This document shows, in pieces, positions 1 to 64,000 of a DNA stretch of 64,000 bases. The stretch covers positions 620,001-684,000 of the forward strand of contig NZ_LR738724.1 in assembly GCF_902702775.1 (NCBI RefSeq), given 5' to 3'. Under the pieces are notes generated by a model. The model searched no databases, was not told where the DNA came from, and saw nothing but the letters and a program-made list of their open reading frames with translations. Within the stretch, counting starts at the first letter, position 1, and every line of letters begins with the position of its first letter. The stretch comes from Streptococcus suis (GTDB lineage Bacteria; Bacillota; Bacilli; Lactobacillales; Streptococcaceae). The position numbers were made by a program, and so were the translations under genes.

Positions 1-709
1 GTATCGCTAACTTACCAACTTTATTTAACCCCCCACCTTGAGAGAGCAATCCTTCTAAAATATTTTTGATACTTTTTAGGATAGCTTGTTCAGGAGATAA
101 ATCATTTCCATCGGTATCTTTTGTAGGTTTTATACCTTCATAAACAAGTCCATTTTTAAGTGCTAATAAACAAGTTCCTACAAATTGACTTCGTAATTTC
201 TCAGCAAGGCCGTCAGAATGTAACATTTCATTCAATACTTTAATTGAATCTACTACTTGTAATTTGTCGTTTACTTTTCCAAAACACAGTTCTTCATATT
301 CTTCAAACGATAGAACTGTTGTTAGTTCAGTATTCATGTGTTCATCATCAATAATTACTGATTGACAATACCATGTCCAAGTGTCATTACCTTCTGTCTC
401 AGTCAAAATAGCTACAATTTTTCTATCTGAATATGCCTTTTCATACTTTACATATTCTTGTAATTGTTTCTGAATTTCAATCTTATCCCAGTTATCGAAT
501 CTATCTTTTGTTTCAACCAATATGGCTAAACGGTCATTCTCAAAACGAATATCTATATGGTTACGTTTTTTCGTTGAGTTACTATTTCTGTAGTCAGAAA
601 TAGATTTACCTACAGCTTTCAATCCCTTAGAATAACTAAATTCACCATTTTCAAGATTAGTGGAGTAGTATAATTTGCCTATTTTATCAATAATTTCAAA
701 ACGGTTCAT
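1..709 (-). CDS. Restriction-modification protein, N-terminal part (HSDR_N_2-like nuclease domain, then N6-methylase start)
   Basis: The frame stays open for about 236 codons from the ATG at 709 to the left edge, so the gene is partial at its 3' end. The protein starts MNRFEIIDKIGKLYYS. It carries a PD-(D/E)xK-like core (IDIRF then LAILVETK, about residues 58-72), as in the N-terminal domain found on type I R subunits and on type IIG or methylase-fused enzymes. The stretch nearest the edge (SQGGGLNKVGKLAI) resembles the start of an N6-adenine methylase region, so a nuclease-methylase fusion is likely; this is inference because the catalytic methylase motifs lie outside. An alternative ATG lies one codon upstream (712), but the GAGGTG ribosome site at 720-715 is only 2 nt from it and 5 nt from 709. 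The start overlaps the stop of a repeat-containing leader ORF, which suggests translational coupling. Confidence 0.7.
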   Translation of the reverse strand, partial: MNRFEIIDKIGKLYYSTNLENGEFSYSKGLKAVGKSISDYRNSNSTKKRNHIDIRFENDRLAILVETKDRFDNWDKIEIQKQLQEYVKYEKAYSDRKIVAILTETEGNDTWTWYCQSVIIDDEHMNTELTTVLSFEEYEELCFGKVNDKLQVVDSIKVLNEMLHSDGLAEKLRSQFVGTCLLALKNGLVYEGIKPTKDTDGNDLSPEQAILKSIKNILEGLLSQGGGLNKVGKLAI

Positions 710-960
710 CATAACACCTCGAAATTATTGATAAAATAAATAGCCTCCTCACAAAAACGTGAAAAAGCCTGTTTTAGGGGTTGACAAAAAACACGTCCGA
801 TTACATAATCAGCGTGAGCTGTGAGCTGTGAGCTGTGAGCTGTGAGCTGTGAGCTGTGAGCTGTGAGCTGTGAGCTGTGAGCTGTGAGCTGTGAGCTGTG
901 AGCTGTGAGCTGTGAGCTGTGAGCTGTGAGCTGTGAGCTGTGAGCTGTGATTGCATTCAT
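709..960 (-). CDS. Leader ORF with heptad-encoded AHSSQLT repeats (phase-variable)
   Basis: An 83-codon ORF starts at ATG 960, 9 nt after an AAGGAA ribosome site, and ends at TGA 711-709, overlapping the ATG of the restriction-modification gene. Its first half is six repeats of AHSSQLT, made by reading a 7-bp DNA repeat. The second half (ADYVIGRVF to NNFEVL) is non-repetitive and I recognise no domain. Only this frame stays open after the repeat: the other two frames hit TAA or TGA within about 6 codons. Gain or loss of one 7-bp unit would therefore stop translation before the downstream start. The peptide may only deliver ribosomes to the next gene. TTG 969 is an alternative start in the same frame. 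Confidence 0.5.
   Translation of the reverse strand: MNAITAHSSQLTAHSSQLTAHSSQLTAHSSQLTAHSSQLTAHSSQLTAHADYVIGRVFCQPLKQAFSRFCEEAIYFINNFEVL
816..948. repeat. Tandem 7-bp repeat (GAGCTGT) x19
   Basis: Nineteen perfect head-to-tail copies of GAGCTGT (ACAGCTC on the minus strand), with partial units at both edges. Seven is not a multiple of three, so slipped-strand changes shift the reading frame of the overlapping minus-strand leader ORF. Such simple repeats at restriction-modification genes are a recognised basis for phase variation. Confidence 0.95.
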
Positions 961-993
961 ACAAATCAATTCCTTTGCTATTTTTATAAAACT

Positions 994-999
994 ATTATA
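994..999 (-). promoter_or_regulatory. Extended -10 promoter for the leader/R-M gene
   Basis: On the minus strand TGATATAAT reads as an extended -10 (TGn plus TATAAT). It lies 33 bp upstream of the leader ATG at 960. The -35 at 17-bp spacing (TTTTCG) is poor, which fits an extended -10 promoter. Confidence 0.5.
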
Positions 1000-1106
1000 T
1001 CACAAAAGGTAATTTCCGAAAAGAAGTATATCTATATTTACACTGGTTTGTTGATTTTTATGTTTTAAGTGATATAATGATTTTATAATACAGAAGGAGT
1101 ACAGAA

Positions 1107-2021
1107 GTGTTAGGTGAATTTGAGTCATTGTATGATTTGATGAATGCTTTTCCAAATGACTATTACTGTGAGCAACATTTAGAAAAAATTCGTTGGAATG
1201 GTTATGTAGTCAGTCCTTTTGATGAAACATCTAAAGTCTATAAATGCAAGAATGGTAAATACAGATGTAAAAACACTGGTAAATATTTTAATGTTAGAAC
1301 TGGTACAATGTTTGATAATACTAAAGTCTCCCTTCAAAAATGGTTTATAGCTATCTGGCTAATGGCCTCTCATAAAAAGGGCGTCTCCTCTCTACAACTA
1401 TCAAAAGACATCAACGTTACACAAAAAACAGCTTGGTTTATGCTAGAGCGTATTCGTAGATGTTTCAGTTCAGAAAATAATAATAAATTGGACGGAACTG
1501 TAGAAGTAGATGAAACCTACATCAGTGGTAAAAATAAGAATCGCCATAACTCAAAAAAAGTTAAAAATGCCTAAGGTCTCTCCCTAAAAGATAAAATCCC
1601 AGTTGTTGGTATGGGTGCACGAGAAGGAAAATTGAATGCTCATAAAGTAACCGATACAGGCACAAAAACTTTAACAGAACAAATCGTAAAATTTGTGAAA
1701 GACGCTGCCCAGCTTTACACTGATGAATGGTTAGGTTATAATAAAGTTGCGAAAATGTACGACTATGCTTTTGTAAATCATGGTGCTCGTGAATATGTAA
1801 TTGATGATGTTTATACAAATACGATTGAAGGTTTTGGGGCAGGTCTCAAACGTGGTGTACTGGGAATCTACCATTCTTGGTTTAAGAAATATCTACAAGA
1901 TTATGTAGATGAGTTTGACTTCCGTTATAATACCCGAGGCATGGCTGACAACGACTGTTCCAATCTTCTATTGTCATCTTCAGAAGTTCGTACTACATAC
2001 AAGGAGTTAGTCCATGGATAA
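1107..2021 (+). pseudogene. IS1595 family transposase, interrupted by one nonsense codon
   Basis: Reading from GTG 1107 (AGAAGGAG 7 nt upstream) gives an N-terminal Cys-containing region, then ISXO2-like transposase sequence with VEVDETYISGK (about residues 133-143) as the first acidic part of the DDE site. The frame meets TAA at 1572-1574 and then continues in the same frame (GLSLKDKIPVVGMGAREGK) through EWLGYN and HGAREYV to TAA 2019-2021. One base change, probably CAA to TAA, explains the break; there is no frameshift. Full length would be 304 residues, normal for the family. Its end overlaps the next gene by 8 nt. Confidence 0.8.
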
Positions 2022-2448
2022 ACTACATGCAGAAATGGAGCGAACAGTTTCTAAAACAATTGATAATAAGCTAGTAGATTATCAAATTTCTCTCTCTGAT
2101 AATTTTTACACCAAATATCTTAGTTACTATGACTGCCCTTACACTCAGGAAGTAGTTAAATCACACCGAAAATTTTTCCAAGACCTATCCTATTGTGCGA
2201 TTTATCAAAAAATTGGAGAAGTTACAAAAATTAGCATACAAGCTCGACTTTCTGAGTTAGATACTTTAGTAGATATTTCAGATAATAAAGATGAATTTGA
2301 TACTTTCTTTTACAAAAAGTTTCAGTTTAAACTACCTGAGATTCCATTTGAGGAAGAAAAGCTAGAACTTTCCAGTTTTGATTTACAATTGCAACAGGCT
2401 CTAAATTATAATCCTAAAGAAGATGAGCGGCAGAGAAAAAGAAGATAA
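2014..2448 (+). CDS. Hypothetical protein, IS1595 passenger
   Basis: A 144-residue soluble protein with no domain I recognise. It starts at ATG 2014, seven bases after AAGGAG, and overlaps the transposase 3' end by 8 nt, so it should be translated with it. It has no signal peptide or membrane segment, an acidic middle and a strongly basic tail (DERQRKRR). It sits 12 bp before the next gene in the same direction. The tight spacing suggests a single transcript running from the transposase to the nucleotidyltransferase gene. Confidence 0.6.
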   Translation: MDKLHAEMERTVSKTIDNKLVDYQISLSDNFYTKYLSYYDCPYTQEVVKSHRKFFQDLSYCAIYQKIGEVTKISIQARLSELDTLVDISDNKDEFDTFFYKKFQFKLPEIPFEEEKLELSSFDLQLQQALNYNPKEDERQRKRR

Positions 2449-2460
2449 GGAAGGTGCAAG

Positions 2461-2745
2461 ATGGATTGGTACGACTACATGATAAAGGCATCAGAGCAAT
2501 CACGGTTTAATGCTAGTCACTGGTTTCGCTATCTGCGAAAAGTTATTTTTGAAGACTATTCTTATTTGACAGAAGAAGATGTCGAAAAGTTATTAGCTTC
2601 TAAAGAATTAACAGATTTTCAAAAGGTCAGTTTGAAATATGCTATTCAAGAGCATACACCAACTCATGAATATGTTGTTTCGTTAAATAAGCCTGCCAAA
2701 TTAACCAATGTACAAAAAATGATGGAGAAATACAGACATGGATAA
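2461..2745 (+). CDS. Hypothetical protein, possible partner of the nucleotidyltransferase
   Basis: A 94-residue protein, not recognised. A GGAAGG-type ribosome site lies about 6 nt before ATG 2461. It is predicted mostly helical and charged (SEQSRFNASHWFRYLRK near the start, EEDVEKLLASKEL in the middle). Its 3' end overlaps the nucleotidyltransferase gene by 8 nt. A small gene overlapping the start of a nucleotidyltransferase gene is the layout of many toxin-antitoxin pairs, but no DNA-binding motif is obvious, so an antitoxin role is only a possibility. Confidence 0.55.
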   Translation: MDWYDYMIKASEQSRFNASHWFRYLRKVIFEDYSYLTEEDVEKLLASKELTDFQKVSLKYAIQEHTPTHEYVVSLNKPAKLTNVQKMMEKYRHG

Positions 2746-3295
2746 AATGAAACCTGTTTTTGAAGCCTTGAACCAAGAGTTATCTCAAGCCAATCTTCAT
2801 TTAACCATTATTTGTGTTGGTGGTTATGTTTTAGAGTATCATGGTTTGCGAGCTACACAAGATGTAGATGCTTTTTATGAAGAAAGTCAGAAAATCAACG
2901 AAATTATTGCTCGTGTAGGGCAACGCTTTAATTTGAATACTGACGAAGAACTATGGCTCAATAATAATGTGGCAAACATGAACAGACAGCCACCATTACA
3001 TTTGTGTGAGACCCTATATTCATTCGAAAACTTAACTGTTTTAGTTGCTCCAATTGAATACGTATTGGGTATGAAGATGGTTAGCACAAGAGAGCAGGAT
3101 TTGAAAGATATTGGAGCAATTATCAAATACAAACACTTCCGTTCTCCGTTTAATACCTTTGATGGTTTGAAGAAAATGGGGTTTGATAGCATTGATTTCT
3201 CCGTTCTCCTAGAAGGCTTCAGTCATGCCTATGGGATGGACTGGCTAGAAGAATTTTTTAAAGAAAATCAGGATAAACTGAGAAGATATTATTGA
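2738..3295 (+). CDS. Nucleotidyltransferase-fold protein (DUF6036 / AbiEii-like)
   Basis: A 185-residue protein with the signature of minimal nucleotidyltransferases: GGYVLEYHG (about residues 28-36) followed by RATQDVDAF (38-46), which supplies the two metal-binding Asp. The C-terminal half (PIEYVLGMKMVSTREQDLKDI) resembles the helical part of the AbiEii / DUF6036 group, where members act as type IV-like toxins or RNA-modifying enzymes. No substrate can be read from the sequence. It is the last gene of the element. The right inverted repeat lies 82 bp after the stop. Confidence 0.6.
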   Translation: MDKMKPVFEALNQELSQANLHLTIICVGGYVLEYHGLRATQDVDAFYEESQKINEIIARVGQRFNLNTDEELWLNNNVANMNRQPPLHLCETLYSFENLTVLVAPIEYVLGMKMVSTREQDLKDIGAIIKYKHFRSPFNTFDGLKKMGFDSIDFSVLLEGFSHAYGMDWLEEFFKENQDKLRRYY

Positions 3296-3754
3296 TAGTC
3301 AAGATAGAAGAAAAGACGATTTCCTAGTTTGGAAGTCGCCTTTTTTGATGTTTTCGAAATACTACATATTGTTGTTAGTGTAAACATATATATAGTTTAA
3401 AAAATTTTTTAGTAAATGTTTTTAGGGTTTTTATAGTCGAATGAATTAGCTTTCAGACAAGGAACTGAGGCGCAGGCTGTACTAGAGTACGGCAAGTCGA
3501 AAGTGACGATGTATCAAAGCTAATTCAAATGACTATATATTATTTATTTCCTACTATTCTCTCTATTATTGCTAAACTTGATGAAGGTTGTATTGTCTGT
3601 TATAATATTGGATATTGCAAGCTTTAAGTGAAAGGTTTTAGGGAAGAGATTATCACAACTCATTCTTTATTGGTAATGAGACGATGGTATAAATGATAGT
3701 CTAGTAAAAGATTTGGAGAATTGACTTCCTTAGAAAGTTAAATGTAAAAACAAT
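3296..3754. other. Intergenic region before glf
   Basis: This 459-bp gap holds a short hairpin just after the nucleotidyltransferase stop (GGCGACTTC-type, 3319-3345), the right inverted repeat of the IS1595-type element, one MITE-like repeat (3433-3536) and AT-rich DNA with a TATAAT at 3601-3606 that may belong to glf. I see no gene in it. Confidence 0.5.
3433..3536 (-). repeat. MITE-like intergenic repeat, type A, copy 1
   Basis: About 104 bp with imperfect terminal inverted repeats: ATAGTCGAATGAATTAGC at the left and, on the other strand, ATAGTCATTTGAATTAGC at the right (18 of 21 positions match over the full arms). The core contains a GCCGTACTCTAGTAC motif on the minus strand. A second copy in the opposite orientation lies at 15022-15126. 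No ORF. Confidence 0.75.
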
Positions 3755-4867
3755 ATGAAAAAATACGATTATCTAGTTGTTGGTGCAGGGCTGTTCGGTG
3801 CAGTCTTTGCTCATGAGGCAGCTAAAAAGGGTAAAAAAATAAAGGTTATCGAAAAACGAGACCACATTGCAGGTAACATCTATACAAAAGAAGTAGAAGG
3901 TATTCAAGTCCATGAATATGGCGCACATATTTTCCATACTTCTGAAAAAGAAATTTGGGATTATGTGAATCAGTTTGCGGAGTTCAACCGCTATACAAAC
4001 ACACCAGTCGCCAACTACAAAGGTGAAATCTACAATCTTCCATTCAACATGAATACTTTCAATAAACTGTGGGGCGTGGTGACCCCTGCTGAAGCAGAAG
4101 CGAAGATTGCAGAGCAACGAGCTGTTTTGGGAGGAAAAACGCCTGAGAACTTGGAAGAACAAGCCATCTCACTAGTTGGTACAGACATCTATGAAAAATT
4201 GATCAAGTCATATACCGAGAAACAATGGGAAAAACCATGTACGGAGTTACCTGCCTTTATCATCCGTCGTTTACCCGTGCGTTTGACTTATGATAATAAC
4301 TATTTCAACGATAGCTACCAAGGTATTCCAATCGGCGGTTACACGCAGATTGTTGAAAAAATGTTGGAACATGAGAATATTGATGTTGAGACAAATGTTG
4401 ATTTCTTTGCCAATAAGGAAGACTATTTAGCTACCTATCCGAAGATTGTCTTTACAGGAATGATTGACGAGTTCTTTGATTACCAACTTGGTGAATTGGA
4501 ATATCGTAGCCTTCGATTTGAGACAGAAGTATTGGATATGGAAAACTATCAAGGGAATGCAGTTGTCAACTACACAGATAGTGAAACGCCATTTACTCGC
4601 ATCATCGAACACAAACATTTTGAATTTGGTACACAAACGAAAACCATTATTACACGTGAGTATTCGAAGACCTGGAAACGAGGCGATGAGCCGTATTATC
4701 CAGTGAACAATGATCGTAACAACAAACTCTATACTGCTTATAAGCGCCTCGCAGAACAACAAGAGAATGTCATATTCGGTGGGCGTCTTGGTCATTATCG
4801 TTACTACGATATGCACCAAGTCATCGGAGCTGCCTTGCAGTGTGTGAGAAGTGAAGTTGGGGAATGA
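3755..4867 (+). CDS. glf: UDP-galactopyranose mutase
   Basis: A 370-residue flavoenzyme that converts UDP-galactopyranose to UDP-galactofuranose, a precursor for Galf-containing surface polysaccharide. The N-terminal dinucleotide-binding loop is VVGAGLFGA (residues 7-15). Family hallmarks that follow include HIAGNIYT, EYGAHIFHT and NLPFNMNTF near residues 38-110, YTEKQWEKP in the middle and GRLGHYRYYDMHQVI at the end. The length is normal. It stands alone: no other capsule gene is in the window, and a bidirectional terminator follows. Confidence 0.95.
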   Translation: MKKYDYLVVGAGLFGAVFAHEAAKKGKKIKVIEKRDHIAGNIYTKEVEGIQVHEYGAHIFHTSEKEIWDYVNQFAEFNRYTNTPVANYKGEIYNLPFNMNTFNKLWGVVTPAEAEAKIAEQRAVLGGKTPENLEEQAISLVGTDIYEKLIKSYTEKQWEKPCTELPAFIIRRLPVRLTYDNNYFNDSYQGIPIGGYTQIVEKMLEHENIDVETNVDFFANKEDYLATYPKIVFTGMIDEFFDYQLGELEYRSLRFETEVLDMENYQGNAVVNYTDSETPFTRIIEHKHFEFGTQTKTIITREYSKTWKRGDEPYYPVNNDRNNKLYTAYKRLAEQQENVIFGGRLGHYRYYDMHQVIGAALQCVRSEVGE

Positions 4868-4930
4868 TTTTGAGAAGTCATCAAAGTAGTAATTGATTCT
4901 TGTCAGAAGTCGGAATGCTCTTAAAATGTT

Positions 4931-4966
4931 AATCAAAAAAAACCAGAATTTCTGGTTTTTTTGATT
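4931..4966. terminator. Bidirectional terminator between glf and the flavin reductase gene
   Basis: AACCAGAA/TTCTGGTT stem flanked by A-runs on the left and T-runs on the right, so it can serve both convergent genes. The last two bases touch the stop of the reductase gene. Confidence 0.85.
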
Positions 4967-5510
4967 ATTGAATTGCTGCCAACAGGTCAGCTGCTTGTTG
5001 TTCGAGTTTTGTTAGAGTTTCGTCAGATAACTCCAATACACCTGTTCCCCAAGCTTCTGGATTGATGGTTGAACCTGTAAATTCACCAGCAATCTGAGTA
5101 CGGATAAATGGAAGAAGGTGTTGGAAGTCTTTGAATAGGTGGTCGTGACCACTGTTTGCGACTGCAGAGACAGTTGTGATTTTATCTTGTAGGATAGATG
5201 GTCCTTTTGGATTGGATAAATCGAGCGAACGACTGAGCCAATCGAGAGCATTTTTTACAATGCCTGGGATTGCATAGTTATATACTGGTGAGAAAATCCA
5301 GATAGCATCCGCAGCGTCTACTTGTGCACGTAGCTCTGCAATTTCAGGAAGGATAGGTGTCTCGATGTCTTGGTTGAATAGGGGAATTTTTGCAAGATCA
5401 ATGTAAGATACTTGAGCCTTATCAGTCAAGAACGCTTCGGCTTTTTTTGCCATTTGATGGTTAAAAGAACCGTCACGTAGTGAACCAACTAAAAACAATA
5501 CGTTTGCCAT
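4965..5510 (-). CDS. NADPH-dependent FMN reductase / quinone reductase-like flavoprotein
   Basis: A 181-residue flavodoxin-fold protein of the NADPH-dependent FMN reductase family. The FMN phosphate loop is [14 protein letters not shown] (about residues 7-20). The second flavin contact is [21 protein letters not shown] (about residues 78-98), typical of quinone or azo-type reductases. The start at ATG 5510 was chosen because GGAGG lies 6 nt upstream; an in-frame start at 5570 has no support. It is encoded downstream of a MarR gene on the same strand, a common pairing in which the regulator senses quinones or other electrophiles. Physiological substrate unknown. Confidence 0.85.
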
Positions 5511-5572
5511 GATGGCCTCCTTTTCATAAAAACATAAATTTAGTATATCGTATTTGTCTTTTGTTGGCAATC

Positions 5573-6022
5573 CTAGGTCTGCTGATTCTTGAATTTTTTA
5601 AGTATCTCGGCTAATTGGTCTTGTTCTTCTGAACTAAGGACAGAAAAAATCTCTCCAACGTGATCATAATGCTCTGGAAGGATTTTTTCAATGGTTTCGC
5701 GTCCAAGTGGAGTGAGAGCAATCAAGGAAGCACGACGGTCATTTGTATCGATCGTCTTGTAGATATAGCCATCACGAATCATGTTTTTTATAACGACAGT
5801 CATGTTGCCAGATGTGCTTAATAATTTATCAATTAAGTCTTGAATCCGCAGATTTCCTTTGTTGTAGAGTGCCTCCATCACTCCAAACTGACAAACTGTC
5901 AGTCCGTATTTTTTGATTGTTTCTAATTCTGATTTTGCGATAGTATTAGCTGCTCTGCGAAAGACGACTAGACTGTGAAGTGCATGCTTGTTCTCATTTA
6001 AAGATTGTTCAACAGTTCTCAT
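5573..6022 (-). CDS. MarR family transcriptional regulator
   Basis: A 149-residue winged-helix regulator. The recognition region [24 protein letters not shown] (about residues 58-81, split here only by eye) and the wing [18 protein letters not shown] (about residues 93-110) are clear. It probably represses itself and the neighbouring flavin reductase gene; this is inference from adjacency. The ATG at 6022 has no ribosome site. A strong promoter ends only 6 bp before it, so the transcript may be leaderless. Confidence 0.88.
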
Positions 6023-6028
6023 GAGAAT

Positions 6029-6057
6029 ATTTTAGCAATAAATAGTTCGGTTATCAA
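6029..6057 (-). promoter_or_regulatory. Promoter of the MarR gene, giving a possibly leaderless mRNA
   Basis: Minus strand: -35 TTGATA, 17-bp spacer, extended -10 TGCTAAAAT. Only ATTCTC separates the -10 from ATG 6022, so the expected transcription start falls on or next to the A of the start codon. Confidence 0.6.
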
Positions 6058-6234
6058 GCAAAAAAAGTTAGATCCTATATCCATAGGTAAAGTACTTTTA
6101 TAGCATGGAGGAGCTGAACTGTGGGTCCCGGTTCTTATATTCGTTCTCTGTCTGAAGGAGAATGAAAGTTTATTCACAATTCAATTACGGAAAAAATGGA
6201 AATATGCTTTAACTTGTAGTATAATAGGACTACT

Positions 6235-6732
6235 ATGGAAAAAAAGATTTTTCAACTTTTGGAAGTATTGGCAACGAAGAAGGGACAGCTGATAGCTGGT
6301 TCCTTTATACTCCTAAGTGTCATGACTTTTTCGATATTTGTTATTTGGGACCTTGCAGCTAAGCCTTTTTCTGATGTACAGAGTCACGCTATTTCTGTAG
6401 CTCGAGACTATGCGGATATAGAGGTTGTTGATGATGTCTCTATCTATAATGGGGCAGAAACATACTTTAGCGTGCAAGGAAAGACGAGTCAGGGAGAAAT
6501 GATTGCAGTTATCATTCCTGAAGAGACAAATACTGTGTACGTTTATCCAATGGCGAATGGTATTTCTAAGGAAGAAGCGCAGGCAGTCGCTACAGAGAAT
6601 GGTGCTGGAGAGATAGAAAAATCGGTTCTTGGCTACAGAGATGCGAAGCCGATTTGGGAAGTCAAGTCAGGTACTGCCTACTATTTAGTTGAATTTGAAA
6701 CAGGGAACTTTATCAAACGGGAGGGCTTATGA
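6235..6732 (+). CDS. ypmB: YpmB-like membrane-anchored protein (DUF5590, PepSY-like)
   Basis: A 165-residue protein with a single N-terminal membrane segment (about residues 20-40, LIAGSFILLSVMTFSIFVIW). The rest is an extracytoplasmic PepSY-like region ending in WEVKSGTAYYLVEFETGNFIKRE. The function is unknown. The order ypmB-aminotransferase-asnS is the same as in Bacillus subtilis and other streptococci, which supports the assignment. It overlaps the next gene by 4 nt (ATGA). A TATAAT at 6220-6225 ends only 9 bp before ATG 6235, leaving almost no leader. Confidence 0.85.
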   Translation: MEKKIFQLLEVLATKKGQLIAGSFILLSVMTFSIFVIWDLAAKPFSDVQSHAISVARDYADIEVVDDVSIYNGAETYFSVQGKTSQGEMIAVIIPEETNTVYVYPMANGISKEEAQAVATENGAGEIEKSVLGYRDAKPIWEVKSGTAYYLVEFETGNFIKREGL

Positions 6733-7910
6733 GCAAGTTATCAAGACGAGTCTTAGAGATGGAAGAAAGTGTAACTCTGGCAGCAGGTGCGCGTGCAAAA
6801 GCCTTGAAGGCAGACGGACGTGATATTTTAGAGCTGACCTTGGGTGAGCCAGACTTCGTCACACCGAAAAATATCCAGCAAGCTGCTATTAAGTCTATCG
6901 AAGATGGTAAGGCGAGTTTTTACACGGTAGCTTCAGGACTTCCAGAATTGAAGGACGCAGTCAATACCTACTTTGAGAATTTCTACGGCTACTCCATCGA
7001 ACGCAATCAAGTCGTTCTTGCGACAGGTGCCAAGTTTGTTCTTTATGCCTTCTTTGCGGCGGTTATCAATCCTGGTGATGAGGTGATTATTCCGACACCT
7101 TACTGGGTTTCTTATGCAGATCAAATCAAGATGAATGATGGGGTGCCTGTCTTTGTCACTGCGACAGAAGAGCACAATTTCAAGGTAACGGTTGACCAGC
7201 TGGAAGCGGCTCGTACGGATAAGACCAAGGTTCTCTTGCTCAATAGCCCTTCTAATCCGACTGGCATGATTTACAGTCGTGAGGAATTGGAAGCTATTGG
7301 AAACTGGGCTGTAGAGCACGATATTCTCATCTTGGCAGACGATATTTACGGTCGTTTGGTCTATAATGGAAATACCTTCACACCGATTTCAAGCATTTCA
7401 GAAAGCATTCGCCAGCAAACTATTGTTGTCAATGGGGTGGCCAAGGCCTATGCCATGACAGGTTGGCGGGTTGGCTTTGCCGTTGGCAATCCTGAAATCA
7501 TTGCGGCCATGAGCAAGATTATCGGACAAACGACTTCAAACCTGACAGCAGTTGCTCAGTATGCGGCTATTGAGGCCTTTACAGGTCCGCAAGATACAGT
7601 AGAAACCATGCGTCTGGCCTTCGAAGAGCGGCTCAATACCATTTATCCATTGCTGGCAGAAGTGCCTGGTTTTGAAGTGATTAAGCCAGAAGGTGCCTTT
7701 TATCTCTTCCCAAATGTCAAAAAGGCTATGGAAATGAAGGGCTACACAGATGTGACTGAATTTACCACAGCCATTTTGGAAGAAGTGGGAGTCGCAATGG
7801 TGACAGGTGCTGGTTTTGGAGCTCCTGAGAATATCCGCCTCAGCTATGCGACAGATATGGACACGCTCAAAGAAGCAGTGGCTCGATTACACACATTTAT
7901 GAAAAAATAA
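6729..7910 (+). CDS. aspB: Pyridoxal phosphate-dependent aminotransferase (aspartate aminotransferase class)
   Basis: A 393-residue class I/II aminotransferase. It transfers the amino group between aspartate (or a related amino acid) and 2-oxoglutarate in the cytoplasm. Visible family motifs are [10 protein letters not shown] near residue 36, NSPSNPTGM around 172-180, DDIYGRLVY near 204 and the PLP lysine in [19 protein letters not shown] (about 236-254). It overlaps ypmB by 4 nt and ends 14 bp before asnS, so the three genes form one operon. Exact amino-acid specificity cannot be read from the sequence. Confidence 0.9.
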
Positions 7911-7924
7911 AAAGAGGAAAAATA

Positions 7925-9271
7925 ATGTCTAGAAAATTGATTACCATCAACCAAGTAAAAGATTATGTCGGTCAAGAAGTGACCATTGGTGCCTGGGTTG
8001 CCAACAAGTCTGGCAAGGGCAAGTTAGCCTTCCTGCAATTGCGTGACGGAACAGCCTTCTTCCAAGCAGTTGCTTTCAAGCCAAACTTCATTGAAAAATT
8101 CGGCGAAGAAGCTGGTGCGGAAAAGTTCGATGTAGCAAAACGCCTCAGCCAAGAAACGTCTGTCTATGTGACAGGTATTGTCAAGGAAGACGAGCGTTCT
8201 AAGTTTGGCTACGAGTTGGATGTGACAGACCTTGAAGTCATTGGTGAGTCACAAGATTACCCAATCACACCAAAAGAACACGGAACGGACTTCCTTATGG
8301 ACAACCGTCATCTCTGGTTGCGTTCGCGTAAGCAGGTCGCTATTCAGCAAATCCGTAATGCGATCATTTATGCGACCTATGAATTCTTTGAAAAGAATGG
8401 CTTTATCAAGTTTGATAGCCCAATCTTGTCAGGAAATGCTGCAGAAGATTCGACAGAATTGTTTGAAACGGACTACTTTGGTCAACCTGCCTACCTCAGC
8501 CAATCAGGTCAGCTTTACCTTGAAGCTGGTGCTATGGCACTTGGTCGTGTTTTCGACTTCGGACCTGTTTTCCGTGCGGAAAAATCAAAAACTCGCCGTC
8601 ACTTGACTGAGTTTTGGATGATGGATGCCGAGTATTCCTTCCTCAGCCATGAAGAGTCACTTGATTTGCAAGAAGCTTATGTCAAAGCCTTGATTCAAGG
8701 TGTTATCGACCGTGCTCCACAAGCCTTGGAAACTCTTGAGCGTGATGTGGATGCTCTCAAACGCTATATTGCAGAACCATTTAAACGTGTGGCTTATGAT
8801 GATGCCATTACCCTTTTGCAAGAGCATGAGGCTGATGAAGATACGGACTACGAACACATCGAGCATGGGGATGATTTTGGTTCGCCACATGAAACTTGGA
8901 TTTCAAACTACTTTGGTGTACCGACTTTCGTTGTTAACTATCCAGCAAGCTTCAAGGCCTTCTACATGAAACCAGTTCCTGGTAATCCAGAGCGCGTGCT
9001 CTGTGCGGACCTTTTGGCGCCAGAAGGCTACGGTGAAATCATCGGTGGTTCTATGCGTGAGGACAATTACGATGCCTTGGTAGCCAAGATGGACGAGCTC
9101 GGCATGGACAAGTCAGAATACGAATTCTACCTTGACCTCCGTAAATACGGATCTGTGCCACACGGTGGTTTCGGTATCGGTATTGAACGTATGGTAACCT
9201 TTGTCGCTGGTACAAAACACATCCGTGAAGCCATTCCGTTCCCACGTATGTTGCATCGCTTGCATCCGTAA
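7925..9271 (+). CDS. asnS: Asparaginyl-tRNA synthetase
   Basis: A 448-residue class IIb aminoacyl-tRNA synthetase that charges tRNA-Asn with asparagine. The N-terminal OB-fold anticodon-binding domain covers about residues 1-115 ([23 protein letters not shown] in its middle). Catalytic motif 2 is [15 protein letters not shown] (about 216-230). Motif 3 is [10 protein letters not shown] (about 414-423). The length is typical. It is the last gene of the ypmB-aspB-asnS operon, with AGAGGAAAA as its ribosome site. Confidence 0.95.
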
Positions 9272-9273
9272 TA

Positions 9274-9375
9274 CAGTCGTTCAGTTTTTCTTTTATTACG
9301 TCGTTAACTCGCTTTGCCGTACCTTAGTACAGCCTGCAGCTCGTTGCCTAGTACTAAAAGTAAACTGAAAGACTG
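9274..9375 (+). repeat. MITE-like intergenic repeat, type B, copy 1
   Basis: About 102 bp beginning 2 bp after asnS. The terminal inverted repeats are CAGTCGTTCAGTTT (left) and CAGTCTTTCAGTTT (right, minus strand), 13 of 14 identical. The core GCCGTACCTTAGTACAGCC is shared with the copy at 36400-36503. It contains no gene and could affect the asnS 3' end. Confidence 0.8.
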
Positions 9376-9429
9376 CGAAGTAAATATTCACTTACAGACT
9401 ACAAACGTGGTCTGTTTTTCTGGTGTCAA

Positions 9430-9458
9430 TTGATATTTTGAACGAATTGTTATACAAT
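9430..9458 (+). promoter_or_regulatory. Promoter of relBE
   Basis: TTGATA, 17-bp spacer, TACAAT. It is 25 bp before the relB start and between the type B repeat and the operon. Confidence 0.7.
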
Positions 9459-9483
9459 GTATTACAAGAAGAAAGTAGGTGGA

Positions 9484-9714
9484 ATGATGGGAATTGTATC
9501 CTTGCGGTTAAACGATGCAGAAGAAGAAATCTTCAGAAGCTATGCCATTCATACAGGAAAAAGCCTGTCTGAGTTATTTAAAACTGCACTTGCTGAACAG
9601 ATAGAAGACCAGTTGGACTATGAAATTGGTATCAAGGCTTTGAAGAAATTCCAAGAAAATCCTGTTACACACTCGATTGATGATGTTCTTGCGGAGTTAG
9701 AAGATGGCTTATAA
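9484..9714 (+). CDS. relB: RelB/DinJ-type antitoxin
   Basis: A 76-residue antitoxin. The N-terminal ribbon-helix-helix (GIVSLRLNDAEEEIFRSYAI) binds DNA as a dimer for autoregulation, and the acidic C-terminal part (IDDVLAELEDG) would wrap the toxin. The start is ATG 9484 or ATG 9487, preceded by AGGTGG; 9487 has the better spacing. The upstream in-frame ATG 9457 overlaps the promoter -10 and is rejected. It overlaps relE by 11 nt, the classic toxin-antitoxin layout. Confidence 0.9.
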   Translation: MMGIVSLRLNDAEEEIFRSYAIHTGKSLSELFKTALAEQIEDQLDYEIGIKALKKFQENPVTHSIDDVLAELEDGL

Positions 9715-9973
9715 ACTTGTTCTCAGCGATGATGCTTTGAAACAGTTGAAAAAAATGGACAGGCATGTGGGGATGATGCTTGCTAAGGATTTGAAAAAAC
9801 GTTTGGACGGTTTGGAAAATCCAAGACAGTTTGGCAAGGCCTTGGTTGGAGATTATAAGGGCCTGTGGCGGTATCGTGTGGGAAATTACCGTGTGATTTG
9901 CGATATTATTGATAACAAAATGGTCATCCTAGCCCTTGAAATCGGGTACCGGAAAGAAATCTATAAAAAGTGA
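9704..9973 (+). CDS. relE: RelE/ParE-type toxin
   Basis: An 89-residue basic protein of the RelE fold, expected to cleave mRNA in the ribosomal A site. Family features are YKLVLSDDALKQLKKMD at the start, the core ALVGDYKGLWRYRVGNYRVICDI (about 46-68, with the conserved R-V-G-x-Y-R-V) and LEIGYRKEIYKK at the end. It is translated together with relB through the 11-nt overlap. Both genes look intact. ParE-type activity cannot be excluded by sequence reading, but the YRVICDI motif favours RelE. Confidence 0.9.
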   Translation: MAYKLVLSDDALKQLKKMDRHVGMMLAKDLKKRLDGLENPRQFGKALVGDYKGLWRYRVGNYRVICDIIDNKMVILALEIGYRKEIYKK

Positions 9974-10050
9974 AGCCTTAGGAAACTAGGCTCGGTATCG
10001 GTGCACTTCTCAGAGCTCGTGTCAACATCTCAGCGCAGTGGTTGATTGGG

Positions 10051-10204
10051 TTTAACAGTCCAGTGGACTGTTAAAGGTTGGAGATAAGATTTGCGAAGCA
10101 AATCTCAGCAATTCGTGTTTTCCACTCCAAATCTTCCTTATACGACTGAAGCGAACGGAGTTCGCCTTATCTCCAACCTCCAAAGGTTCCCCGAACCTTT
10201 GGAG
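10051..10204. repeat. Cluster of four perfect hairpins inside a 13-bp long-range inverted repeat
   Basis: Four perfect stems, each with a 3-nt loop: 10051-10075 (11-bp stem), 10087-10105 (8 bp), 10151-10165 (6 bp, GCGAAC GGA GTTCGC) and 10178-10204 (12 bp). In addition, GGTTGGAGATAAG at 10076-10088 pairs perfectly with 10166-10178, closing the middle stems into a multibranch structure. A related cluster lies at 44395-44594. No gene is seen here. Confidence 0.8.
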
Positions 10205-10269
10205 CTGTGCGGGGGTGGGGAGACGAACTCCTTTTTGACTTATCGAGTTCTTCCCCATTCCCTGTTTTC

Positions 10270-10298
10270 TTGCTTTTTAACCGGTATTTATTTATAAT
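10270..10298 (+). promoter_or_regulatory. Promoter of the MATE transporter gene
   Basis: TTGCTT, 17-bp spacer, TATAAT, 28 bp before the ATG at 10327. Confidence 0.65.
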
Positions 10299-10326
10299 TA
10301 TTCTAAATAAATCTGTGGAGAGAAAA

Positions 10327-11646
10327 ATGAATCAAGAAAGTTTAGGAAAAGAAATTCTTGGTTTAGCCTTGCCTGCGACGGTGGAAAATATCTTTCAGAC
10401 CTTGGTTGGTTTTGTGGATACCCTTCTGATAGCCCAGCTGGGTCTGGTAGCGGTGACGGCAGTTGGTCTAGCCAATACGATTTTGAATGTCTATTTGGCG
10501 GTCTATATGGCTTTGGGAGTTGGGGCAACGGCTTTGATTGCTCGGTCTATTGGTGCGGGTGACAAGGAAGCGGTCGCCTATCAGGTACGTCAGGCTTTAG
10601 TACTTTCAGTAGGTGTAGGTCTGCTATTGGGTTTACTATCCCTTATTTTCGGGCGGCAGATGCTGGTCTTAATGGGAGCAGATGCGGAGAGTTTGGCTGG
10701 CGCCCAGGCATTTTTCTACTGGGGTGGTGGCCTGACGATTTTCCAAGCTCTGATGACCATTTTGGGAACAATCCTGCGGGCATCTGGGGATACAGTATCT
10801 CCTATGAAAATGAGCTTACTGACCAATGGTTTTAATGTGGTCTTGGACTATTTCTTGATTTTTGGTATTGGCTCTTGGTCAGGTTTGGGGATTGTAGGGA
10901 CGGCCTTGGGAACCGTCTTAGCTCGCTTGCTTGGTACTGTCTTGCTTTACCGAAAGGTACAACAGACTGACTTGGCAGTTGATCTCAAACAATTGTTCCA
11001 TTTCGGAAGTCCTAAGGAAATGGTGGATTTGACCCTACCTGCAGCAACCGAACGCTTGGTTATGCGATTGGGACAGGTGGTCTATTTCAGTTTGATTGTG
11101 GGGCTGGGGACGACTATCTATGCTTCTCACATGATTGCAGGCAATATCGAGAGTTTTACCTATATGCCAGCCTATGGTCTTGCGACAGCGGCAGCGGTTT
11201 TGATTGGTCAAGCCTTGGGAAAGGGGGACATCCTCACAGTTAGACGGGTCGCATTTCACAGCTCTGCCTATGGTGTTACCATCATGTCCCTGCTCGGTAC
11301 CATCTTATTTTTCGGAGCTCCAAGTTTTGCTCTACTATTTACCAAAGACCTAGAAGCCGTCAAACAAGTTGTCACAGCCTTACGTATTGATGCTTTCAAC
11401 CAGCCAGGCCTTGCGGTTTCTTTAATCATGGCTGGCGCACTGCAGGGCTTGGGGGATACCAAGTCGCCTCTCTATTCCACAGTGGTTGGGATGTGGGGGC
11501 TGCGCGTCTTAGGTGTTATCGTCTTAGGTCAGATGTTCGGTTTAGGAATTGCCGGCGTCTGGCTGTCGCTTTTGATTGACCTGCTACTGCGAGCGATTTT
11601 TCTGACTTGGAGATTTTATGTAAAAACAAGAAAACTGGCTGAGTAG
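10327..11646 (+). CDS. MATE family efflux transporter (DinF-like)
   Basis: A 439-residue integral membrane protein with about 12 hydrophobic segments in two similar halves, the architecture of MATE cation/drug antiporters. Family-like sequence includes LALPATVENIFQTLVGFVDTLLIAQLG at the start (residues 10-36, quoted in part: ATVENIFQTLVGFVDT) and the equivalent LPAATERLVMRLGQVVYF near residue 240. The start at ATG 10327 follows GTGGAGAG; the longer in-frame start at 10207 lies inside the repeat cluster and upstream of the promoter, so it is rejected. Substrates unknown. The stop codon sits inside the terminator stem. Confidence 0.88.
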   Translation: MNQESLGKEILGLALPATVENIFQTLVGFVDTLLIAQLGLVAVTAVGLANTILNVYLAVYMALGVGATALIARSIGAGDKEAVAYQVRQALVLSVGVGLLLGLLSLIFGRQMLVLMGADAESLAGAQAFFYWGGGLTIFQALMTILGTILRASGDTVSPMKMSLLTNGFNVVLDYFLIFGIGSWSGLGIVGTALGTVLARLLGTVLLYRKVQQTDLAVDLKQLFHFGSPKEMVDLTLPAATERLVMRLGQVVYFSLIVGLGTTIYASHMIAGNIESFTYMPAYGLATAAAVLIGQALGKGDILTVRRVAFHSSAYGVTIMSLLGTILFFGAPSFALLFTKDLEAVKQVVTALRIDAFNQPGLAVSLIMAGALQGLGDTKSPLYSTVVGMWGLRVLGVIVLGQMFGLGIAGVWLSLLIDLLLRAIFLTWRFYVKTRKLAE

Positions 11647-11660
11647 GCTAGTTTTTTGGT
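11628..11660 (+). terminator. Terminator of the MATE gene
   Basis: AAAACTGGCT and AGGCTAGTTTT form an imperfect stem followed by T residues; the stop codon is in the loop. Confidence 0.55.
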
Positions 11661-11829
11661 ATAAGCAGGTAGTTTTAGAAATAGATTATATATTGCCTTA
11701 TTTCATGTTGGTGATACTATCTCAATTCCTTTTTTATAAAAGAAAATAGGTGTAGGATAGTAGTAGGTGAGCTGTTTTATACAGAACTTGTGCTATAATA
11801 GATATAAAAAATTAAAAGGAGATAGAGAT

Positions 11830-12207
11830 ATGAAAACCATTCACACAGATAAGGCCCCTGCAGCAATTGGCCCATACGTTCAAGGGAAGGTTGTTGGAAA
11901 TTTCCTATTTGCCTCTGGTCAAGTTCCTCTCTCGCCTGAAACTGGTGAGATTGTTGGCGAGACTATTCAAGAACAAACAGAGCAGGTCTTGAAAAATATT
12001 GCAGCAATTTTAACAGAAGCAGGAACAGACTTTGACCATGTGGTGAAGACGACTTGTTTCCTAAAAGATATGAATGATTTTGTAGCCTTTAATGAAGTTT
12101 ATAAAACAGCTTTCTCAGCAGATTTTCCAGCTCGTTCAGCGGTGGAAGTAGCTCGCTTGCCACGTGATGTTAAGGTTGAGATTGAAGTTATTGCAGTTAT
12201 TGATTAG
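11830..12207 (+). CDS. ridA: RidA family reactive intermediate/imine deaminase
   Basis: A 125-residue YjgF/YER057c/UK114 protein that hydrolyses reactive enamine/imine intermediates released by PLP enzymes; it acts as a cytoplasmic trimer. Signature sequence: PAAIGPYVQGKVVGNFLFASGQ (start) and the C-terminal PARSAVEVARLPRDVKVEIEVIA with the conserved substrate-binding Arg. The start at 11830 follows AAGGAGATAGAGAT; an upstream in-frame start at 11767 lies before the TATAAT at about 11796 and is rejected. It leads a four-gene operon with rapZ, yvcK and whiA. Confidence 0.92.
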   Translation: MKTIHTDKAPAAIGPYVQGKVVGNFLFASGQVPLSPETGEIVGETIQEQTEQVLKNIAAILTEAGTDFDHVVKTTCFLKDMNDFVAFNEVYKTAFSADFPARSAVEVARLPRDVKVEIEVIAVID

Positions 12208-12228
12208 AAGAGAAAAGGAGGGAATGTC

Positions 12229-13116
12229 ATGTCGGACAAACTCCATTTAGTGATTGTGACAGGGATGTCTGGAGCTGGTAAGACGGTAGCCATTCAGTCT
12301 TTTGAAGACTTGGGGTATTTTACCATTGATAATATGCCACCGACTCTCTTGCCAAAGTTTTTAGAGTTGATTCGCCATAGCCAGGATAACAATAAGATTG
12401 CTCTTGTTGTAGATATGCGGAGTCGCTCCTTCTTCTCGGAGATTCGAGAGGTATTGGATGAGATTGAGGGGGCAGAGGATTTAGATTTTAAAGTCCTATT
12501 CTTGGATGCAACGGATAGTGAATTGGTTGCTCGCTATAAAGAAACTCGTCGTTCCCATCCTTTGGCGGCTGATGGTCGTGTTTTGGACGGGATTCAGCTA
12601 GAGCGTGAACTTTTGGCTCCCTTGAAAAATATGAGTCAAAATGTTATTGATACGACAGAGCTGACTCCTCGTAATCTGCGTAAGGAAATCTCGGAGCAGT
12701 TTGCTAGTCAAGATAATCAGCCGTCGTTTCGCATAGAAGTGATGTCCTTTGGTTTCAAATATGGGCTACCTCTGGATGCAGACTTGGTTTTTGACGTTCG
12801 GTTCCTACCAAATCCCTACTACAAGTTAGAATTACGGAATCTTACAGGACTAGATCAGCCTGTATTTGACTATGTCATGGAGCATCAAGAATCGGAAGAG
12901 TTTTATAGTCATTTGCTCGGCTTGATAGAACCGATTCTTCCTGGTTATCAGAAGGAAGGAAAATCAGTTCTAACGATTGCCGTTGGATGTACGGGTGGTC
13001 AGCATAGAAGCGTAGCCTTTGCTAAACGTTTGGCAGACGATTTAGAGAAAAATTGGAATGTCAATCGTAGTCATCGTGATAAGGATAGACGGAAGGAGAC
13101 GGTCAACCGCTCATGA
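12229..13116 (+). CDS. rapZ: RapZ/YvcJ family nucleotide-binding protein
   Basis: A 295-residue P-loop protein. Walker A is GMSGAGKT at residues 12-19 and the C-terminal domain carries [10 protein letters not shown] near residue 249. In Enterobacteria RapZ is an RNase adapter that controls glucosamine-6-phosphate synthase; in Firmicutes (YvcJ) it binds nucleotides and affects competence and cell-wall metabolism. The start follows AAAAGGAGGG. It overlaps yvcK by 4 nt. The order rapZ-yvcK-whiA is conserved in Firmicutes. Confidence 0.93.
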
Positions 13117-14087
13117 GAAAACCAAAGATTACAGTTATCGGGGGCGGGACTGGTATTCCAGTCATCTTGAAGAGTTTGCGGGATAAGGATGTAGAGATTA
13201 CCGCTATCGTGACGGTAGCTGATGACGGAGGATCTTCGGGGGAAATTCGTCAGGCTTTGCAGGTGACCCCTCCAGGTGATTTGCGTAATGTCCTTTTGGC
13301 TATGTCGGATATGCCCAAACTTTATGAACAAATTTTTCAGTATCGTTTTGCGGATTCAGATGGTCCCTTGGCTGGTCATCCGCTAGGGAATCTCATCATT
13401 GCTGGCATTTCAGAAATGCAGGGTTCAACCTACAATGCAATGAGGTTGTTGACGCGCTTTTTCCATACAACAGGGCGGATTTATCCATCTAGCGAACAGG
13501 CCTTGACCCTTCATGCTATTTTTACAGATGGGACCGAGGTAGCAGGTGAGAGCAAGATTTCCAAGCACAATGGGATGATTGATCATGTCTATGTGACAAA
13601 TTCTTATAACGATGATGAACCGAAAGCCAGTCGCCAAGTAGTTGAAACGATTATGGAAAGTGACATGATTGTACTTGGACCGGGTTCTCTTTTTACCTCA
13701 ATCTTGCCGAATCTGATGATTTCTGACATTGGCAAAGCCCTAAAAGAAACCAAGGCTGAAGTGACCTATGTGTGCAACATTATGACCCAACGGGGAGAGA
13801 CTGAGTTTTTCTCAGATGCGGACCATGTGGCGGTTCTCAATGCTCACCTAGCTGAACAATTTATTGATACAGTTTTGGTCAATATTGAGCCAGTTCCACA
13901 AGAGTATATGAATAGCAATCAGTTTGATGAATACTTGGTACAGGTAAAACACGATTTTGCAGGTTTGCAAAAACAGGCCAATCGTGTGATTTCTTCGAAT
14001 TTTCTTCGTTTGGAAAATGGCGGAGCTTTCCATGATGGTGACTTGGTGGTAGAAGAGTTGCTCAAGATTTTGCAGGTGCGGTCATGA
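13113..14087 (+). CDS. yvcK: YvcK family gluconeogenesis factor (CofD-like fold)
   Basis: A 324-residue protein of the YvcK/MgfK group, needed for growth on gluconeogenic carbon and for normal peptidoglycan synthesis in relatives, where it binds UDP-sugars. The nucleotide-binding loop is [12 protein letters not shown] (residues 8-19), followed by [13 protein letters not shown] and [13 protein letters not shown]. The motif [14 protein letters not shown] is in the second half. It overlaps both neighbours by 4 nt, so the three proteins are translationally coupled. Confidence 0.93.
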
Positions 14088-15001
14088 GTTTTACAGTACA
14101 AGTAAAGGAAGAATTGCTGCTTCAGTCTAGCCAAAATAAGAGCGAGCTATCTGCTATTATCAAATTATCAGGCAGTTTGGGCTTAGCTTCATCAGGTTTG
14201 ACTCTTTCTATCAGTACGGAAAATGCAAAGATTGCCCGTCACATTTATGAACTGTTACATCATTTCTATCAGATTAAGGCTGAGATTCGCCATCATCAAA
14301 AACCTAATCTCAAAAAGAATCGTGTGTATGCAGTTTTGATAGAAGACGGCGTGAATGAGATATTGAACGATTTGCATTTGGCTGATAGTTTCTTTGGATT
14401 AGAGACGGGGATTTCTCCCTTGGTTTTGGAAAATGATTCATGGAGTCAAGCCTATCTTCGTGGAGCATTTTTAGCGGCAGGCTCTGTTAAGGATCCTGAA
14501 AAAGGAAAATACCAGCTTGAAATAGCTTCTGTCTATAGTGACCATGCCAATGACCTGGCCAATCTGATGCAGAAATTTCTTTTGGATGCCAAAGTCATTG
14601 AGCGAAGTAAGGGAACCATTACCTATCTGCAACGTGCAGAGGACATTATGGATTTTCTTTTGGTGATTGGAGCAGAAGAGGCAAAGACAGAGTTTGAGAA
14701 TGTTAAATTGCTTCGTGAGGCTCGAAATGATCTAAATCGAGCTACCAATGCGGAAGCTGCTAATATTGCAAAGACGGTCAATGCTAGTATGAAAACAATT
14801 AATAATATTATCAAAATTATGGATACTATCGGTCTAGATCAGTTGTCAGGTGACTTGCAGGAGATTGCCCAGTTGCGAATTCAGCATCCAGACTATTCCA
14901 TTCAGCAATTGGCGGATAGTCTAACGGTACCGATCACTAAAAGTGGCGTCAACCATCGTTTGCGGAAAATCAATAAGATTGCGGATGAATTGGCTGAATA
15001 G
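14084..15001 (+). CDS. whiA: WhiA DNA-binding protein
   Basis: A 305-residue protein with a degenerate LAGLIDADG-type N-terminal domain (about residues 1-190, including [20 protein letters not shown]) and a C-terminal helix-turn-helix (about 220-300, [18 protein letters not shown] then [10 protein letters not shown]). In Gram-positive bacteria WhiA affects cell division and chromosome segregation. It is the last gene of the ridA operon. A type A repeat starts 21 bp after its stop. Confidence 0.93.
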
Positions 15002-15021
15002 ATAGGTATACATAGAATGTT

Positions 15022-15126
15022 ATAGTCATTTGAATTAACTTTGATACATCGTTACATTCGGCTTGCCGTACTCTAGTATTGCTTGCACCTCAGTTCCTTG
15101 TCTGAAAGTTCATTCATTCGACGATA
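15022..15126 (+). repeat. MITE-like intergenic repeat, type A, copy 2
   Basis: About 105 bp, similar along its full length to the reverse complement of 3433-3536, with the same terminal arms (ATAGTCATTTGAATTAAC at the left) and core GCCGTACTCTAGTA. It lies between whiA and its terminator. Confidence 0.75.
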
Positions 15127-15131
15127 CTAAG

Positions 15132-15157
15132 ACTGGTTCGAGAGGACCAGTTTTTTT
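15132..15157 (+). terminator. Terminator of the ridA-whiA operon
   Basis: CTGGT and ACCAG stem with an 8-nt loop followed by seven T. It lies just beyond the type A repeat. Confidence 0.75.
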
Positions 15158-15287
15158 GTATTAGCTGTAATAGTATTCCTCTTCATAGGAATGATCCTGT
15201 TTTATGAATTTTTCAGTAATGATTAGCATAGAACGTTAATATATGTTAAAATAGATAGAAGGATACTTTAGCTAGAAAGGAGTTTTG

Positions 15288-15983
15288 ATGATAAGCAACG
15301 AACAATATGATTATCTAAGGGGACATCCAACTTTTGAACGTTTGACACGTGATAGCTTTGATCAATTAGCTAAGCATATTCGTTTTCGAAAGATTCCTAA
15401 GGGACAAATCTTTTTTTACGCAGAGGATCCTAGAGATTATCTATTTGTATTGTATAAGGGCTATGCTCGGATTGAGCAATATGATGAGACGGATAGTTTT
15501 ACGTATTTAGACTATATTCGGCAGGGCGGTGCCTTTCCTTTTGGAGATATGTTTCAGGACAAACCTTACCATTATACTGCCATTGCCATAACGGACCTAG
15601 AGTATTTTATTGTGCCGATGGTCTTGTTTGAAACCTTGTCGAAGATAAATCCTAGTCAAATGACTTATATCTGTCAAAAATTATCCAAAGTGCTTCGTTT
15701 TCAAGAGTTGCGCTTGCGAAATGCGATGCGTTCCAAGGCATCAGATCGAGTCGTTCAAGCCTTGGCTCTTCTTTATTGGGATATGTGCCAGCGCGATCAG
15801 TTTGCTACCTTGCCATTTGAAATTCATATTCAAGAGATTTCGCGTTTAGCCGCTACGACACGGGAAACGGTTAGCCATGTTTTGAAGCAACTGAAACAGG
15901 ATGGTAAAATTGCTTATAGCCATAAACAGTTAACTTATTTAGATATTCATTATTTCTTAGAAAATTTGACAGAAACTCATTGA
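15288..15983 (+). CDS. flpS: Crp/Fnr family regulator of the arginine deiminase system (FlpS-like)
   Basis: A 231-residue regulator with a cyclic-nucleotide-type beta-roll (about residues 30-120) and a C-terminal winged helix whose recognition region is IQEISRLAATTRETVSHVLKQL (about 184-205). There is no N-terminal cysteine cluster as in classical Fnr: the only cysteines are in YICQK and DMCQR. It matches in position the S. suis FlpS / ArcR regulator that activates arcABC. The start at ATG 15288 follows AAAGGAG; a TTG one codon earlier is possible. A Crp-type half-site pair lies upstream of arcA. Confidence 0.88.
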   Translation: MISNEQYDYLRGHPTFERLTRDSFDQLAKHIRFRKIPKGQIFFYAEDPRDYLFVLYKGYARIEQYDETDSFTYLDYIRQGGAFPFGDMFQDKPYHYTAIAITDLEYFIVPMVLFETLSKINPSQMTYICQKLSKVLRFQELRLRNAMRSKASDRVVQALALLYWDMCQRDQFATLPFEIHIQEISRLAATTRETVSHVLKQLKQDGKIAYSHKQLTYLDIHYFLENLTETH

Positions 15984-15998
15984 AGTTTCTGTTTTTTT
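15969..15998 (+). terminator. Terminator of flpS
   Basis: ACAGAAACT and AGTTTCTGT form a perfect 9-bp stem with the flpS stop codon in the loop, followed by seven T. Confidence 0.85.
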
Positions 15999-16092
15999 AT
16001 AAAAAATAAAAATTCATATAATGATATAACGGAAAGAATTATGCAGAATATAGGCGATATAATCGATAATTATTTATAAATAAGGTTAAAAA

Positions 16093-16108
16093 TGTGAAGA
16101 ATTTCTCA
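16093..16108 (+). promoter_or_regulatory. Candidate FlpS (Crp/Fnr-type) binding site upstream of arcA
   Basis: TGTGA-N6-TCTCA, one mismatch from the Crp/ArcR palindrome TGTGA-N6-TCACA. Its centre is about 63 bp upstream of a start predicted from the TAAACT at 16152-16157, compatible with a class I activator position. Confidence 0.5.
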
Positions 16109-16114
16109 AAATAA

Positions 16115-16130
16115 ATGTGAGCGTTTTCGA
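16115..16130 (+). promoter_or_regulatory. Candidate cre site (CcpA) upstream of arcA
   Basis: ATGTGAGCGTTTTCGA fits the catabolite-responsive consensus (TGNNANCGNNNNC). Carbon-catabolite control of the arc operon is established in S. suis; this site is the best match in the region. Confidence 0.6.
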
Positions 16131-16170
16131 GTTTTTGTTTTTTTGCTCTGTTAAACTATGGATGTAAAGA

Positions 16171-16238
16171 GGAAATGAGAGGCAGGAAAGCGTACGGTCC
16201 TCCTCGTTTCCCATCATGTATAAATCTACAAGGAGGAC
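16171..16238 (+). promoter_or_regulatory. arcA leader with two mutually exclusive hairpins
   Basis: Hairpin 1: GGAAATGAG at 16171-16179 pairs with CTCGTTTCC at 16203-16211 (9 bp, one G-U). Hairpin 2: GTCCTCCT at 16197-16204 pairs perfectly with AGGAGGAC at 16231-16238, which is the arcA Shine-Dalgarno. They share 16203-16204 and cannot form together, so the leader could switch arcA translation on or off. Inferred by eye. Confidence 0.45.
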
Positions 16239-16243
16239 AGATC

Positions 16244-17473
16244 ATGTCAAACCATCCAATTCATGTTTTTTCAGAAATTGGTAAGCTGAAAAAAGTTATG
16301 TTACACAGACCAGGTAAGGAAATTGAAAACCTGATGCCTGACTATCTAGAACGCCTACTCTTCGATGATATTCCATTCTTAGAAGATGCACAGAAAGAGC
16401 ATGATGCTTTTGCTCAAGCTCTTCGTGATGAAGGTGTCGAAGTTCTCTACTTGGAAAAATTAGCTGCTGAGTCACTTGTTACACCTGAAATTCGTGAACA
16501 ATTTATTGATGAATATCTCGAAGAAGCTAACATTCGTGGTCGGGCGACTAAGAAGGCAATTCGCAAGTTGTTGTTGTCTATTGAAGATAATCAAGAACTG
16601 GTTGAGAAAACGATGGCCGGTGTTCAAAAGGCAGAATTGCCAGAAATCCCTGCTGAAGAAAAAGGTTTGACAGATTTGGTTGAATCCTCTTACCCATTTG
16701 CAATAGACCCAATGCCAAACCTTTACTTCACACGGGATCCATTTGCTACGATTGGTAATGCTGTTTCTCTTAACCACATGTATTCAGAAACACGGAACCG
16801 TGAAACCTTGTATGGTAAATATATCTTCACTCATCACCCAGAATATGGTGGAAAAGTTCCATTGGTTTACAATCGTGAAGAAACTACTCGTATCGAGGGT
16901 GGGGACGAATTGGTTCTTTCAAAAGATGTTTTGGCAGTAGGTATTTCACAACGTACCGATGCTGCATCAATTGAAAAACTATTGGTAAATATCTTTGAAC
17001 AGCATGTTGGCTTCAAGAAAGTATTGGCATTCGAATTTGCTAACAACCGTAAATTCATGCATTTGGATACGGTATTTACCATGGTTGACTATGATAAGTT
17101 TACTATCCACCCAGAAATTGAAGGTGACCTTCGTGTCTTCTCTGTAACCTATGAAAATGATACACTTCATATTGAAGAAGAACATGGTGACTTGGCAGAA
17201 CTTTTGGCTGCGAACCTTGGTCTTGAAAAAGTAGAATTGATCCGTTGTGGTGGCGGTGATATGGTTGCTGCTGGTCGTGAGCAATGGAATGATGGTTCAA
17301 ATACATTGACCATTGCACCAGGTGTGGTAGTTGTTTACAAACGCAATACGATTACCAATGCAATCCTCGAGTCCAAAGGGCTTCGTTTGATTAAGATTGG
17401 CGGAAGCGAATTGGTTCGCGGTCGTGGTGGACCTCGTTGTATGTCAATGCCGTTTGAACGGGAAGACATCTAA
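16244..17473 (+). CDS. arcA: Arginine deiminase
   Basis: A 409-residue cytoplasmic enzyme that hydrolyses arginine to citrulline and ammonia, the first step of the deiminase pathway. The substrate-binding [11 protein letters not shown] (about residues 160-170), EGGDEL in the middle and the catalytic Cys in [16 protein letters not shown] near the C terminus are present. The start at 16244 follows AAGGAGGAC; an in-frame upstream ATG at 16175 would add 23 residues but falls in the structured leader. The stop overlaps the next ATG by one base. It is probably activated by FlpS and repressed by CcpA. Confidence 0.96.
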
Positions 17474-17913
17474 TGCAAAGTATAGAACGAACAACTATCG
17501 GTTCGGAAGAATGGCAACGTGCAGCCTCTATCTATGTCCGCTATAAGGTATTTGTTCTTGAGCGTGGTATTGCAAAGGAAGATGAATTTGACCGGAATGA
17601 TACGGAAGGAAGAGTTTACGCCAATCTCTTTATTGGTGAAGAGCCTGTTTCAACGGGACGTTTTCTTCCTGTCGGTCCTGGTCAAGCTCGTCTAACCCGA
17701 ATAGCCACTCTACCGAATTTTCGTGGAAAAGGCTATGGAAAAATGATTATCAGCTCTTTGGAAGCTTATGCACGTGAAGCAGGCTTTCATCAGTTGAATA
17801 TACATTCGGAGTTAACTGCAAAGACTTTTTATGAGTCAGTTGGCTACCAAGCAACTTCTGAAGTTTATCAAGAAGATGGAGAATGGTGCCAGACATTGAC
17901 AAAATTTATTTAA
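17473..17913 (+). CDS. GNAT family N-acetyltransferase of the arc operon
   Basis: A 146-residue GNAT protein. The acetyl-CoA loop is RGKGYGKMIISSLEAYA (about residues 84-100); FYESVGYQATSEVYQEDG closes the fold. The TAA of arcA and the ATG of this gene share a base (TAATG), so it is translationally coupled to arcA. arcB follows 18 bp later. A GNAT gene between arcA and arcB is typical of several streptococci; its acceptor substrate is not known. Confidence 0.9.
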   Translation: MQSIERTTIGSEEWQRAASIYVRYKVFVLERGIAKEDEFDRNDTEGRVYANLFIGEEPVSTGRFLPVGPGQARLTRIATLPNFRGKGYGKMIISSLEAYAREAGFHQLNIHSELTAKTFYESVGYQATSEVYQEDGEWCQTLTKFI

Positions 17914-17931
17914 ACATTAGGAGAAGAGACA

Positions 17932-18945
17932 ATGACAAACGTATTTAAAGGTAGACATTTCCTTGCAGAGAAAGATTTCACACGCGCAGAATTGGAATGG
18001 TTGATTGATTTCTCAGCTCATTTGAAAGATTTGAAAAAACGCAATATTCCACACCGTTATTTGGAAGGTAAAAATATTGCTCTCTTGTTTGAAAAAACAT
18101 CAACACGTACTCGTGCTGCCTTCACAGTAGCATCTATTGACCTTGGTGCCCATCCAGAATATCTTGGTGCAAATGACATCCAACTTGGTAAGAAAGAATC
18201 TACAGAAGATACTGCTAAAGTTTTGGGACGTATGTTCGACGGTATTGAATTCCGTGGTTTCAGTCAAAAAATGGTGGAAGAATTGGCAGAATTCTCTGGT
18301 GTGCCAGTATGGAATGGATTGACAGATGCATGGCACCCAACTCAAATGTTGGCGGACTACTTGACTGTTAAAGAAAACTTTGGCAAGTTGGAAGGCTTGA
18401 CTCTGGTTTACTGTGGTGATGGCCGCAACAACGTTGCCAACTCACTTTTGGTAACAGGCGCTATCCTTGGTGTCAATGTCCATATCTTCTCTCCAAAAGA
18501 ACTCTTCCCAGAAGAAGAAGTAGTTGCCTTGGCTGAAGGTTTTGCGAAAGAAAGTGGAGCACGTGTTCTCATTACTGACAATGCTGACGAAGCAGTCAAA
18601 GGTGCAGATGTTCTCTATACAGACGTTTGGGTATCAATGGGTGAAGAAGATAAATTTGCTGAACGCGTTGCCCTCTTGAAACCATACCAGGTGAATATGG
18701 AATTGGTGAAAAAAGCAGAAAATGAAAATCTCATCTTCTTGCACTGCTTGCCTGCCTTCCATGATACAAACACTGTTTATGGTAAAGATGTCGCTGAAAA
18801 ATTCGGTGTAGAAGAAATGGAAGTAACAGACGAAGTATTCCGTAGCAAATATGCTCGTCACTTCGACCAAGCTGAAAACCGTATGCACACTATTAAAGCA
18901 GTGATGGCGGCTACTTTAGGGGATCCATTTGTTCCACGTGTGTAA
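17932..18945 (+). CDS. arcB: Ornithine carbamoyltransferase, catabolic
   Basis: A 337-residue enzyme that cleaves citrulline with phosphate to ornithine and carbamoyl phosphate. The carbamoyl-phosphate loop is [11 protein letters not shown] (about residues 53-63). The ornithine-side motifs are [11 protein letters not shown] (about 133) and HCLPAFHDT (about 269-277). In the arc operon the enzyme runs in the catabolic direction. A 9-bp perfect hairpin follows 33 bp after the stop, before arcC. Confidence 0.96.
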
Positions 18946-18978
18946 TAATTAACTATCTAATAACGCATCGCAACCTCC

Positions 18979-18999
18979 GGGGGCTGGCACCCAGCCCCC
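18979..18999 (+). other. Strong hairpin between arcB and arcC
   Basis: GGGGGCTGG and CCAGCCCCC form a perfect 9-bp GC-rich stem with a 3-nt loop. No T-run follows (next bases are TTATTTTGAGG), so it looks more like an mRNA-processing or stability element, or a partial attenuator, than a simple terminator. Confidence 0.65.
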
Positions 19000-19062
19000 T
19001 TATTTTGAGGATAGATGTGTAAGCGATTACTATTTCGCGAAAGTGAGGAAAAAGCAAGAGAT

Positions 19063-20010
19063 ATGGCAAATCGTAAAATTGTAGTAGCCTTGGGTGGCAA
19101 TGCCATTTTATCGTCCGACCCATCGGCTAAAGCACAAAAAGAGGCCTTGGTACAAACAGCCAAGCACCTTGTAAAATTGATAAAAAATGGGGACGACCTT
19201 ATTATCACGCATGGTAATGGTCCTCAGGTTGGAAACTTACTTCTTCAAAACCTTGCTGCTGATTCGGAAAAGAACCCAGCTTTTCCACTAGACAGTTTGG
19301 TAGCCATGACAGAAGGTTCGATTGGTTTCTGGTTGCAAAATGCCTTGGAAAATGAATTGCTCAAGGAAGGCATTGAAAAAGATGTAGCATCTATTGTGAC
19401 CCAGGTTATCGTGGATAAGAATGATCCAGCCTTCGAAAATTTGACCAAGCCGATTGGACCATTCTACACAGAAGAAGAAGCCAAGGCAGAAGCAGAAAAG
19501 ACTGGAGCAACCTTCAAAGAAGATGCCGGTCGTGGCTGGCGCAAAGTCGTTGCTTCGCCAAAACCTGTAGGAATCAAAGAAATAGGTACGATTCGTACCC
19601 TTCTCAATGCAGGTGAGGTCGTCGTAGCTGCTGGAGGCGGAGGTATTCCAGTTGTCCAAGAAGCAGATGGCACCCTGACCGGTGTGGAAGCAGTTATTGA
19701 TAAAGACTTTGCTTCTCAATGTTTGGCAGAATTGGTTGATGCAGACTTGTTTATCGTCTTGACAGGTGTAGACTATGTCTTTGTTAACTACAACAAACCA
19801 GACCAAGAAAAATTAGAAACAGTTACCGTAGCTGAATTGGAAGAATATATCAAACAAAATCAATTCGCACCAGGTTCCATGCTACCGAAAGTTGAAGCTG
19901 CTATTGCTTTTGTAAACAATAAGCCGCAATCAAAAGCAGTCATTACCTCATTAGAAAACTTAGGCGCTTTGATTGAATCCGATAGCGGCACGATCATTGT
20001 CAAAGGCTAA
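19063..20010 (+). CDS. arcC: Carbamate kinase
   Basis: A 315-residue amino-acid-kinase-fold enzyme that makes ATP from carbamoyl phosphate and ADP, the energy-yielding step of the pathway. Motifs: [10 protein letters not shown] (residues 6-15), [15 protein letters not shown] (about 48-62), [10 protein letters not shown] near 203 and KVEAAIAF near the end. The start is placed at ATG 19063 by homology to other ArcC N termini ([13 protein letters not shown]); the ribosome site is weak (AAGAG), so translation may depend on coupling or on the upstream hairpin. Confidence 0.95.
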
Positions 20011-20352
20011 GCAGCTGTATGTATCGTTGAGGCTTCTATTTATTGATGTACTCTGCATGCAAATATAGTTTTTAAACTAGACGGGTTATTTATTGATGGA
20101 GTTAGGGGAGTGGAAGTGTTGATAGTCCCATAAGGGTTCCCTTTTATCTAAACATGAAGGTCTGGGCGTCTAAGCTCCCTCCCCTCTCATCCATTTCCTA
20201 TCAAGTATCTATCTATAAGCAATGATTTCAGATAATAGACTGAAGGAGATAGACATCTCTTGAAGATAGGTGGATATTTGATACGGTTATTACGGATACA
20301 ATTTCCCTTAAATAGGGGATAAACTTTTAAAATATTATAGGAGGTTTTTGCG
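20011..20352 (+). other. Structured arcC-arcD intergenic region
   Basis: This 342-bp gap holds no gene. It can fold around a long-range stem: ATGGA (20096-20100) with TCCAT (20190-20194) and AGGGGAG (20104-20110) with CTCCCCT (20179-20185), enclosing further small stems such as AAGGG TT CCCTT. A short TAGTTT TT AAACTA hairpin precedes it (about 20066-20081). It does not match a riboswitch class I recognise. The arcD ribosome site GGAGG is at its end. Confidence 0.4.
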
Positions 20353-21855
20353 ATGAGCGAAAAAGTGAAAAAAGGCTTTAAATTGCCTTCATCTTATACA
20401 ATATTGATGCTCATTATTGCCTTTATGGCAGTGATGACATGGATTATTCCAGCTGGTCAGTATCAGGTTGATGAAGCCGGACATTTGGTGGCTGGTACCT
20501 ATGAGAAGGTTGCTCAAAATCCACAAGGGATTTACGATGTTTTTATGGCTCCAGTTCGTGCCATGCTTGGTCACGGTGCGACTGAAGCAGCGATTAACGT
20601 AGCATTCTTCATCATCATGGTTGGCGCCTTTCTTGGTGTAGTTAACGAAACAGGTGCGCTTGATGTGGGGATTGCCTCCATTGTGAAACGCTTCAAGGGT
20701 CGTGAAAAAATGTTGATTTACATTCTCATGCCTTTGTTTGCCTTGGGTGGTTCTACCTACGGTATGGGTGAGGAAACCATGGCTTTCTTCCCGCTCCTTG
20801 TTCCTGTTATGATGGCGGTTGGTTTTGATAGTATTACTGGTGTAGCCATCATCTTGCTAGGGTCTCAAATCGGCTGTTTGGCTTCTACTGTAAACCCATT
20901 TGCGACAGTTGTTGCTTCTGACGCAGCAGGTGTAAGTGTTGCGGATGGTATGATTTGGCGCTTTGTCTTCTTCGTTGTCATTCTCGCGATGGGGGTTCTC
21001 TTTGTAGCCAACTATGCTGAGAAAGTGAAAAATGATCCGACTAAGTCCTTGGTTTATAAACAACGTGAAGCGGACATGCAACACTTTAATGTAACAGCAA
21101 CTCAAGAAGTGAATGCAGAATTATCACCAGCTCAAAAACGTGTTCTCTGGGTATTTGTATTAACATTTGTTCTCATGATTTGTAGCTTTATTCCATGGGA
21201 AGATTTGGGTGTGACTATCTTTACACAATTTAATGATTGGTTGATTGGTCTTCCATTCATCGGTCAAGTGATTGGTTCTTCAACAGCTGCTCTTGGTACT
21301 TGGTACTTCCCAGAAGGAGCAATGCTCTTTGGTATCGCAGGGATTGTAGTTGGTTTAGTTTATGGTATGAGTGAAGAACGTTTGGTAAAATCCTTCATGT
21401 TCGGTGCGGCTGATATTTTCAGCGTAGCTTTGATTTGTGCTATCGCGCGTGGTATTCAAGTCATCATGAACGATGGTATGATTACTGCCACTATTCTCCA
21501 CATGGGCGAAGAAGGATTGCAAGGTTTGTCTTCACAAGTATTCATCATTTTGACCTATCTCTTCTACCTACCAATGTCCTTCTTGATCCCATCTTCATCA
21601 GGTCTTGCAGGGGCTTCTATGGGTATCATGGCACCTCTTGGTGAGTTTGTAAATGTACCAGCGAGCTTGGTTATCACAGCTTTCCAAGCTGCATCAGGTC
21701 TCTTGAACTTGGTAGCTCCAACATCAGGTATTGTAATGGGAGCCTTGGCACTTGGTCGTGTTGAAATTGGTACTTGGTATAAATTTGTAGGTAAGTTAAT
21801 CGTAGGCATCATGATTGCCTCCATAGCTATTTTGGTCATTGCGACATTCTTCTAA
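20353..21855 (+). CDS. arcD: Arginine/ornithine antiporter-type transporter (YfcC family)
   Basis: A 500-residue membrane protein with about 12 hydrophobic segments, of the YfcC / C4-dicarboxylate-like transporter family. Motifs seen: PAGQYQVDEAGHLV near residue 33, GGSTYGMGEETMAFFPLL (about 134-151) and PSSSGLAGASMGIMAPLG near residue 416. In the S. suis arc locus this gene is the arginine-ornithine exchanger, bringing in arginine for one ornithine out. The assignment rests on position as well as family. It follows arcC after a structured gap and precedes arcT. Confidence 0.88.
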   Translation: MSEKVKKGFKLPSSYTILMLIIAFMAVMTWIIPAGQYQVDEAGHLVAGTYEKVAQNPQGIYDVFMAPVRAMLGHGATEAAINVAFFIIMVGAFLGVVNETGALDVGIASIVKRFKGREKMLIYILMPLFALGGSTYGMGEETMAFFPLLVPVMMAVGFDSITGVAIILLGSQIGCLASTVNPFATVVASDAAGVSVADGMIWRFVFFVVILAMGVLFVANYAEKVKNDPTKSLVYKQREADMQHFNVTATQEVNAELSPAQKRVLWVFVLTFVLMICSFIPWEDLGVTIFTQFNDWLIGLPFIGQVIGSSTAALGTWYFPEGAMLFGIAGIVVGLVYGMSEERLVKSFMFGAADIFSVALICAIARGIQVIMNDGMITATILHMGEEGLQGLSSQVFIILTYLFYLPMSFLIPSSSGLAGASMGIMAPLGEFVNVPASLVITAFQAASGLLNLVAPTSGIVMGALALGRVEIGTWYKFVGKLIVGIMIASIAILVIATFF

Positions 21856-21973
21856 TCGAAATTCTGGGTCAGATTTTATCATGAATACAGATAAAATTTG
21901 GCTCAGTTTTTCCTTTTATGATAGAATAGTGCTAGAAAATATATCATATCTTATTATGTTGAAAGGGGACACA

Positions 21974-23314
21974 ATGAGAACAAGTTTTATTCAGTCATCG
22001 CATCAGGAGGCATGTATTCAAGCCATCCAAGAACTGGTTGCTTTTCCTTCTGTTTTGCAAGAACATCAGGCAGATACGCCATTTGGTCAAGCGATTCAGG
22101 ATGTTCTGGAGCACACATTGGCTTTGACGGAAAAAATGGGTTTTAAAACTTATTTAGACCCTGCTGGCTATTATGGCTATGCTGAAATTGGGCAAGGCGA
22201 AGAATTATTAGCTATCCTTTGCCACTTAGATGTGGTACCTGCTGGTGATTTTAGTCAATGGCAGACGCCGCCTTTTGAGGCTGTGGTAGAGGGAGATTAT
22301 ATTATTGGACGCGGGGTTCAGGATGATAAAGGTCCTTCGATGGCGGCTTTATTTGCAGTAAAAGCACTTCTTGATGCGGGAGTCCAATTTAACAAACGGA
22401 TTCGTTTCATTTTTGGAACAGATGAAGAGACCTTATGGCGGTGTATGAACCGCTACAATCAGTTGGAAGAAGTGGCAACTATGGGCTTTGCACCAGATTC
22501 TTCCTTCCCTTTGACTTATGCTGAAAAAGGATTGCTACAGGCCAAATTGCATGGTCCAGGTCACCCTTGTCTGAGTATCGAAGCGGGAACTGCCTATAAC
22601 GTAGTACCTGCTAAGGCAAGCTATTCTGGTCATTTATTAGCAGGAGTTATTGCGGAATTAGATCAATTAGGCTTTGATTATGAAACCAAAGATGATCAAG
22701 TAACGGTTCTTGGTATTTCGCGGCACGCCAAGGATGCTGCTGAGGGGGTCAATGCCATCGTTCGTTTGGCAAAGGCTTTGGAACATTTCGAAAATCATCC
22801 AGCCTTGGACTTTATCGTCAATGCAGTTGGTGAAGATGCCACAGGATTTAAGCTTTTTGGTGATGTGACCGATGAACCATCAGGGACCCTCAGTTTCAAT
22901 ATTGCAGGTCTAACCATTAGCGCAAAAAAATCAGAAATTCGCTTGGATATTCGTATTCCTGTCACTGCGGATAAAGAAGCCCTAGTTTCTACTTTACAAG
23001 CCAAAGCGCAATCATGTGGCTTGACCTATGAAGAGTACGACTACCTTGCTTCCTTGTATGTGCCATTAGACAGCCAGCTGGTATCTACGCTCATGTCTGT
23101 TTATCAAGATAAGACAGGAGATTTGACAAGCGAGCCAATCTCGTCAGGTGGGGCTACCTTTGCTCGTACCATGCCAAACTGTGTGGCCTTTGGTGCATGT
23201 TTCCCAGATACAGAACAAACAGAGCATCAGGAAAATGAACGCATGCCATTAGAAGACTTATATAAAACAATGGATATTTATGCTGAGGCAGTCTATCGCC
23301 TAGCTGCGGAATAG
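21974..23314 (+). CDS. arcT: M20 family dipeptidase (PepV-like) of the arc locus
   Basis: A 446-residue metallopeptidase of the M20 family, PepV / Xaa-His dipeptidase type. Zinc-site motifs: LCHLDVVPAGD (about residues 81-91), GRGVQDDKGPSM (about 113-124) and FGTDEETLWRC (about 146-156). A likely role is releasing arginine from dipeptides for the deiminase pathway; that is inference from position. The start at 21974 follows AAAGGGG; the in-frame start at 21839 overlaps arcD and is rejected. A terminator follows. Confidence 0.88.
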   Translation: MRTSFIQSSHQEACIQAIQELVAFPSVLQEHQADTPFGQAIQDVLEHTLALTEKMGFKTYLDPAGYYGYAEIGQGEELLAILCHLDVVPAGDFSQWQTPPFEAVVEGDYIIGRGVQDDKGPSMAALFAVKALLDAGVQFNKRIRFIFGTDEETLWRCMNRYNQLEEVATMGFAPDSSFPLTYAEKGLLQAKLHGPGHPCLSIEAGTAYNVVPAKASYSGHLLAGVIAELDQLGFDYETKDDQVTVLGISRHAKDAAEGVNAIVRLAKALEHFENHPALDFIVNAVGEDATGFKLFGDVTDEPSGTLSFNIAGLTISAKKSEIRLDIRIPVTADKEALVSTLQAKAQSCGLTYEEYDYLASLYVPLDSQLVSTLMSVYQDKTGDLTSEPISSGGATFARTMPNCVAFGACFPDTEQTEHQENERMPLEDLYKTMDIYAEAVYRLAAE

Positions 23315-23347
23315 CCATTATCAGTATTGAATAGTAAATTACAGTTT

Positions 23348-23382
23348 AAAAGCTCTTAGTGAAATATCTAAGGGCTTTTCTT
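23348..23382 (+). terminator. Terminator after arcT
   Basis: AAAAGCTCTTAG pairs with CTAAGGGCTTTT (12 bp, one G-U), followed by TC and TT. Confidence 0.75.
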
Positions 23383-23531
23383 ATGAAGAATAACATTGAA
23401 AGATGAGATAGAAATGTGTCACTGTTTACAAGAAGTGGACAAAAATATATGAAAGTGTGACTTATTATATGCTGTTTTAGAAATAGACCCCATCTGCATA
23501 TAGAATAAGTCAAGTTAGACTATTCTACAAT

Positions 23532-23545
23532 AAAACGCTTACATG
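23532..23545. promoter_or_regulatory. Candidate cre site upstream of arcH
   Basis: On the minus strand ATGTAAGCGTTTT matches the CcpA catabolite-responsive consensus well. It lies about 140 bp before the arcH ATG in a 369-bp gap that otherwise holds the arcT terminator and a TGCGATCGCA palindrome (23564-23573). Confidence 0.5.
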
Positions 23546-23674
23546 TTATATTTGTGACAGAAATGCGATCGCACATCAACCAGTAAACTGAATTTTGAGT
23601 CTTATACGAGACTAAATAGGTTTACAAACTGCTTTATTTTGGCTATAGGTAGGATAAACTTGCAGATTTTATAG

Positions 23675-27964
<4,290 letters not shown>

Positions 27965-27978
27965 GTATTGTTTACAAA

Positions 27979-28014
27979 TAACACCATCCCAGAAGTTAAG
28001 TTGGGATGGTGTTA
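27979..28014. terminator. Convergent terminator between arcH and the membrane-protein gene
   Basis: TAACACCATCCCA pairs perfectly with TGGGATGGTGTTA (13 bp, 10-nt loop). It sits between two convergent genes; the flanks are AT-rich rather than pure T-runs. Confidence 0.75.
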
Positions 28015-28016
28015 TA

Positions 28017-29537
28017 TTATATATTAAAAGCGTCTTCAAAACTTTGGTATTCCTGATAAAGGTGCCATTGGATGAGTGCTGACTGTTGTAAAAAGGCATC
28101 ATCAACCCGAAGTAACTGCTGCTGATACAGTAAAAGGAACTTTTTAAGGTTTTGTTTAGACCATCCGATTTCTTCTCCCTGTTGTAGGACTGGCAGGAGA
28201 GATTCTAATTCATCAACTAAGTAGGAAATCTGCCATTTCTTTAAATGATTTACAAACAAAGGGATTTTTTGAACGAAATATCGAGAGGATAGTGTTTTGT
28301 AGATACCGTTATGCTCAATAGAGGTAATCAATAAATATAGTTCGTTCCAAGATTGTATGTTCTGTTCAGAATAGTTGGGAACACAGCGAAATCTTTCGAT
28401 TTTAAAAGAAAGTTTATTTTTGTATTGAAGGCGGTAAAAGATAATCTGATTTGCAAAGTAAAAGTTAGGAATATCCCGCAGTGCTCCTTTTAAATGACTA
28501 TCACCTAGGGAAAGTTTTGCGTTATAAGTGGCTAAGAAAGTCATAAAGGCAATAAAGAATGTTAGACCTAAAAAGCCATATTGAATGGGAAAACCTGTCA
28601 GGATGGAATAATGGATTAATAAAAGACACGTACCGCTAATTAGCGGATGTACTCGCTTATTCAAGTAACGTAATGGCTTCACTACCTCTTCAACTTCGGG
28701 AGAACCAAGGTATTTATAGTTAAAGAGTAGACTCAGCTGATTCCATAGAATAATAAAGAAAAGGAAGCGGTAGTCATAATCAAAAATACTAAGTAGGTAA
28801 GTGAATAGTGTAAATAGTATCAGATAGATAGTCGTTATATTATGACGAGATTTTGATGGAATAAACTCGGTCTTAGTCGTTTGGAATAATAAGTAGATAG
28901 CTGAGGCGTAAGCAAATCCTCTAAAGATACTGGTAAGACTAAAAACATGGTATTCAAAAATATCCAGATATGAACCTATAAAGCTAGGAATCATACATAG
29001 AGCAATAATGCCTCCTAGGATATACAAATGCCTATTAAAATCCTTCTGAAATACAGGTTCGTAGTCTAAGGAGCATCTTCTTTTTTGTAGACGATTTAGG
29101 ACCCGCAAGGTCAAGAAGGAACCCCAAATATTGCTGAGAAGGAAGCTGATTTGTTCATCTCCTAGTTCAATTGTAGTTCCCGTAAGACAGGTAAGAGAAA
29201 TAAGCAAAGTGAGAAGAGATAAGAATTGCGCAATTCCAATAAATATTGATAGTGCCAATAATAGTTGGTTATCATTTTTATTTTCGAATTGAGCTCGCCG
29301 CGTTTTGCACCATTCTAAAAGATAGGCTCTGTTACTTGCTTTACGACAGGATTTCGCTCGTCGCTCAATGAGACGTATGACTTTAATATCATATATTGAG
29401 TCAAGGGTTGATTCGTCCAGTTGTTCGAGTATCAAAGCCATCTGACCTGGATGATATGATAGTAGGGCCTTCCAGCGCGCATAGGAGCGATTTGTGCTAG
29501 AAGCTAAGGTTGTTAATAGAGTCTGTACATCTAGCAT
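28017..29537 (-). CDS. Polytopic membrane protein of unknown function, third gene of the HscC cluster
   Basis: A 506-residue protein not recognised by sequence. About 110 soluble, basic residues (RRAKSCRKASNRAYLLEWCKTRRAQF near 74-99, quoted in part: SNRAYLLEWCKTRR) are followed by some eight to nine hydrophobic segments between about residues 113 and 345. A soluble C-terminal part of about 160 residues ends near FEDAFNI. It starts 3 bp after the Hsp70-like gene, so it is almost certainly co-transcribed with it and the J-domain gene. Context suggests a membrane client or anchor of that chaperone pair. Confidence 0.7.
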   Translation of the reverse strand: MLDVQTLLTTLASSTNRSYARWKALLSYHPGQMALILEQLDESTLDSIYDIKVIRLIERRAKSCRKASNRAYLLEWCKTRRAQFENKNDNQLLLALSIFIGIAQFLSLLTLLISLTCLTGTTIELGDEQISFLLSNIWGSFLTLRVLNRLQKRRCSLDYEPVFQKDFNRHLYILGGIIALCMIPSFIGSYLDIFEYHVFSLTSIFRGFAYASAIYLLFQTTKTEFIPSKSRHNITTIYLILFTLFTYLLSIFDYDYRFLFFIILWNQLSLLFNYKYLGSPEVEEVVKPLRYLNKRVHPLISGTCLLLIHYSILTGFPIQYGFLGLTFFIAFMTFLATYNAKLSLGDSHLKGALRDIPNFYFANQIIFYRLQYKNKLSFKIERFRCVPNYSEQNIQSWNELYLLITSIEHNGIYKTLSSRYFVQKIPLFVNHLKKWQISYLVDELESLLPVLQQGEEIGWSKQNLKKFLLLYQQQLLRVDDAFLQQSALIQWHLYQEYQSFEDAFNI

Positions 29538-29540
29538 GTC

Positions 29541-31202
29541 CTACCAACTTTCCTCTAGTCCATCTAGCTGGTTTTCAAAGATTTTATTAGCTTTCGCGAT
29601 GCGTTTTGCATCTTGGGTCTCAATCACTTTTTCATATCGCTGAATACAGTTCATCAAATAATCACGCTGTTCGGCTAATAGGGTCTGGAATAGACGTTCT
29701 GCGCGTGCTCGTAATAATTGGTAATGTTCACTATCTCGAGGATGGATTTTCAAGGAGGCTAGTTTTGCTCTTTTTTCCAATATTTCTTCGGCGGATAGCT
29801 GTTGTCGATCACGTAGTATTGTTTTGTTGTACACTTTTCCGGTAGAAAGAACGGTAATATCTACATCGAGAATACCGTTTATATCATAGGAGAAGCGGCA
29901 GTCTATTGCTTCATGTTCTTCATGATTTACAGGGATTGGAATATCCAAGGAACCGAGAAGAAGATTGGTGTCGGCTTGGTAGTTTTCTCCTTGATAAATG
30001 GTAAATAGAACATGTTGCTGCCCTAATTCATTCGTCCAGTAGCGTTCGACGTAGGAGGCAGGGAGTGTTGTATTTCTTTCTATTATGGGTGAGAAGACAT
30101 TTCCAACAATGGCAGTACCTAATGTAAAAGGACAAATGTCTGTTAACACAACATCTTTGATATCCTTGTCACGTTTTTTAATACCCGTTACAATACCACA
30201 CCCCATAGCTACGGCTTTATCCTGATCAACTTTAACGGAGATGGGACGTTTGAGCAGAAAAATTAGATAGTCTTGAATGAGTTTCATTTTAGTTGAGCCG
30301 CCAACTAGGATGACATCGGTTAAGTCTTCAGCATGTATCTGGGCATCTCGTAGAGCATTTTGAATAGGGGCATTCATTTTTGCAAGGAGAAAACGACAAA
30401 TCTCCACATATCGTTCCTTAGTTAATTTATACACATGAAGACTATCGTTGATGTTTACAGACATTCGAACGATATCTTCCTTATTGAGGGCCAATTTTGC
30501 TTTTTCAGCTTCCTGGTAAAGGAATCCCATTACCTCGTCAGACAAGTCTGATTTTTTATAAGGAAGATTTTGGATGAAGTCTTCAACAATTTGTTGAGTG
30601 AAGTCTTCCCCACCTAAGTGGTTTTCTCCAGCAACCGATACGATTTCAATAACATTGGCAAAAGCATCAACAATTGAAATGTCAAGTGTTCCCCCACCGA
30701 AGTCAATAATCATATAAGTGGCATCTTCTTCTCGACTGTGGTGGAGAGCAAGGGCGGCAGCAGATGGTTCATTGATAATTCGTTCAATTTTGACCCCTGC
30801 TAAGTGACCAGCAATTTTTGTTGCTGCGCGCTGATCATCGCTGAAATAGGCAGGGACGCTGACAATAATTTCATCAACCTTTTCACCTAGAAATTCTTCG
30901 GCATCTTCAATCAATTTTTTCAATATGAAGGCGCTAAGCTCCTCAGGTAGATACATCTGATCACCTAGAGGTAATTTTTTTCCAGTTCCCATTAGGCGTT
31001 TGAATCTTGATTGTGTAAGATGAGGATGACTCATCAACCGTTCTTTGGCAAATTTTCCTACGATGATGTCTCCGTTGTCAGATAAACCGACTACAGAAGG
31101 TGTTAAGAAATCGCCCAAATTGTTGGGAATGAGTTCTACCTTATTATTACGCCATGTTGCAACTAGTGAATTTGTTGTTCCTAAATCGATTCCAATAATC
31201 AT
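29541..31202 (-). CDS. hscC: HscC-type Hsp70 family chaperone
   Basis: A 553-residue Hsp70. The nucleotide-binding domain (about 1-360) has phosphate loop 1 IGIDLGTTNSLVATW (3-17), phosphate loop 2 IIDFGGGTLDIS and the adenosine motif VILVGGSTKM. The substrate-binding part shows TDICPFTLG, SPIIERNTTLPAS and YQGEN. The sequence and short length (no long DnaK lid) match E. coli HscC rather than the housekeeping DnaK, which is normally encoded with grpE and dnaJ elsewhere. It overlaps the J-domain gene by 4 nt (ATGA), so the two are translated together. Clients unknown. Confidence 0.88.
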   Translation of the reverse strand: MIIGIDLGTTNSLVATWRNNKVELIPNNLGDFLTPSVVGLSDNGDIIVGKFAKERLMSHPHLTQSRFKRLMGTGKKLPLGDQMYLPEELSAFILKKLIEDAEEFLGEKVDEIIVSVPAYFSDDQRAATKIAGHLAGVKIERIINEPSAAALALHHSREEDATYMIIDFGGGTLDISIVDAFANVIEIVSVAGENHLGGEDFTQQIVEDFIQNLPYKKSDLSDEVMGFLYQEAEKAKLALNKEDIVRMSVNINDSLHVYKLTKERYVEICRFLLAKMNAPIQNALRDAQIHAEDLTDVILVGGSTKMKLIQDYLIFLLKRPISVKVDQDKAVAMGCGIVTGIKKRDKDIKDVVLTDICPFTLGTAIVGNVFSPIIERNTTLPASYVERYWTNELGQQHVLFTIYQGENYQADTNLLLGSLDIPIPVNHEEHEAIDCRFSYDINGILDVDITVLSTGKVYNKTILRDRQQLSAEEILEKRAKLASLKIHPRDSEHYQLLRARAERLFQTLLAEQRDYLMNCIQRYEKVIETQDAKRIAKANKIFENQLDGLEESW

Positions 31203-32185
31203 ACTAATCTCTCCGTTGATAAACCTTTTTGAGTCTCAGGATTATTTAATCCTATCCAATAAATGTATCCAGCCAGTTCATTTAAACCATAATTTTGACA
31301 GAGTTGAACAAGTTCAATACGGTGTTCCCAAGGGCCAAAGAAGTAGTAGTTTAAAAGATGGGCTGTTAGTTTGTTACAGAATTGTTCATTGGCTACAAAA
31401 TAGCGGAAGTTATCACTGCGAAAGGCTTTCAATAGTAAATAAAAATCGCTTACCAATTCGAGAGAAGACAATAATTTTGCTAGATACTCTTCTGCTGCTT
31501 GTGCTATTGATTCTGTATCGGTATTAAATTGATCTTCTAATTGCTTTTGTTTATCTTGTGATAGATAAAGAGCCAGTTCATCTAATCCCAGTAGTTCACA
31601 CTGCTCAATGACCTTTTTGCGTTCAAATTCTTCCCCGTAAAAAGTAAGCTGACTGAGTTCAGCAATTAGTTGCTTTTGTATTTCTATATCTCTGATATGG
31701 AAATTGAATTCATCGGAAATTAAAATTTGATATAGAAGGTGGTAGTAGGGGGAGTTTTTGCAGGCAGTTTTTATATTGTCTACAAAGTTGGTATTTTCAA
31801 ATAGTTGGTTGTTGGCAGTGATGGTTTGTTCGCTTGCATCCTGTTCGGGAATTTCTTCCGAATGTGAGAAAGTAGAGAAATCAAAAGTGGAATGAGAAAT
31901 ATCTTCGGTTTTATTCTCATTGCGATCATCAAAGAAATCAAACGATGTCGCACTCTGCTGATTTTCAAGGTTGTTTTGCTCTCCAAACTCAGTAAATGTT
32001 TGTTTTGGCTTTGGTCTTGCTTGCTTAGCGTATTGTAAGGCTGATTTATAAGCATGCTGTAGGCGTTTAAAACCTTCGGGGTCTTCTTCAGGATGGACCT
32101 TTTTAATCCGTTCCGCGTAGGCTAATTTTATAGTACGTTGATCTGTTGTTGCAGCAATTTGCAACTCTTGCCAACAACTTTTCAT
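31199..32185 (-). CDS. J-domain co-chaperone with HPE in place of HPD
   Basis: A 328-residue protein with an N-terminal J domain (about residues 5-55): RTIKLAYAERIKKVHPEEDPEGFKR, given in part, with HPE where canonical J domains have HPD. Helix III continues LQHAYKSALQYAKQ. The rest is acidic, low-complexity (about 60-115), then helical repeats (LAELSQLTFYGEEFERKK and LTAHLLNYYFFGPWEHRIEL are similar to each other). It resembles the J-proteins paired with HscC (DjlB/DjlC) in E. coli. ATG 32185 has the better spacing from AAGGAG; ATG 32191 is possible. Confidence 0.75.
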   Translation of the reverse strand: MKSCWQELQIAATTDQRTIKLAYAERIKKVHPEEDPEGFKRLQHAYKSALQYAKQARPKPKQTFTEFGEQNNLENQQSATSFDFFDDRNENKTEDISHSTFDFSTFSHSEEIPEQDASEQTITANNQLFENTNFVDNIKTACKNSPYYHLLYQILISDEFNFHIRDIEIQKQLIAELSQLTFYGEEFERKKVIEQCELLGLDELALYLSQDKQKQLEDQFNTDTESIAQAAEEYLAKLLSSLELVSDFYLLLKAFRSDNFRYFVANEQFCNKLTAHLLNYYFFGPWEHRIELVQLCQNYGLNELAGYIYWIGLNNPETQKGLSTERLV

Positions 32186-32242
32186 ATTCATTACTCCTTT
32201 ATGGATACTTAAATTATTATAGCATATTTGTTGCGAAAAATT

Positions 32243-32268
32243 AATAAGCCTAGGTATTTCTAGGCTTA
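32243..32268 (-). terminator. Terminator of argR
   Basis: TAAGCCTAG and CTAGGCTTA (9-bp stem, 6-nt loop), followed on the minus strand by TTAATTTTT. The argR stop codon lies in the stem. Confidence 0.75.
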
Positions 32269-32739
32269 TAATTTACTAAAGAAAAATGGTGGAGTAAACT
32301 GTTTCAAGTGCTCGAAGCAAGCTTGTGCCCCTTCGACATCTTCACAAATGATGAGACAGACATCGTCACCGCAGACGGTCGCTACAATTTGAGGAATCTC
32401 CATGGCATCCAAAATAGAACCGAATGAGTTGGCCAATCCAGGTAGGGTCTTGAGCACCACTTGATGTTGGATAGGTTTTAGCATGACTAAAGCATCTTCC
32501 ATATAGAGTCGCAGTCGTTTTTCCCAGCGAGTAGGAGCAATGGGGTTGATGATATAGTGAGAAGAATCATCTTCGTTGACTTTGACAAGATTGAGCATCT
32601 TGATGTCACGGGAGAGGGTAGATTGGGTGACGGAGACTCCGTTGACCTCTAGTAATTCTTGTAATTCCTGCTGGGTATGTATTTTCTTCTCCATGATTAG
32701 AGACAGGATCAGCTGATGGCGGCTTTCAATCTTGTTCAT
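32266..32739 (-). CDS. argR: Arginine repressor, ArgR/AhrC family
   Basis: A 157-residue regulator. The N-terminal winged helix contains [18 protein letters not shown] (about residues 36-53), the ArgR DNA-recognition motif. The C-terminal hexamerisation and arginine-binding domain has [14 protein letters not shown] and [12 protein letters not shown]. It senses intracellular arginine and, in streptococci, participates in control of arginine metabolism together with the arc activator. The start follows AAGGAGGG. In the known S. suis arc layout argR closes the locus; here three chaperone-type genes separate it from arcH. Confidence 0.92.
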
Positions 32740-32802
32740 AGGGCCCTCCTTGAGATGTAAGGAAAATAGAATCTGAACTCAGAATAATTTGGTGATAACA
32801 GC

Positions 32803-33831
32803 CTATTGAATAAACATTGCATCCCCAAAACTAAAGAAGCGGTAACGTTCTTCAACAGCATGTTTATAGGCATCTAAGGTAAATTCTCTACCTGCAAAGG
32901 CAGAAACTAGCATAACCAAAGTAGATTTTGGTAGGTGGAAATTAGTTGAGAAGGCATCAACGATTCGGAAGGTGTAGCCAGGTTTGATGAAGATATTTGT
33001 CCAACCAGAATCAGCTTCCAAACGGCCATCAAATTTATTACCGATGGTTTCGAGGGTGCGGATGGATGTCGTGCCGACTGCGACGATACGACCACCGCTA
33101 TCTTTGACCTGATTGAGGGTTTGAGCAGCTTCTGCTGATAGGTTATAGAATTCCGAGTGCATTTCATGCTCATCAACGTTATCAACAGAGACTGGTCGGA
33201 AGGTCCCAAGTCCAACGTGAAGGGTCAGATAGACTAGTTTCACTCCTTTAGCTTCGATTTTTTCGAGTAATTCTTGGGTGAAATGTAGTCCAGCAGTTGG
33301 GGCTGCGGCAGAACCGTTTTCCTTGGCATAAACTGTTTGATAGCGTTCACGGTCTTCTAATTTTTCATGAATGTAAGGTGGAAGTGGCATTTCGCCTAGA
33401 CTTTCCAAGACTTCAAGGAAGATACCTTCATAGGAGAATTCAACAATTCTTCCACCGTGTTCTAATTCTTCTACGATAGTAGCAGTTAATCGTCCGTCAC
33501 CAAAGGCAACTGTGGTACCGACTTTCAGGCGTTTTGCTGGTTTGGCAAGCACTTCCCACTGATCACCTTGGGTATTTTTCAAAAGCAAAAGCTCAACATG
33601 TCCCATAGTTTCAGGCTTGTAGCCATAGAGACGGGCAGGTAGAACACGCGTATTGTTCATGACCAGAGCATCACCGGGATTCAGCTGGTCGATGATATGG
33701 TCAAAGTGACTGTCAACCATGCTCCGTTTTTCGCGGTCGAGGATCAATAGTTTAGAGCTGTCGCGCTTTTCAAGGGGAACTTGAGCGATAAGCTCTTCGG
33801 GTAAATCAAAATCAAAATCTGCAGTATTCAT
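32803..33831 (-). CDS. queA: S-adenosylmethionine:tRNA ribosyltransferase-isomerase
   Basis: A 342-residue enzyme that transfers the ribosyl part of AdoMet to 7-aminomethyl-7-deazaguanine in tRNA, making epoxyqueuosine. Family sequence: [20 protein letters not shown] at the N terminus, [18 protein letters not shown] (about 173-182) and VGLGTFRPV. The start at ATG 33831 is set by AAGGAG at the proper distance; a GTG two codons upstream is less likely. A small membrane-protein gene lies 14 bp upstream on the same strand, so they may share a transcript. nagB is divergent. Confidence 0.94.
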
Positions 33832-33845
33832 ATTCACTCCTTAGA

Positions 33846-34013
33846 CTAAAATAAAATATAGGTAAAATAAATCAATAGGGCAAATGGCAAAGCCACCAAT
33901 AAACTACCAATCAGGTAGAAAATAAACTTTAGGACCTTTGATTTAGAAATAAAATAGCCAGTAAGGCAGAACAGAATACCAATAAAAAATAAGTAAAAAA
34001 GCACATCTGTCAT
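33846..34013 (-). CDS. Small membrane protein, 55 residues, upstream of queA
   Basis: A complete short ORF (ATG 34013, TAG 33848-33846). The protein MTDVLFYLFFIGILFCLTGY and onward has two hydrophobic stretches separated by the basic turn ISKSKVLK (about residues 22-29), so it is probably a two-helix membrane peptide. It has no ribosome site, but an extended -10 (TGATATAAT) ends 6 bp before the ATG, so a leaderless mRNA is likely. It lies 14 bp before queA in the same direction. I do not recognise the family. Confidence 0.6.
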   Translation of the reverse strand: MTDVLFYLFFIGILFCLTGYFISKSKVLKFIFYLIGSLLVALPFALLIYFTYILF

Positions 34014-34019
34014 AATTGT

Positions 34020-34025
34020 ATTATA
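34020..34025 (-). promoter_or_regulatory. Extended -10 promoter of the small membrane gene and queA
   Basis: TGATATAAT on the minus strand with only ACAATT before ATG 34013. The predicted start of transcription coincides with the start codon. Confidence 0.55.
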
Positions 34026-34109
34026 TCATAGTTAGACACTTAAGTCTTGATGGATGGGAAGAGAATTAAAATTATTCGTGTTGATGTAATACTTTATAAG
34101 TATAAATTC

Positions 34110-34138
34110 TTGACAAAAATTGGTCTATACCATATAAT
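34110..34138 (+). promoter_or_regulatory. nagB promoter
   Basis: Near-perfect sigma-A promoter: TTGACA, 17-bp spacer, TATAAT. The first operator lies between the two boxes. Confidence 0.85.
34120..34133 (-). promoter_or_regulatory. Operator 1 (NagR/GntR dre-like) of nagB
   Basis: TTGGTCTATACCAT is the exact reverse complement of operator 2 (34154-34167) and matches the known GntR-type dre consensus for amino-sugar regulators (ATTGGTATAGACAA-like). It occupies the promoter spacer, so binding would block RNA polymerase. Confidence 0.7.
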
Positions 34139-34153
34139 AAAGAAAAATAAGAA

Positions 34154-34167
34154 ATGGTATAGACCAA
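34154..34167 (+). promoter_or_regulatory. Operator 2 (NagR/GntR dre-like) of nagB
   Basis: ATGGTATAGACCAA, just after the expected transcription start and before the ribosome site. It is the inverted copy of operator 1 and probably cooperates with it. Confidence 0.7.
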
Positions 34168-34178
34168 AGAGGTGCGCT

Positions 34179-34886
34179 ATGAAAATTCATGTAGTAAACA
34201 ATCAAGTTGAAGGAGCAAGTGTAGCATTAGATATTTTGAGAGAAAAATTGAACGGAGGTGCCAAGGTATTAGGTTTGGCAACAGGCTCCAGTCCGTTAGA
34301 ATTTTACAGATTGATTCGTGAGTCGGATTTAGACTTTTCGGATGTGACATCTGTAAACTTGGATGAGTATGTTGGTTTAGGTGAGGAGAGCGACCAATCC
34401 TATATCCATTTTATGAAGGAAAATCTTTTCAATGACAAACCGTTTAAACAATCTTATTTACCGAATGGTTTGGCGACAGATGTAGCTGCTGAAACAGAGC
34501 GTTACAATAAAATTCTGGCTGAACATCCAGTTGATTTCCAAATTTTGGGTATCGGTCGCAACGCCCATATCGGTTTCAACGAACCAGGTGCTCCATTTGA
34601 TGGTCAGACCCATCTGGTTGAATTGGCGCCATCAACCATCGAAGCCAATGCACGCTTCTTTGACAATCCAGAAGATGTACCAAAACAAGCTATCTCAATG
34701 GGCATCGCCAACATCTTATCAGCCAAGACCATTGTCCTCATGGCTTATGGTCAGGAAAAAGCTGACGCCATTAAGGCGACTGTGGAAGGTCCTGTGACGG
34801 AGGAAGTTCCAGCAAGCGTCCTCCAAAACCATGACGATGTCGTTCTTATCCTCGACCAAGCCACAGCAAGTAAATTGACAAAATAA
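34179..34886 (+). CDS. nagB: Glucosamine-6-phosphate deaminase
   Basis: A 235-residue cytoplasmic enzyme converting glucosamine-6-phosphate to fructose-6-phosphate and ammonia. Motifs: [14 protein letters not shown] (about residues 33-46), NLDEYVGL (about 64-71) and [14 protein letters not shown] (about 126-139) with the catalytic His. The start at 34179 follows AGAGGTG; an in-frame start at 34047 lies upstream of the promoter and is rejected. Two inverted operator sites suggest repression by a GntR-type NagR relieved by amino sugars. A shared terminator follows. Confidence 0.95.
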
Positions 34887-34891
34887 GAGTT

Positions 34892-34944
34892 AAAAACCAC
34901 AACAGTTTTAAGCCGTTAGAACGGTCTGTTGTGGTTTATTTTTA
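34892..34944. terminator. Bidirectional terminator between nagB and ltrA
   Basis: AAACCACAACAG pairs perfectly with CTGTTGTGGTTT (12 bp); the loop contains a small inner stem (CCGT/ACGG). T-rich on both ends, serving convergent genes. Confidence 0.85.
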
Positions 34945-36057
34945 TACCTCTTCCCCAATCAAACTCTGACGAGCTTTTCGGAAACGAATGACATGATAGG
35001 CGACCATGGCATGCGAGAGCAGGTTGAGGATAATAAAGATGAGTAGGTTTGCATGTCCAGCTAGCAGTAAGGCAACATTTCCAATCACTAAAATCAGACC
35101 GTAGATGAACAGTCCTTTTCTACCAACTTGGTGAATTTGTTGATTATAGAAGGAAGTCGAAAGGATGCCTCCGTAGAAAAGTAAGTTTCCTACAACCAGC
35201 ATGGGCAAGGCCAAATCATTGTGATGGCTAGGGAATAGCTCCATTGCCACGGTGAAGAAATTTAAACCAAGGACAATCACCAAGTGGGCATAGAGCAAAA
35301 CGGTCACATCTGCCTTATGGTGATGATCAATGGATAGGTAGGTTTGGGAAATGTAGAAGATGAAAAGGGTCGCCATAGCGAAGAAAAGCAAAATTCCTTC
35401 CAGAGCCAAGTCTAGTAGCGGATAATTTTTGATAATGGCAATGACTGTTTCACCGAAGGTGATAATGGTAATCAGCTGACAGCGTTCCACCATGTGTGGA
35501 AAGTTGATGGGGTCATGACTTATTCTCTTTTGAAAGAAAAAGGAAATCAAGAAGGGAATGATATAGACAATCAACATTCTCTCATCGTTGGTCCAGAGCT
35601 TGAAAACGACTAAAATGGTTGCACCAGCAAAGATAGCAATATAAGAGGCTAACATCTGCAAGGTTGCCTTAATGTCCTCATTAAAGCCAATCCGTCTTCC
35701 TCTCAGATAGTATTGCAGGAAGATGAGGATATAAGACAGGGTCAAGAAGGCATTAAATGGCAGAGCTGTTTTTTCAAAATCATTGCTGAAGTTGAGTGAC
35801 ATGTTACCAATCAGATACATGGATGGAATAATGGTGAAAATATCCAGAAAATCTCGTTCGCCATATTTATTAAGATAGATAGTTTCATTCATCCACAAGG
35901 TCATGATAATCAAATTAGCAGTGATAAAGGTGACAATCTCCTTGAAACCGATATGGTCACCATGTAGCAAGCCCGTCAGTGAAGAAGTAGCAAGGACAAA
36001 GACCAAATCATAAAACAATTCATAGTTGGATACACGTTTTGCCTTAATGTCAGACAT
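34942..36057 (-). CDS. ltrA: Low temperature requirement A family membrane protein
   Basis: A 371-residue polytopic membrane protein of the LtrA family. The N-terminal SNYELFYDLVFVLATSSLTG (residues 10-29) carries the family E-L-F-x-D-L-x-F motif. About ten hydrophobic segments follow, with HMVERCQLITIITFGETVIA in the middle (about residues 187-206), also characteristic. The family was named from a Listeria cold-growth mutant; its biochemical role is not established. It stands alone, and AGAGG precedes the ATG. It is convergent with nagB. Confidence 0.85.
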   Translation of the reverse strand: MSDIKAKRVSNYELFYDLVFVLATSSLTGLLHGDHIGFKEIVTFITANLIIMTLWMNETIYLNKYGERDFLDIFTIIPSMYLIGNMSLNFSNDFEKTALPFNAFLTLSYILIFLQYYLRGRRIGFNEDIKATLQMLASYIAIFAGATILVVFKLWTNDERMLIVYIIPFLISFFFQKRISHDPINFPHMVERCQLITIITFGETVIAIIKNYPLLDLALEGILLFFAMATLFIFYISQTYLSIDHHHKADVTVLLYAHLVIVLGLNFFTVAMELFPSHHNDLALPMLVVGNLLFYGGILSTSFYNQQIHQVGRKGLFIYGLILVIGNVALLLAGHANLLIFIILNLLSHAMVAYHVIRFRKARQSLIGEEV

Positions 36058-36238
36058 GTTAATCTCCTCTTTCTGAAAATCTGAAATATTATACCACAGA
36101 AATTGTGAGGGAGCAAACCAGTTATTTTTGGAACTGATGTTCTGAAAATCGTGGAAAATATCTGTAGGAGCTATTTAATAGTTGTTTCATTAGTGGATAA
36201 AAACTTGTTTATAATAGCATGGTTTATTCATTTTAGGG

Positions 36239-36244
36239 TATAAT
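36239..36244 (+). promoter_or_regulatory. -10 box of the Fst-like toxin candidate
   Basis: TATAAT about 48 bp upstream of ATG 36292. Another TATAAT lies at 36210-36215. The -35 is weak. Confidence 0.4.
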
Positions 36245-36291
36245 ATCTAAGTCGCAATCACTAAACAGCGCAAGTTGGGAGGTGAGACTTT

Positions 36292-36453
36292 ATGCTACAA
36301 TACTTTACCGAATTTGTTTTGCTACCGTTGTTAGTCAGCGTAGTTGCAGAACTTATTGCGGAGTGGCTAATTTGTAAGTGGCAAAACAAAAGCGACAATC
36401 AATCATTTATTTTTCCTTTTATTACTTCGTTAACTCGCTTTGCCGTACCTTAG
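36292..36453 (+). CDS. Candidate Fst-like type I toxin, tail supplied by a repeat element
   Basis: A 53-residue ORF with a good ribosome site (GGGAGG). The N-terminal half fits the Fst/PepA1 pattern of small membrane toxins: hydrophobic helix with a conserved Pro (FVLLPLLVSVVAELIAEWL, about residues 8-26), then a charged segment (CKWQNKSDN). The last 18 residues are encoded by a type B MITE-like repeat starting at 36400, which also supplies the stop. A terminator hairpin lies 80 bp downstream, where an antisense antitoxin RNA would end in Fst loci. The antitoxin promoter was not identified. Confidence 0.5.
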   Translation: MLQYFTEFVLLPLLVSVVAELIAEWLICKWQNKSDNQSFIFPFITSLTRFAVP

Positions 36454-36503
36454 TACAGCCTTCAGCTCGTTGCCTCGTACTAAAAGTAAACTAAATGATC
36501 GTC
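36400..36503 (+). repeat. MITE-like intergenic repeat, type B, copy 2
   Basis: About 104 bp; core nearly identical to 9274-9375 (GCCGTACCTTAGTACAGCC). Terminal arms: CAATCATTTATTT at the left against CGATCATTTAGTT on the other strand at the right. It overlaps the 3' end of the Fst-like ORF. Confidence 0.75.
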
Positions 36504-36530
36504 ACTTAGCCTGCGTGCCTTGAGCAAGCA

Positions 36531-36570
36531 CAAAAAAACACCCATGGCGGCAACTGTGGGTGTTTTACTT
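36531..36570. terminator. Terminator-type hairpin after the Fst-like ORF
   Basis: ACACCCA and TGTGGGTGT pair around GGCGGCAAC, with A-runs before and T-runs after, so it could end transcripts from both strands. Confidence 0.7.
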
Positions 36571-36622
36571 TATGCTTAACTTTACCGAACTTTTAAGCAC
36601 AATGATTATAACATATGTGTCT

Positions 36623-37585
36623 TTAGTTTTCAAGTGTCCAGTCCAAGTCAGGGCCGACTGGGACAATACCTGTTGGGTTAATGGTCTTATGGCTACCGTA
36701 GTAGTGTTGTTTGATATGGTCGAAGTCCACCGTTTCTGCAATACCAGCATGATTGTAAAGACGTTTGGTATAGTTCCATAGGTTTGGATAATCAACCAAG
36801 GCCTTGATATTGCACTTAAAATGCCCAAAGTAAACTGGATCAAACCGCACTAATGTAGTAAAGAGACGAAGGTCTGCTTCCGTTAATTGATTGCCCACCA
36901 GATAGTCCTTGTCTGCCAAATGCTTTTCCAATTTATCCAAGGCGGCAAAAAGGTTCTTGACCTCTTTTTCATAGACTGCCTGGTTGGTTGAAAATCCAGC
37001 CTTGTAGACGCCATTGTTGATGTTTGGATAGACAAAGTCATTCATGGCATCAATCTCGGCTTGCAGGTTTGCTGGATAGTAGTCATCGTAATTTCCAGTA
37101 ATATCATTAAAAGCAGTGTTAAACATGCGCATGATTTCAGCAGATTCATTGCTGACGATGGTATTTGTTTCCTTATCCCAAAGGACAGGGACGGTTACAC
37201 GGCCAGTGTAATTTGGGTCTGCTTTCAAGTAAACTTGATAAAGATAGTCGCTGTTAAAGAGGGAATCCTTGATCACACCAGGTCCGTCCGCAAAAGTCCA
37301 ACCATTTTCCAACATGAGCGGATGGACGATTGATAGGGAAATATGGTCTTCCAGCCCCTTCAATTTTCGCATGATTAAGGTCCGACTAGCCCAAGGACAG
37401 GCCAAAGAAATGTAGAGATGGTAACGTCCTGATTCAGCCTTAAAACCACCCTCACCTGTCGGTCCTGCTTGTCCATCAGGTGTAATCCAGTTGCGAAATT
37501 GTGTGACAGTACGGACAAACTTGCCACCAGTTGACTTGGTGTCATACCATTGATCCACCCATTTACCATCTTGTAAAAGTCCCAT
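36623..37585 (-). CDS. Glutathionyl-hydroquinone reductase (ECM4/YqjG-type glutathione S-transferase)
   Basis: A 320-residue GST of the xi class. The catalytic cysteine motif is ISLACPWASRTLIMR (about residues 54-68), where most relatives have CPWAHR. Family features follow: SIVHPLMLENGWTF (about residues 79-92), VPVLWDKETNTIVSNESAEI (around residue 140) and the C-terminal GST domain with GNQLTEADLRLFTTLVRFDPVY. It reduces glutathionyl-hydroquinones with glutathione. The start at 37585 follows AAGGAG; the in-frame start at 37621 is unsupported. Confidence 0.88.
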   Translation of the reverse strand: MGLLQDGKWVDQWYDTKSTGGKFVRTVTQFRNWITPDGQAGPTGEGGFKAESGRYHLYISLACPWASRTLIMRKLKGLEDHISLSIVHPLMLENGWTFADGPGVIKDSLFNSDYLYQVYLKADPNYTGRVTVPVLWDKETNTIVSNESAEIMRMFNTAFNDITGNYDDYYPANLQAEIDAMNDFVYPNINNGVYKAGFSTNQAVYEKEVKNLFAALDKLEKHLADKDYLVGNQLTEADLRLFTTLVRFDPVYFGHFKCNIKALVDYPNLWNYTKRLYNHAGIAETVDFDHIKQHYYGSHKTINPTGIVPVGPDLDWTLEN

Positions 37586-37716
37586 AAAGTTCTCCTTTAT
37601 TATAAAAAGTAGGAAATCCAAGCAAACTGGATTTCATTTGTATACATATCACTAATTAGTATTATAGTCTTTTTTCAATCAAAGTCAAGACCTAGGTTTT
37701 ATGCTAGAATAGAGAT

Positions 37717-38433
37717 ATGAGATTGGACAAATGTTTAGAGAAAGCCAAAGTTGGCTCGCGCAAGCAAGTTAAAAAACTTTTTAAAGCCCAGCAAATCAAG
37801 ATTAACGGACAAGCAGCTCAAAGTCTCAGTCAAATCGTCGATCCTGAACTCCAAGAGATTCAGGTGGCAGGGCGAAAAATCGAGCTAAAAGGCTCGGTCT
37901 ACTATTTACTCAACAAACCAGCAGGAGTCGTTTCTGCTGTGACAGACCAGGAGCATCAGACAGTCATCGACTTGATTTCTTCGCGAGACAGTAGGGAAGG
38001 TCTCTACCCCGTCGGTCGCCTGGACAGGGATACCGAGGGCCTAGTCCTCATTACCAACAATGGTCCGCTCGGTTATCGTATGCTCCATCCCAGCCACCAT
38101 GTGGACAAGGTTTACTATGTGGAGGTTAACGGCCCCTTGGGTCCGGATGCCCCGACTTTCTTTGCATCAGGCGTTACCTTTTTGGACGGCACCCGTTGCC
38201 AGCCCGCAGATTTGACTGTTTTGGAGGCTTCTTTGGACCATAGCAGAGCGACCATCAAGCTGGCAGAAGGTAAGTTTCATCAGGTCAAAAAGATGTTTTT
38301 AGCCTATGGTGTCAAGGTCACTTATCTCAAGCGGATTTCTTTTGGAGGTTTTGAGCTGGGGGATTTGGAACGAGGGGCATACAGACAACTCACTCCAAAT
38401 GAAATGGAACATTTATTTACTTATTTTGACTAG
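37717..38433 (+). CDS. rsuA: 16S rRNA pseudouridine synthase (RsuA/RluE family)
   Basis: A 238-residue enzyme isomerising a uridine in rRNA, probably U516 of 16S rRNA. The N-terminal S4 RNA-binding domain (about residues 1-60, RLDKCLEKAKVGSRKQVKKL) is followed by the synthase domain. The catalytic Asp is in GRLDRDTEGLVLITN (about residues 106-120) and the conserved KVYYVEVNG and EGKFHQVKKM motifs follow. A TAGAAT lies 12 bp upstream of the start (37699-37704). The gene ends 13 bp before the glutathione peroxidase gene. Confidence 0.92.
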   Translation: MRLDKCLEKAKVGSRKQVKKLFKAQQIKINGQAAQSLSQIVDPELQEIQVAGRKIELKGSVYYLLNKPAGVVSAVTDQEHQTVIDLISSRDSREGLYPVGRLDRDTEGLVLITNNGPLGYRMLHPSHHVDKVYYVEVNGPLGPDAPTFFASGVTFLDGTRCQPADLTVLEASLDHSRATIKLAEGKFHQVKKMFLAYGVKVTYLKRISFGGFELGDLERGAYRQLTPNEMEHLFTYFD

Positions 38434-38446
38434 AGGAGGATATATA

Positions 38447-38926
38447 ATGAGCATTTATGATTTTACAGTACAAAAACAAGATGGAACAGATCAGTCCATG
38501 GCTGATTATCAAGGACAGGTGCTTTTGATTGTCAATACGGCGCCAGGTTGTGGGTTGGCACCTCAATACAAGGAATTGCAAGAACTTTATGATATTTATA
38601 AAGACAAAGGTTTTGTTGTGCTCGATTTTCCTTGCAATCAATTTTTAAATCAGGCTCCTGGTTCTGATGAAGAAATCAATCAGACATGTAGTTTAACTTA
38701 TGGAACAAGTTTCCCACGATTTGCTAAAATTGCTGTGAATGGATCTGAAGCTAGTCCGCTATATCGCTATCTTAAGAAAGAAAAATCGACCTTATTAGGA
38801 GGTCGAATCGAGTGGAATTTTACCAAGTTTTTGGTGGATAGACAAGGGCGTGTGGTCAAACGCTATTTACCAACGACTAGTCCATTAAAACTTAAAGAGG
38901 ATATTGGACTTTACCTAGAAAAATAA
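38447..38926 (+). CDS. Glutathione peroxidase family protein
   Basis: A 159-residue thioredoxin-fold peroxidase that reduces hydroperoxides using glutathione or thioredoxin. The peroxidatic cysteine is in NTAPGCGLAPQY (about residues 34-45; relatives have a similar KCGLT motif). It is followed by LDFPCNQFLNQAPGSDEE (about 64-81) and WNFTKFLVD (about 124-132) with the conserved Trp and Asn. The start at 38447 follows AGAGGAGG; the in-frame start at 38306 is within rsuA and rejected. It is likely co-transcribed with rsuA. Confidence 0.93.
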   Translation: MSIYDFTVQKQDGTDQSMADYQGQVLLIVNTAPGCGLAPQYKELQELYDIYKDKGFVVLDFPCNQFLNQAPGSDEEINQTCSLTYGTSFPRFAKIAVNGSEASPLYRYLKKEKSTLLGGRIEWNFTKFLVDRQGRVVKRYLPTTSPLKLKEDIGLYLEK

Positions 38927-38927
38927 T

Positions 38928-38955
38928 AAGAAGGCTGGAGTCATCTAGCCTTCTT
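38928..38955. terminator. Bidirectional terminator between the peroxidase gene and fhuG
   Basis: AAGAAGGCT pairs perfectly with AGCCTTCTT; the right arm covers the last codons of the convergent fhuG. Confidence 0.75.
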
Positions 38956-39946
38956 GTTTTAGTAACCACAGAAAATAGGGAGCGCCGATAAGGGAGACGA
39001 TGATGCCGGTTGGGATGCCTGTTCCGACAAGTAGTACTCGTCCTATGGTATCCGCTAGAAGTAGAATGAAGCTTCCTATTATCATAGTAGCTGGAATGAT
39101 GACACGATGGTCATTTCCTAACCATTTGCGCACAATGTGACCAGCAATGAGACCAACGAAGGTGGTATTACCAACTAAAATGACACTAAGAGAGGCTAGG
39201 GCGGTAGCCAATACCAAGGTAATCCGTCTTTCACGCTGTAAGTGGAGTCCCAAAGCCATGGCTGTCTGGTCGTTTAGATTCATAATATTGAGTGAGCGAC
39301 TTCGACTAAATGTTGCCAGCCATACCAAGAGAAGAAGAGGAGTATAGATTGCGATAGTTTTCCAATCTCCACCATTTACTCGACCACTGAGCCACTGGAC
39401 AATGTATTCCATCTTAAAGTCATCTAATTGGCTGATGATGCTAACCATGATACCAGATAACATGCTCGAAATTCCAACTCCCGTGATAATTAAGCGTGCA
39501 GGATGGATGCCGTACAGCTTCTTGCGTGCAATCCAGTAAACTAGAAAAATGGTTAATCCACCGCCCATCATAGCAAATAGAGGCATGAGACTCAATAAGA
39601 CAGGGCTGATTTTTGAAGAGAGACCGACAAATAGTGCCACAACAAGACCAGCTCCTGCGTTGATTCCTAATATTCCAGAATCTGCCAGAGGATTGCGGGT
39701 CAAAGTTTGTAGCAACAAACCCGCTAAAGCCAGAGAAGCCCCTCCGATAATGGAGGCGATTATTCTAGGTAAGCGAATTCTCCCAATGATAAGTAGAGTC
39801 GATGAACTGGCACGACCACTCATGATGTCAATGAGATCCGAAAAGGATGAATTGCTATAGCCGATAGATAAGGAAAGTAGGAAAATGACAAATAAAAGGA
39901 TTAGTAGGAATGTGAATATTTTTAGAGAGTTGTGATGTCTTATCAA
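38945..39946 (-). CDS. fhuG: Ferric-siderophore ABC transporter permease (FecCD family)
   Basis: A 333-residue permease with about nine to ten membrane segments. FecCD family sequence: IGRIRLPRIIASIIGGASLALAG (about 47-69, quoted in part: RIRLPRIIASIIGGAS), LLQTLTRNPLADSGILGINA, and the C-terminal GHIVRKWLGNDHRVIIPA and GIPTGIIVSLIGAPYFLWLL. It forms a heterodimer with FhuB. It overlaps fhuB by 4 nt and is the last gene of the fhuCDBG operon. Confidence 0.92.
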   Translation of the reverse strand: MIRHHNSLKIFTFLLILLFVIFLLSLSIGYSNSSFSDLIDIMSGRASSSTLLIIGRIRLPRIIASIIGGASLALAGLLLQTLTRNPLADSGILGINAGAGLVVALFVGLSSKISPVLLSLMPLFAMMGGGLTIFLVYWIARKKLYGIHPARLIITGVGISSMLSGIMVSIISQLDDFKMEYIVQWLSGRVNGGDWKTIAIYTPLLLLVWLATFSRSRSLNIMNLNDQTAMALGLHLQRERRITLVLATALASLSVILVGNTTFVGLIAGHIVRKWLGNDHRVIIPATMIIGSFILLLADTIGRVLLVGTGIPTGIIVSLIGAPYFLWLLKQEG

Positions 39947-40968
39947 AAGTGTTTCTCCTTTCTAATCAACCATAGGAAGCAAGGGAGACCAATGATACTG
40001 ATGACTGCGCTAATGGGAGTTTCAACAGGTGGATTGATAGAACGGCAAACCAAATCTACCCAGATGAGGAAACTAGCCCCTGCAAAGGCAGTTAATGGCA
40101 AGAGTAGCTTGTAATTTTTCCCTGTAAACATGCGGATAAAGTGAGGAATAATGAGCCCGACAAAAGAAAGTGAGCCCACAAGAGCTACCGCAGAAGCTGA
40201 GAGTAGAAGGACAATTCCCAACAAAACCAAAGTCATCAGTAAGGTTCGTTGCCCTAGATTTTTAGCAACAGTTTCGTTGAGACTCAGGATGGTCAGCTGA
40301 TGCGAAAAGAGTTGAGCAAGGATGAGGCCAATGATGATAAGAGGAGCGATGATGGCCAGCATCTTCCAGTTTACCTGTACCAATCCCCCTGCTTGCCAGC
40401 CAATCACTGCAGTTGATAAATCAAAGTAGATAGTAATAGCCTGACCAATAGCAGAAAATAGACTTGCTACCATGGCACCAGATAAAATTAAACGTAGTTG
40501 ATTGTAGCCTTTTTGTACCTGATAAGCTAGACCAAAGACTAGACCGGCTGCCAGATAGGAGCCCAGTAAACATATTAATAAAATTTGACTGTAGTGCAAA
40601 CCACCGAATAGAGCATAGGCAACAATGAGAGCAAGTCCTGCGCCAGCATTGATTCCTAATAAGCCAGGATCGGCAATCGGATTGCGTGTAATTCCTTGCA
40701 TCATTGCCCCAGCTTGAGCCATGGCAGCTCCCACCAAGATGGCGGCTACCATTCTAGGCAAACGCAAATCGATGATAACATCCTGAGCGGAAGAATCTGT
40801 CAGTGGATGCTTTAGGGTTTCTATCAGTTGTTGGTGGCTATAAGAAATAGCTCCAAAGCGTAAACTAAGATAGCCTCCAGCTATGAAAGAAAGACAGATG
40901 ATGAAAAAAACAAGCCAAATATTCTTTGGCTTTGTTTTGGGATAATGAGAACTCACTAGTTTGTTCAT
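39943..40968 (-). CDS. fhuB: Ferric-siderophore ABC transporter permease (FecCD family)
   Basis: A 341-residue permease, paralogous to the following gene. Key family sequence: LRLPRMVAAILVGAAMAQAG (about residues 63-82), QGITRNPIADPGLLGINAGA (about 85-104), and VGLIIPHFIRMFTGKNY with PVETPISAVISIIGLPCFLW at the C-terminal end. It has about ten hydrophobic segments. The start at 40968 follows AAAAGGA; an in-frame start at 41019 overlaps fhuD and is rejected. Confidence 0.92.
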   Translation of the reverse strand: MNKLVSSHYPKTKPKNIWLVFFIICLSFIAGGYLSLRFGAISYSHQQLIETLKHPLTDSSAQDVIIDLRLPRMVAAILVGAAMAQAGAMMQGITRNPIADPGLLGINAGAGLALIVAYALFGGLHYSQILLICLLGSYLAAGLVFGLAYQVQKGYNQLRLILSGAMVASLFSAIGQAITIYFDLSTAVIGWQAGGLVQVNWKMLAIIAPLIIIGLILAQLFSHQLTILSLNETVAKNLGQRTLLMTLVLLGIVLLLSASAVALVGSLSFVGLIIPHFIRMFTGKNYKLLLPLTAFAGASFLIWVDLVCRSINPPVETPISAVISIIGLPCFLWLIRKEKHF

Positions 40969-40981
40969 ATATCCAGTCCTT

Positions 40982-41911
40982 TTACTGAAGTTTTTGAATT
41001 GCTGAGACAAAGGCGTCAATTTGTAAATCTAAAGACATCGGGTCGGAGAAGTAGAAGAGGTTGTAGTCTACCTCGATGACGTGACCATTCTTTACAGCAG
41101 GTAGATTTTTCCAAATATCACTTTCTTTGAGAGATGCAGCTGCTTCTTTTGTTTTATCATTGACGTTAACAAGCACATAGTCGCCAACGTATTCTGGAAG
41201 AGCTTCCTGAGATACCCCAAACCAGCCTTCTTTACTGATAATGTCTTCTTGAACCTTTGCAGGAGCAGCAAAACCGAGAGCGCGATAGACTAATTCTCCA
41301 CCACGACCAAAGTTGTTACCGTAAAGGAAGATGTTTTTATCGAAGAAGTCCATGACAGTAAATGTTGAACTTGTATCAATCAATCCTTTCAATTCCTCTT
41401 TCGCAGTAGCAACTTTCTTATCCCATTGATCTAACCAGGCTTGTGCTTCCTTTTCTTTTCCAAAAATCTGACCAACATCTGTCAGCATTTTCAGGTAGTC
41501 ACTCTTTCCATAAGTGATTTCAATAACTGGAGCAATTTCTTTCAGTGTTTCTAAGTTATCATCACCAGCAAATACTAGAATGACATCTGGTTTTTGTGCG
41601 GCAATTGCTTCTGTATCTGCCGTTGTCAATTGTGGAACATCCTTTAGTTTGTCTCCAAATGCCGGACTATTTTTTTCTAAATCTAGACTATAGCTAGATA
41701 CATCAATTCCTAATTGTAAGAGATAGCCTGTGTAAGAGTAAGCAAAGTTGACAACTTTTTTAGGATTTTTTGGAATGTCACCGTGGTAAGTAATTCCTTC
41801 AATCTTTGGCATGCTAGACAATTCTACGTCTGTTGAAGAGGAAGAGGTAGAACAAGCTGTTAAGAAAACCAGCCCAACAAATAAACTAAAAATAGCTAAA
41901 AACTTTTTCAT
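40982..41911 (-). CDS. fhuD: Siderophore-binding lipoprotein of the Fhu ABC transporter
   Basis: A 309-residue substrate-binding lipoprotein. The signal peptide ends in the lipobox VFLTAC with Cys20, followed by a Ser-rich linker. The two-lobed iron-siderophore-binding domain is of the PeriplaBP2 type (VVNFAYSYTGYLLQLGIDVSSYS, then TEAIAAQKPDVILVFAGDD, both here only in part relevant). The protein is membrane-anchored outside the cell and delivers ferric hydroxamate-type siderophores to FhuBG. It starts 12 bp after fhuC. Confidence 0.92.
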   Translation of the reverse strand: MKKFLAIFSLFVGLVFLTACSTSSSSTDVELSSMPKIEGITYHGDIPKNPKKVVNFAYSYTGYLLQLGIDVSSYSLDLEKNSPAFGDKLKDVPQLTTADTEAIAAQKPDVILVFAGDDNLETLKEIAPVIEITYGKSDYLKMLTDVGQIFGKEKEAQAWLDQWDKKVATAKEELKGLIDTSSTFTVMDFFDKNIFLYGNNFGRGGELVYRALGFAAPAKVQEDIISKEGWFGVSQEALPEYVGDYVLVNVNDKTKEAAASLKESDIWKNLPAVKNGHVIEVDYNLFYFSDPMSLDLQIDAFVSAIQKLQ

Positions 41912-41923
41912 TTTTTCTCCTTA

Positions 41924-42709
41924 TTATTTTTTTAAATCGTAAGTTAGCAAAATAGGGTAATCTTGACCAGCAACCTGCATCAATTGAGGTTCAATGCTAA
42001 AAATGTCCCTCAGTATCTCAGTTGTCATAATATTGGACACAGACCCATGGTAGCGAATATCTCCCTCTTTCATGGCAATCATATAATCTGAAAATCGAGC
42101 TGATAAATTGACATCGTGAAGGACCATCACAATAGTTTTCTGTCGGCTTTGATTCAGTTCTTTTAAAAGTTCTAAGACTTCCAATTGATGATTGAGATCA
42201 AGATAGGTTGTTGGTTCATCTAAGAAAATGGTATCCGTATCTTGGGCAAGTGCCATCGCAATCCAAACACGTTGCCTCTGACCACCTGATAAATCATCAA
42301 CTGGGAACCTAGCGTAGGGAGCGGTCTGAGTAACCTCCAAGGCCCAGTTGATTTTCTCTCTATCCTGATCTGTGAGATGCCCCAGCCCATTTTGATGCGG
42401 AAAGCGACCATAGGAGACTAGTTCATAGACGGAAATCCCTTCAGTCGCTTCTAAGACCTGAGGGAGCAGGGCCAATTTTTTTGCGACTTCTTTGGTTGGC
42501 AGTTGTGAAATGGCTTGTCCATCTAAATAGATAGTCCCTTTTTGGACAGGGATAATCCTTGTCAACGCCTTAAGCAAGGTCGATTTTCCACAGCCATTGG
42601 CACCAATGATCGTCGTTATATTTCCTTTTGGAATACTTGTTGATAATTCATCAATAATAATCCGATTGTCGTAAGAGACTTGGATATTTTCCGCTTGAAT
42701 AGAAGACAC
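41924..42709 (-). CDS. fhuC: Ferric-siderophore ABC transporter ATP-binding protein
   Basis: A 261-residue ATPase. Walker A is GANGCGKST (residues 36-44). The signature is DLSGGQRQRVWIAMAL and Walker B is DTIFLDEPTTYLDL. It powers FhuBG. It uses a GTG start (42709) with an ideal AGGAGG eight bases upstream; no ATG in frame is better placed. It is the first gene of the operon. An extended -10 (TGATATAAT, about 42760-42768) and Fur/PerR-like sites precede it. Confidence 0.92.
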   Translation of the reverse strand: MSSIQAENIQVSYDNRIIIDELSTSIPKGNITTIIGANGCGKSTLLKALTRIIPVQKGTIYLDGQAISQLPTKEVAKKLALLPQVLEATEGISVYELVSYGRFPHQNGLGHLTDQDREKINWALEVTQTAPYARFPVDDLSGGQRQRVWIAMALAQDTDTIFLDEPTTYLDLNHQLEVLELLKELNQSRQKTIVMVLHDVNLSARFSDYMIAMKEGDIRYHGSVSNIMTTEILRDIFSIEPQLMQVAGQDYPILLTYDLKK

Positions 42710-42726
42710 AAACTCCTCCTTTCCAG

Positions 42727-42828
42727 AATATGATTCATTAATAATTTGTTCCGACCAGTATTATATCAAAAAAATTTACCAAAACAAAGAGTTTTCTGAA
42801 AATTTTAATTTAATGAGAATCGTTATAA
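42727..42828 (-). promoter_or_regulatory. fhuC promoter region with candidate Fur/PerR-type boxes
   Basis: Minus strand: TTTGTT, 17 bp, TATAAT (as TGATATAAT). Two palindrome-like AT-rich sites flank it: ATTATTAATGAATCATAT (42727-42744, between promoter and gene) and TTATAACGATTCTCATTAA (42810-42828, upstream). Both resemble Fur-family boxes (GATAATGATAATCATTATC-like), expected for an iron uptake operon. Neither is a full match. Confidence 0.4.
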
Positions 42829-42860
42829 AAAAGTCCTTGTCTGTGAACAAGGACCCTATG

Positions 42861-44306
42861 TTACAAATATTGTTTTGCTACTTCCAAATCACCGTCATAG
42901 GCGGCCTTTTCGCCATTGACAATCTGGTAGGCGTCAGCCCCCTTTCCTGCGATGATGACCGCATCTTTTGGAGAGTTTGTTTGGTTCATTGCTGTTTGGA
43001 TAGCTTCTTCCCGGTCCAAGATAAAGTCGCTTGGACGGGTCATGTGGGCACGGATTTGTTCTGCAATAGCAGCTGGATCTTCACGGTTGGGGTCATCAGC
43101 TGTCAGGATAACATCAATCTGCGGATAGTCATTGAGCAGAAGACCGAAGTCTTTGCGGCGACTTTCTCCCTTGTTGCCAGGAGCCCCAAGGATTAGGATG
43201 ACCTTGCCTGTCTGGTGCTCTAAGACGACATCAATCAGCTTCTTGACACTATCGCCGTTATGGGCGTAGTCCACGAATACCTTGGCACCGTTTTGCTGGG
43301 TCAGGACTTCCATGCGACCAGGGACATTGGTTTGGGCGATTCCTGTGTGAATATCTTCCAGACTTGCTCCCAAACGGAGACAGGCCAGTCCTGCTGCGAT
43401 GGCATTTTCCTGGTTGAAGCCTCCGATCAGCTGGATGTCGTAATGGCCAGCCAATTTGCCAGTCGCTGTGAAGTCAAAACCTGCTGACTGACTAATCTGG
43501 TTTTCAGAAGTCGGCCCATAAAAGTCATGGTCTTTGGAGCTGACTTGGTCTTTCACCACCTCAAAATGGTCCATTCCAGCATTGACAATAACTGCTCTGC
43601 TATTGTCCATCAAAAGCCGCTTGTGGTAGAAATAGTCCTCAAAGGTCGGGTGCTCAATGGGGCCGATATGGTCGGGGCTGATGTTGAGGAAGACGCCGAC
43701 ATCAAAGGTCAGCCCGTAAACCCGCTTGACCAAATAGGCCTGGCTAGACACCTCCATAATCAAGTGAGTCATGCCGTTCTTGACCGCCTCCGCCATCATG
43801 GCAAAGAGGTCCAGGCTCTCAGGCGTGGTCAAGGTGGACTTGAAGAAGGTTTTGCCGTCCAGCGTGGTGTTCATGGTCGAAAGCATGGCAGGTTTCTTGC
43901 TCTGTTTAAGGATGTTAAAAGCAAAATAAGCCGCCGTTGTCTTACCTTTGGTACCGGTGAAGGCCAGGAGTTTGAGCTGTTTCTGGGGATGACCATGAAA
44001 ATCCATGGCAATCAGGCTCATAGCCTGCTTGATGTCGTGGACGATGATAGCAGGAATGCTGACCTCATAGTCGATTTCAGACACGTAAAAAGCCAGCCCA
44101 GCCTCGATAGCCTTTTCCAGAAATTCCTTCTTAAAGGCCAAACCCTTGGCAAAAAAGAGAGTCGTTGGGCTAACAGTCCGGCTGTCATAGCTGAGGGCAT
44201 CAAACTGGACATCCGTCCACGTGCTGTCAGTCTGGTTATTCTGTTTGATATGGCGGAAGTTGTCATCCGCTTTTAAGATGTCTACTACACGTTCAATTTT
44301 AATCAT
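42861..44306 (-). CDS. murE: UDP-N-acetylmuramoyl-L-alanyl-D-glutamate--L-lysine ligase
   Basis: A 481-residue Mur ligase that adds the third amino acid of the peptidoglycan stem peptide. The ATP loop is [15 protein letters not shown] (about residues 117-131). The C-terminal specificity motif DDPNREDP (about residues 405-412) is of the L-lysine type; diaminopimelate enzymes have DNPR. The length is normal. It stands alone on the minus strand, convergent with nothing; fhuC lies 152 bp downstream in the same direction. A complex repeat lies upstream. Confidence 0.94.
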
Positions 44307-44355
44307 GCTTCTATTGTAAACCTATCTAGTGGTTTTTACAAGTCGGGACTTTGTA

Positions 44356-44620
44356 TCGTCATTTAGTTTTTCTTTTATTACTTCGACGAATGAAGAAACT
44401 TTGTTTCCTTATTTCCAACTTCAAACACTCCATTGGAGTGTTTGAACTCGCCTTGCCTGATTGAAACAGTCTGGGGGACTGTTTCAAGTCAATGCCTAGA
44501 AACAAGAAAGCATTGAGTTATGCCTGCGGCTTCTGACGCGAACTTTGTTCGCTTTATTTCCAACCTCCAACTTTCTCCCAGATAGTTGGAGCGAGTACTA
44601 AAAGTAAACTAAAAGACTAT
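44356..44620 (+). repeat. Type B repeat, copy 3, enclosing a hairpin cluster
   Basis: Both ends match type B arms (TTTAGTTTTTCTTTTATTAC at the left, TACTAAAAGTAAACT at the right), but the usual 55-bp core is replaced by about 200 bp of perfect short hairpins: TTCAAACACTCC ATT GGAGTGTTTGAA, an 11-bp stem TTGAAACAGTC with GACTGTTTCAA, GCGAAC TTT GTTCGC, and CTCCAACT with AGTTGGAG. It fills most of the 411-bp gap between murE and plsC; no gene is seen. Confidence 0.75.
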
Positions 44621-44685
44621 AAATACAGGCTTTTTGATTGTAAATTTGAATGTATATGACATTTCGTTCTGACGCAAATTTGTGC

Positions 44686-44691
44686 TATAAT
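44686..44691 (+). promoter_or_regulatory. Extended -10 of plsC
   Basis: TGCTATAAT ends 26 bp before the ATG at 44718; the -35 is weak, consistent with an extended -10. Confidence 0.55.
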
Positions 44692-44717
44692 AGGAGGGAT
44701 TGAAAAAGGAGAAGTTT

Positions 44718-45464
44718 ATGTTTTATTCTTATCTACGAACACTATTAACATTCTTGTTGTGGGCCATCAATGGCAATATTCACTATCATGATAGGGAGAA
44801 GATTTTGCCACAGGAGGAAAATTATATTCTTATCGCTCCGCACAAAACCTTCTGGGATCCAGTCTTTCTTGGCTACGCAGCTGCTCCTAAGCAGTTCATC
44901 TTTATGGCTAAAAAAGAACTTTTCAAGGACCGCGGTTTTGGCTGGTGGATTTCAAAATGTGGAGCCTTTCCGATTGACCGTGAAAATCCTGGTATGGCAG
45001 CCATCAAGTATCCAGTTAACATGTTGAAAAAAAGTGACCGTTCGCTGGTCATGTTTCCTTCAGGAAGTCGTCATTCATCTGAGCTCAAAGGTGGTGTGGC
45101 GGTCATTGCCAAGTCTGCCAAGGTCAAACTCATGCCAGCAACCTATGTGGGTCCAATGACTATCAAGGGGCTCTTAGCTGGTGAGCGAATTGATGTGGCT
45201 TTTGGCAATCCTATCGATGTTTCGGATATCAAGCGCATGGATGATGCAGGTACGGCAGAAGTGACTAGTCGTATCGAAGCAGAGTTCAAGCGATTAGATG
45301 ACCATGCGGCATCCTTCCAAACCAAGAAGAAACCAAATATCTTGACCTATATCTATCGTATCCCAGTTCTTTTGCTGGTTGCTCTTATCTTAGGTCTGAC
45401 CTATGTTTTTAGCTATATTGCCAGCTTCTTCTGGCAACCAAGTACTCAGTTGGATAAAAAATAA
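44718..45464 (+). CDS. plsC: 1-acyl-sn-glycerol-3-phosphate acyltransferase
   Basis: A 248-residue membrane-associated enzyme that acylates lysophosphatidate to phosphatidate in phospholipid synthesis. The catalytic HX4D motif is HKTFWD (about residues 43-48). The second motif is FPSGSRH (about 113-119), and the PATYVGP motif lies near 143. One hydrophobic segment at the N terminus and one at the C terminus anchor it. The start at 44718 follows AAGGAG; a TTG at 44700 overlaps the ribosome site and is rejected. A terminator follows. Confidence 0.92.
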   Translation: MFYSYLRTLLTFLLWAINGNIHYHDREKILPQEENYILIAPHKTFWDPVFLGYAAAPKQFIFMAKKELFKDRGFGWWISKCGAFPIDRENPGMAAIKYPVNMLKKSDRSLVMFPSGSRHSSELKGGVAVIAKSAKVKLMPATYVGPMTIKGLLAGERIDVAFGNPIDVSDIKRMDDAGTAEVTSRIEAEFKRLDDHAASFQTKKKPNILTYIYRIPVLLLVALILGLTYVFSYIASFFWQPSTQLDKK

Positions 45465-45471
45465 GTAAATG

Positions 45472-45497
45472 AAACTCGCAACTTGCGGGTTTTTTTC
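45472..45497 (+). terminator. Terminator of plsC
   Basis: AAACTCGCAA and TTGCGGGTTT stem with a minimal loop, followed by a T-run. Confidence 0.75.
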
Positions 45498-45531
45498 TAT
45501 CTTTTGCGAACTATATAGGTGGAGGTAATTT

Positions 45532-46194
45532 ATGGATACAATCAAAACTTATATAGAAATGTTTAAAGAATACAAGTGGCAGATTGCTCTACCAGCAGCT
45601 GCAGGTTTGCTTCTGACAACATTCTTAATTTTCAGCCAACCTGCCAAGTCTGATCAGACAGGACTGACAGACTTTCCACAGACCGAGCAAACTTCTAATA
45701 GCTCTGAGTTGGTCGAGGAAACCAGTACAGAAGTAAGTGAGGAGCCCAGCCAGCTGGTCGTTGATGTCAAAGGAGCGGTGACAGAGCCAGGGCTCTACAC
45801 TTTAGAAGCTGATGCGCGTGTTAATGATGCAGTTGATGCAGCTGGCGGCTTGACCAGTCAGGCAGACCCTAAGTCTATCAATCTGGCTCAGAAGCTCAGC
45901 GACGAAGCGGTGGTCTACGTGGCTAGTAAGGACGAAAATATCTCGGTGGTTGCCAGCACGACTGCCAGCTCTGCCATGTCCCAAGAAGAAAAAAACACTG
46001 ATCTAGTCAATCTCAACACGGCGACCGAGGCTGACCTGCAGACCATTTCGGGTATCGGTGCCAAGCGGGCGGCGGACATTATCGCCTATCGTGAGACAAA
46101 CGGTGGCTTCAAGTCGGTGGACGACCTCAACAATGTATCGGGTATCGGCGACAAGACCATGGAAAGCATCCGACCTTATGTCACGGTCGATTAA
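45532..46194 (+). CDS. comEA: ComEA competence DNA receptor
   Basis: A 220-residue membrane-anchored DNA-binding protein. An N-terminal membrane helix (about residues 17-36) and a Ser/Glu-rich linker are followed by an SLBB domain (VVDVKGAVTEPGLYTL, about 82-97) and a C-terminal double helix-hairpin-helix (VNLNTATEADLQTISGIGAKRA onward, about 162-218; quoted in part: ATEADLQTISGIGAKRA). It binds incoming double-stranded DNA during natural transformation. It overlaps comEC by 17 nt. GGAGG precedes the start. Confidence 0.95.
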   Translation: MDTIKTYIEMFKEYKWQIALPAAAGLLLTTFLIFSQPAKSDQTGLTDFPQTEQTSNSSELVEETSTEVSEEPSQLVVDVKGAVTEPGLYTLEADARVNDAVDAAGGLTSQADPKSINLAQKLSDEAVVYVASKDENISVVASTTASSAMSQEEKNTDLVNLNTATEADLQTISGIGAKRAADIIAYRETNGGFKSVDDLNNVSGIGDKTMESIRPYVTVD

Positions 46195-48415
46195 GCTCCC
46201 CTGCCAGCCCATTCACCTGGCAGTCTTGGCGGTGGCGGCCTACTTTACAGTCCACTCATTTTCCCTCTTGACAATGGGCCTACTGAGTCTGTTACTAGTT
46301 GTCTTTGGGTTTCGGCAAGGTAAGGCGGTGTTCCTCAGAACGCTGCCGCTTCTAGCCCTGTGCGGTCTCTTTTTCGGATGCCAGAAGGTCCAATGGGAGC
46401 GGGCAGCCCAGTCAGCCCCAGAGCAAGTGTCGACTGTGCAGGCTATTCCCGATACCATAGACATCAATGGCGACAGCCTGTCTTTTCGGGGTCGGGCTGA
46501 TGGACAAACCTATCAGGTTTTCTACAAGTTAGCCAGTCAAGAGGAGCAGGCCTATTTTCAAAAGCTGACAGGTCTGGTCCAGCTAGAAGTGGAAGCAGAG
46601 GTCAGTCTGCCAGCAGGTCAGCGGAATTTTAATGGCTTTGACTATCAAGCCTATCTGAAAACACAGGGCATCTATCGGACTGTCAAGCTAACAGCGATTA
46701 AGAAGATTGTTCCTGTCCAGTCTTGGAACATTTTTGACTGGCTATCAAGCTGGCGGAGGCAGGCCTTGGTCTATATCAAAACCAATTTTCCGGCTCCCAT
46801 GAGCCACTACATGACAGGGCTCTTGTTTGGGGAGCTGGATAGTGAGTTTGACCAGATGAGTGACCTCTATTCCAGTTTGGGTATCATTCATCTTTTTGCC
46901 CTGTCTGGTATGCAGGTGGGCTTTTTCATCGACAAGTTTCGTTGGATTTTGTTGCGTTTGAGCTTGACCAAGGAAATCGTAGATAAGTTGCAGATTCCCT
47001 TTTCTCTTGTCTATGCTGGTTTGACAGGCTTTTCGGTGTCAGTGGTGCGGTCGCTGGTCCAAAAAATTCTGGGGAATATGGGCTTGCGGAAGCTGGATAA
47101 TTTTGCGGTGACGGTCTTTGTCTGTCTGCTGATGCTGCCCCGATTTTTACTGACAGCAGGAGGAGTGCTGACTTTTACCTATGCTTTCTTGCTGACGGTC
47201 TTTGATTTTGAGGACTTGGGGCAGGTCAAAAAGGCTGTGGTGGAAAGTCTCAGTATCTCGCTGGGGATTCTACCTGTGCTCATGACCTATTTCTATGCCT
47301 TCCAGCCTCTGTCCATTCTCCTGACCTTTGCCTTTTCTTTTGTCTTTGATGTTCTGCTCTTGCCAGGTTTGTCAGTTATTTTTCTCCTGTCACCTCTGGT
47401 CAAGATGACTTGGGTCAACGGATTTTTTGTTTTTATGGAAAAAATCATTGTCTGGGTGGCAGATTTGGGATTTCGGTCTTGGATACTGGGCAAACCGTCT
47501 GGGCTGGTTCTCTTGCTTTTGCTGGTCAGCCTCTTCTTACTCTACGATTTCCACAGGAAGAAAAAATGGCTTCTAGGACTAAGCCTGGTCCTCGCTCTGC
47601 TATTTTTCACGACCAAACACCCGCTGGAAAACGAGGTGACGGTGGTGGACATCGGGCAGGGGGACAGCATCTTTTTGCGGGATATGCGGGGGCGGACGGT
47701 CCTGATTGATGTGGGTGGTCGGGTCGATTTTGCGGCCAAGGAGGAGTGGCAGGAGCGGTCTTCGCAGGCAAATGCAGAGCGGACCTTGATTCCCTATCTG
47801 CATAGTCAGGGCGTGGACAGGATTGATAGTTTGGTCCTGACCCATACCGATACGGACCATGTGGGCGATGTGCTGGAAGTGGCTAAGCAGGTCCAAATTG
47901 GTCAAATTTACGTGTCGCCTGGAAGCCTGACGGTGCCTGACTTTGTAGCCACATTGAAAGAAATCAATGTCCCTGTTCATGTAGTGAAAGTGGGCGACCG
48001 CTTGCCGATTTTTGACTCTTATCTGGAGGTCCTCTATCCAGACGGGACAGGCGACGGTGGCAATAATGACTCTGTTGTCCTTTACGGTCGCTTGTTGGAA
48101 ACTAATTTTCTCTTTACAGGGGATTTGGAGCAGGGGGAGCTGGATTTGATAGAAAGCTATCCGCAGCTACCTGTTGATGTCCTCAAAGCTGGTCACCACG
48201 GCTCCCAAGGCTCTTCCTATCCTGAATTTCTAGACCATATCGGAGCCAAGATTGCCCTGGTATCAGCAGGAGAAAACAACCGCTACAAGCACCCTCACCA
48301 AGAAACCTTGGACCGCTTTGACAGTCGAAATATCCAAGTCTATCGCACCGACCAGCAAGGAGCCATTCGCTTCCGAGGTTGGAAAGAGTGGAGGATTGAA
48401 ACGGTGAGGGAGTAG
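46178..48415 (+). CDS. comEC: ComEC competence DNA channel
   Basis: A 745-residue polytopic membrane protein through which single-stranded DNA enters during transformation. The N-terminal region has several hydrophobic segments (about 10-70) and an OB-like extracellular part. The Competence domain with its ALSGMQVGFFIDKF motif occupies about residues 200-480. The C-terminal metallo-beta-lactamase-like domain contains LTHTDTDHVGDV (about 554-565) and KAGHHGSQGSS. The start at ATG 46178 overlaps the comEA end; in-frame starts further upstream lie inside comEA and are rejected. Confidence 0.93.
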   Translation: MSRSIKLPCQPIHLAVLAVAAYFTVHSFSLLTMGLLSLLLVVFGFRQGKAVFLRTLPLLALCGLFFGCQKVQWERAAQSAPEQVSTVQAIPDTIDINGDSLSFRGRADGQTYQVFYKLASQEEQAYFQKLTGLVQLEVEAEVSLPAGQRNFNGFDYQAYLKTQGIYRTVKLTAIKKIVPVQSWNIFDWLSSWRRQALVYIKTNFPAPMSHYMTGLLFGELDSEFDQMSDLYSSLGIIHLFALSGMQVGFFIDKFRWILLRLSLTKEIVDKLQIPFSLVYAGLTGFSVSVVRSLVQKILGNMGLRKLDNFAVTVFVCLLMLPRFLLTAGGVLTFTYAFLLTVFDFEDLGQVKKAVVESLSISLGILPVLMTYFYAFQPLSILLTFAFSFVFDVLLLPGLSVIFLLSPLVKMTWVNGFFVFMEKIIVWVADLGFRSWILGKPSGLVLLLLLVSLFLLYDFHRKKKWLLGLSLVLALLFFTTKHPLENEVTVVDIGQGDSIFLRDMRGRTVLIDVGGRVDFAAKEEWQERSSQANAERTLIPYLHSQGVDRIDSLVLTHTDTDHVGDVLEVAKQVQIGQIYVSPGSLTVPDFVATLKEINVPVHVVKVGDRLPIFDSYLEVLYPDGTGDGGNNDSVVLYGRLLETNFLFTGDLEQGELDLIESYPQLPVDVLKAGHHGSQGSSYPEFLDHIGAKIALVSAGENNRYKHPHQETLDRFDSRNIQVYRTDQQGAIRFRGWKEWRIETVRE

Positions 48416-48452
48416 ATTTTGGTAGTAAGCTATATAATTATAGTTTGTTTAG

Positions 48453-48482
48453 TTTCCTAACAACTATTGTTAGGAAATTTTC
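48453..48482 (+). terminator. Terminator of comEA-comEC
   Basis: TTTCCTAACA and TGTTAGGAAA perfect 10-bp stem, 5-nt loop, followed by TTTT. Confidence 0.85.
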
Positions 48483-48583
48483 TTGTTTTGGTGAGATTGC
48501 TAGCGTTTTCTTTGCATTTCACTCTTCTTACTTATATAATTGTAGTAGAGTTTTTATTTGGCTCAAAAGGAGACTATATTTTA

Positions 48584-51500
48584 ATGAATTTAAATTTTTT
48601 ACAAAAGAAGCACCATTTTGGTATACGTAAGTTTTCCATCGGTGTCGTGTCAGTTGCTCTGGCCATTAGCTTTAGCGTCCTTGGAGGGCAGGTTGCGGCT
48701 GCGCAAGAGGTAAGTCAAGTGCCTACTAGTAGTCAACAAACTAGTCAGTCAGTAACAGATGAGCCAAGTCAACAGCAGGAAACCAATGAAGTAGCTGTTC
48801 AAACTCCAGAAACCCTTGGTTCCCTACTAAACGAAGCTACACAGGAGAACCTAGCTCAAGAAAGCCAGCTTGTAGAAGTAGAACCAGCTATTCAGAAGGA
48901 AGTGGTCTCTCAAGGCATTTCAGCACCCCAAGCAGCACTTCCTGCAGAAGAGCAGTCAAATCCAGCTGGTGATGAGAACATTCTCCCAGCCGAAAATTTT
49001 CATCAGGTTGCTGAGCCAGTAGAACCAGATCCTATTCAAACGAAACAAGAACCAGCAGGTTCAACGGACGAGGCTACTCAACCAGTTCAACCAACTGAAA
49101 CAGCAGCAGTAGAATCTGCTCCGACCGACCAGCTAGCAGAAACATCAGCAGTAGAATCTGCTCCGACCGACCAGCTAGCAGAAACATCAGCAGTAGAATC
49201 TGCTCCGACCGACCAGCTAGCAGAAACATCAGCAGTAGAATCTGCTCCGACTGACCAGCTAGCAAAAGAAGTAGTCCAACCCGTACTTCGTTCAGTATCC
49301 ATGGCTCGTAGTGTAGCTGCCAATGAAGTTGCTAAATTGCCACTAGATGACCAAGGGGAGCTTATGACCTCCGTCAATGGAAAAACAGTTCAGCAGTTTC
49401 AAGTGGTTTATTCGGATGGTAGTAGTCAGATAGTCCCTGCGACGACTCAGCCGACGACAAGCCAGACCAGAGAGGCAGTTGCGCAGCAGGTTGCTTCGCT
49501 GAAAAATGATTTTGCGGCTGTGACCTATGACTCACTCTATCCTTACTTGGGCCATCAAGAAAGTTTTCTTGAAAAAAATGCTCTAGAGACGGCCATTCGG
49601 AAGGAAAATGGGGGAAATGCTCTGTCAGCCGACCAGCTGCAGTCTCTCAAGCAGACAGCTTATATGGATATGCTGGATATGAGGGAGAGTTTTGAGCGAG
49701 TAAAGGCTAAGATTGAAACGAGTCTGACGGGTATTTTTGAGAAATCAAGCCAAGTCAATGTAGAGGATATCCGTCGTAATAAGGAGAAGATTTTAGCAGG
49801 TCTTTCCTATCTGGATCGTCAATATTCCTTTGAATTTGGTCAACATCAGGCCCAAGATTTAATCTTGTATCACCCTCAGGTTTTTGGTGGTGGCGGGAGT
49901 CCTCTTGGAACTCTTACTATCTTGAATACCCTGACCTATCGTGATTTGACCTTGGGACAGTCAGCGACTACTTACCAAACCAAACTAGCTCCAATTACAA
50001 ATCAAGCTGATATTTTCTCCTTTGTGGAGAAGGGAGTTAGCCTTTTTGAGCCAAGTAAAACAGGGGAGCAATGGTTTAAGGAGACCAGTAAGGCTCATCT
50101 GGCAGAGTCCCAATCTCCTTACGGCGATTCTTCACTCTATCAGAAATTAAAGAGCAATGCACGTCTAAATAACCACCTCATTCCTCTCCTGACCCTACCT
50201 AGTGATCCCATATATGCCATTAGCACTTCAAACACAGTCAACTACGGTTTGACGGAATCCTATGTTCGACCAGGTGACCAGACCGGCTTGGCAACATTTA
50301 AAGCTAACTTACAATCCTATGCTGATGACCAGGAAAGCTTTTTGAAATTCTGGCATCGTATCAGTCAGAACAAGGATATTCTAGCCAATCATGAAACCAT
50401 TATTGTGATTGATAGTCCGCAGAAACTAGGGACAGCTACTCAGCGCGTTCAAGAACTTTATTCACCAAAATATGGTTCAAGTGTTTTAGAAGGGGTCGAG
50501 AAATTTATCAGACCGCTCAACCTTTATGCCAACTTTTTACAAGCTGATGGTCAGGCCAATGGAAAGACTTCTATTAACCTCTTCTTGAAAAAATCCCTGT
50601 CTGAGGCAGGTCAGTCTGTCTATACCCATGAATTGACCCATATGTTTGATAAGAACGTTTGGTTAAATGGCTATGATAGACGAGCTGGCCAGTTACAAGA
50701 AGTTTTTGCCAGAGGAATGTTTGAGTCTATGGATGTTGCCAAAACACCCTATCAAGACCCGAGCTTTATTATCAATACCGCCTTTCGCATGGGAGACAAT
50801 CGGACACAAAATGCTAGTCCAGACCGTTTCCAAACAAGTGATGACCTCAAGACCTATATGCAGGGTATCTTGGACGTCTTGTACACTTTAGACTACGCAG
50901 AAGCTCAGTCTATCTTGGGTCAGATACCTGAAGACAGGGCGGTCCTACTTAATCAGCTGAGCCTTGTCGCAAGTGCCAATGGTGGTCAGACAGATCAATC
51001 TCAACCGATTTCGAGAGATTTAGCAGCAGGTTTGCAATCTGTCCATGATTTTGTAGATAATCAATTGATTTCCGGTCGCTACAAGTTTGATGGTCTCAAT
51101 ACCACAGGAATAGCTCGAACCAATTCTTACTACACCATTCCTCTCTTTGAGCCTATCTATGCAGGTCTGCAAAACAATGCAGGAACAGTAGGTGATATTA
51201 GCTTTAGAAGAAATGCCTATGATATTCTAGGAGAATATGGTTATGAAAAAGGAATGGTAGCCTATGTTTCTGGCCAGCATGCCAATGATCAGGCAGCTTT
51301 GAATGCCATTATGCCAGAATATGGAGGAGACCTAGCAACCTTTAAGAAAGCTATGTTTGACCGTCGCATCGCCAAGGTTACCGAACTAAAATCCACTAGT
51401 GTAGCCAGCGATTTCGCTGCTATTCAGAGTTTGATGGATGCAGCCATTGCCAAAGATTTGCAACAGATGAAACTTAATGCAACCAACAAGGTAGCCTTGT

Positions 51501-54382
51501 CAACCAGAGTTTCAGCTGTTCAAGAATTGAAAAAGAGCATCTTCCAGGCTTATTTGAAGGATACAGATGACTTCCGTTCAAGTATTTATCAAGAAGTTCA
51601 GGCGCGTGACCTGTATGTCACTCAGGGAGATGAGCAATCCAGAGACGGTCAAGGAACAGAAGGTAATCTATATCATAGCTTGACTTATGCACTTTCTCAA
51701 GCTAGGGATGGTGATACCATCAAATTGGTAAGTGATGTTCAACATCGTCAAGAAACGCCTTTCCTTATCAATAAGGCGGTCACAATTGATGGTCAAGGGC
51801 ATCGCCTCACCTTCCGAGGTCCAAATGTAGAATTGGGTAATGATGTAACCTTTGCCAACATGACGCTGAATATGATTGTAGATGCCAGTCAACAAGCAAC
51901 GCTCTATGCCAATGGTTACCATTTGACCTTTGATAGAGTTTCTACAACCATAAGTCAAGCTCAAAGCAATCTCCGTCCAAGCCTGGTTGCCGGCTCTCGT
52001 ACGGGCGATCCAGCAGGAAGCCATGGGCAAATTACTATTACCAACGGAAGTTCAGATACACGATTTAACACAATCTACGCAGGAAATGCAGATTCAGCAA
52101 GCAGCATTCCTGTGACAATTTCAATCCTGTCGGATTTTGTCAATGCCGATCAAGGTATTAAACTGTCAGGTGTTAATGGGGAGCTTGTTGAGGGACCAGT
52201 GTCTGTTATTTCAAAATCTAGTAGTTTGAAATCAATTGACGGTAATGGTAGTTTGGATAATAAGGTTACGATTGACACTGCACGCATTCACGGATTGAAT
52301 GTACAAAATATCCAAACTTTAGAATTGGTCAATAAGGCAGATGTTAGTTTAGCCAGTCAGGTATCTGAGATTTCAACAGGTGTAGAACTTGCAACTGGCA
52401 CGCAGTTGATCATTGCCAATGATCCAGTAACTCTGGGAAATCTATCTGGTCAAGGAAAAGTCATTGTCCCAGCTACAGCTAGCCTAGCAGTAACAGGTAG
52501 CATTGAAGGTACTGTTGAAGTTCTTGTTAGAGGATTTGAGCATAATCTAAGTCCTCATGTTGATAAGGTATTCGTGACTGCTGAAGGTGGCTTTGCAGAT
52601 ACTATTCGAATTGCCTTGGAAAACCAATCGGACCGTTTTAGCTTGAGCAATGAGGGAATTTCCTATCGTTTGGTAGAGCCGACTCAGACACCACAGAACC
52701 TCCAAATCAACCTTCGTTTCAAAGAAGGTGAAACAGTAGTCAAAGAAGAAAACTTGACCTTGCAAGTAGGTTCCTCTGTGACAGATTTGGTAGCACGTTT
52801 GCCTCAACCAGCCCAAGGACATTATGAAATTGCATCAAGTTTTGACCAGACTCAATTGAACAACCTGCAAATATCTCAGACAATTGAGATTCCATTGGAA
52901 TTAATCACCCCTGCCCTACCAGTTAAAGTATTCGATAAAACTGCGGTTACAGGTCTTGAATTGGTGACCCCACCGACTAAGACAGACTATCGTCCAGCTG
53001 AAACAGTGGAATTGGTAGGTCTTCAAGTGAAGCTAGTGGACAATCAAGGTCTATCCAAAACCATCACTCCAGACCAATTCAAGGAGTACGGTGTGGAAGT
53101 GGCGCCTGTTACCCTGACCCCACAAGTTACTAGTCTGCAACTCCGTAAGGACACTCATGAGGTGGCTATTCCAATTCAGGTTACCCCATGGAAAGCAGAT
53201 GTTTATTCGGTTACTGTCGGAGATAAGTATGTCTATGAAACAGATGACGATTTGACTGCGGTGGGAACTGCTATTTTGGCCAAGGTTCAGGTTGATGCCC
53301 AGGCAGGTCCTGTTGAAAGGAGTCTTGTAAATCCTCTTCCCACAACCCTTGGTGAACATACTATTCCAGTCCTTGTTCGATTTGATGACGGCAGTCAGGA
53401 GCAGGTATTTGTTCAAGTGATTGTCCAGAAAACAGAAAATGGCAAGGGAGTCACTCATGAATTGCCAATCGGTGTTCTTCCAAAATCCGATCTCTATCAA
53501 GCTCAGGTTACAGGTTCCGCCCAAGCCCTTCCAACTAGCACTAGTGAAGTAATCACGGCTGAAATCTTGAAGCAAATCAGTCTTCCGACCGCAGCCGGTC
53601 AAGTTGATTTTGAAGTTGTAGGCTCACTGCCACAGTCCAGCGGTGATTATTCTATTACCGTTCGAGTGGTTTATGATGATCGTAGTCAAGAAGAAGTCGC
53701 CGTTCCTCTTCATATTCTCTTTGTAGAAAATGGCAAGGGCGTCAAACATGAACTGCCAGAAGGTGTTCTTCCAAAATCCGATCTCTATCAAGCTCAGGTT
53801 ACAGGAACAGCCCAAGTTCTTCCAACTAGCACTAGTGAAGCAACTACGGCTGAAATTTTGAAGCAAATCAGTCTTCCGACCGCAGCCGGTCAAGTTGATT
53901 TTGAAGTTGTAGGCTCACTACCACAGTCCAGCGGTGATTATTCTATTACCGTTCGAGTGGTTTATGATGATCGTAGTCAAGAAGAAGTCGCTGTTCCTCT
54001 TCATATTCTCTTTGTAGAAAATGGCAAGGGCGTCAAACATGAACTGCCAGTCGGCGTTCTTCCCCCGTTAGAAACAGGCAAGGGTGAAGGAGTTACCCAT
54101 GAATTGCCAGTCGGCGTTCTTCCCCCGCTAGAAGTAGCTAAAGGAACTTTTGTGGTTTCAGAGAAAGGGACAGGAGAAAATAGTCCAAAGCCAGCCGCAA
54201 AAGAAATGGCAGTCCCTGTGAGTGCTGTTGAACAGAAAAAATTGTCTAATAGGCAGTTACCTGAAACAGGAGACAAGAATGATCTTGTCCTGGTTGGCTT
54301 AATGCTTGCACTCTTTAATCTGGTCTTTTTGAAGCATGGTAAGAAATCTCATCATTCTCTTTATAGAGGAGATGAGAAATAG
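48584..54382 (+). CDS. LPXTG-anchored M26-like zinc metalloprotease
   Basis: A 1932-residue surface protein. It has a YSIRK-like signal (FGIRKFSIGVVSVALAIS) with cleavage near AAAQE. A 14-residue repeat (AVESAPTDQLAETS x4, about 175-229) follows. The catalytic region contains THELTHMFD with H682, E683 and H686, and a downstream E706 in QLQEVFARG, the zinc ligand layout of M26 IgA1/Zmp proteases. A beta-helix-like region (about 1030-1170) follows. The C-terminal part has two full 97-residue repeats and ends with LPETG, membrane helix and KHGKK. M26 proteases of pneumococcus carry their LPxTG near the N terminus, so the C-terminal anchor here is notable. AAGGAG is 11 nt before ATG 48584. Confidence 0.85.
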   Translation: MNLNFLQKKHHFGIRKFSIGVVSVALAISFSVLGGQVAAAQEVSQVPTSSQQTSQSVTDEPSQQQETNEVAVQTPETLGSLLNEATQENLAQESQLVEVEPAIQKEVVSQGISAPQAALPAEEQSNPAGDENILPAENFHQVAEPVEPDPIQTKQEPAGSTDEATQPVQPTETAAVESAPTDQLAETSAVESAPTDQLAETSAVESAPTDQLAETSAVESAPTDQLAKEVVQPVLRSVSMARSVAANEVAKLPLDDQGELMTSVNGKTVQQFQVVYSDGSSQIVPATTQPTTSQTREAVAQQVASLKNDFAAVTYDSLYPYLGHQESFLEKNALETAIRKENGGNALSADQLQSLKQTAYMDMLDMRESFERVKAKIETSLTGIFEKSSQVNVEDIRRNKEKILAGLSYLDRQYSFEFGQHQAQDLILYHPQVFGGGGSPLGTLTILNTLTYRDLTLGQSATTYQTKLAPITNQADIFSFVEKGVSLFEPSKTGEQWFKETSKAHLAESQSPYGDSSLYQKLKSNARLNNHLIPLLTLPSDPIYAISTSNTVNYGLTESYVRPGDQTGLATFKANLQSYADDQESFLKFWHRISQNKDILANHETIIVIDSPQKLGTATQRVQELYSPKYGSSVLEGVEKFIRPLNLYANFLQADGQANGKTSINLFLKKSLSEAGQSVYTHELTHMFDKNVWLNGYDRRAGQLQEVFARGMFESMDVAKTPYQDPSFIINTAFRMGDNRTQNASPDRFQTSDDLKTYMQGILDVLYTLDYAEAQSILGQIPEDRAVLLNQLSLVASANGGQTDQSQPISRDLAAGLQSVHDFVDNQLISGRYKFDGLNTTGIARTNSYYTIPLFEPIYAGLQNNAGTVGDISFRRNAYDILGEYGYEKGMVAYVSGQHANDQAALNAIMPEYGGDLATFKKAMFDRRIAKVTELKSTSVASDFAAIQSLMDAAIAKDLQQMKLNATNKVALSTRVSAVQELKKSIFQAYLKDTDDFRSSIYQEVQARDLYVTQGDEQSRDGQGTEGNLYHSLTYALSQARDGDTIKLVSDVQHRQETPFLINKAVTIDGQGHRLTFRGPNVELGNDVTFANMTLNMIVDASQQATLYANGYHLTFDRVSTTISQAQSNLRPSLVAGSRTGDPAGSHGQITITNGSSDTRFNTIYAGNADSASSIPVTISILSDFVNADQGIKLSGVNGELVEGPVSVISKSSSLKSIDGNGSLDNKVTIDTARIHGLNVQNIQTLELVNKADVSLASQVSEISTGVELATGTQLIIANDPVTLGNLSGQGKVIVPATASLAVTGSIEGTVEVLVRGFEHNLSPHVDKVFVTAEGGFADTIRIALENQSDRFSLSNEGISYRLVEPTQTPQNLQINLRFKEGETVVKEENLTLQVGSSVTDLVARLPQPAQGHYEIASSFDQTQLNNLQISQTIEIPLELITPALPVKVFDKTAVTGLELVTPPTKTDYRPAETVELVGLQVKLVDNQGLSKTITPDQFKEYGVEVAPVTLTPQVTSLQLRKDTHEVAIPIQVTPWKADVYSVTVGDKYVYETDDDLTAVGTAILAKVQVDAQAGPVERSLVNPLPTTLGEHTIPVLVRFDDGSQEQVFVQVIVQKTENGKGVTHELPIGVLPKSDLYQAQVTGSAQALPTSTSEVITAEILKQISLPTAAGQVDFEVVGSLPQSSGDYSITVRVVYDDRSQEEVAVPLHILFVENGKGVKHELPEGVLPKSDLYQAQVTGTAQVLPTSTSEATTAEILKQISLPTAAGQVDFEVVGSLPQSSGDYSITVRVVYDDRSQEEVAVPLHILFVENGKGVKHELPVGVLPPLETGKGEGVTHELPVGVLPPLEVAKGTFVVSEKGTGENSPKPAAKEMAVPVSAVEQKKLSNRQLPETGDKNDLVLVGLMLALFNLVFLKHGKKSHHSLYRGDEK
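49106..49270 (+). repeat. In-frame 42-bp tandem repeat in the M26-like gene
   Basis: Four near-identical copies of a 42-bp unit encoding AVESAPTDQLAETS; the last is slightly shortened and diverged. As the unit is a multiple of three, copy-number change alters only protein length. Confidence 0.9.
53441..54022 (+). repeat. Two 291-bp tandem repeats in the M26-like gene
   Basis: Units start at 53441 and 53732, each 97 codons (HELPxGVLPKSDLYQAQVTG then FEVVGSLPQSSGDYSITVR). A partial third unit follows at 54023 and repeats the HELPVGVLP motif twice more. They are probably stalk domains close to the anchor. Confidence 0.9.
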
Positions 54383-54455
54383 TAGCAATGAATCCCAGTT
54401 TCGACTGAGTATTCATTCCCTTAAATACTACAAATCGAATTCTATCCTAATTTTG

Positions 54456-54493
54456 AAGGCAGAAGCTAAATGTATTAGTTTCTGCCCTTTTTT
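54456..54493 (+). terminator. Terminator of the M26-like gene
   Basis: GGCAGAAGCTAA pairs with TTAGTTTCTGCC (12 bp), followed by CTTTTTT. Confidence 0.85.
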
Positions 54494-54740
54494 ATAATTG
54501 ATAGAAGAATTGATACTTTTCAAAAATCAAAAACAAACCTTGCTAGCTGAAAACAAAAGTTCTATTCGCACATGTCGAAACGAACTGTTCGTTTTAGCTC
54601 CAACTTCGAAATGATTCCCCGACCATTGAAAACGGTTTGGTTTTGATTTTAATTGAGTATGACTAATCTATTTTTATTAATGAGTTTGTTTTCTATTTTT
54701 ATTTCAACATGGTATAATTTATTAAGAATTAGAGGTATAC
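54494..54740. other. Intergenic region before holA with a small hairpin cluster
   Basis: AT-rich, no gene. It contains AAACGAA CTG TTCGTTT (about 54580-54596), a perfect 7-bp stem with a 3-nt loop, followed by TCCAACTTCGAAATG; these words recur in the hairpin clusters at 10051 and 44395, so it is probably a remnant of the same family. Confidence 0.4.
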
Positions 54741-55772
54741 ATGTTAGTTATTGAACAGATTGAAAAATTAAAAAAAGAGAAATTAGAGCTTCTGACCGTT
54801 TTATGCGGTGAAGACATCGGACAATACCAAATAGCGAAAGACTTACTTCTGAGGAAGCTTGATTTTGATGCGGCAGATTTAGGTTTTGCCTATTTTGATA
54901 TGTCGGAGGCTGATTATCATCAGGTAGATTTGGACTTAGTTTCTCTTCCTTTCTTTTCAGATGAAAAAATAGTGATTCTTGATTATTTTGCAGATTTAAC
55001 GACAGATAAAAAACGGCATTTGACGGATGATGAACTCAAACAGTTTGAGGCCTATTTGGAAAATCCTGTCGAAACAACACGTTTGGTCATTCTAGCACCG
55101 GGTAAGTTGGACAGTAAGCGTCGTCTGGTCAAACTCCTCAAACGAGATGGACTAGTATTAGAAGCCAATCCCCTGAAGGAGCTGGATTTGAAAAATCATT
55201 TCCAGAAAGAGATAATGCGTCTTGGATTGCAGATGGGAGGAGAGGTTTTTCAATATCTTTTAGAAAAGTCCAATTTTGATTTTTCAGAAATCAGTAAGAA
55301 CCTGGTCTTTCTTCAATCTTATAAGGGAAAAGAGACGATTGAAATTTCAGATATTGATGCGGCTATCCCCAAAACACTACAAGATAATATCTTTGATTTA
55401 ACACAGTTAATTCTACAATCCAAGGTAGACGAGGCTCGCAACTTAGTTCGTGACTTGCGGTTGCAAGGGGAGGAAGAGGTTAAGTTGATTGCCATCATGC
55501 TAACTCAATTTCGAACCTATCTACAGGTGCAAATACTACTAGAGCAAGGCCGAGGGGAACAGCAGATAGTAGCTGAGTTATCGACTATTATGGGGCGTAA
55601 GGTGAATCCATACCAAGTAAAGTATGCTTTGCGTGATTCACGCCATCTGTCCATTGGATTTTTGAAAAAAGTCGTTAAGCTCCTAATCGATACAGATTTT
55701 CAAATTAAAACAGGCCAATTTGATAAGGATTATTTATTTGATTTGGCATTATTAAAAATTGCGACCACATAG
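54741..55772 (+). CDS. holA: DNA polymerase III delta subunit
   Basis: A 343-residue clamp-loader subunit that opens the sliding clamp. The N-terminal AAA-like domain lacks a functional Walker A, as usual for delta. Conserved pieces: LLTVLCGEDIGQYQIAK near the start, YFDMSEADYHQVDLDLVSLPFFSDEKIVIL (about 53-82, of which LPFFSDEKIVIL is most typical), IPKTLQDNIFDLTQLIL and the C-terminal TDFQIKTGQFDKDYLFDLALLKI. The length is normal. Confidence 0.93.
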   Translation: MLVIEQIEKLKKEKLELLTVLCGEDIGQYQIAKDLLLRKLDFDAADLGFAYFDMSEADYHQVDLDLVSLPFFSDEKIVILDYFADLTTDKKRHLTDDELKQFEAYLENPVETTRLVILAPGKLDSKRRLVKLLKRDGLVLEANPLKELDLKNHFQKEIMRLGLQMGGEVFQYLLEKSNFDFSEISKNLVFLQSYKGKETIEISDIDAAIPKTLQDNIFDLTQLILQSKVDEARNLVRDLRLQGEEEVKLIAIMLTQFRTYLQVQILLEQGRGEQQIVAELSTIMGRKVNPYQVKYALRDSRHLSIGFLKKVVKLLIDTDFQIKTGQFDKDYLFDLALLKIATT

Positions 55773-55823
55773 TAAAAAGAGTATTTTTAGACCGAGGGTC
55801 AACCGTAGTTTCAGACAAATAAA

Positions 55824-55852
55824 TTGAAAAGGCTCTCACATTGGAGTAGAAT
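55824..55852 (+). promoter_or_regulatory. sodA promoter
   Basis: TTGAAA, 17-bp spacer, TAGAAT, 32 bp before the ATG. Confidence 0.7.
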
Positions 55853-55884
55853 AGAACTATCACTTAGTATAGGAGAAAACGAAA

Positions 55885-56490
55885 ATGGCAATTATTTTAC
55901 CAGACCTTCCATACGCATACGATGCCTTGGAACCACATATTGATGCAGAAACAATGACCCTTCACCACGATAAGCACCATGCGACTTATGTTGCAAATGC
56001 TAATGCTGCCCTTGAAAAACACCCTGAAATTGGCGAAGACTTGGTAGCTCTTTTGTCAGATGTGGAGCAAATTCCAGCTGACATCCGCCAAGCTTTGATC
56101 AACAACGGTGGTGGTCATTTGAACCATGCTCTTTTCTGGGAATTGCTTTCACCTGAAAAAACAGAAATTTCAGCAGAATTGGCAGCAGACATTGATGCAA
56201 CTTTTGGTTCATTTGATGCTTTCAAAGAAGCCTTCACTGCAGCAGCAACAACTCGTTTCGGTTCAGGTTGGGCTTTCTTGGTTGTTAATAAAGAAGGCAA
56301 GTTGGAAGTTATCTCAACTGCTAACCAAGACACACCAATCATGCAAGGTTTGAAACCAATCTTGGCATTGGATGTCTGGGAGCATGCTTATTATCTCAAC
56401 TACCGTAACGTCCGTCCAAACTATATCAAAGCCTTCTTTGAAGTAATCAACTGGGACAAGGTTAACGAACTTTATAAGGTAGCTAAATAA
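55885..56490 (+). CDS. sodA: Manganese superoxide dismutase
   Basis: A 201-residue cytoplasmic enzyme converting superoxide to hydrogen peroxide and oxygen. Metal ligands are in [11 protein letters not shown] (about residues 26-36), [10 protein letters not shown] (about 75-84) and [15 protein letters not shown] (about 163-177), including the typical Asp and His. Streptococcal SodA is Mn-dependent. The gene is monocistronic, between its own promoter and terminator. Confidence 0.96.
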
Positions 56491-56498
56491 GAACAGTT

Positions 56499-56524
56499 CT
56501 CTTCCGTTTGGAAGAGATTTTTTA
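56499..56524 (+). terminator. Terminator of sodA
   Basis: CTCTTCC GTTT GGAAGAG followed by ATTTTTT. Confidence 0.85.
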
Positions 56525-56679
56525 GTTGCGAAGAGTACTTTGGAGAGAATTGTGTAAGGAAAGAGGGCTAATTTTTCGTATTATAGATAAAAATAACAAG
56601 ATATTTTCAGAAAAATGATGTAAAAGTAAGAATAAACGAATATTTTTATAATTTTTTGTTATAAATGACTGATTTAATA

Positions 56680-56708
56680 TTGAAAAGCCGTAGGAAAAGG
56701 ATTATTAT
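56680..56708 (+). promoter_or_regulatory. Promoter of the 5'-nucleotidase gene
   Basis: TTGAAA, 17-bp spacer, TATTAT, 46 bp before the ATG at 56754. Confidence 0.55.
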
Positions 56709-56753
56709 AGATATGTCAATATGACAAAAAATAGAAGGAGCATTGATTTGCTT

Positions 56754-58778
56754 ATGAAAAAGAATATTCGGTTGAAAAGCAGTGTACTAGCTCTTGTAGC
56801 TGGTTTTAGTGTCGTTACAACACAGGCTGTTTTAGCAGATGAATTAGCTGTCCAAATTATGGGAGTTAATGATTTCCATGGTGCGCTTGATACGACAGGG
56901 ACAGCGCGATTAGAGGGGGAAACAGTTCGGAATGCAGGAACTGCCGCCTTGCTTGATGCTTACATGGATGATTCGCAAGCAGAATTTGAAGAAACAGCAG
57001 CAGAAACAGAAACACCTGCAGAGTCTATCCGTGTTCAAGCCGGAGATATGGTTGGTGCAAGTCCATCGAATTCTGGACTTTTACAAGATGAACCAACTGT
57101 AAAAGTCTTTAACAAAATGGATGTTGAATACGGTACTTTGGGGAACCATGAATTTGATGAGGGACTTGATGAGTATAACCGTATCATGACTGGTGAAGCT
57201 CCAAAAGAAGGTCAGTTTAATGAGATTGTGGATAATTATACTCATGAAGCTGCCAAACAGGAGATTGTTATCGCTAACGTTATTGACAAAGAGACGGGTG
57301 AAATTCCGTATGGCTGGAAACCATATGCTATTAAGACTATTCCTGTAAATGATAAAGAAGCAAATATTGGCTTTATTGGTGTAGTTACGACAGAAATTCC
57401 TAATCTTGTTTTGAAGAAAAACTATGAGCAGTACACTTTTTTGAATGAGGCAGAAACGATTGCTAAATATGCGCGTGAGTTAGCTGAAAAAGGTGTAAAT
57501 GCGATAGTTGTACTGGCTCACGTCCCAGCTACAAGCAAGGATGGTGTGGCTGCTGGCGAAGCTGCAGATATGATTGCTAAGCTAAATGAAATCTATCCTG
57601 AACACTCAGTTGACCTTGTGTTTGCCGGTCACAACCATGTCTATACAAACGGTACAACAGGCAAAACATTGATTGTACAAGCTACCTCACAAGGTAAGGC
57701 TTATGCAGATGTTAGGGCTGTTTATGATACAGATATTGTCGACTTTAAAGATGTTCCGACTGCGAAAATTATTGCAGTGGCACCAGGGCAAAAAACACCA
57801 AGTCCAGAAATTCAGGCGATTGTAGACGAAGCAAATACCATTGTTAAAAAAGTAACAGAGCAAAAAATTGGTACGGCTAGTCAAGCGACAGATATTTCTC
57901 GCGAGGTAAATGAATTTAAAGAAAGTGCTGTGGGCAATTTAGTAACATCGGCTCAATTAGCTATTGCTAAGAAATCAGGTTATGATGTTGACTTTGCAAT
58001 GACCAACAATGGCGGGATTCGGGCGGATTTGAAGGTCCAAGAGGATGGAACAGTTACTTGGGGAGCAGCACAAGCTGTTCAACCATTTGGGAATATCCTA
58101 CAAGTCGTTCAAATGACAGGCGAACAGATTTATACAGCCTTAAATCAACAATACGATGAAGGCGAAAAATATTTCCTTCAAATGTCTGGAATTAAATATA
58201 TCTACACGAAAGCAGATAATCCAACGGAAGAAAATCCTTACAAGGTTGTTAAAGCCTTCAAAGAAGATGGAACAGAGATTGTTCCGACAGAAACCTATAC
58301 ACTTGTCATCAACGACTTCCTATTTGGTGGTGGGGATGGTTTCTCGATTTTCAAAGAAGCTAAGCTGATTGGTGCTATCAATCCAGATACAGAAGTATTT
58401 GTGGAGTATTTGACTGATTTAGAAAAAGCAGGTCAAACGATTAGTGCCACTATTACAGGTAGAAAAGCATTTGTCGAGGAATACGTAGAAGAACCAAAAG
58501 CAGAAGAAAAAGGAGATACTGCTGGGACAACTACCGATACGAAAACACCTGAAAAAGCAAGCGACGGTGGCGATAGTGTAGCAAATCAGAAAGCAAATGA
58601 GCAACCGGCACCATCTGGAAGTGTGGCTCCTATTTCAAATAAGAAAACTGAAAAAGCATCAGGAAATCAAACACTTCCAAATACCGGTCAAGAAGCCCTA
58701 AGCTCACTTCTTATTAGCTTGGGTGGCTTAGTTTCACTCGGAATGGCTGTCTCAATGAGACGTAAGGAAGGGGAATAA
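56754..58778 (+). CDS. s5nA: Cell-wall-anchored 5'-nucleotidase (S5nA-like)
   Basis: A 674-residue surface enzyme. Signal peptide to about residue 30 (TTQAVLADE), then a metallophosphoesterase domain: MGVNDFHGAL (Asp and His), GNHEFDEG, LAHVPATS and FAGHNHVYTNG. The 5_nucleotid_C domain follows (NNGGIRADL, QPFGNILQVVQMTG, GGGDGFSIF). The LPNTG anchor, membrane helix and RRK end it. It dephosphorylates extracellular AMP or dAMP to immunomodulatory adenosine or deoxyadenosine, as shown for S5nA of S. suis. A TTG at 56748 is better spaced from AAGGAG than the ATG; the true start may be there. An ATG at 56721 is also in frame. Confidence 0.88.
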   Translation: MKKNIRLKSSVLALVAGFSVVTTQAVLADELAVQIMGVNDFHGALDTTGTARLEGETVRNAGTAALLDAYMDDSQAEFEETAAETETPAESIRVQAGDMVGASPSNSGLLQDEPTVKVFNKMDVEYGTLGNHEFDEGLDEYNRIMTGEAPKEGQFNEIVDNYTHEAAKQEIVIANVIDKETGEIPYGWKPYAIKTIPVNDKEANIGFIGVVTTEIPNLVLKKNYEQYTFLNEAETIAKYARELAEKGVNAIVVLAHVPATSKDGVAAGEAADMIAKLNEIYPEHSVDLVFAGHNHVYTNGTTGKTLIVQATSQGKAYADVRAVYDTDIVDFKDVPTAKIIAVAPGQKTPSPEIQAIVDEANTIVKKVTEQKIGTASQATDISREVNEFKESAVGNLVTSAQLAIAKKSGYDVDFAMTNNGGIRADLKVQEDGTVTWGAAQAVQPFGNILQVVQMTGEQIYTALNQQYDEGEKYFLQMSGIKYIYTKADNPTEENPYKVVKAFKEDGTEIVPTETYTLVINDFLFGGGDGFSIFKEAKLIGAINPDTEVFVEYLTDLEKAGQTISATITGRKAFVEEYVEEPKAEEKGDTAGTTTDTKTPEKASDGGDSVANQKANEQPAPSGSVAPISNKKTEKASGNQTLPNTGQEALSSLLISLGGLVSLGMAVSMRRKEGE

Positions 58779-58817
58779 TTTTTAGATTATATAACAGTTT
58801 TGTTAATATTTACATGC

Positions 58818-58850
58818 AAAAAGTCAGGGTAGTTTGTCCTGGCTTTTTAA
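58818..58850 (+). terminator. Terminator of the 5'-nucleotidase gene
   Basis: AAAAGTCAGG pairs with CCTGGCTTTT (10 bp, one G-U), ending in T-rich DNA. Confidence 0.8.
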
Positions 58851-59071
58851 TTTCATTCATGATGAATAAATGATTACACAAAACAAAATGCTATGTTAAT
58901 ATATATAATGTAAACATATTCTTATTTGAAGTACGTATAATCAATTGACAAACTAGTGTTTTTGGGATAGAATGGGATGCTGAGTGTTAAAATATCTATG
59001 CTAAATATATATAGGAGTATAAAGGTGTAGCTGTTTATTCAACTTAGGAGAAGTTATATGGGGGAGCTAAC

Positions 59072-62000
59072 ATGAGTAGCAAAAAAAGGAACGATTATAC
59101 AGAAGTCTCGCGCAAAAGCCGAGTAAAGATGCATAAATCTGGAAAACATTGGGTGCGTACGGTGATGTCGCAAATTGGACTTATCCAATTAGGCAAACAA
59201 ACTACTTCTGAAAAAACTAAGGTGAAACTGTCTCCAACACCACAATAAGTTTCTGCAACAAAAGTATTACGTGGTTTGATAGCTGCGAGTGCTGTAGTTG
59301 GTGGTGGGGTCTCTGTAGATCAAGTCCTTGCAGAAGATGCGGTGATGGCAACCGAAGTAACTACGTCTGTGTTGGTTAATGAAGATACCGTGAGCATGAG
59401 CAATGTTAATGCTGATTCAGATACAACTTCACAATCGCACAGTATCTCTGAATCGACAAGCAACTCAGAATCGGTTAGTCAATCAATTTCTACAAGTGAA
59501 TCTGTTTCGGGAAGTGAGTCTGTTTCAGAAAGTGAAGCAATTTCCACAAGTGAGTCAGTATCAGCTAGTGAATCAGCCCTAAGTTCGGAAACTGCTAGTA
59601 CGACTAGCCGAACTACTGGTATTATTTATCGTGTTGAATATGTAGATGAAACAGGAAAAGTGGTTAAAAAATATCCACGTTCAGCAATGGTAACCACTAC
59701 TGATTTGATTGCCAAAACAACTGTGACCGAAACAGCAACACAAATCCCATCAGGCTATCGCTTGGCTGAGAATCAGTCAAGTGTTGCAGAAAAAGAAGTT
59801 GTTGAAAAACATACGAATGTTATTCAATTTCGCATAGAAAAAGCTGAAACGACAAGTACGGTATCATCTAGTGCATATACTGCTTTACGTGCAGCAGTTA
59901 ATGGTTCCAAAGCTTCTTTAAATACTAGTGTGACATCCAAATCATTGGATGAATTAAAAAGTTTTAGTGCAACTGATTTATTGATTGTTGAATCAGGCTA
60001 TAGTGCTCAACTAAACTATATTAGAGTTGGATCAACATACGTACAAACTCTTGCTGAAGCTATTGAAAAAGGTTTGACCGGGACATATCAATTTAATTTC
60101 ACGATTATTGATAATTCTACGGGTTCACATTATACAAAACCTGATGGACAGGTAGATATTGTTACAGCTAGTCTTTCAGTTACGAAGGTAGATAGCACTT
60201 CCATCTCACAAAGTATTTCAGCATCTGAAAGTGAATCGAAATCTATCTCTACTTCAGAGTCACTTTCCAATTCAATTTCAACCTCTATTTCAGAGTCGAT
60301 TACTGAATCTGTTTCTGAGTCTGTGTCAAATTCAGAGTCGCTTTCATATTCGATTTCAGACTCTATTTCTGAGTCAGTTGCAGAATCTGTTTCTGAGTCT
60401 GTGTCAAATTCAGAGTCACTTTCCAATTCAATTTCAACCTCTATTTCTGAGTCAGTGCGCGAGTCGGTAGTCGAATCGGTATCAGAATCAGTGCGCGAGT
60501 CGGTAGTCGAATCGGTATCAGAATCAGTGCGCGAGTCGGTAGTCGAATCGGTATCAGAATCAGTGCGCGAGTCGGTAGTCGAATCGGTATCAGAATCGGT
60601 TCGTGAGTCGGTAGTCGAATCGGTATCAGAATCAGTTCGTGAGTCAGTAGTTGAATCGCTATCAGAATCAGTGAGTGAATCCGTTTCAGAATCAGTTTCA
60701 GAATCTATCTCAGAGTCAGTCAGCGAGTCTCTTTCAGAATCTATCTCAGAATCTACATCTGAATCCATCTCCGAGTCGGTCAGCGAGTCCCTTTCAGAAT
60801 CCGTCTCTGAATCCATCTCCGAGTCAGTCAGCGAATCGATTTCCGAATCTGTATCAGAATCCATCTCAGAGTCAGTGAGTGAATCAATTTCCGAATCTGT
60901 CTCTGAGTCCATCTCCGAGTCAGTCAGCGAGTCTATCTCTGAGTCAGTGAGCGAATCAATTTCTGAGTCTACATCAGAATCTATCTCAGAATCAGTTTCT
61001 GAATCCATCTCAGAATCAGTCAGCGAATCTATTTCTGAATCTACCTCTGAGTCAATTTCCGAGTCAGTCAGCGAGTCGATTTCAGAATCAGTTTCTGAGT
61101 CTATCTCCGAGTCAGTTAGCGAATCGGTTTCCGAATCCGTCTCAGAATCGGTCAGCGAGTCGATTTCCGAATCCGTATCTGAGTCTATCTCCGAGTCAGT
61201 TAGCGAATCGATTTCCGAATCAGTCGCCGAGTCAGTAAGTGAGTCCCTTTCTGAATCCGTCTCTGAGTCCCTTTCAGAATCAGTCAGCGAGTCAATTTCC
61301 GAATCCGTCTCAGAATCTATCTCAGAATCGGTCAGCGAGTCGATTTCTGAATCTACATCTGAATCCATCTCAGAATCAGTGAGTGAGTCTATCTCGGAAT
61401 CTACATCTGAATCCATCTCAGAATCAGTGAGTGAGTCAATTTCAGAGTCGGTAAGCGAGTCTCTTTCAGAATCAGTCTCAGAATCTATCTCTGAATCGGT
61501 TAGCGAGTCGATTTCTGAATCCACATCTGAGTCAATTTCCGAATCTGTATCTGAGTCAATTTCCGAGTCGGTTAGCGAATCTATTTCGGAATCTACATCT
61601 GAGTCTATCTCAGAGTCAGTGAGCGAATCTCTTTCTGAATCCGTATCTGAATCTCTTTCAGAGTCAGTAAGTGAGTCAATTTCAGAATCAGTTAGCGAGT
61701 CTATCTCAGAGTCAGTAAGTGAATCCACATCTGAGTCAATTTCCGAATCCGTCTCAGAATCTATCTCTGAATCGGTAAGCGAGTCAATTTTAGAATCAGT
61801 AAGTGAATCGATTTCCGAATCCGTCTCTGAGTCTATCTCCGAGTCGGTGAGTGAATCAATTTCAGAATCCGTCAGCGAATCGATTTCAGAATCTACATCT
61901 GAGTCTATCTCAGAATCGGTAAGTGAGTCTATTTCCGAATCGGTAAGCGAATCCCTTTCTGAATCAGTCTCTGAATCAATTTCTGAGTCAGAATCAACTC

Positions 62001-62158
62001 CATCTCGTCAGTCTCAAACTCCACGTAGACAAGGCGTATTGCCAAATACAGGTGAACAGTCTTCAGCTTGGGCTGGAATCCTTGGGGCAGGTCTTCTTCT
62101 TGGTGGTTTGTATAAACGCCGTAAAAAAGAAGAGGAAGAACAAGATGGTGTGAAATAA
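59072..62158 (+). pseudogene. Serine-rich-repeat LPXTG adhesin, signal region broken by a TAA codon
   Basis: ATG 59072 (GGGGAG upstream) opens a frame with the KxYKxGKxW-type signal motif KMHKSGKHW (about residues 19-27) of accessory-Sec adhesins. TAA at 59246-59248 stops it after 58 codons; the same frame then continues (VSATKVLRGLIAASAVVGGG, cleavage near LAED). The rest has a first Ser-rich part, a MucBP-like domain (IIYRVEYVDETGKVVKKYP), a second small domain, then about 590 residues of SESVSESI-type repeats, ending in LPNTG, a membrane helix and RRKK. No secA2/secY2 or glycosyltransferase genes lie in the window. One base substitution could restore it; read-through or internal re-initiation cannot be excluded. 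Confidence 0.75.
60200..61990 (+). repeat. Ser-rich coding repeat (SES-x-SES-x)
   Basis: About 1.8 kb of degenerate 12-bp units encoding SESV, SESI, SESL or SEST. A subset at about 60450-60660 is a 36-bp unit encoding SESVRESVVESV repeated six times with very little variation, indicating recent expansion. The long antisense open frame across it is a codon-bias artefact. Confidence 0.9.
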
Positions 62159-62184
62159 TCTAGTTTATTTCGGAAAATAAATCC

Positions 62185-62228
62185 AAAATGGCGAAGTTCC
62201 CTTTTTGAGGAAGCTTCGCTATTTTTTA
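62185..62228 (+). terminator. Terminator of the Ser-rich adhesin gene
   Basis: AAATGGCGAAG pairs with CTTCGCTATTT with an inner TTCC/GGAA, followed by a T-run. Confidence 0.8.
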
Positions 62229-62418
62229 ATTGAAATATGTAGTGAAAAGATTCATTGGTAAAACAAATGAAATATAGTAATAATTATAAAGAATGTAGAG
62301 GAAGATTATTACAGAAGTAGCAAGTAGTGAACTATCATTAAATTTTTATCATGGTAGTATTGCTAGTATAATCTACTCTTGCAATCTGCTCTCTTATGGG
62401 TTACAATAGAGAGGCAGA

Positions 62419-62490
62419 CTTCCCTTAGTTAAATGGATATAACAAATTCCTCCTAAGAATTAGTTGCAGGTTCGATTCCTGCAGGGGAGA
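62419..62490 (+). tRNA. tRNA-Arg (anticodon CCU)
   Basis: Cloverleaf by eye: acceptor CTTCCCT / AGGGGAG (one G-U) plus discriminator A; D stem GTTA / TAAC; anticodon stem AATTC / GAATT with loop CTCCTAA giving anticodon CCT; T arm GCAGG TTCGATT CCTGC. 72 nt, no encoded CCA. tRNA-Arg(CCU) is a frequent integration site for mobile elements in streptococci. Confidence 0.92.
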
Positions 62491-62503
62491 TAAAAATACA
62501 ACA

Positions 62504-62547
62504 AAAACCCTTGAAATATCAATGTTTTCAAGGGTTTTGTTTTTTTC
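62504..62547 (+). terminator. Terminator after tRNA-Arg
   Basis: AAAACCCTTGAAA pairs perfectly with TTTCAAGGGTTTT (13 bp), followed by a T-run. Confidence 0.85.
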
Positions 62548-62596
62548 TAAAATGTGAGCGAGGGGCAAGAAAGGGGCAAACTATGAATCCAATAGT
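62548..62596. other. Possible remnant of an integrated element next to tRNA-Arg
   Basis: Short sequence with the words GAGGGGCAAG and AAGGGGCAAAC, of the kind seen at the 3' end of tyrosine-integrase genes that sit beside a tRNA. On the minus strand it could encode SLPLSCPSLTF followed by a stop. Too short to assign with confidence. Confidence 0.25.
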
Positions 62597-63781
62597 TCAT
62601 CGCACCTGCACCCCATAAATAGTCTGTTTTCTGTTTATAAGATAAGCTATGGCAAGTACAGGAATAGCATAGGGCAGGATATTAGCGCCGAATACTTCAT
62701 AACTAATGAAGAGAGGAGCCAGTAAGGTATTGGTGGCTGTTCCAAATACGGTACAATACCCAAGGGCTGCAACAAGTTCAGTTGGTAGTCCTAGTAATCC
62801 TGCTAAAACAGCCCCAGCACTTGCTCCAATCGCAAAGAGGGGAGTAACTTCGCCTCCTTGAAAACCTGCAGCCAAACAAAGACAGGTGAGCAGGAGTTTT
62901 AGTAGCCAATCGTAAGCAAACACCTGTTCCCCAGCTAAACTGGCATCAATCAAATTGGTTCCTAAACCAGCATAACGACCTTGATGGAAGAAGAATAGTA
63001 GAACGGTCAGTCCGACTCCCATGATAGCTATTTTAATGTAAGGATTTGGAAGCCATCGAGTTGAGATATTTTTTGCTTGTACCAAAAACCAGGCAAATAG
63101 ATTACCGATGAAACCGAAGCAAAGGGCAATAAATAGCCATTTGAAACTATCTGTAAACTGGAATGAAAAAGATGAAATAGTGTGCGAAAATTTCTCTAAT
63201 CCCAATAAATGGGAAGTAGTAGAAGCCGTGAAAGCGGCAACTAGACAATAGGGGAGACTAGTCCAAGAATATTGGCCAACGATTAATACCTCAATGGCAA
63301 AGAAACTAGCGGCCCATGGTGTTTGAAATAGCCCTGCAAAACCTGCGGCCATACCAATCTTTGTTATCATATCTTTGGGCAAGTGTGTGAAACCATGTTT
63401 TTTTAACCAGTGTGAGAGACTGGCTCCAAGTTGGACAGCTACCCCCTCGCGGCCAACGGAAGCACCGGCAAGATGACTGAGCCAAGTTGTAGAGATGATG
63501 AGTGGAATGAGAACTGGAGAAATTTGCACTAGCTCCCCTTGTCCAGCTTTGAAGACTAAGCCCATACCTGCTTGGACTTTCCTTCCCCATTTTTGATAAA
63601 TGAAAACAATCACCCCCCCTGCAAGTGGCAGAAAGGGGATTAGAAAAGTAAAATATTCAGACCGTAAGTCTCCAATCCCTAGTAGAATTTTCCCAAAAAG
63701 TGTGGTGATTATTCCTGCACCGACTCCAATTAAGCTGGAAAAGAAAAGGAGTTGGATGGCTTGTTTCATCTTATTGCTCAT
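62597..63781 (-). CDS. ClC family anion channel/antiporter
   Basis: A 394-residue membrane protein with about ten hydrophobic segments. ClC motifs: LAGASVGREGVAVQLGAS (about residues 104-121) with the gating Glu of GREG, and GFQGGEVTPLFAIGASAGAV (about 308-327). The GGEVTPLF motif and small size resemble the fluoride/proton-antiporting CLC-F branch, but a chloride role is possible. The start overlaps the chorismate mutase gene by 11 nt, so the two are co-translated; this order (chorismate mutase, ClC) is conserved in streptococci. Confidence 0.88.
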   Translation of the reverse strand: MSNKMKQAIQLLFFSSLIGVGAGIITTLFGKILLGIGDLRSEYFTFLIPFLPLAGGVIVFIYQKWGRKVQAGMGLVFKAGQGELVQISPVLIPLIISTTWLSHLAGASVGREGVAVQLGASLSHWLKKHGFTHLPKDMITKIGMAAGFAGLFQTPWAASFFAIEVLIVGQYSWTSLPYCLVAAFTASTTSHLLGLEKFSHTISSFSFQFTDSFKWLFIALCFGFIGNLFAWFLVQAKNISTRWLPNPYIKIAIMGVGLTVLLFFFHQGRYAGLGTNLIDASLAGEQVFAYDWLLKLLLTCLCLAAGFQGGEVTPLFAIGASAGAVLAGLLGLPTELVAALGYCTVFGTATNTLLAPLFISYEVFGANILPYAIPVLAIAYLINRKQTIYGVQVR

Positions 63782-64000
63782 GATTCGCTAACTTGGAAGA
63801 TTGATAGGTTCTTGATTGGGCCATAATATCGCTGAAGGTTGCTTGAATGGCAGAGCGGTAATCATCCTTTTGAACTAATTTTCCAACTCTTTCAAGGACA
63901 GCATTTTCTCGGCTGGTATCCAAAACAGGCTTACCTGTTGCTCGTTTGTAGGCTGTGACTTGGTCGACCAACTCCATTCGTTTTTCAAGTAGTTCAACCA
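63771..64000 (-). CDS. Chorismate mutase, AroQ type, C-terminal part
   Basis: The 3' part of a gene that runs off the right edge: at least 75 residues, VELLEKRMELVDQVTAYKRATGKPVLDTSRE (about 31 residues, most typical words are LLEKRMELVDQV and GKPVLD). The all-helical AroQ fold isomerises chorismate to prephenate for phenylalanine and tyrosine synthesis. The conserved Arg and Lys of the active site are in LEKR and YKRATGKP. Its end overlaps the ClC gene by 11 nt. The true start lies outside the window. Confidence 0.88.
   Translation of the reverse strand, partial: VELLEKRMELVDQVTAYKRATGKPVLDTSRENAVLERVGKLVQKDDYRSAIQATFSDIMAQSRTYQSSKLANHEQ

Follow-up and report, generated by a model that had tools for sequence, protein, structure and literature searches.

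HscC is among the least understood of the bacterial Hsp70 proteins, and the account of it in the part of PMC8215388 available to us gives a length of 550-580 aa and lists no known clients (PMC8215388). In Escherichia coli, HscC is stimulated by DjlC; DjlB and DjlC are both tail-anchored, and Cd2+ and UV phenotypes are described for this system with its membrane-inserted DjlC (PMC8215388). E. coli HscC is thus not without a membrane partner, as an earlier note on the DNA studied here had supposed. A 2026 review, in the section we could consult, cites DjlB/C and treats HPE as the sole replacement of the HPD motif that seems to be tolerated (PMC13254874). Literature searches returned no paper pairing Streptococcus suis with a J domain-containing protein and none pairing Streptococcus with the molecular chaperone HscC; the HscC and Streptococcus papers among the matches listed were off topic by title. 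Some of the architectures discussed below may already be listed in the 2020 survey of bacterial J-proteins by Barriot. Here we compare these systems with a three-gene locus of S. suis, found in a 64,000-nucleotide stretch of its genome (the window). The species assignment, S. suis or a very near relative, agrees with the best database proteins, which bear this name at 97% identity. Genomes and loci used for comparison carry G and L numbers, respectively.

The three genes lie on the minus strand, in the 5' to 3' order J-protein (32185-31199; 328 aa counted from the second ATG), HscC-type Hsp70 (hscC; 31202-29541; 553 aa) and membrane protein (29537-28017; 506 aa). The J-protein gene overlaps hscC by 4 nt and only 3 bp part hscC from the membrane gene. 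The compact operon that the earlier note proposed is borne out by this spacing and the common strand, and the observed operon of J-protein, Hsp70 and membrane gene is confirmed. Because the arrangement is conserved across genomes, it is more than chance. For the J-protein, the second ATG (32185) is the most likely start, favoured over 32191 by homologue starts and Shine-Dalgarno spacing. We read by eye, on the minus strand 5' of this gene, a Shine-Dalgarno sequence AGGAG (32194-32198) and a putative promoter with an extended -10 element, TGCTATAAT (32216-32224); the latter is absent from the output of a promoter scan, whose number of sites was no higher than chance. This element sits between the J gene and a terminator-like hairpin (32244-32269, minus strand; -14.9 kcal/mol, z -4.5) that closes argR and parts it from the operon. 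Given the argR hairpin upstream and the extended -10 before the J gene, the three genes are probably transcribed on their own. At the other end, a strong hairpin (27978-28015) lies between the convergent arcH and membrane genes; folding is seen on both strands (z -6.2 and -7.2), and the scan called a terminator on the plus strand only. The names argR, queA, arcH and those of the other arc genes are presumptive, assigned from sequence and from papers on the arc locus.

The Hsp70 matches the Pfam Hsp70 family at 5.5e-115, and its 553 aa fall inside the HscC range. In a tree, a branch with support of 100/100 unites it with 25 further HscC-type proteins, E. coli HscC among them, and sets these 26 rows apart from three DnaK and one HscA. 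We also aligned the Hsp70 with HscC and DnaK of E. coli and with the DnaK encoded in the same genome, and the tree and the match to E. coli HscC uphold the HscC-type identity first assigned by eye. The GrpE-signature residues (DnaK 290-295) are deleted, leaving a 6-residue gap, and are retained in the genome's own DnaK. Lid helix B is shortened, with a 10-column gap against about nine missing residues in a review account. Deletions at DnaK 76-101 and near D211 are shared with the genome's own DnaK and so do not discriminate. The catalytic or ATPase and J-contact residues that we inspected are kept, including the Arg equivalent to DnaK R167, the exception being the D211 loop. An insertion of 4-8 residues in loop L1,2 of the SBD, a hallmark of HscC in the portion of the review seen, is absent in the alignment from the window Hsp70 and from L032, L033, L035, L036, L042 and L043, and is present in E. 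coli HscC, L037, L046 and L047. Because this insertion varies inside the clade, we call the protein HscC-type by phylogeny and make no claim of orthology to E. coli HscC.

In the J-protein, the J domain is matched by Pfam at 2.1e-4 (21.8 bits), under the 27.8 cut-off. Helices I-III of this domain are followed by a low-confidence linker at about 61-127 and by two tandem helical modules of ~60 aa, at about 153-211 and 252-310 (residue 1 at the upstream ATG, 32191), which are alike at a profile comparison probability of 97%; the structure model has a pLDDT of 69.9 and a pTM of 0.32. The motif of the J domain is HPE, which the earlier note had regarded as an oddity. This impression did not survive comparison: HPE is found in all 27 streptococcal HscC-linked J-proteins examined, the window included, and in E. 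coli DjlB and DjlC, for which the consulted section of the 2026 review agrees (PMC13254874). It also predominates near HscC more widely, in 34 of the 55 J-proteins encoded close to HscC among 59 other loci, with HPD in five. A J domain with HPE beside HscC is a DjlB/DjlC-type feature. The window J-protein has it but is without a C-terminal membrane anchor, with zero membrane segments at a hydropathy limit of 1.6; it may therefore work like DjlC, although we do not class it as one.

The third gene encodes a protein for which, as the earlier note held, we find no recognised family: there is no Pfam match reaching the cut-off, no NCBIfam or PADLOC match at E <= 1, no match in phage and plasmid records, and no convincing fold match in structural comparison. 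Its predicted regions are a helical N-terminal part (1-86), an eight-helix core (about 87-353) and a helical C-terminal part (about 392-501), with both ends inside. The structure model, of medium confidence (pLDDT 63.6, pTM 0.50), has eight long core helices, of which plain hydropathy at the 1.6 limit recovers just four, so that this rule under-calls helices. Lysine and arginine residues fit the eight-helix layout, numbering 46 on the predicted inner side and 1 on the outer in alternate loops. Outside its own species cluster the membrane protein diverges faster than its neighbours: identity between the window and the nearer copy in G243 is 30% for the membrane protein, 53% for the J-protein, 84% for HscC and 88% for ArgR. 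The G243 locus (L032, 5635-8644) has two tandem copies of the membrane gene 3' of hscC, each of ~500 aa and 19-27% alike by region.

Among 284 Streptococcus genomes, HscC is present in 33 and the J-protein in the same 33 and in G161. Wide flanks were examined for 27 of the 33, among them the window; the other six (G112, G115, G119, G120, G123 and G126) have J open frames of 932 aa and no membrane gene by profile. Membrane segments were predicted by a crude hydropathy rule that over-calls soluble proteins (it flags 9 HscC proteins among 61, a total that counts two duplicate loci). By this rule, 18 of the 27 loci encode J-proteins of 848-1001 aa with 6-8 predicted segments, four encode shorter ones with 1-4, and five, including the window, combine a segment-free J-protein with a separate membrane gene. 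None of the other 22 streptococcal HscC loci examined has such a separate gene, and the J-proteins there bear predicted membrane segments. A six-row profile finds the full-length membrane gene in five of the 284 genomes, each time directly 3' of hscC. Its sixth match is a relic in G161 (L034; compare G012, L035), in which the J frame is still open; after it, an hscC start that contains a stop is joined to about 100 codons from the end of the membrane gene. The conservation of the membrane gene beside hscC that the earlier note anticipated thus extends through the S. suis clade (5/5) and fails in the other 22 loci.

The five genomes with a soluble J-protein and a membrane gene form one clade in the tree (support 97/96), and the loci with fusions of a J domain to multiple membrane segments form the sister HscC clade (98/99). 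Since all cases fall in one clade, perhaps a single evolutionary event gave rise to them. The most economical history suggested by these comparisons is that membrane-bearing J-proteins are the older state in the genus and that the S. suis clade moved the membrane role to another gene. We detect no homology of the separate membrane protein to its counterpart in the fused J-proteins, so that an origin by fission or fusion is at most conjectural. The order of divergence is similar within the sister clade, where mean identities to one member are 89% for HscC, 81% for the J domain, 68% for the cytosolic part, 65% for the membrane part and 47% for the linker. In many streptococci (L038-L045, L048, L050 and L097-L103), hscC and a fused J gene lie 157-176 bp after infC-rpmI-rplT (identified by eye) on the same strand, and this proximity could permit co-expression with the translation operon.

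Beyond the window we surveyed 59 HscC loci, and in 55 of them a J gene lies no more than three genes away from hscC. At least one membrane segment is predicted by the same rule in 48 of these 55 J-proteins, against a background of 195 of 400 other ORFs of at least 250 aa in the same stretches. The seven segment-free J-proteins comprise four from the S. suis clade and those of L090, L093 and L094. These last three have neither a predicted membrane segment in the J-protein nor an adjoining relative of the membrane protein, and a membrane anchor is therefore not obligatory.

The same comparison bears on the contact between the two chaperones, in which R167 of DnaK touches the HPD motif. In the Lactobacillales outside Streptococcus (L064-L087), 13 of 21 HscC-linked J-proteins have neither HPD nor HPE, carrying IPD, FPD, VPD, QPD, NID, TID, DID, VTD, RAD, DLE, DLS or HPQ in its place, and the adjacent HscC proteins are without the Arg equivalent to R167. 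Across 47 rows this Arg is kept in 30 of 31 with HPD or HPE and in 3 of 16 without, a count limited by the tree, on which only two changes at this position are needed; L067 keeps HPD and has Cys at the R167-equivalent position. The standard J-Hsp70 contact was apparently abandoned in these 13 cases, and the association of motif and Arg is suggestive and would fit co-evolution between neighbouring J and HscC genes. The comparison also yields a list of J-Hsp70 pairs open to testing: some retain the HPD-Arg167 contact, some have it altered to HPE and others seem to have given it up. On plasmids of Proteobacteria (L150-L153), the J-like proteins beside HscC have RPD (L151, L153), DPQ (L152) and IDQ (L150) at the HPD position when aligned by eye. 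Two of them, on plasmids of Pseudomonas oryzihabitans and Eleftheria terrae (L151, L152), place HscC near copper genes (copC/copD with a heavy-metal two-component system, and a CopD family gene), a setting that fits the metal phenotype described for hscC in E. coli.

The operon belongs, with arcH, to an 8.7-kb accessory block (23552-32265). In G251 and G262, 86-88 bp replace the block and arcT directly adjoins argR; these genomes are otherwise close to the window, with QueA 99% and arc-locus proteins 97-99.7% alike (ArcD 87% in G262). The suggestion in the earlier note that the cluster parts argR from the arc genes as if inserted is thus substantiated. The genes arcT and argR adjoin also in the more distant relatives G024, G195 and G023, and the five remaining stretches inspected (L142-L146) showed no arc genes next to queA/argR. 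G243 and G249 have the operon at the same place without arcH. G+C content is 36.4% in the membrane gene, 36.5% in the J gene and 40.0% in hscC, against 41.3% in the window. In those parts of two papers on the S. suis arc locus that were at hand, arcABC, arcD, arcT, arcH and argR are named and chaperone genes go unmentioned (PMC5039431, PMC4129364). The membrane gene lies directly 3' of hscC in 5/5 genomes at three chromosomal sites: between argR and arcT in three genomes, between tig-like and ssb-like genes in G012 and beside an aspS-like gene in G135, where tig, ssb and aspS were named by eye. Elsewhere in the window, 59276-62158 encodes a long surface protein with serine-rich repeats and an LPNTG end; its repeats also yield a long open frame on the opposite strand (60130-61728).

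Judging from sequence, the J-protein and HscC almost certainly form a dedicated pair. The membrane protein is probably a functional partner of this pair, and whether it acts specifically as an anchor or dock we consider evenly balanced. On the whole we lean slightly toward a chaperone machine of three parts, built around HscC, that acts on the inner side of the cell membrane and whose anchor has shifted to a separate protein. In such a machine, the J domain would dock its HPE loop on HscC, at the Arg equivalent to DnaK R167, and trigger ATP hydrolysis; HscC would work without GrpE, since the GrpE contact site is deleted. The inside-facing helical ends of the eight-helix protein may bind the tandem modules of the J-protein or HscC, and the protein would keep the pair at the membrane, supplying in trans an anchor that most other HscC J-proteins have in cis. 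The clients are probably membrane or envelope proteins, by analogy with the E. coli system with its membrane-inserted DjlC and Cd2+ and UV phenotypes (PMC8215388). One could envision, as a possible though doubtful extension, that the eight-helix protein stands for a new type of membrane partner of Hsp70 proteins: a rapidly evolving scaffold on which J-protein and HscC dock at the membrane and which also selects or holds the client. If this were true, the J-protein's own anchor would no longer decide where the chaperones are targeted in this lineage; a membrane subunit that can be separated and swapped would do so instead.

Alternatively, and as the chief rival to this reading, the membrane protein could be a dedicated client that HscC and the J-protein fold, insert or regulate, much as HscA and HscB serve a single scaffold, IscU. 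The membrane gene shares the operon and is translated last, its full-length form occurs only beside hscC in the 284 genomes, and G161 has lost most of both hscC and the membrane gene while its J frame is still open; the clustering of E. coli hscA and hscB with iscU offers a precedent. We nonetheless consider this unlikely, as the supposed client is less conserved than either chaperone (identity to the G243 copy 30%, against 84% for HscC and 53% for the J-protein), and the 22 streptococcal HscC loci whose J-proteins bear membrane segments have no such adjoining gene. Moreover, broad peptide specificity is given for E. coli HscC in the part of the source available (PMC8215388).

That the membrane protein is an unrelated accessory product (a transporter, an enzyme or a small-molecule device) merely sharing the promoter appears quite unlikely: its retention directly 3' of hscC at three chromosomal places in all five genomes argues otherwise, even though it has no family or convincing fold match and its gene belongs to an accessory block of variable presence. 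The presence or absence of the operon between close relatives, the rapid divergence of the membrane protein and its tandem second copy in G243 might also bring to mind an envelope-stress or phage-defence island with a fast-evolving sensor or effector. This we regard as highly improbable. Of the three proteins, the Hsp70 alone has a PADLOC match at E <= 1, and a weak one (E 0.011, 12.5 bits); the membrane protein is unmatched in phage or plasmid records. In the sister clade, too, the fused J-proteins outpace their HscC in both cytosolic and membrane parts, which points to loose constraint in general. Returning to the three-part machine, what is undescribed here is the separate membrane component, and the chaperone pair is of a known kind. 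The earlier note's candidacy of the locus as an undescribed system therefore stands for that component and lapses for the HscC-J pair, known from E. coli.

Set beside the described systems, the locus resembles HscA/HscB/IscU in that a specialised Hsp70, a dedicated J-protein and, in that case, a client gene share one cluster. Unlike the window Hsp70, HscA lies outside the HscC clade in the tree, and the likeness serves as an analogy for the client explanation. A second comparison is with the streptococcal loci of the sister HscC clade (98/99), most of which lie near genes that by eye are rplT-like. They share HPE and adjacent genes with the window but join the J domain and 6-8 predicted segments in one chain of 848-1001 aa, encoded downstream of hscC. 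With the E. coli HscC-DjlC/DjlB system the locus has in common an HscC-clade Hsp70 that has lost the GrpE signature and a J-protein with an MK-x-CW start and HPE; closely placed genes are likewise shared, and so is a link to the membrane (PMC8215388). It differs in gene order, for E. coli hscC runs the opposite way, whereas the J gene of the window lies upstream of hscC on the same strand, and in the DUF1266 genes that overlap djlB and djlC, a family with no Pfam match in the three proteins here. The membrane part differs as well: DjlB and DjlC, of 475-483 aa, have their own C-terminal segment, and the window J-protein has none, with a separate protein of ~8 helices instead. The anchor and J domain thus form one chain in E. 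coli, while J domain, Hsp70 and membrane part are seemingly three proteins in S. suis, where each role could be removed alone.
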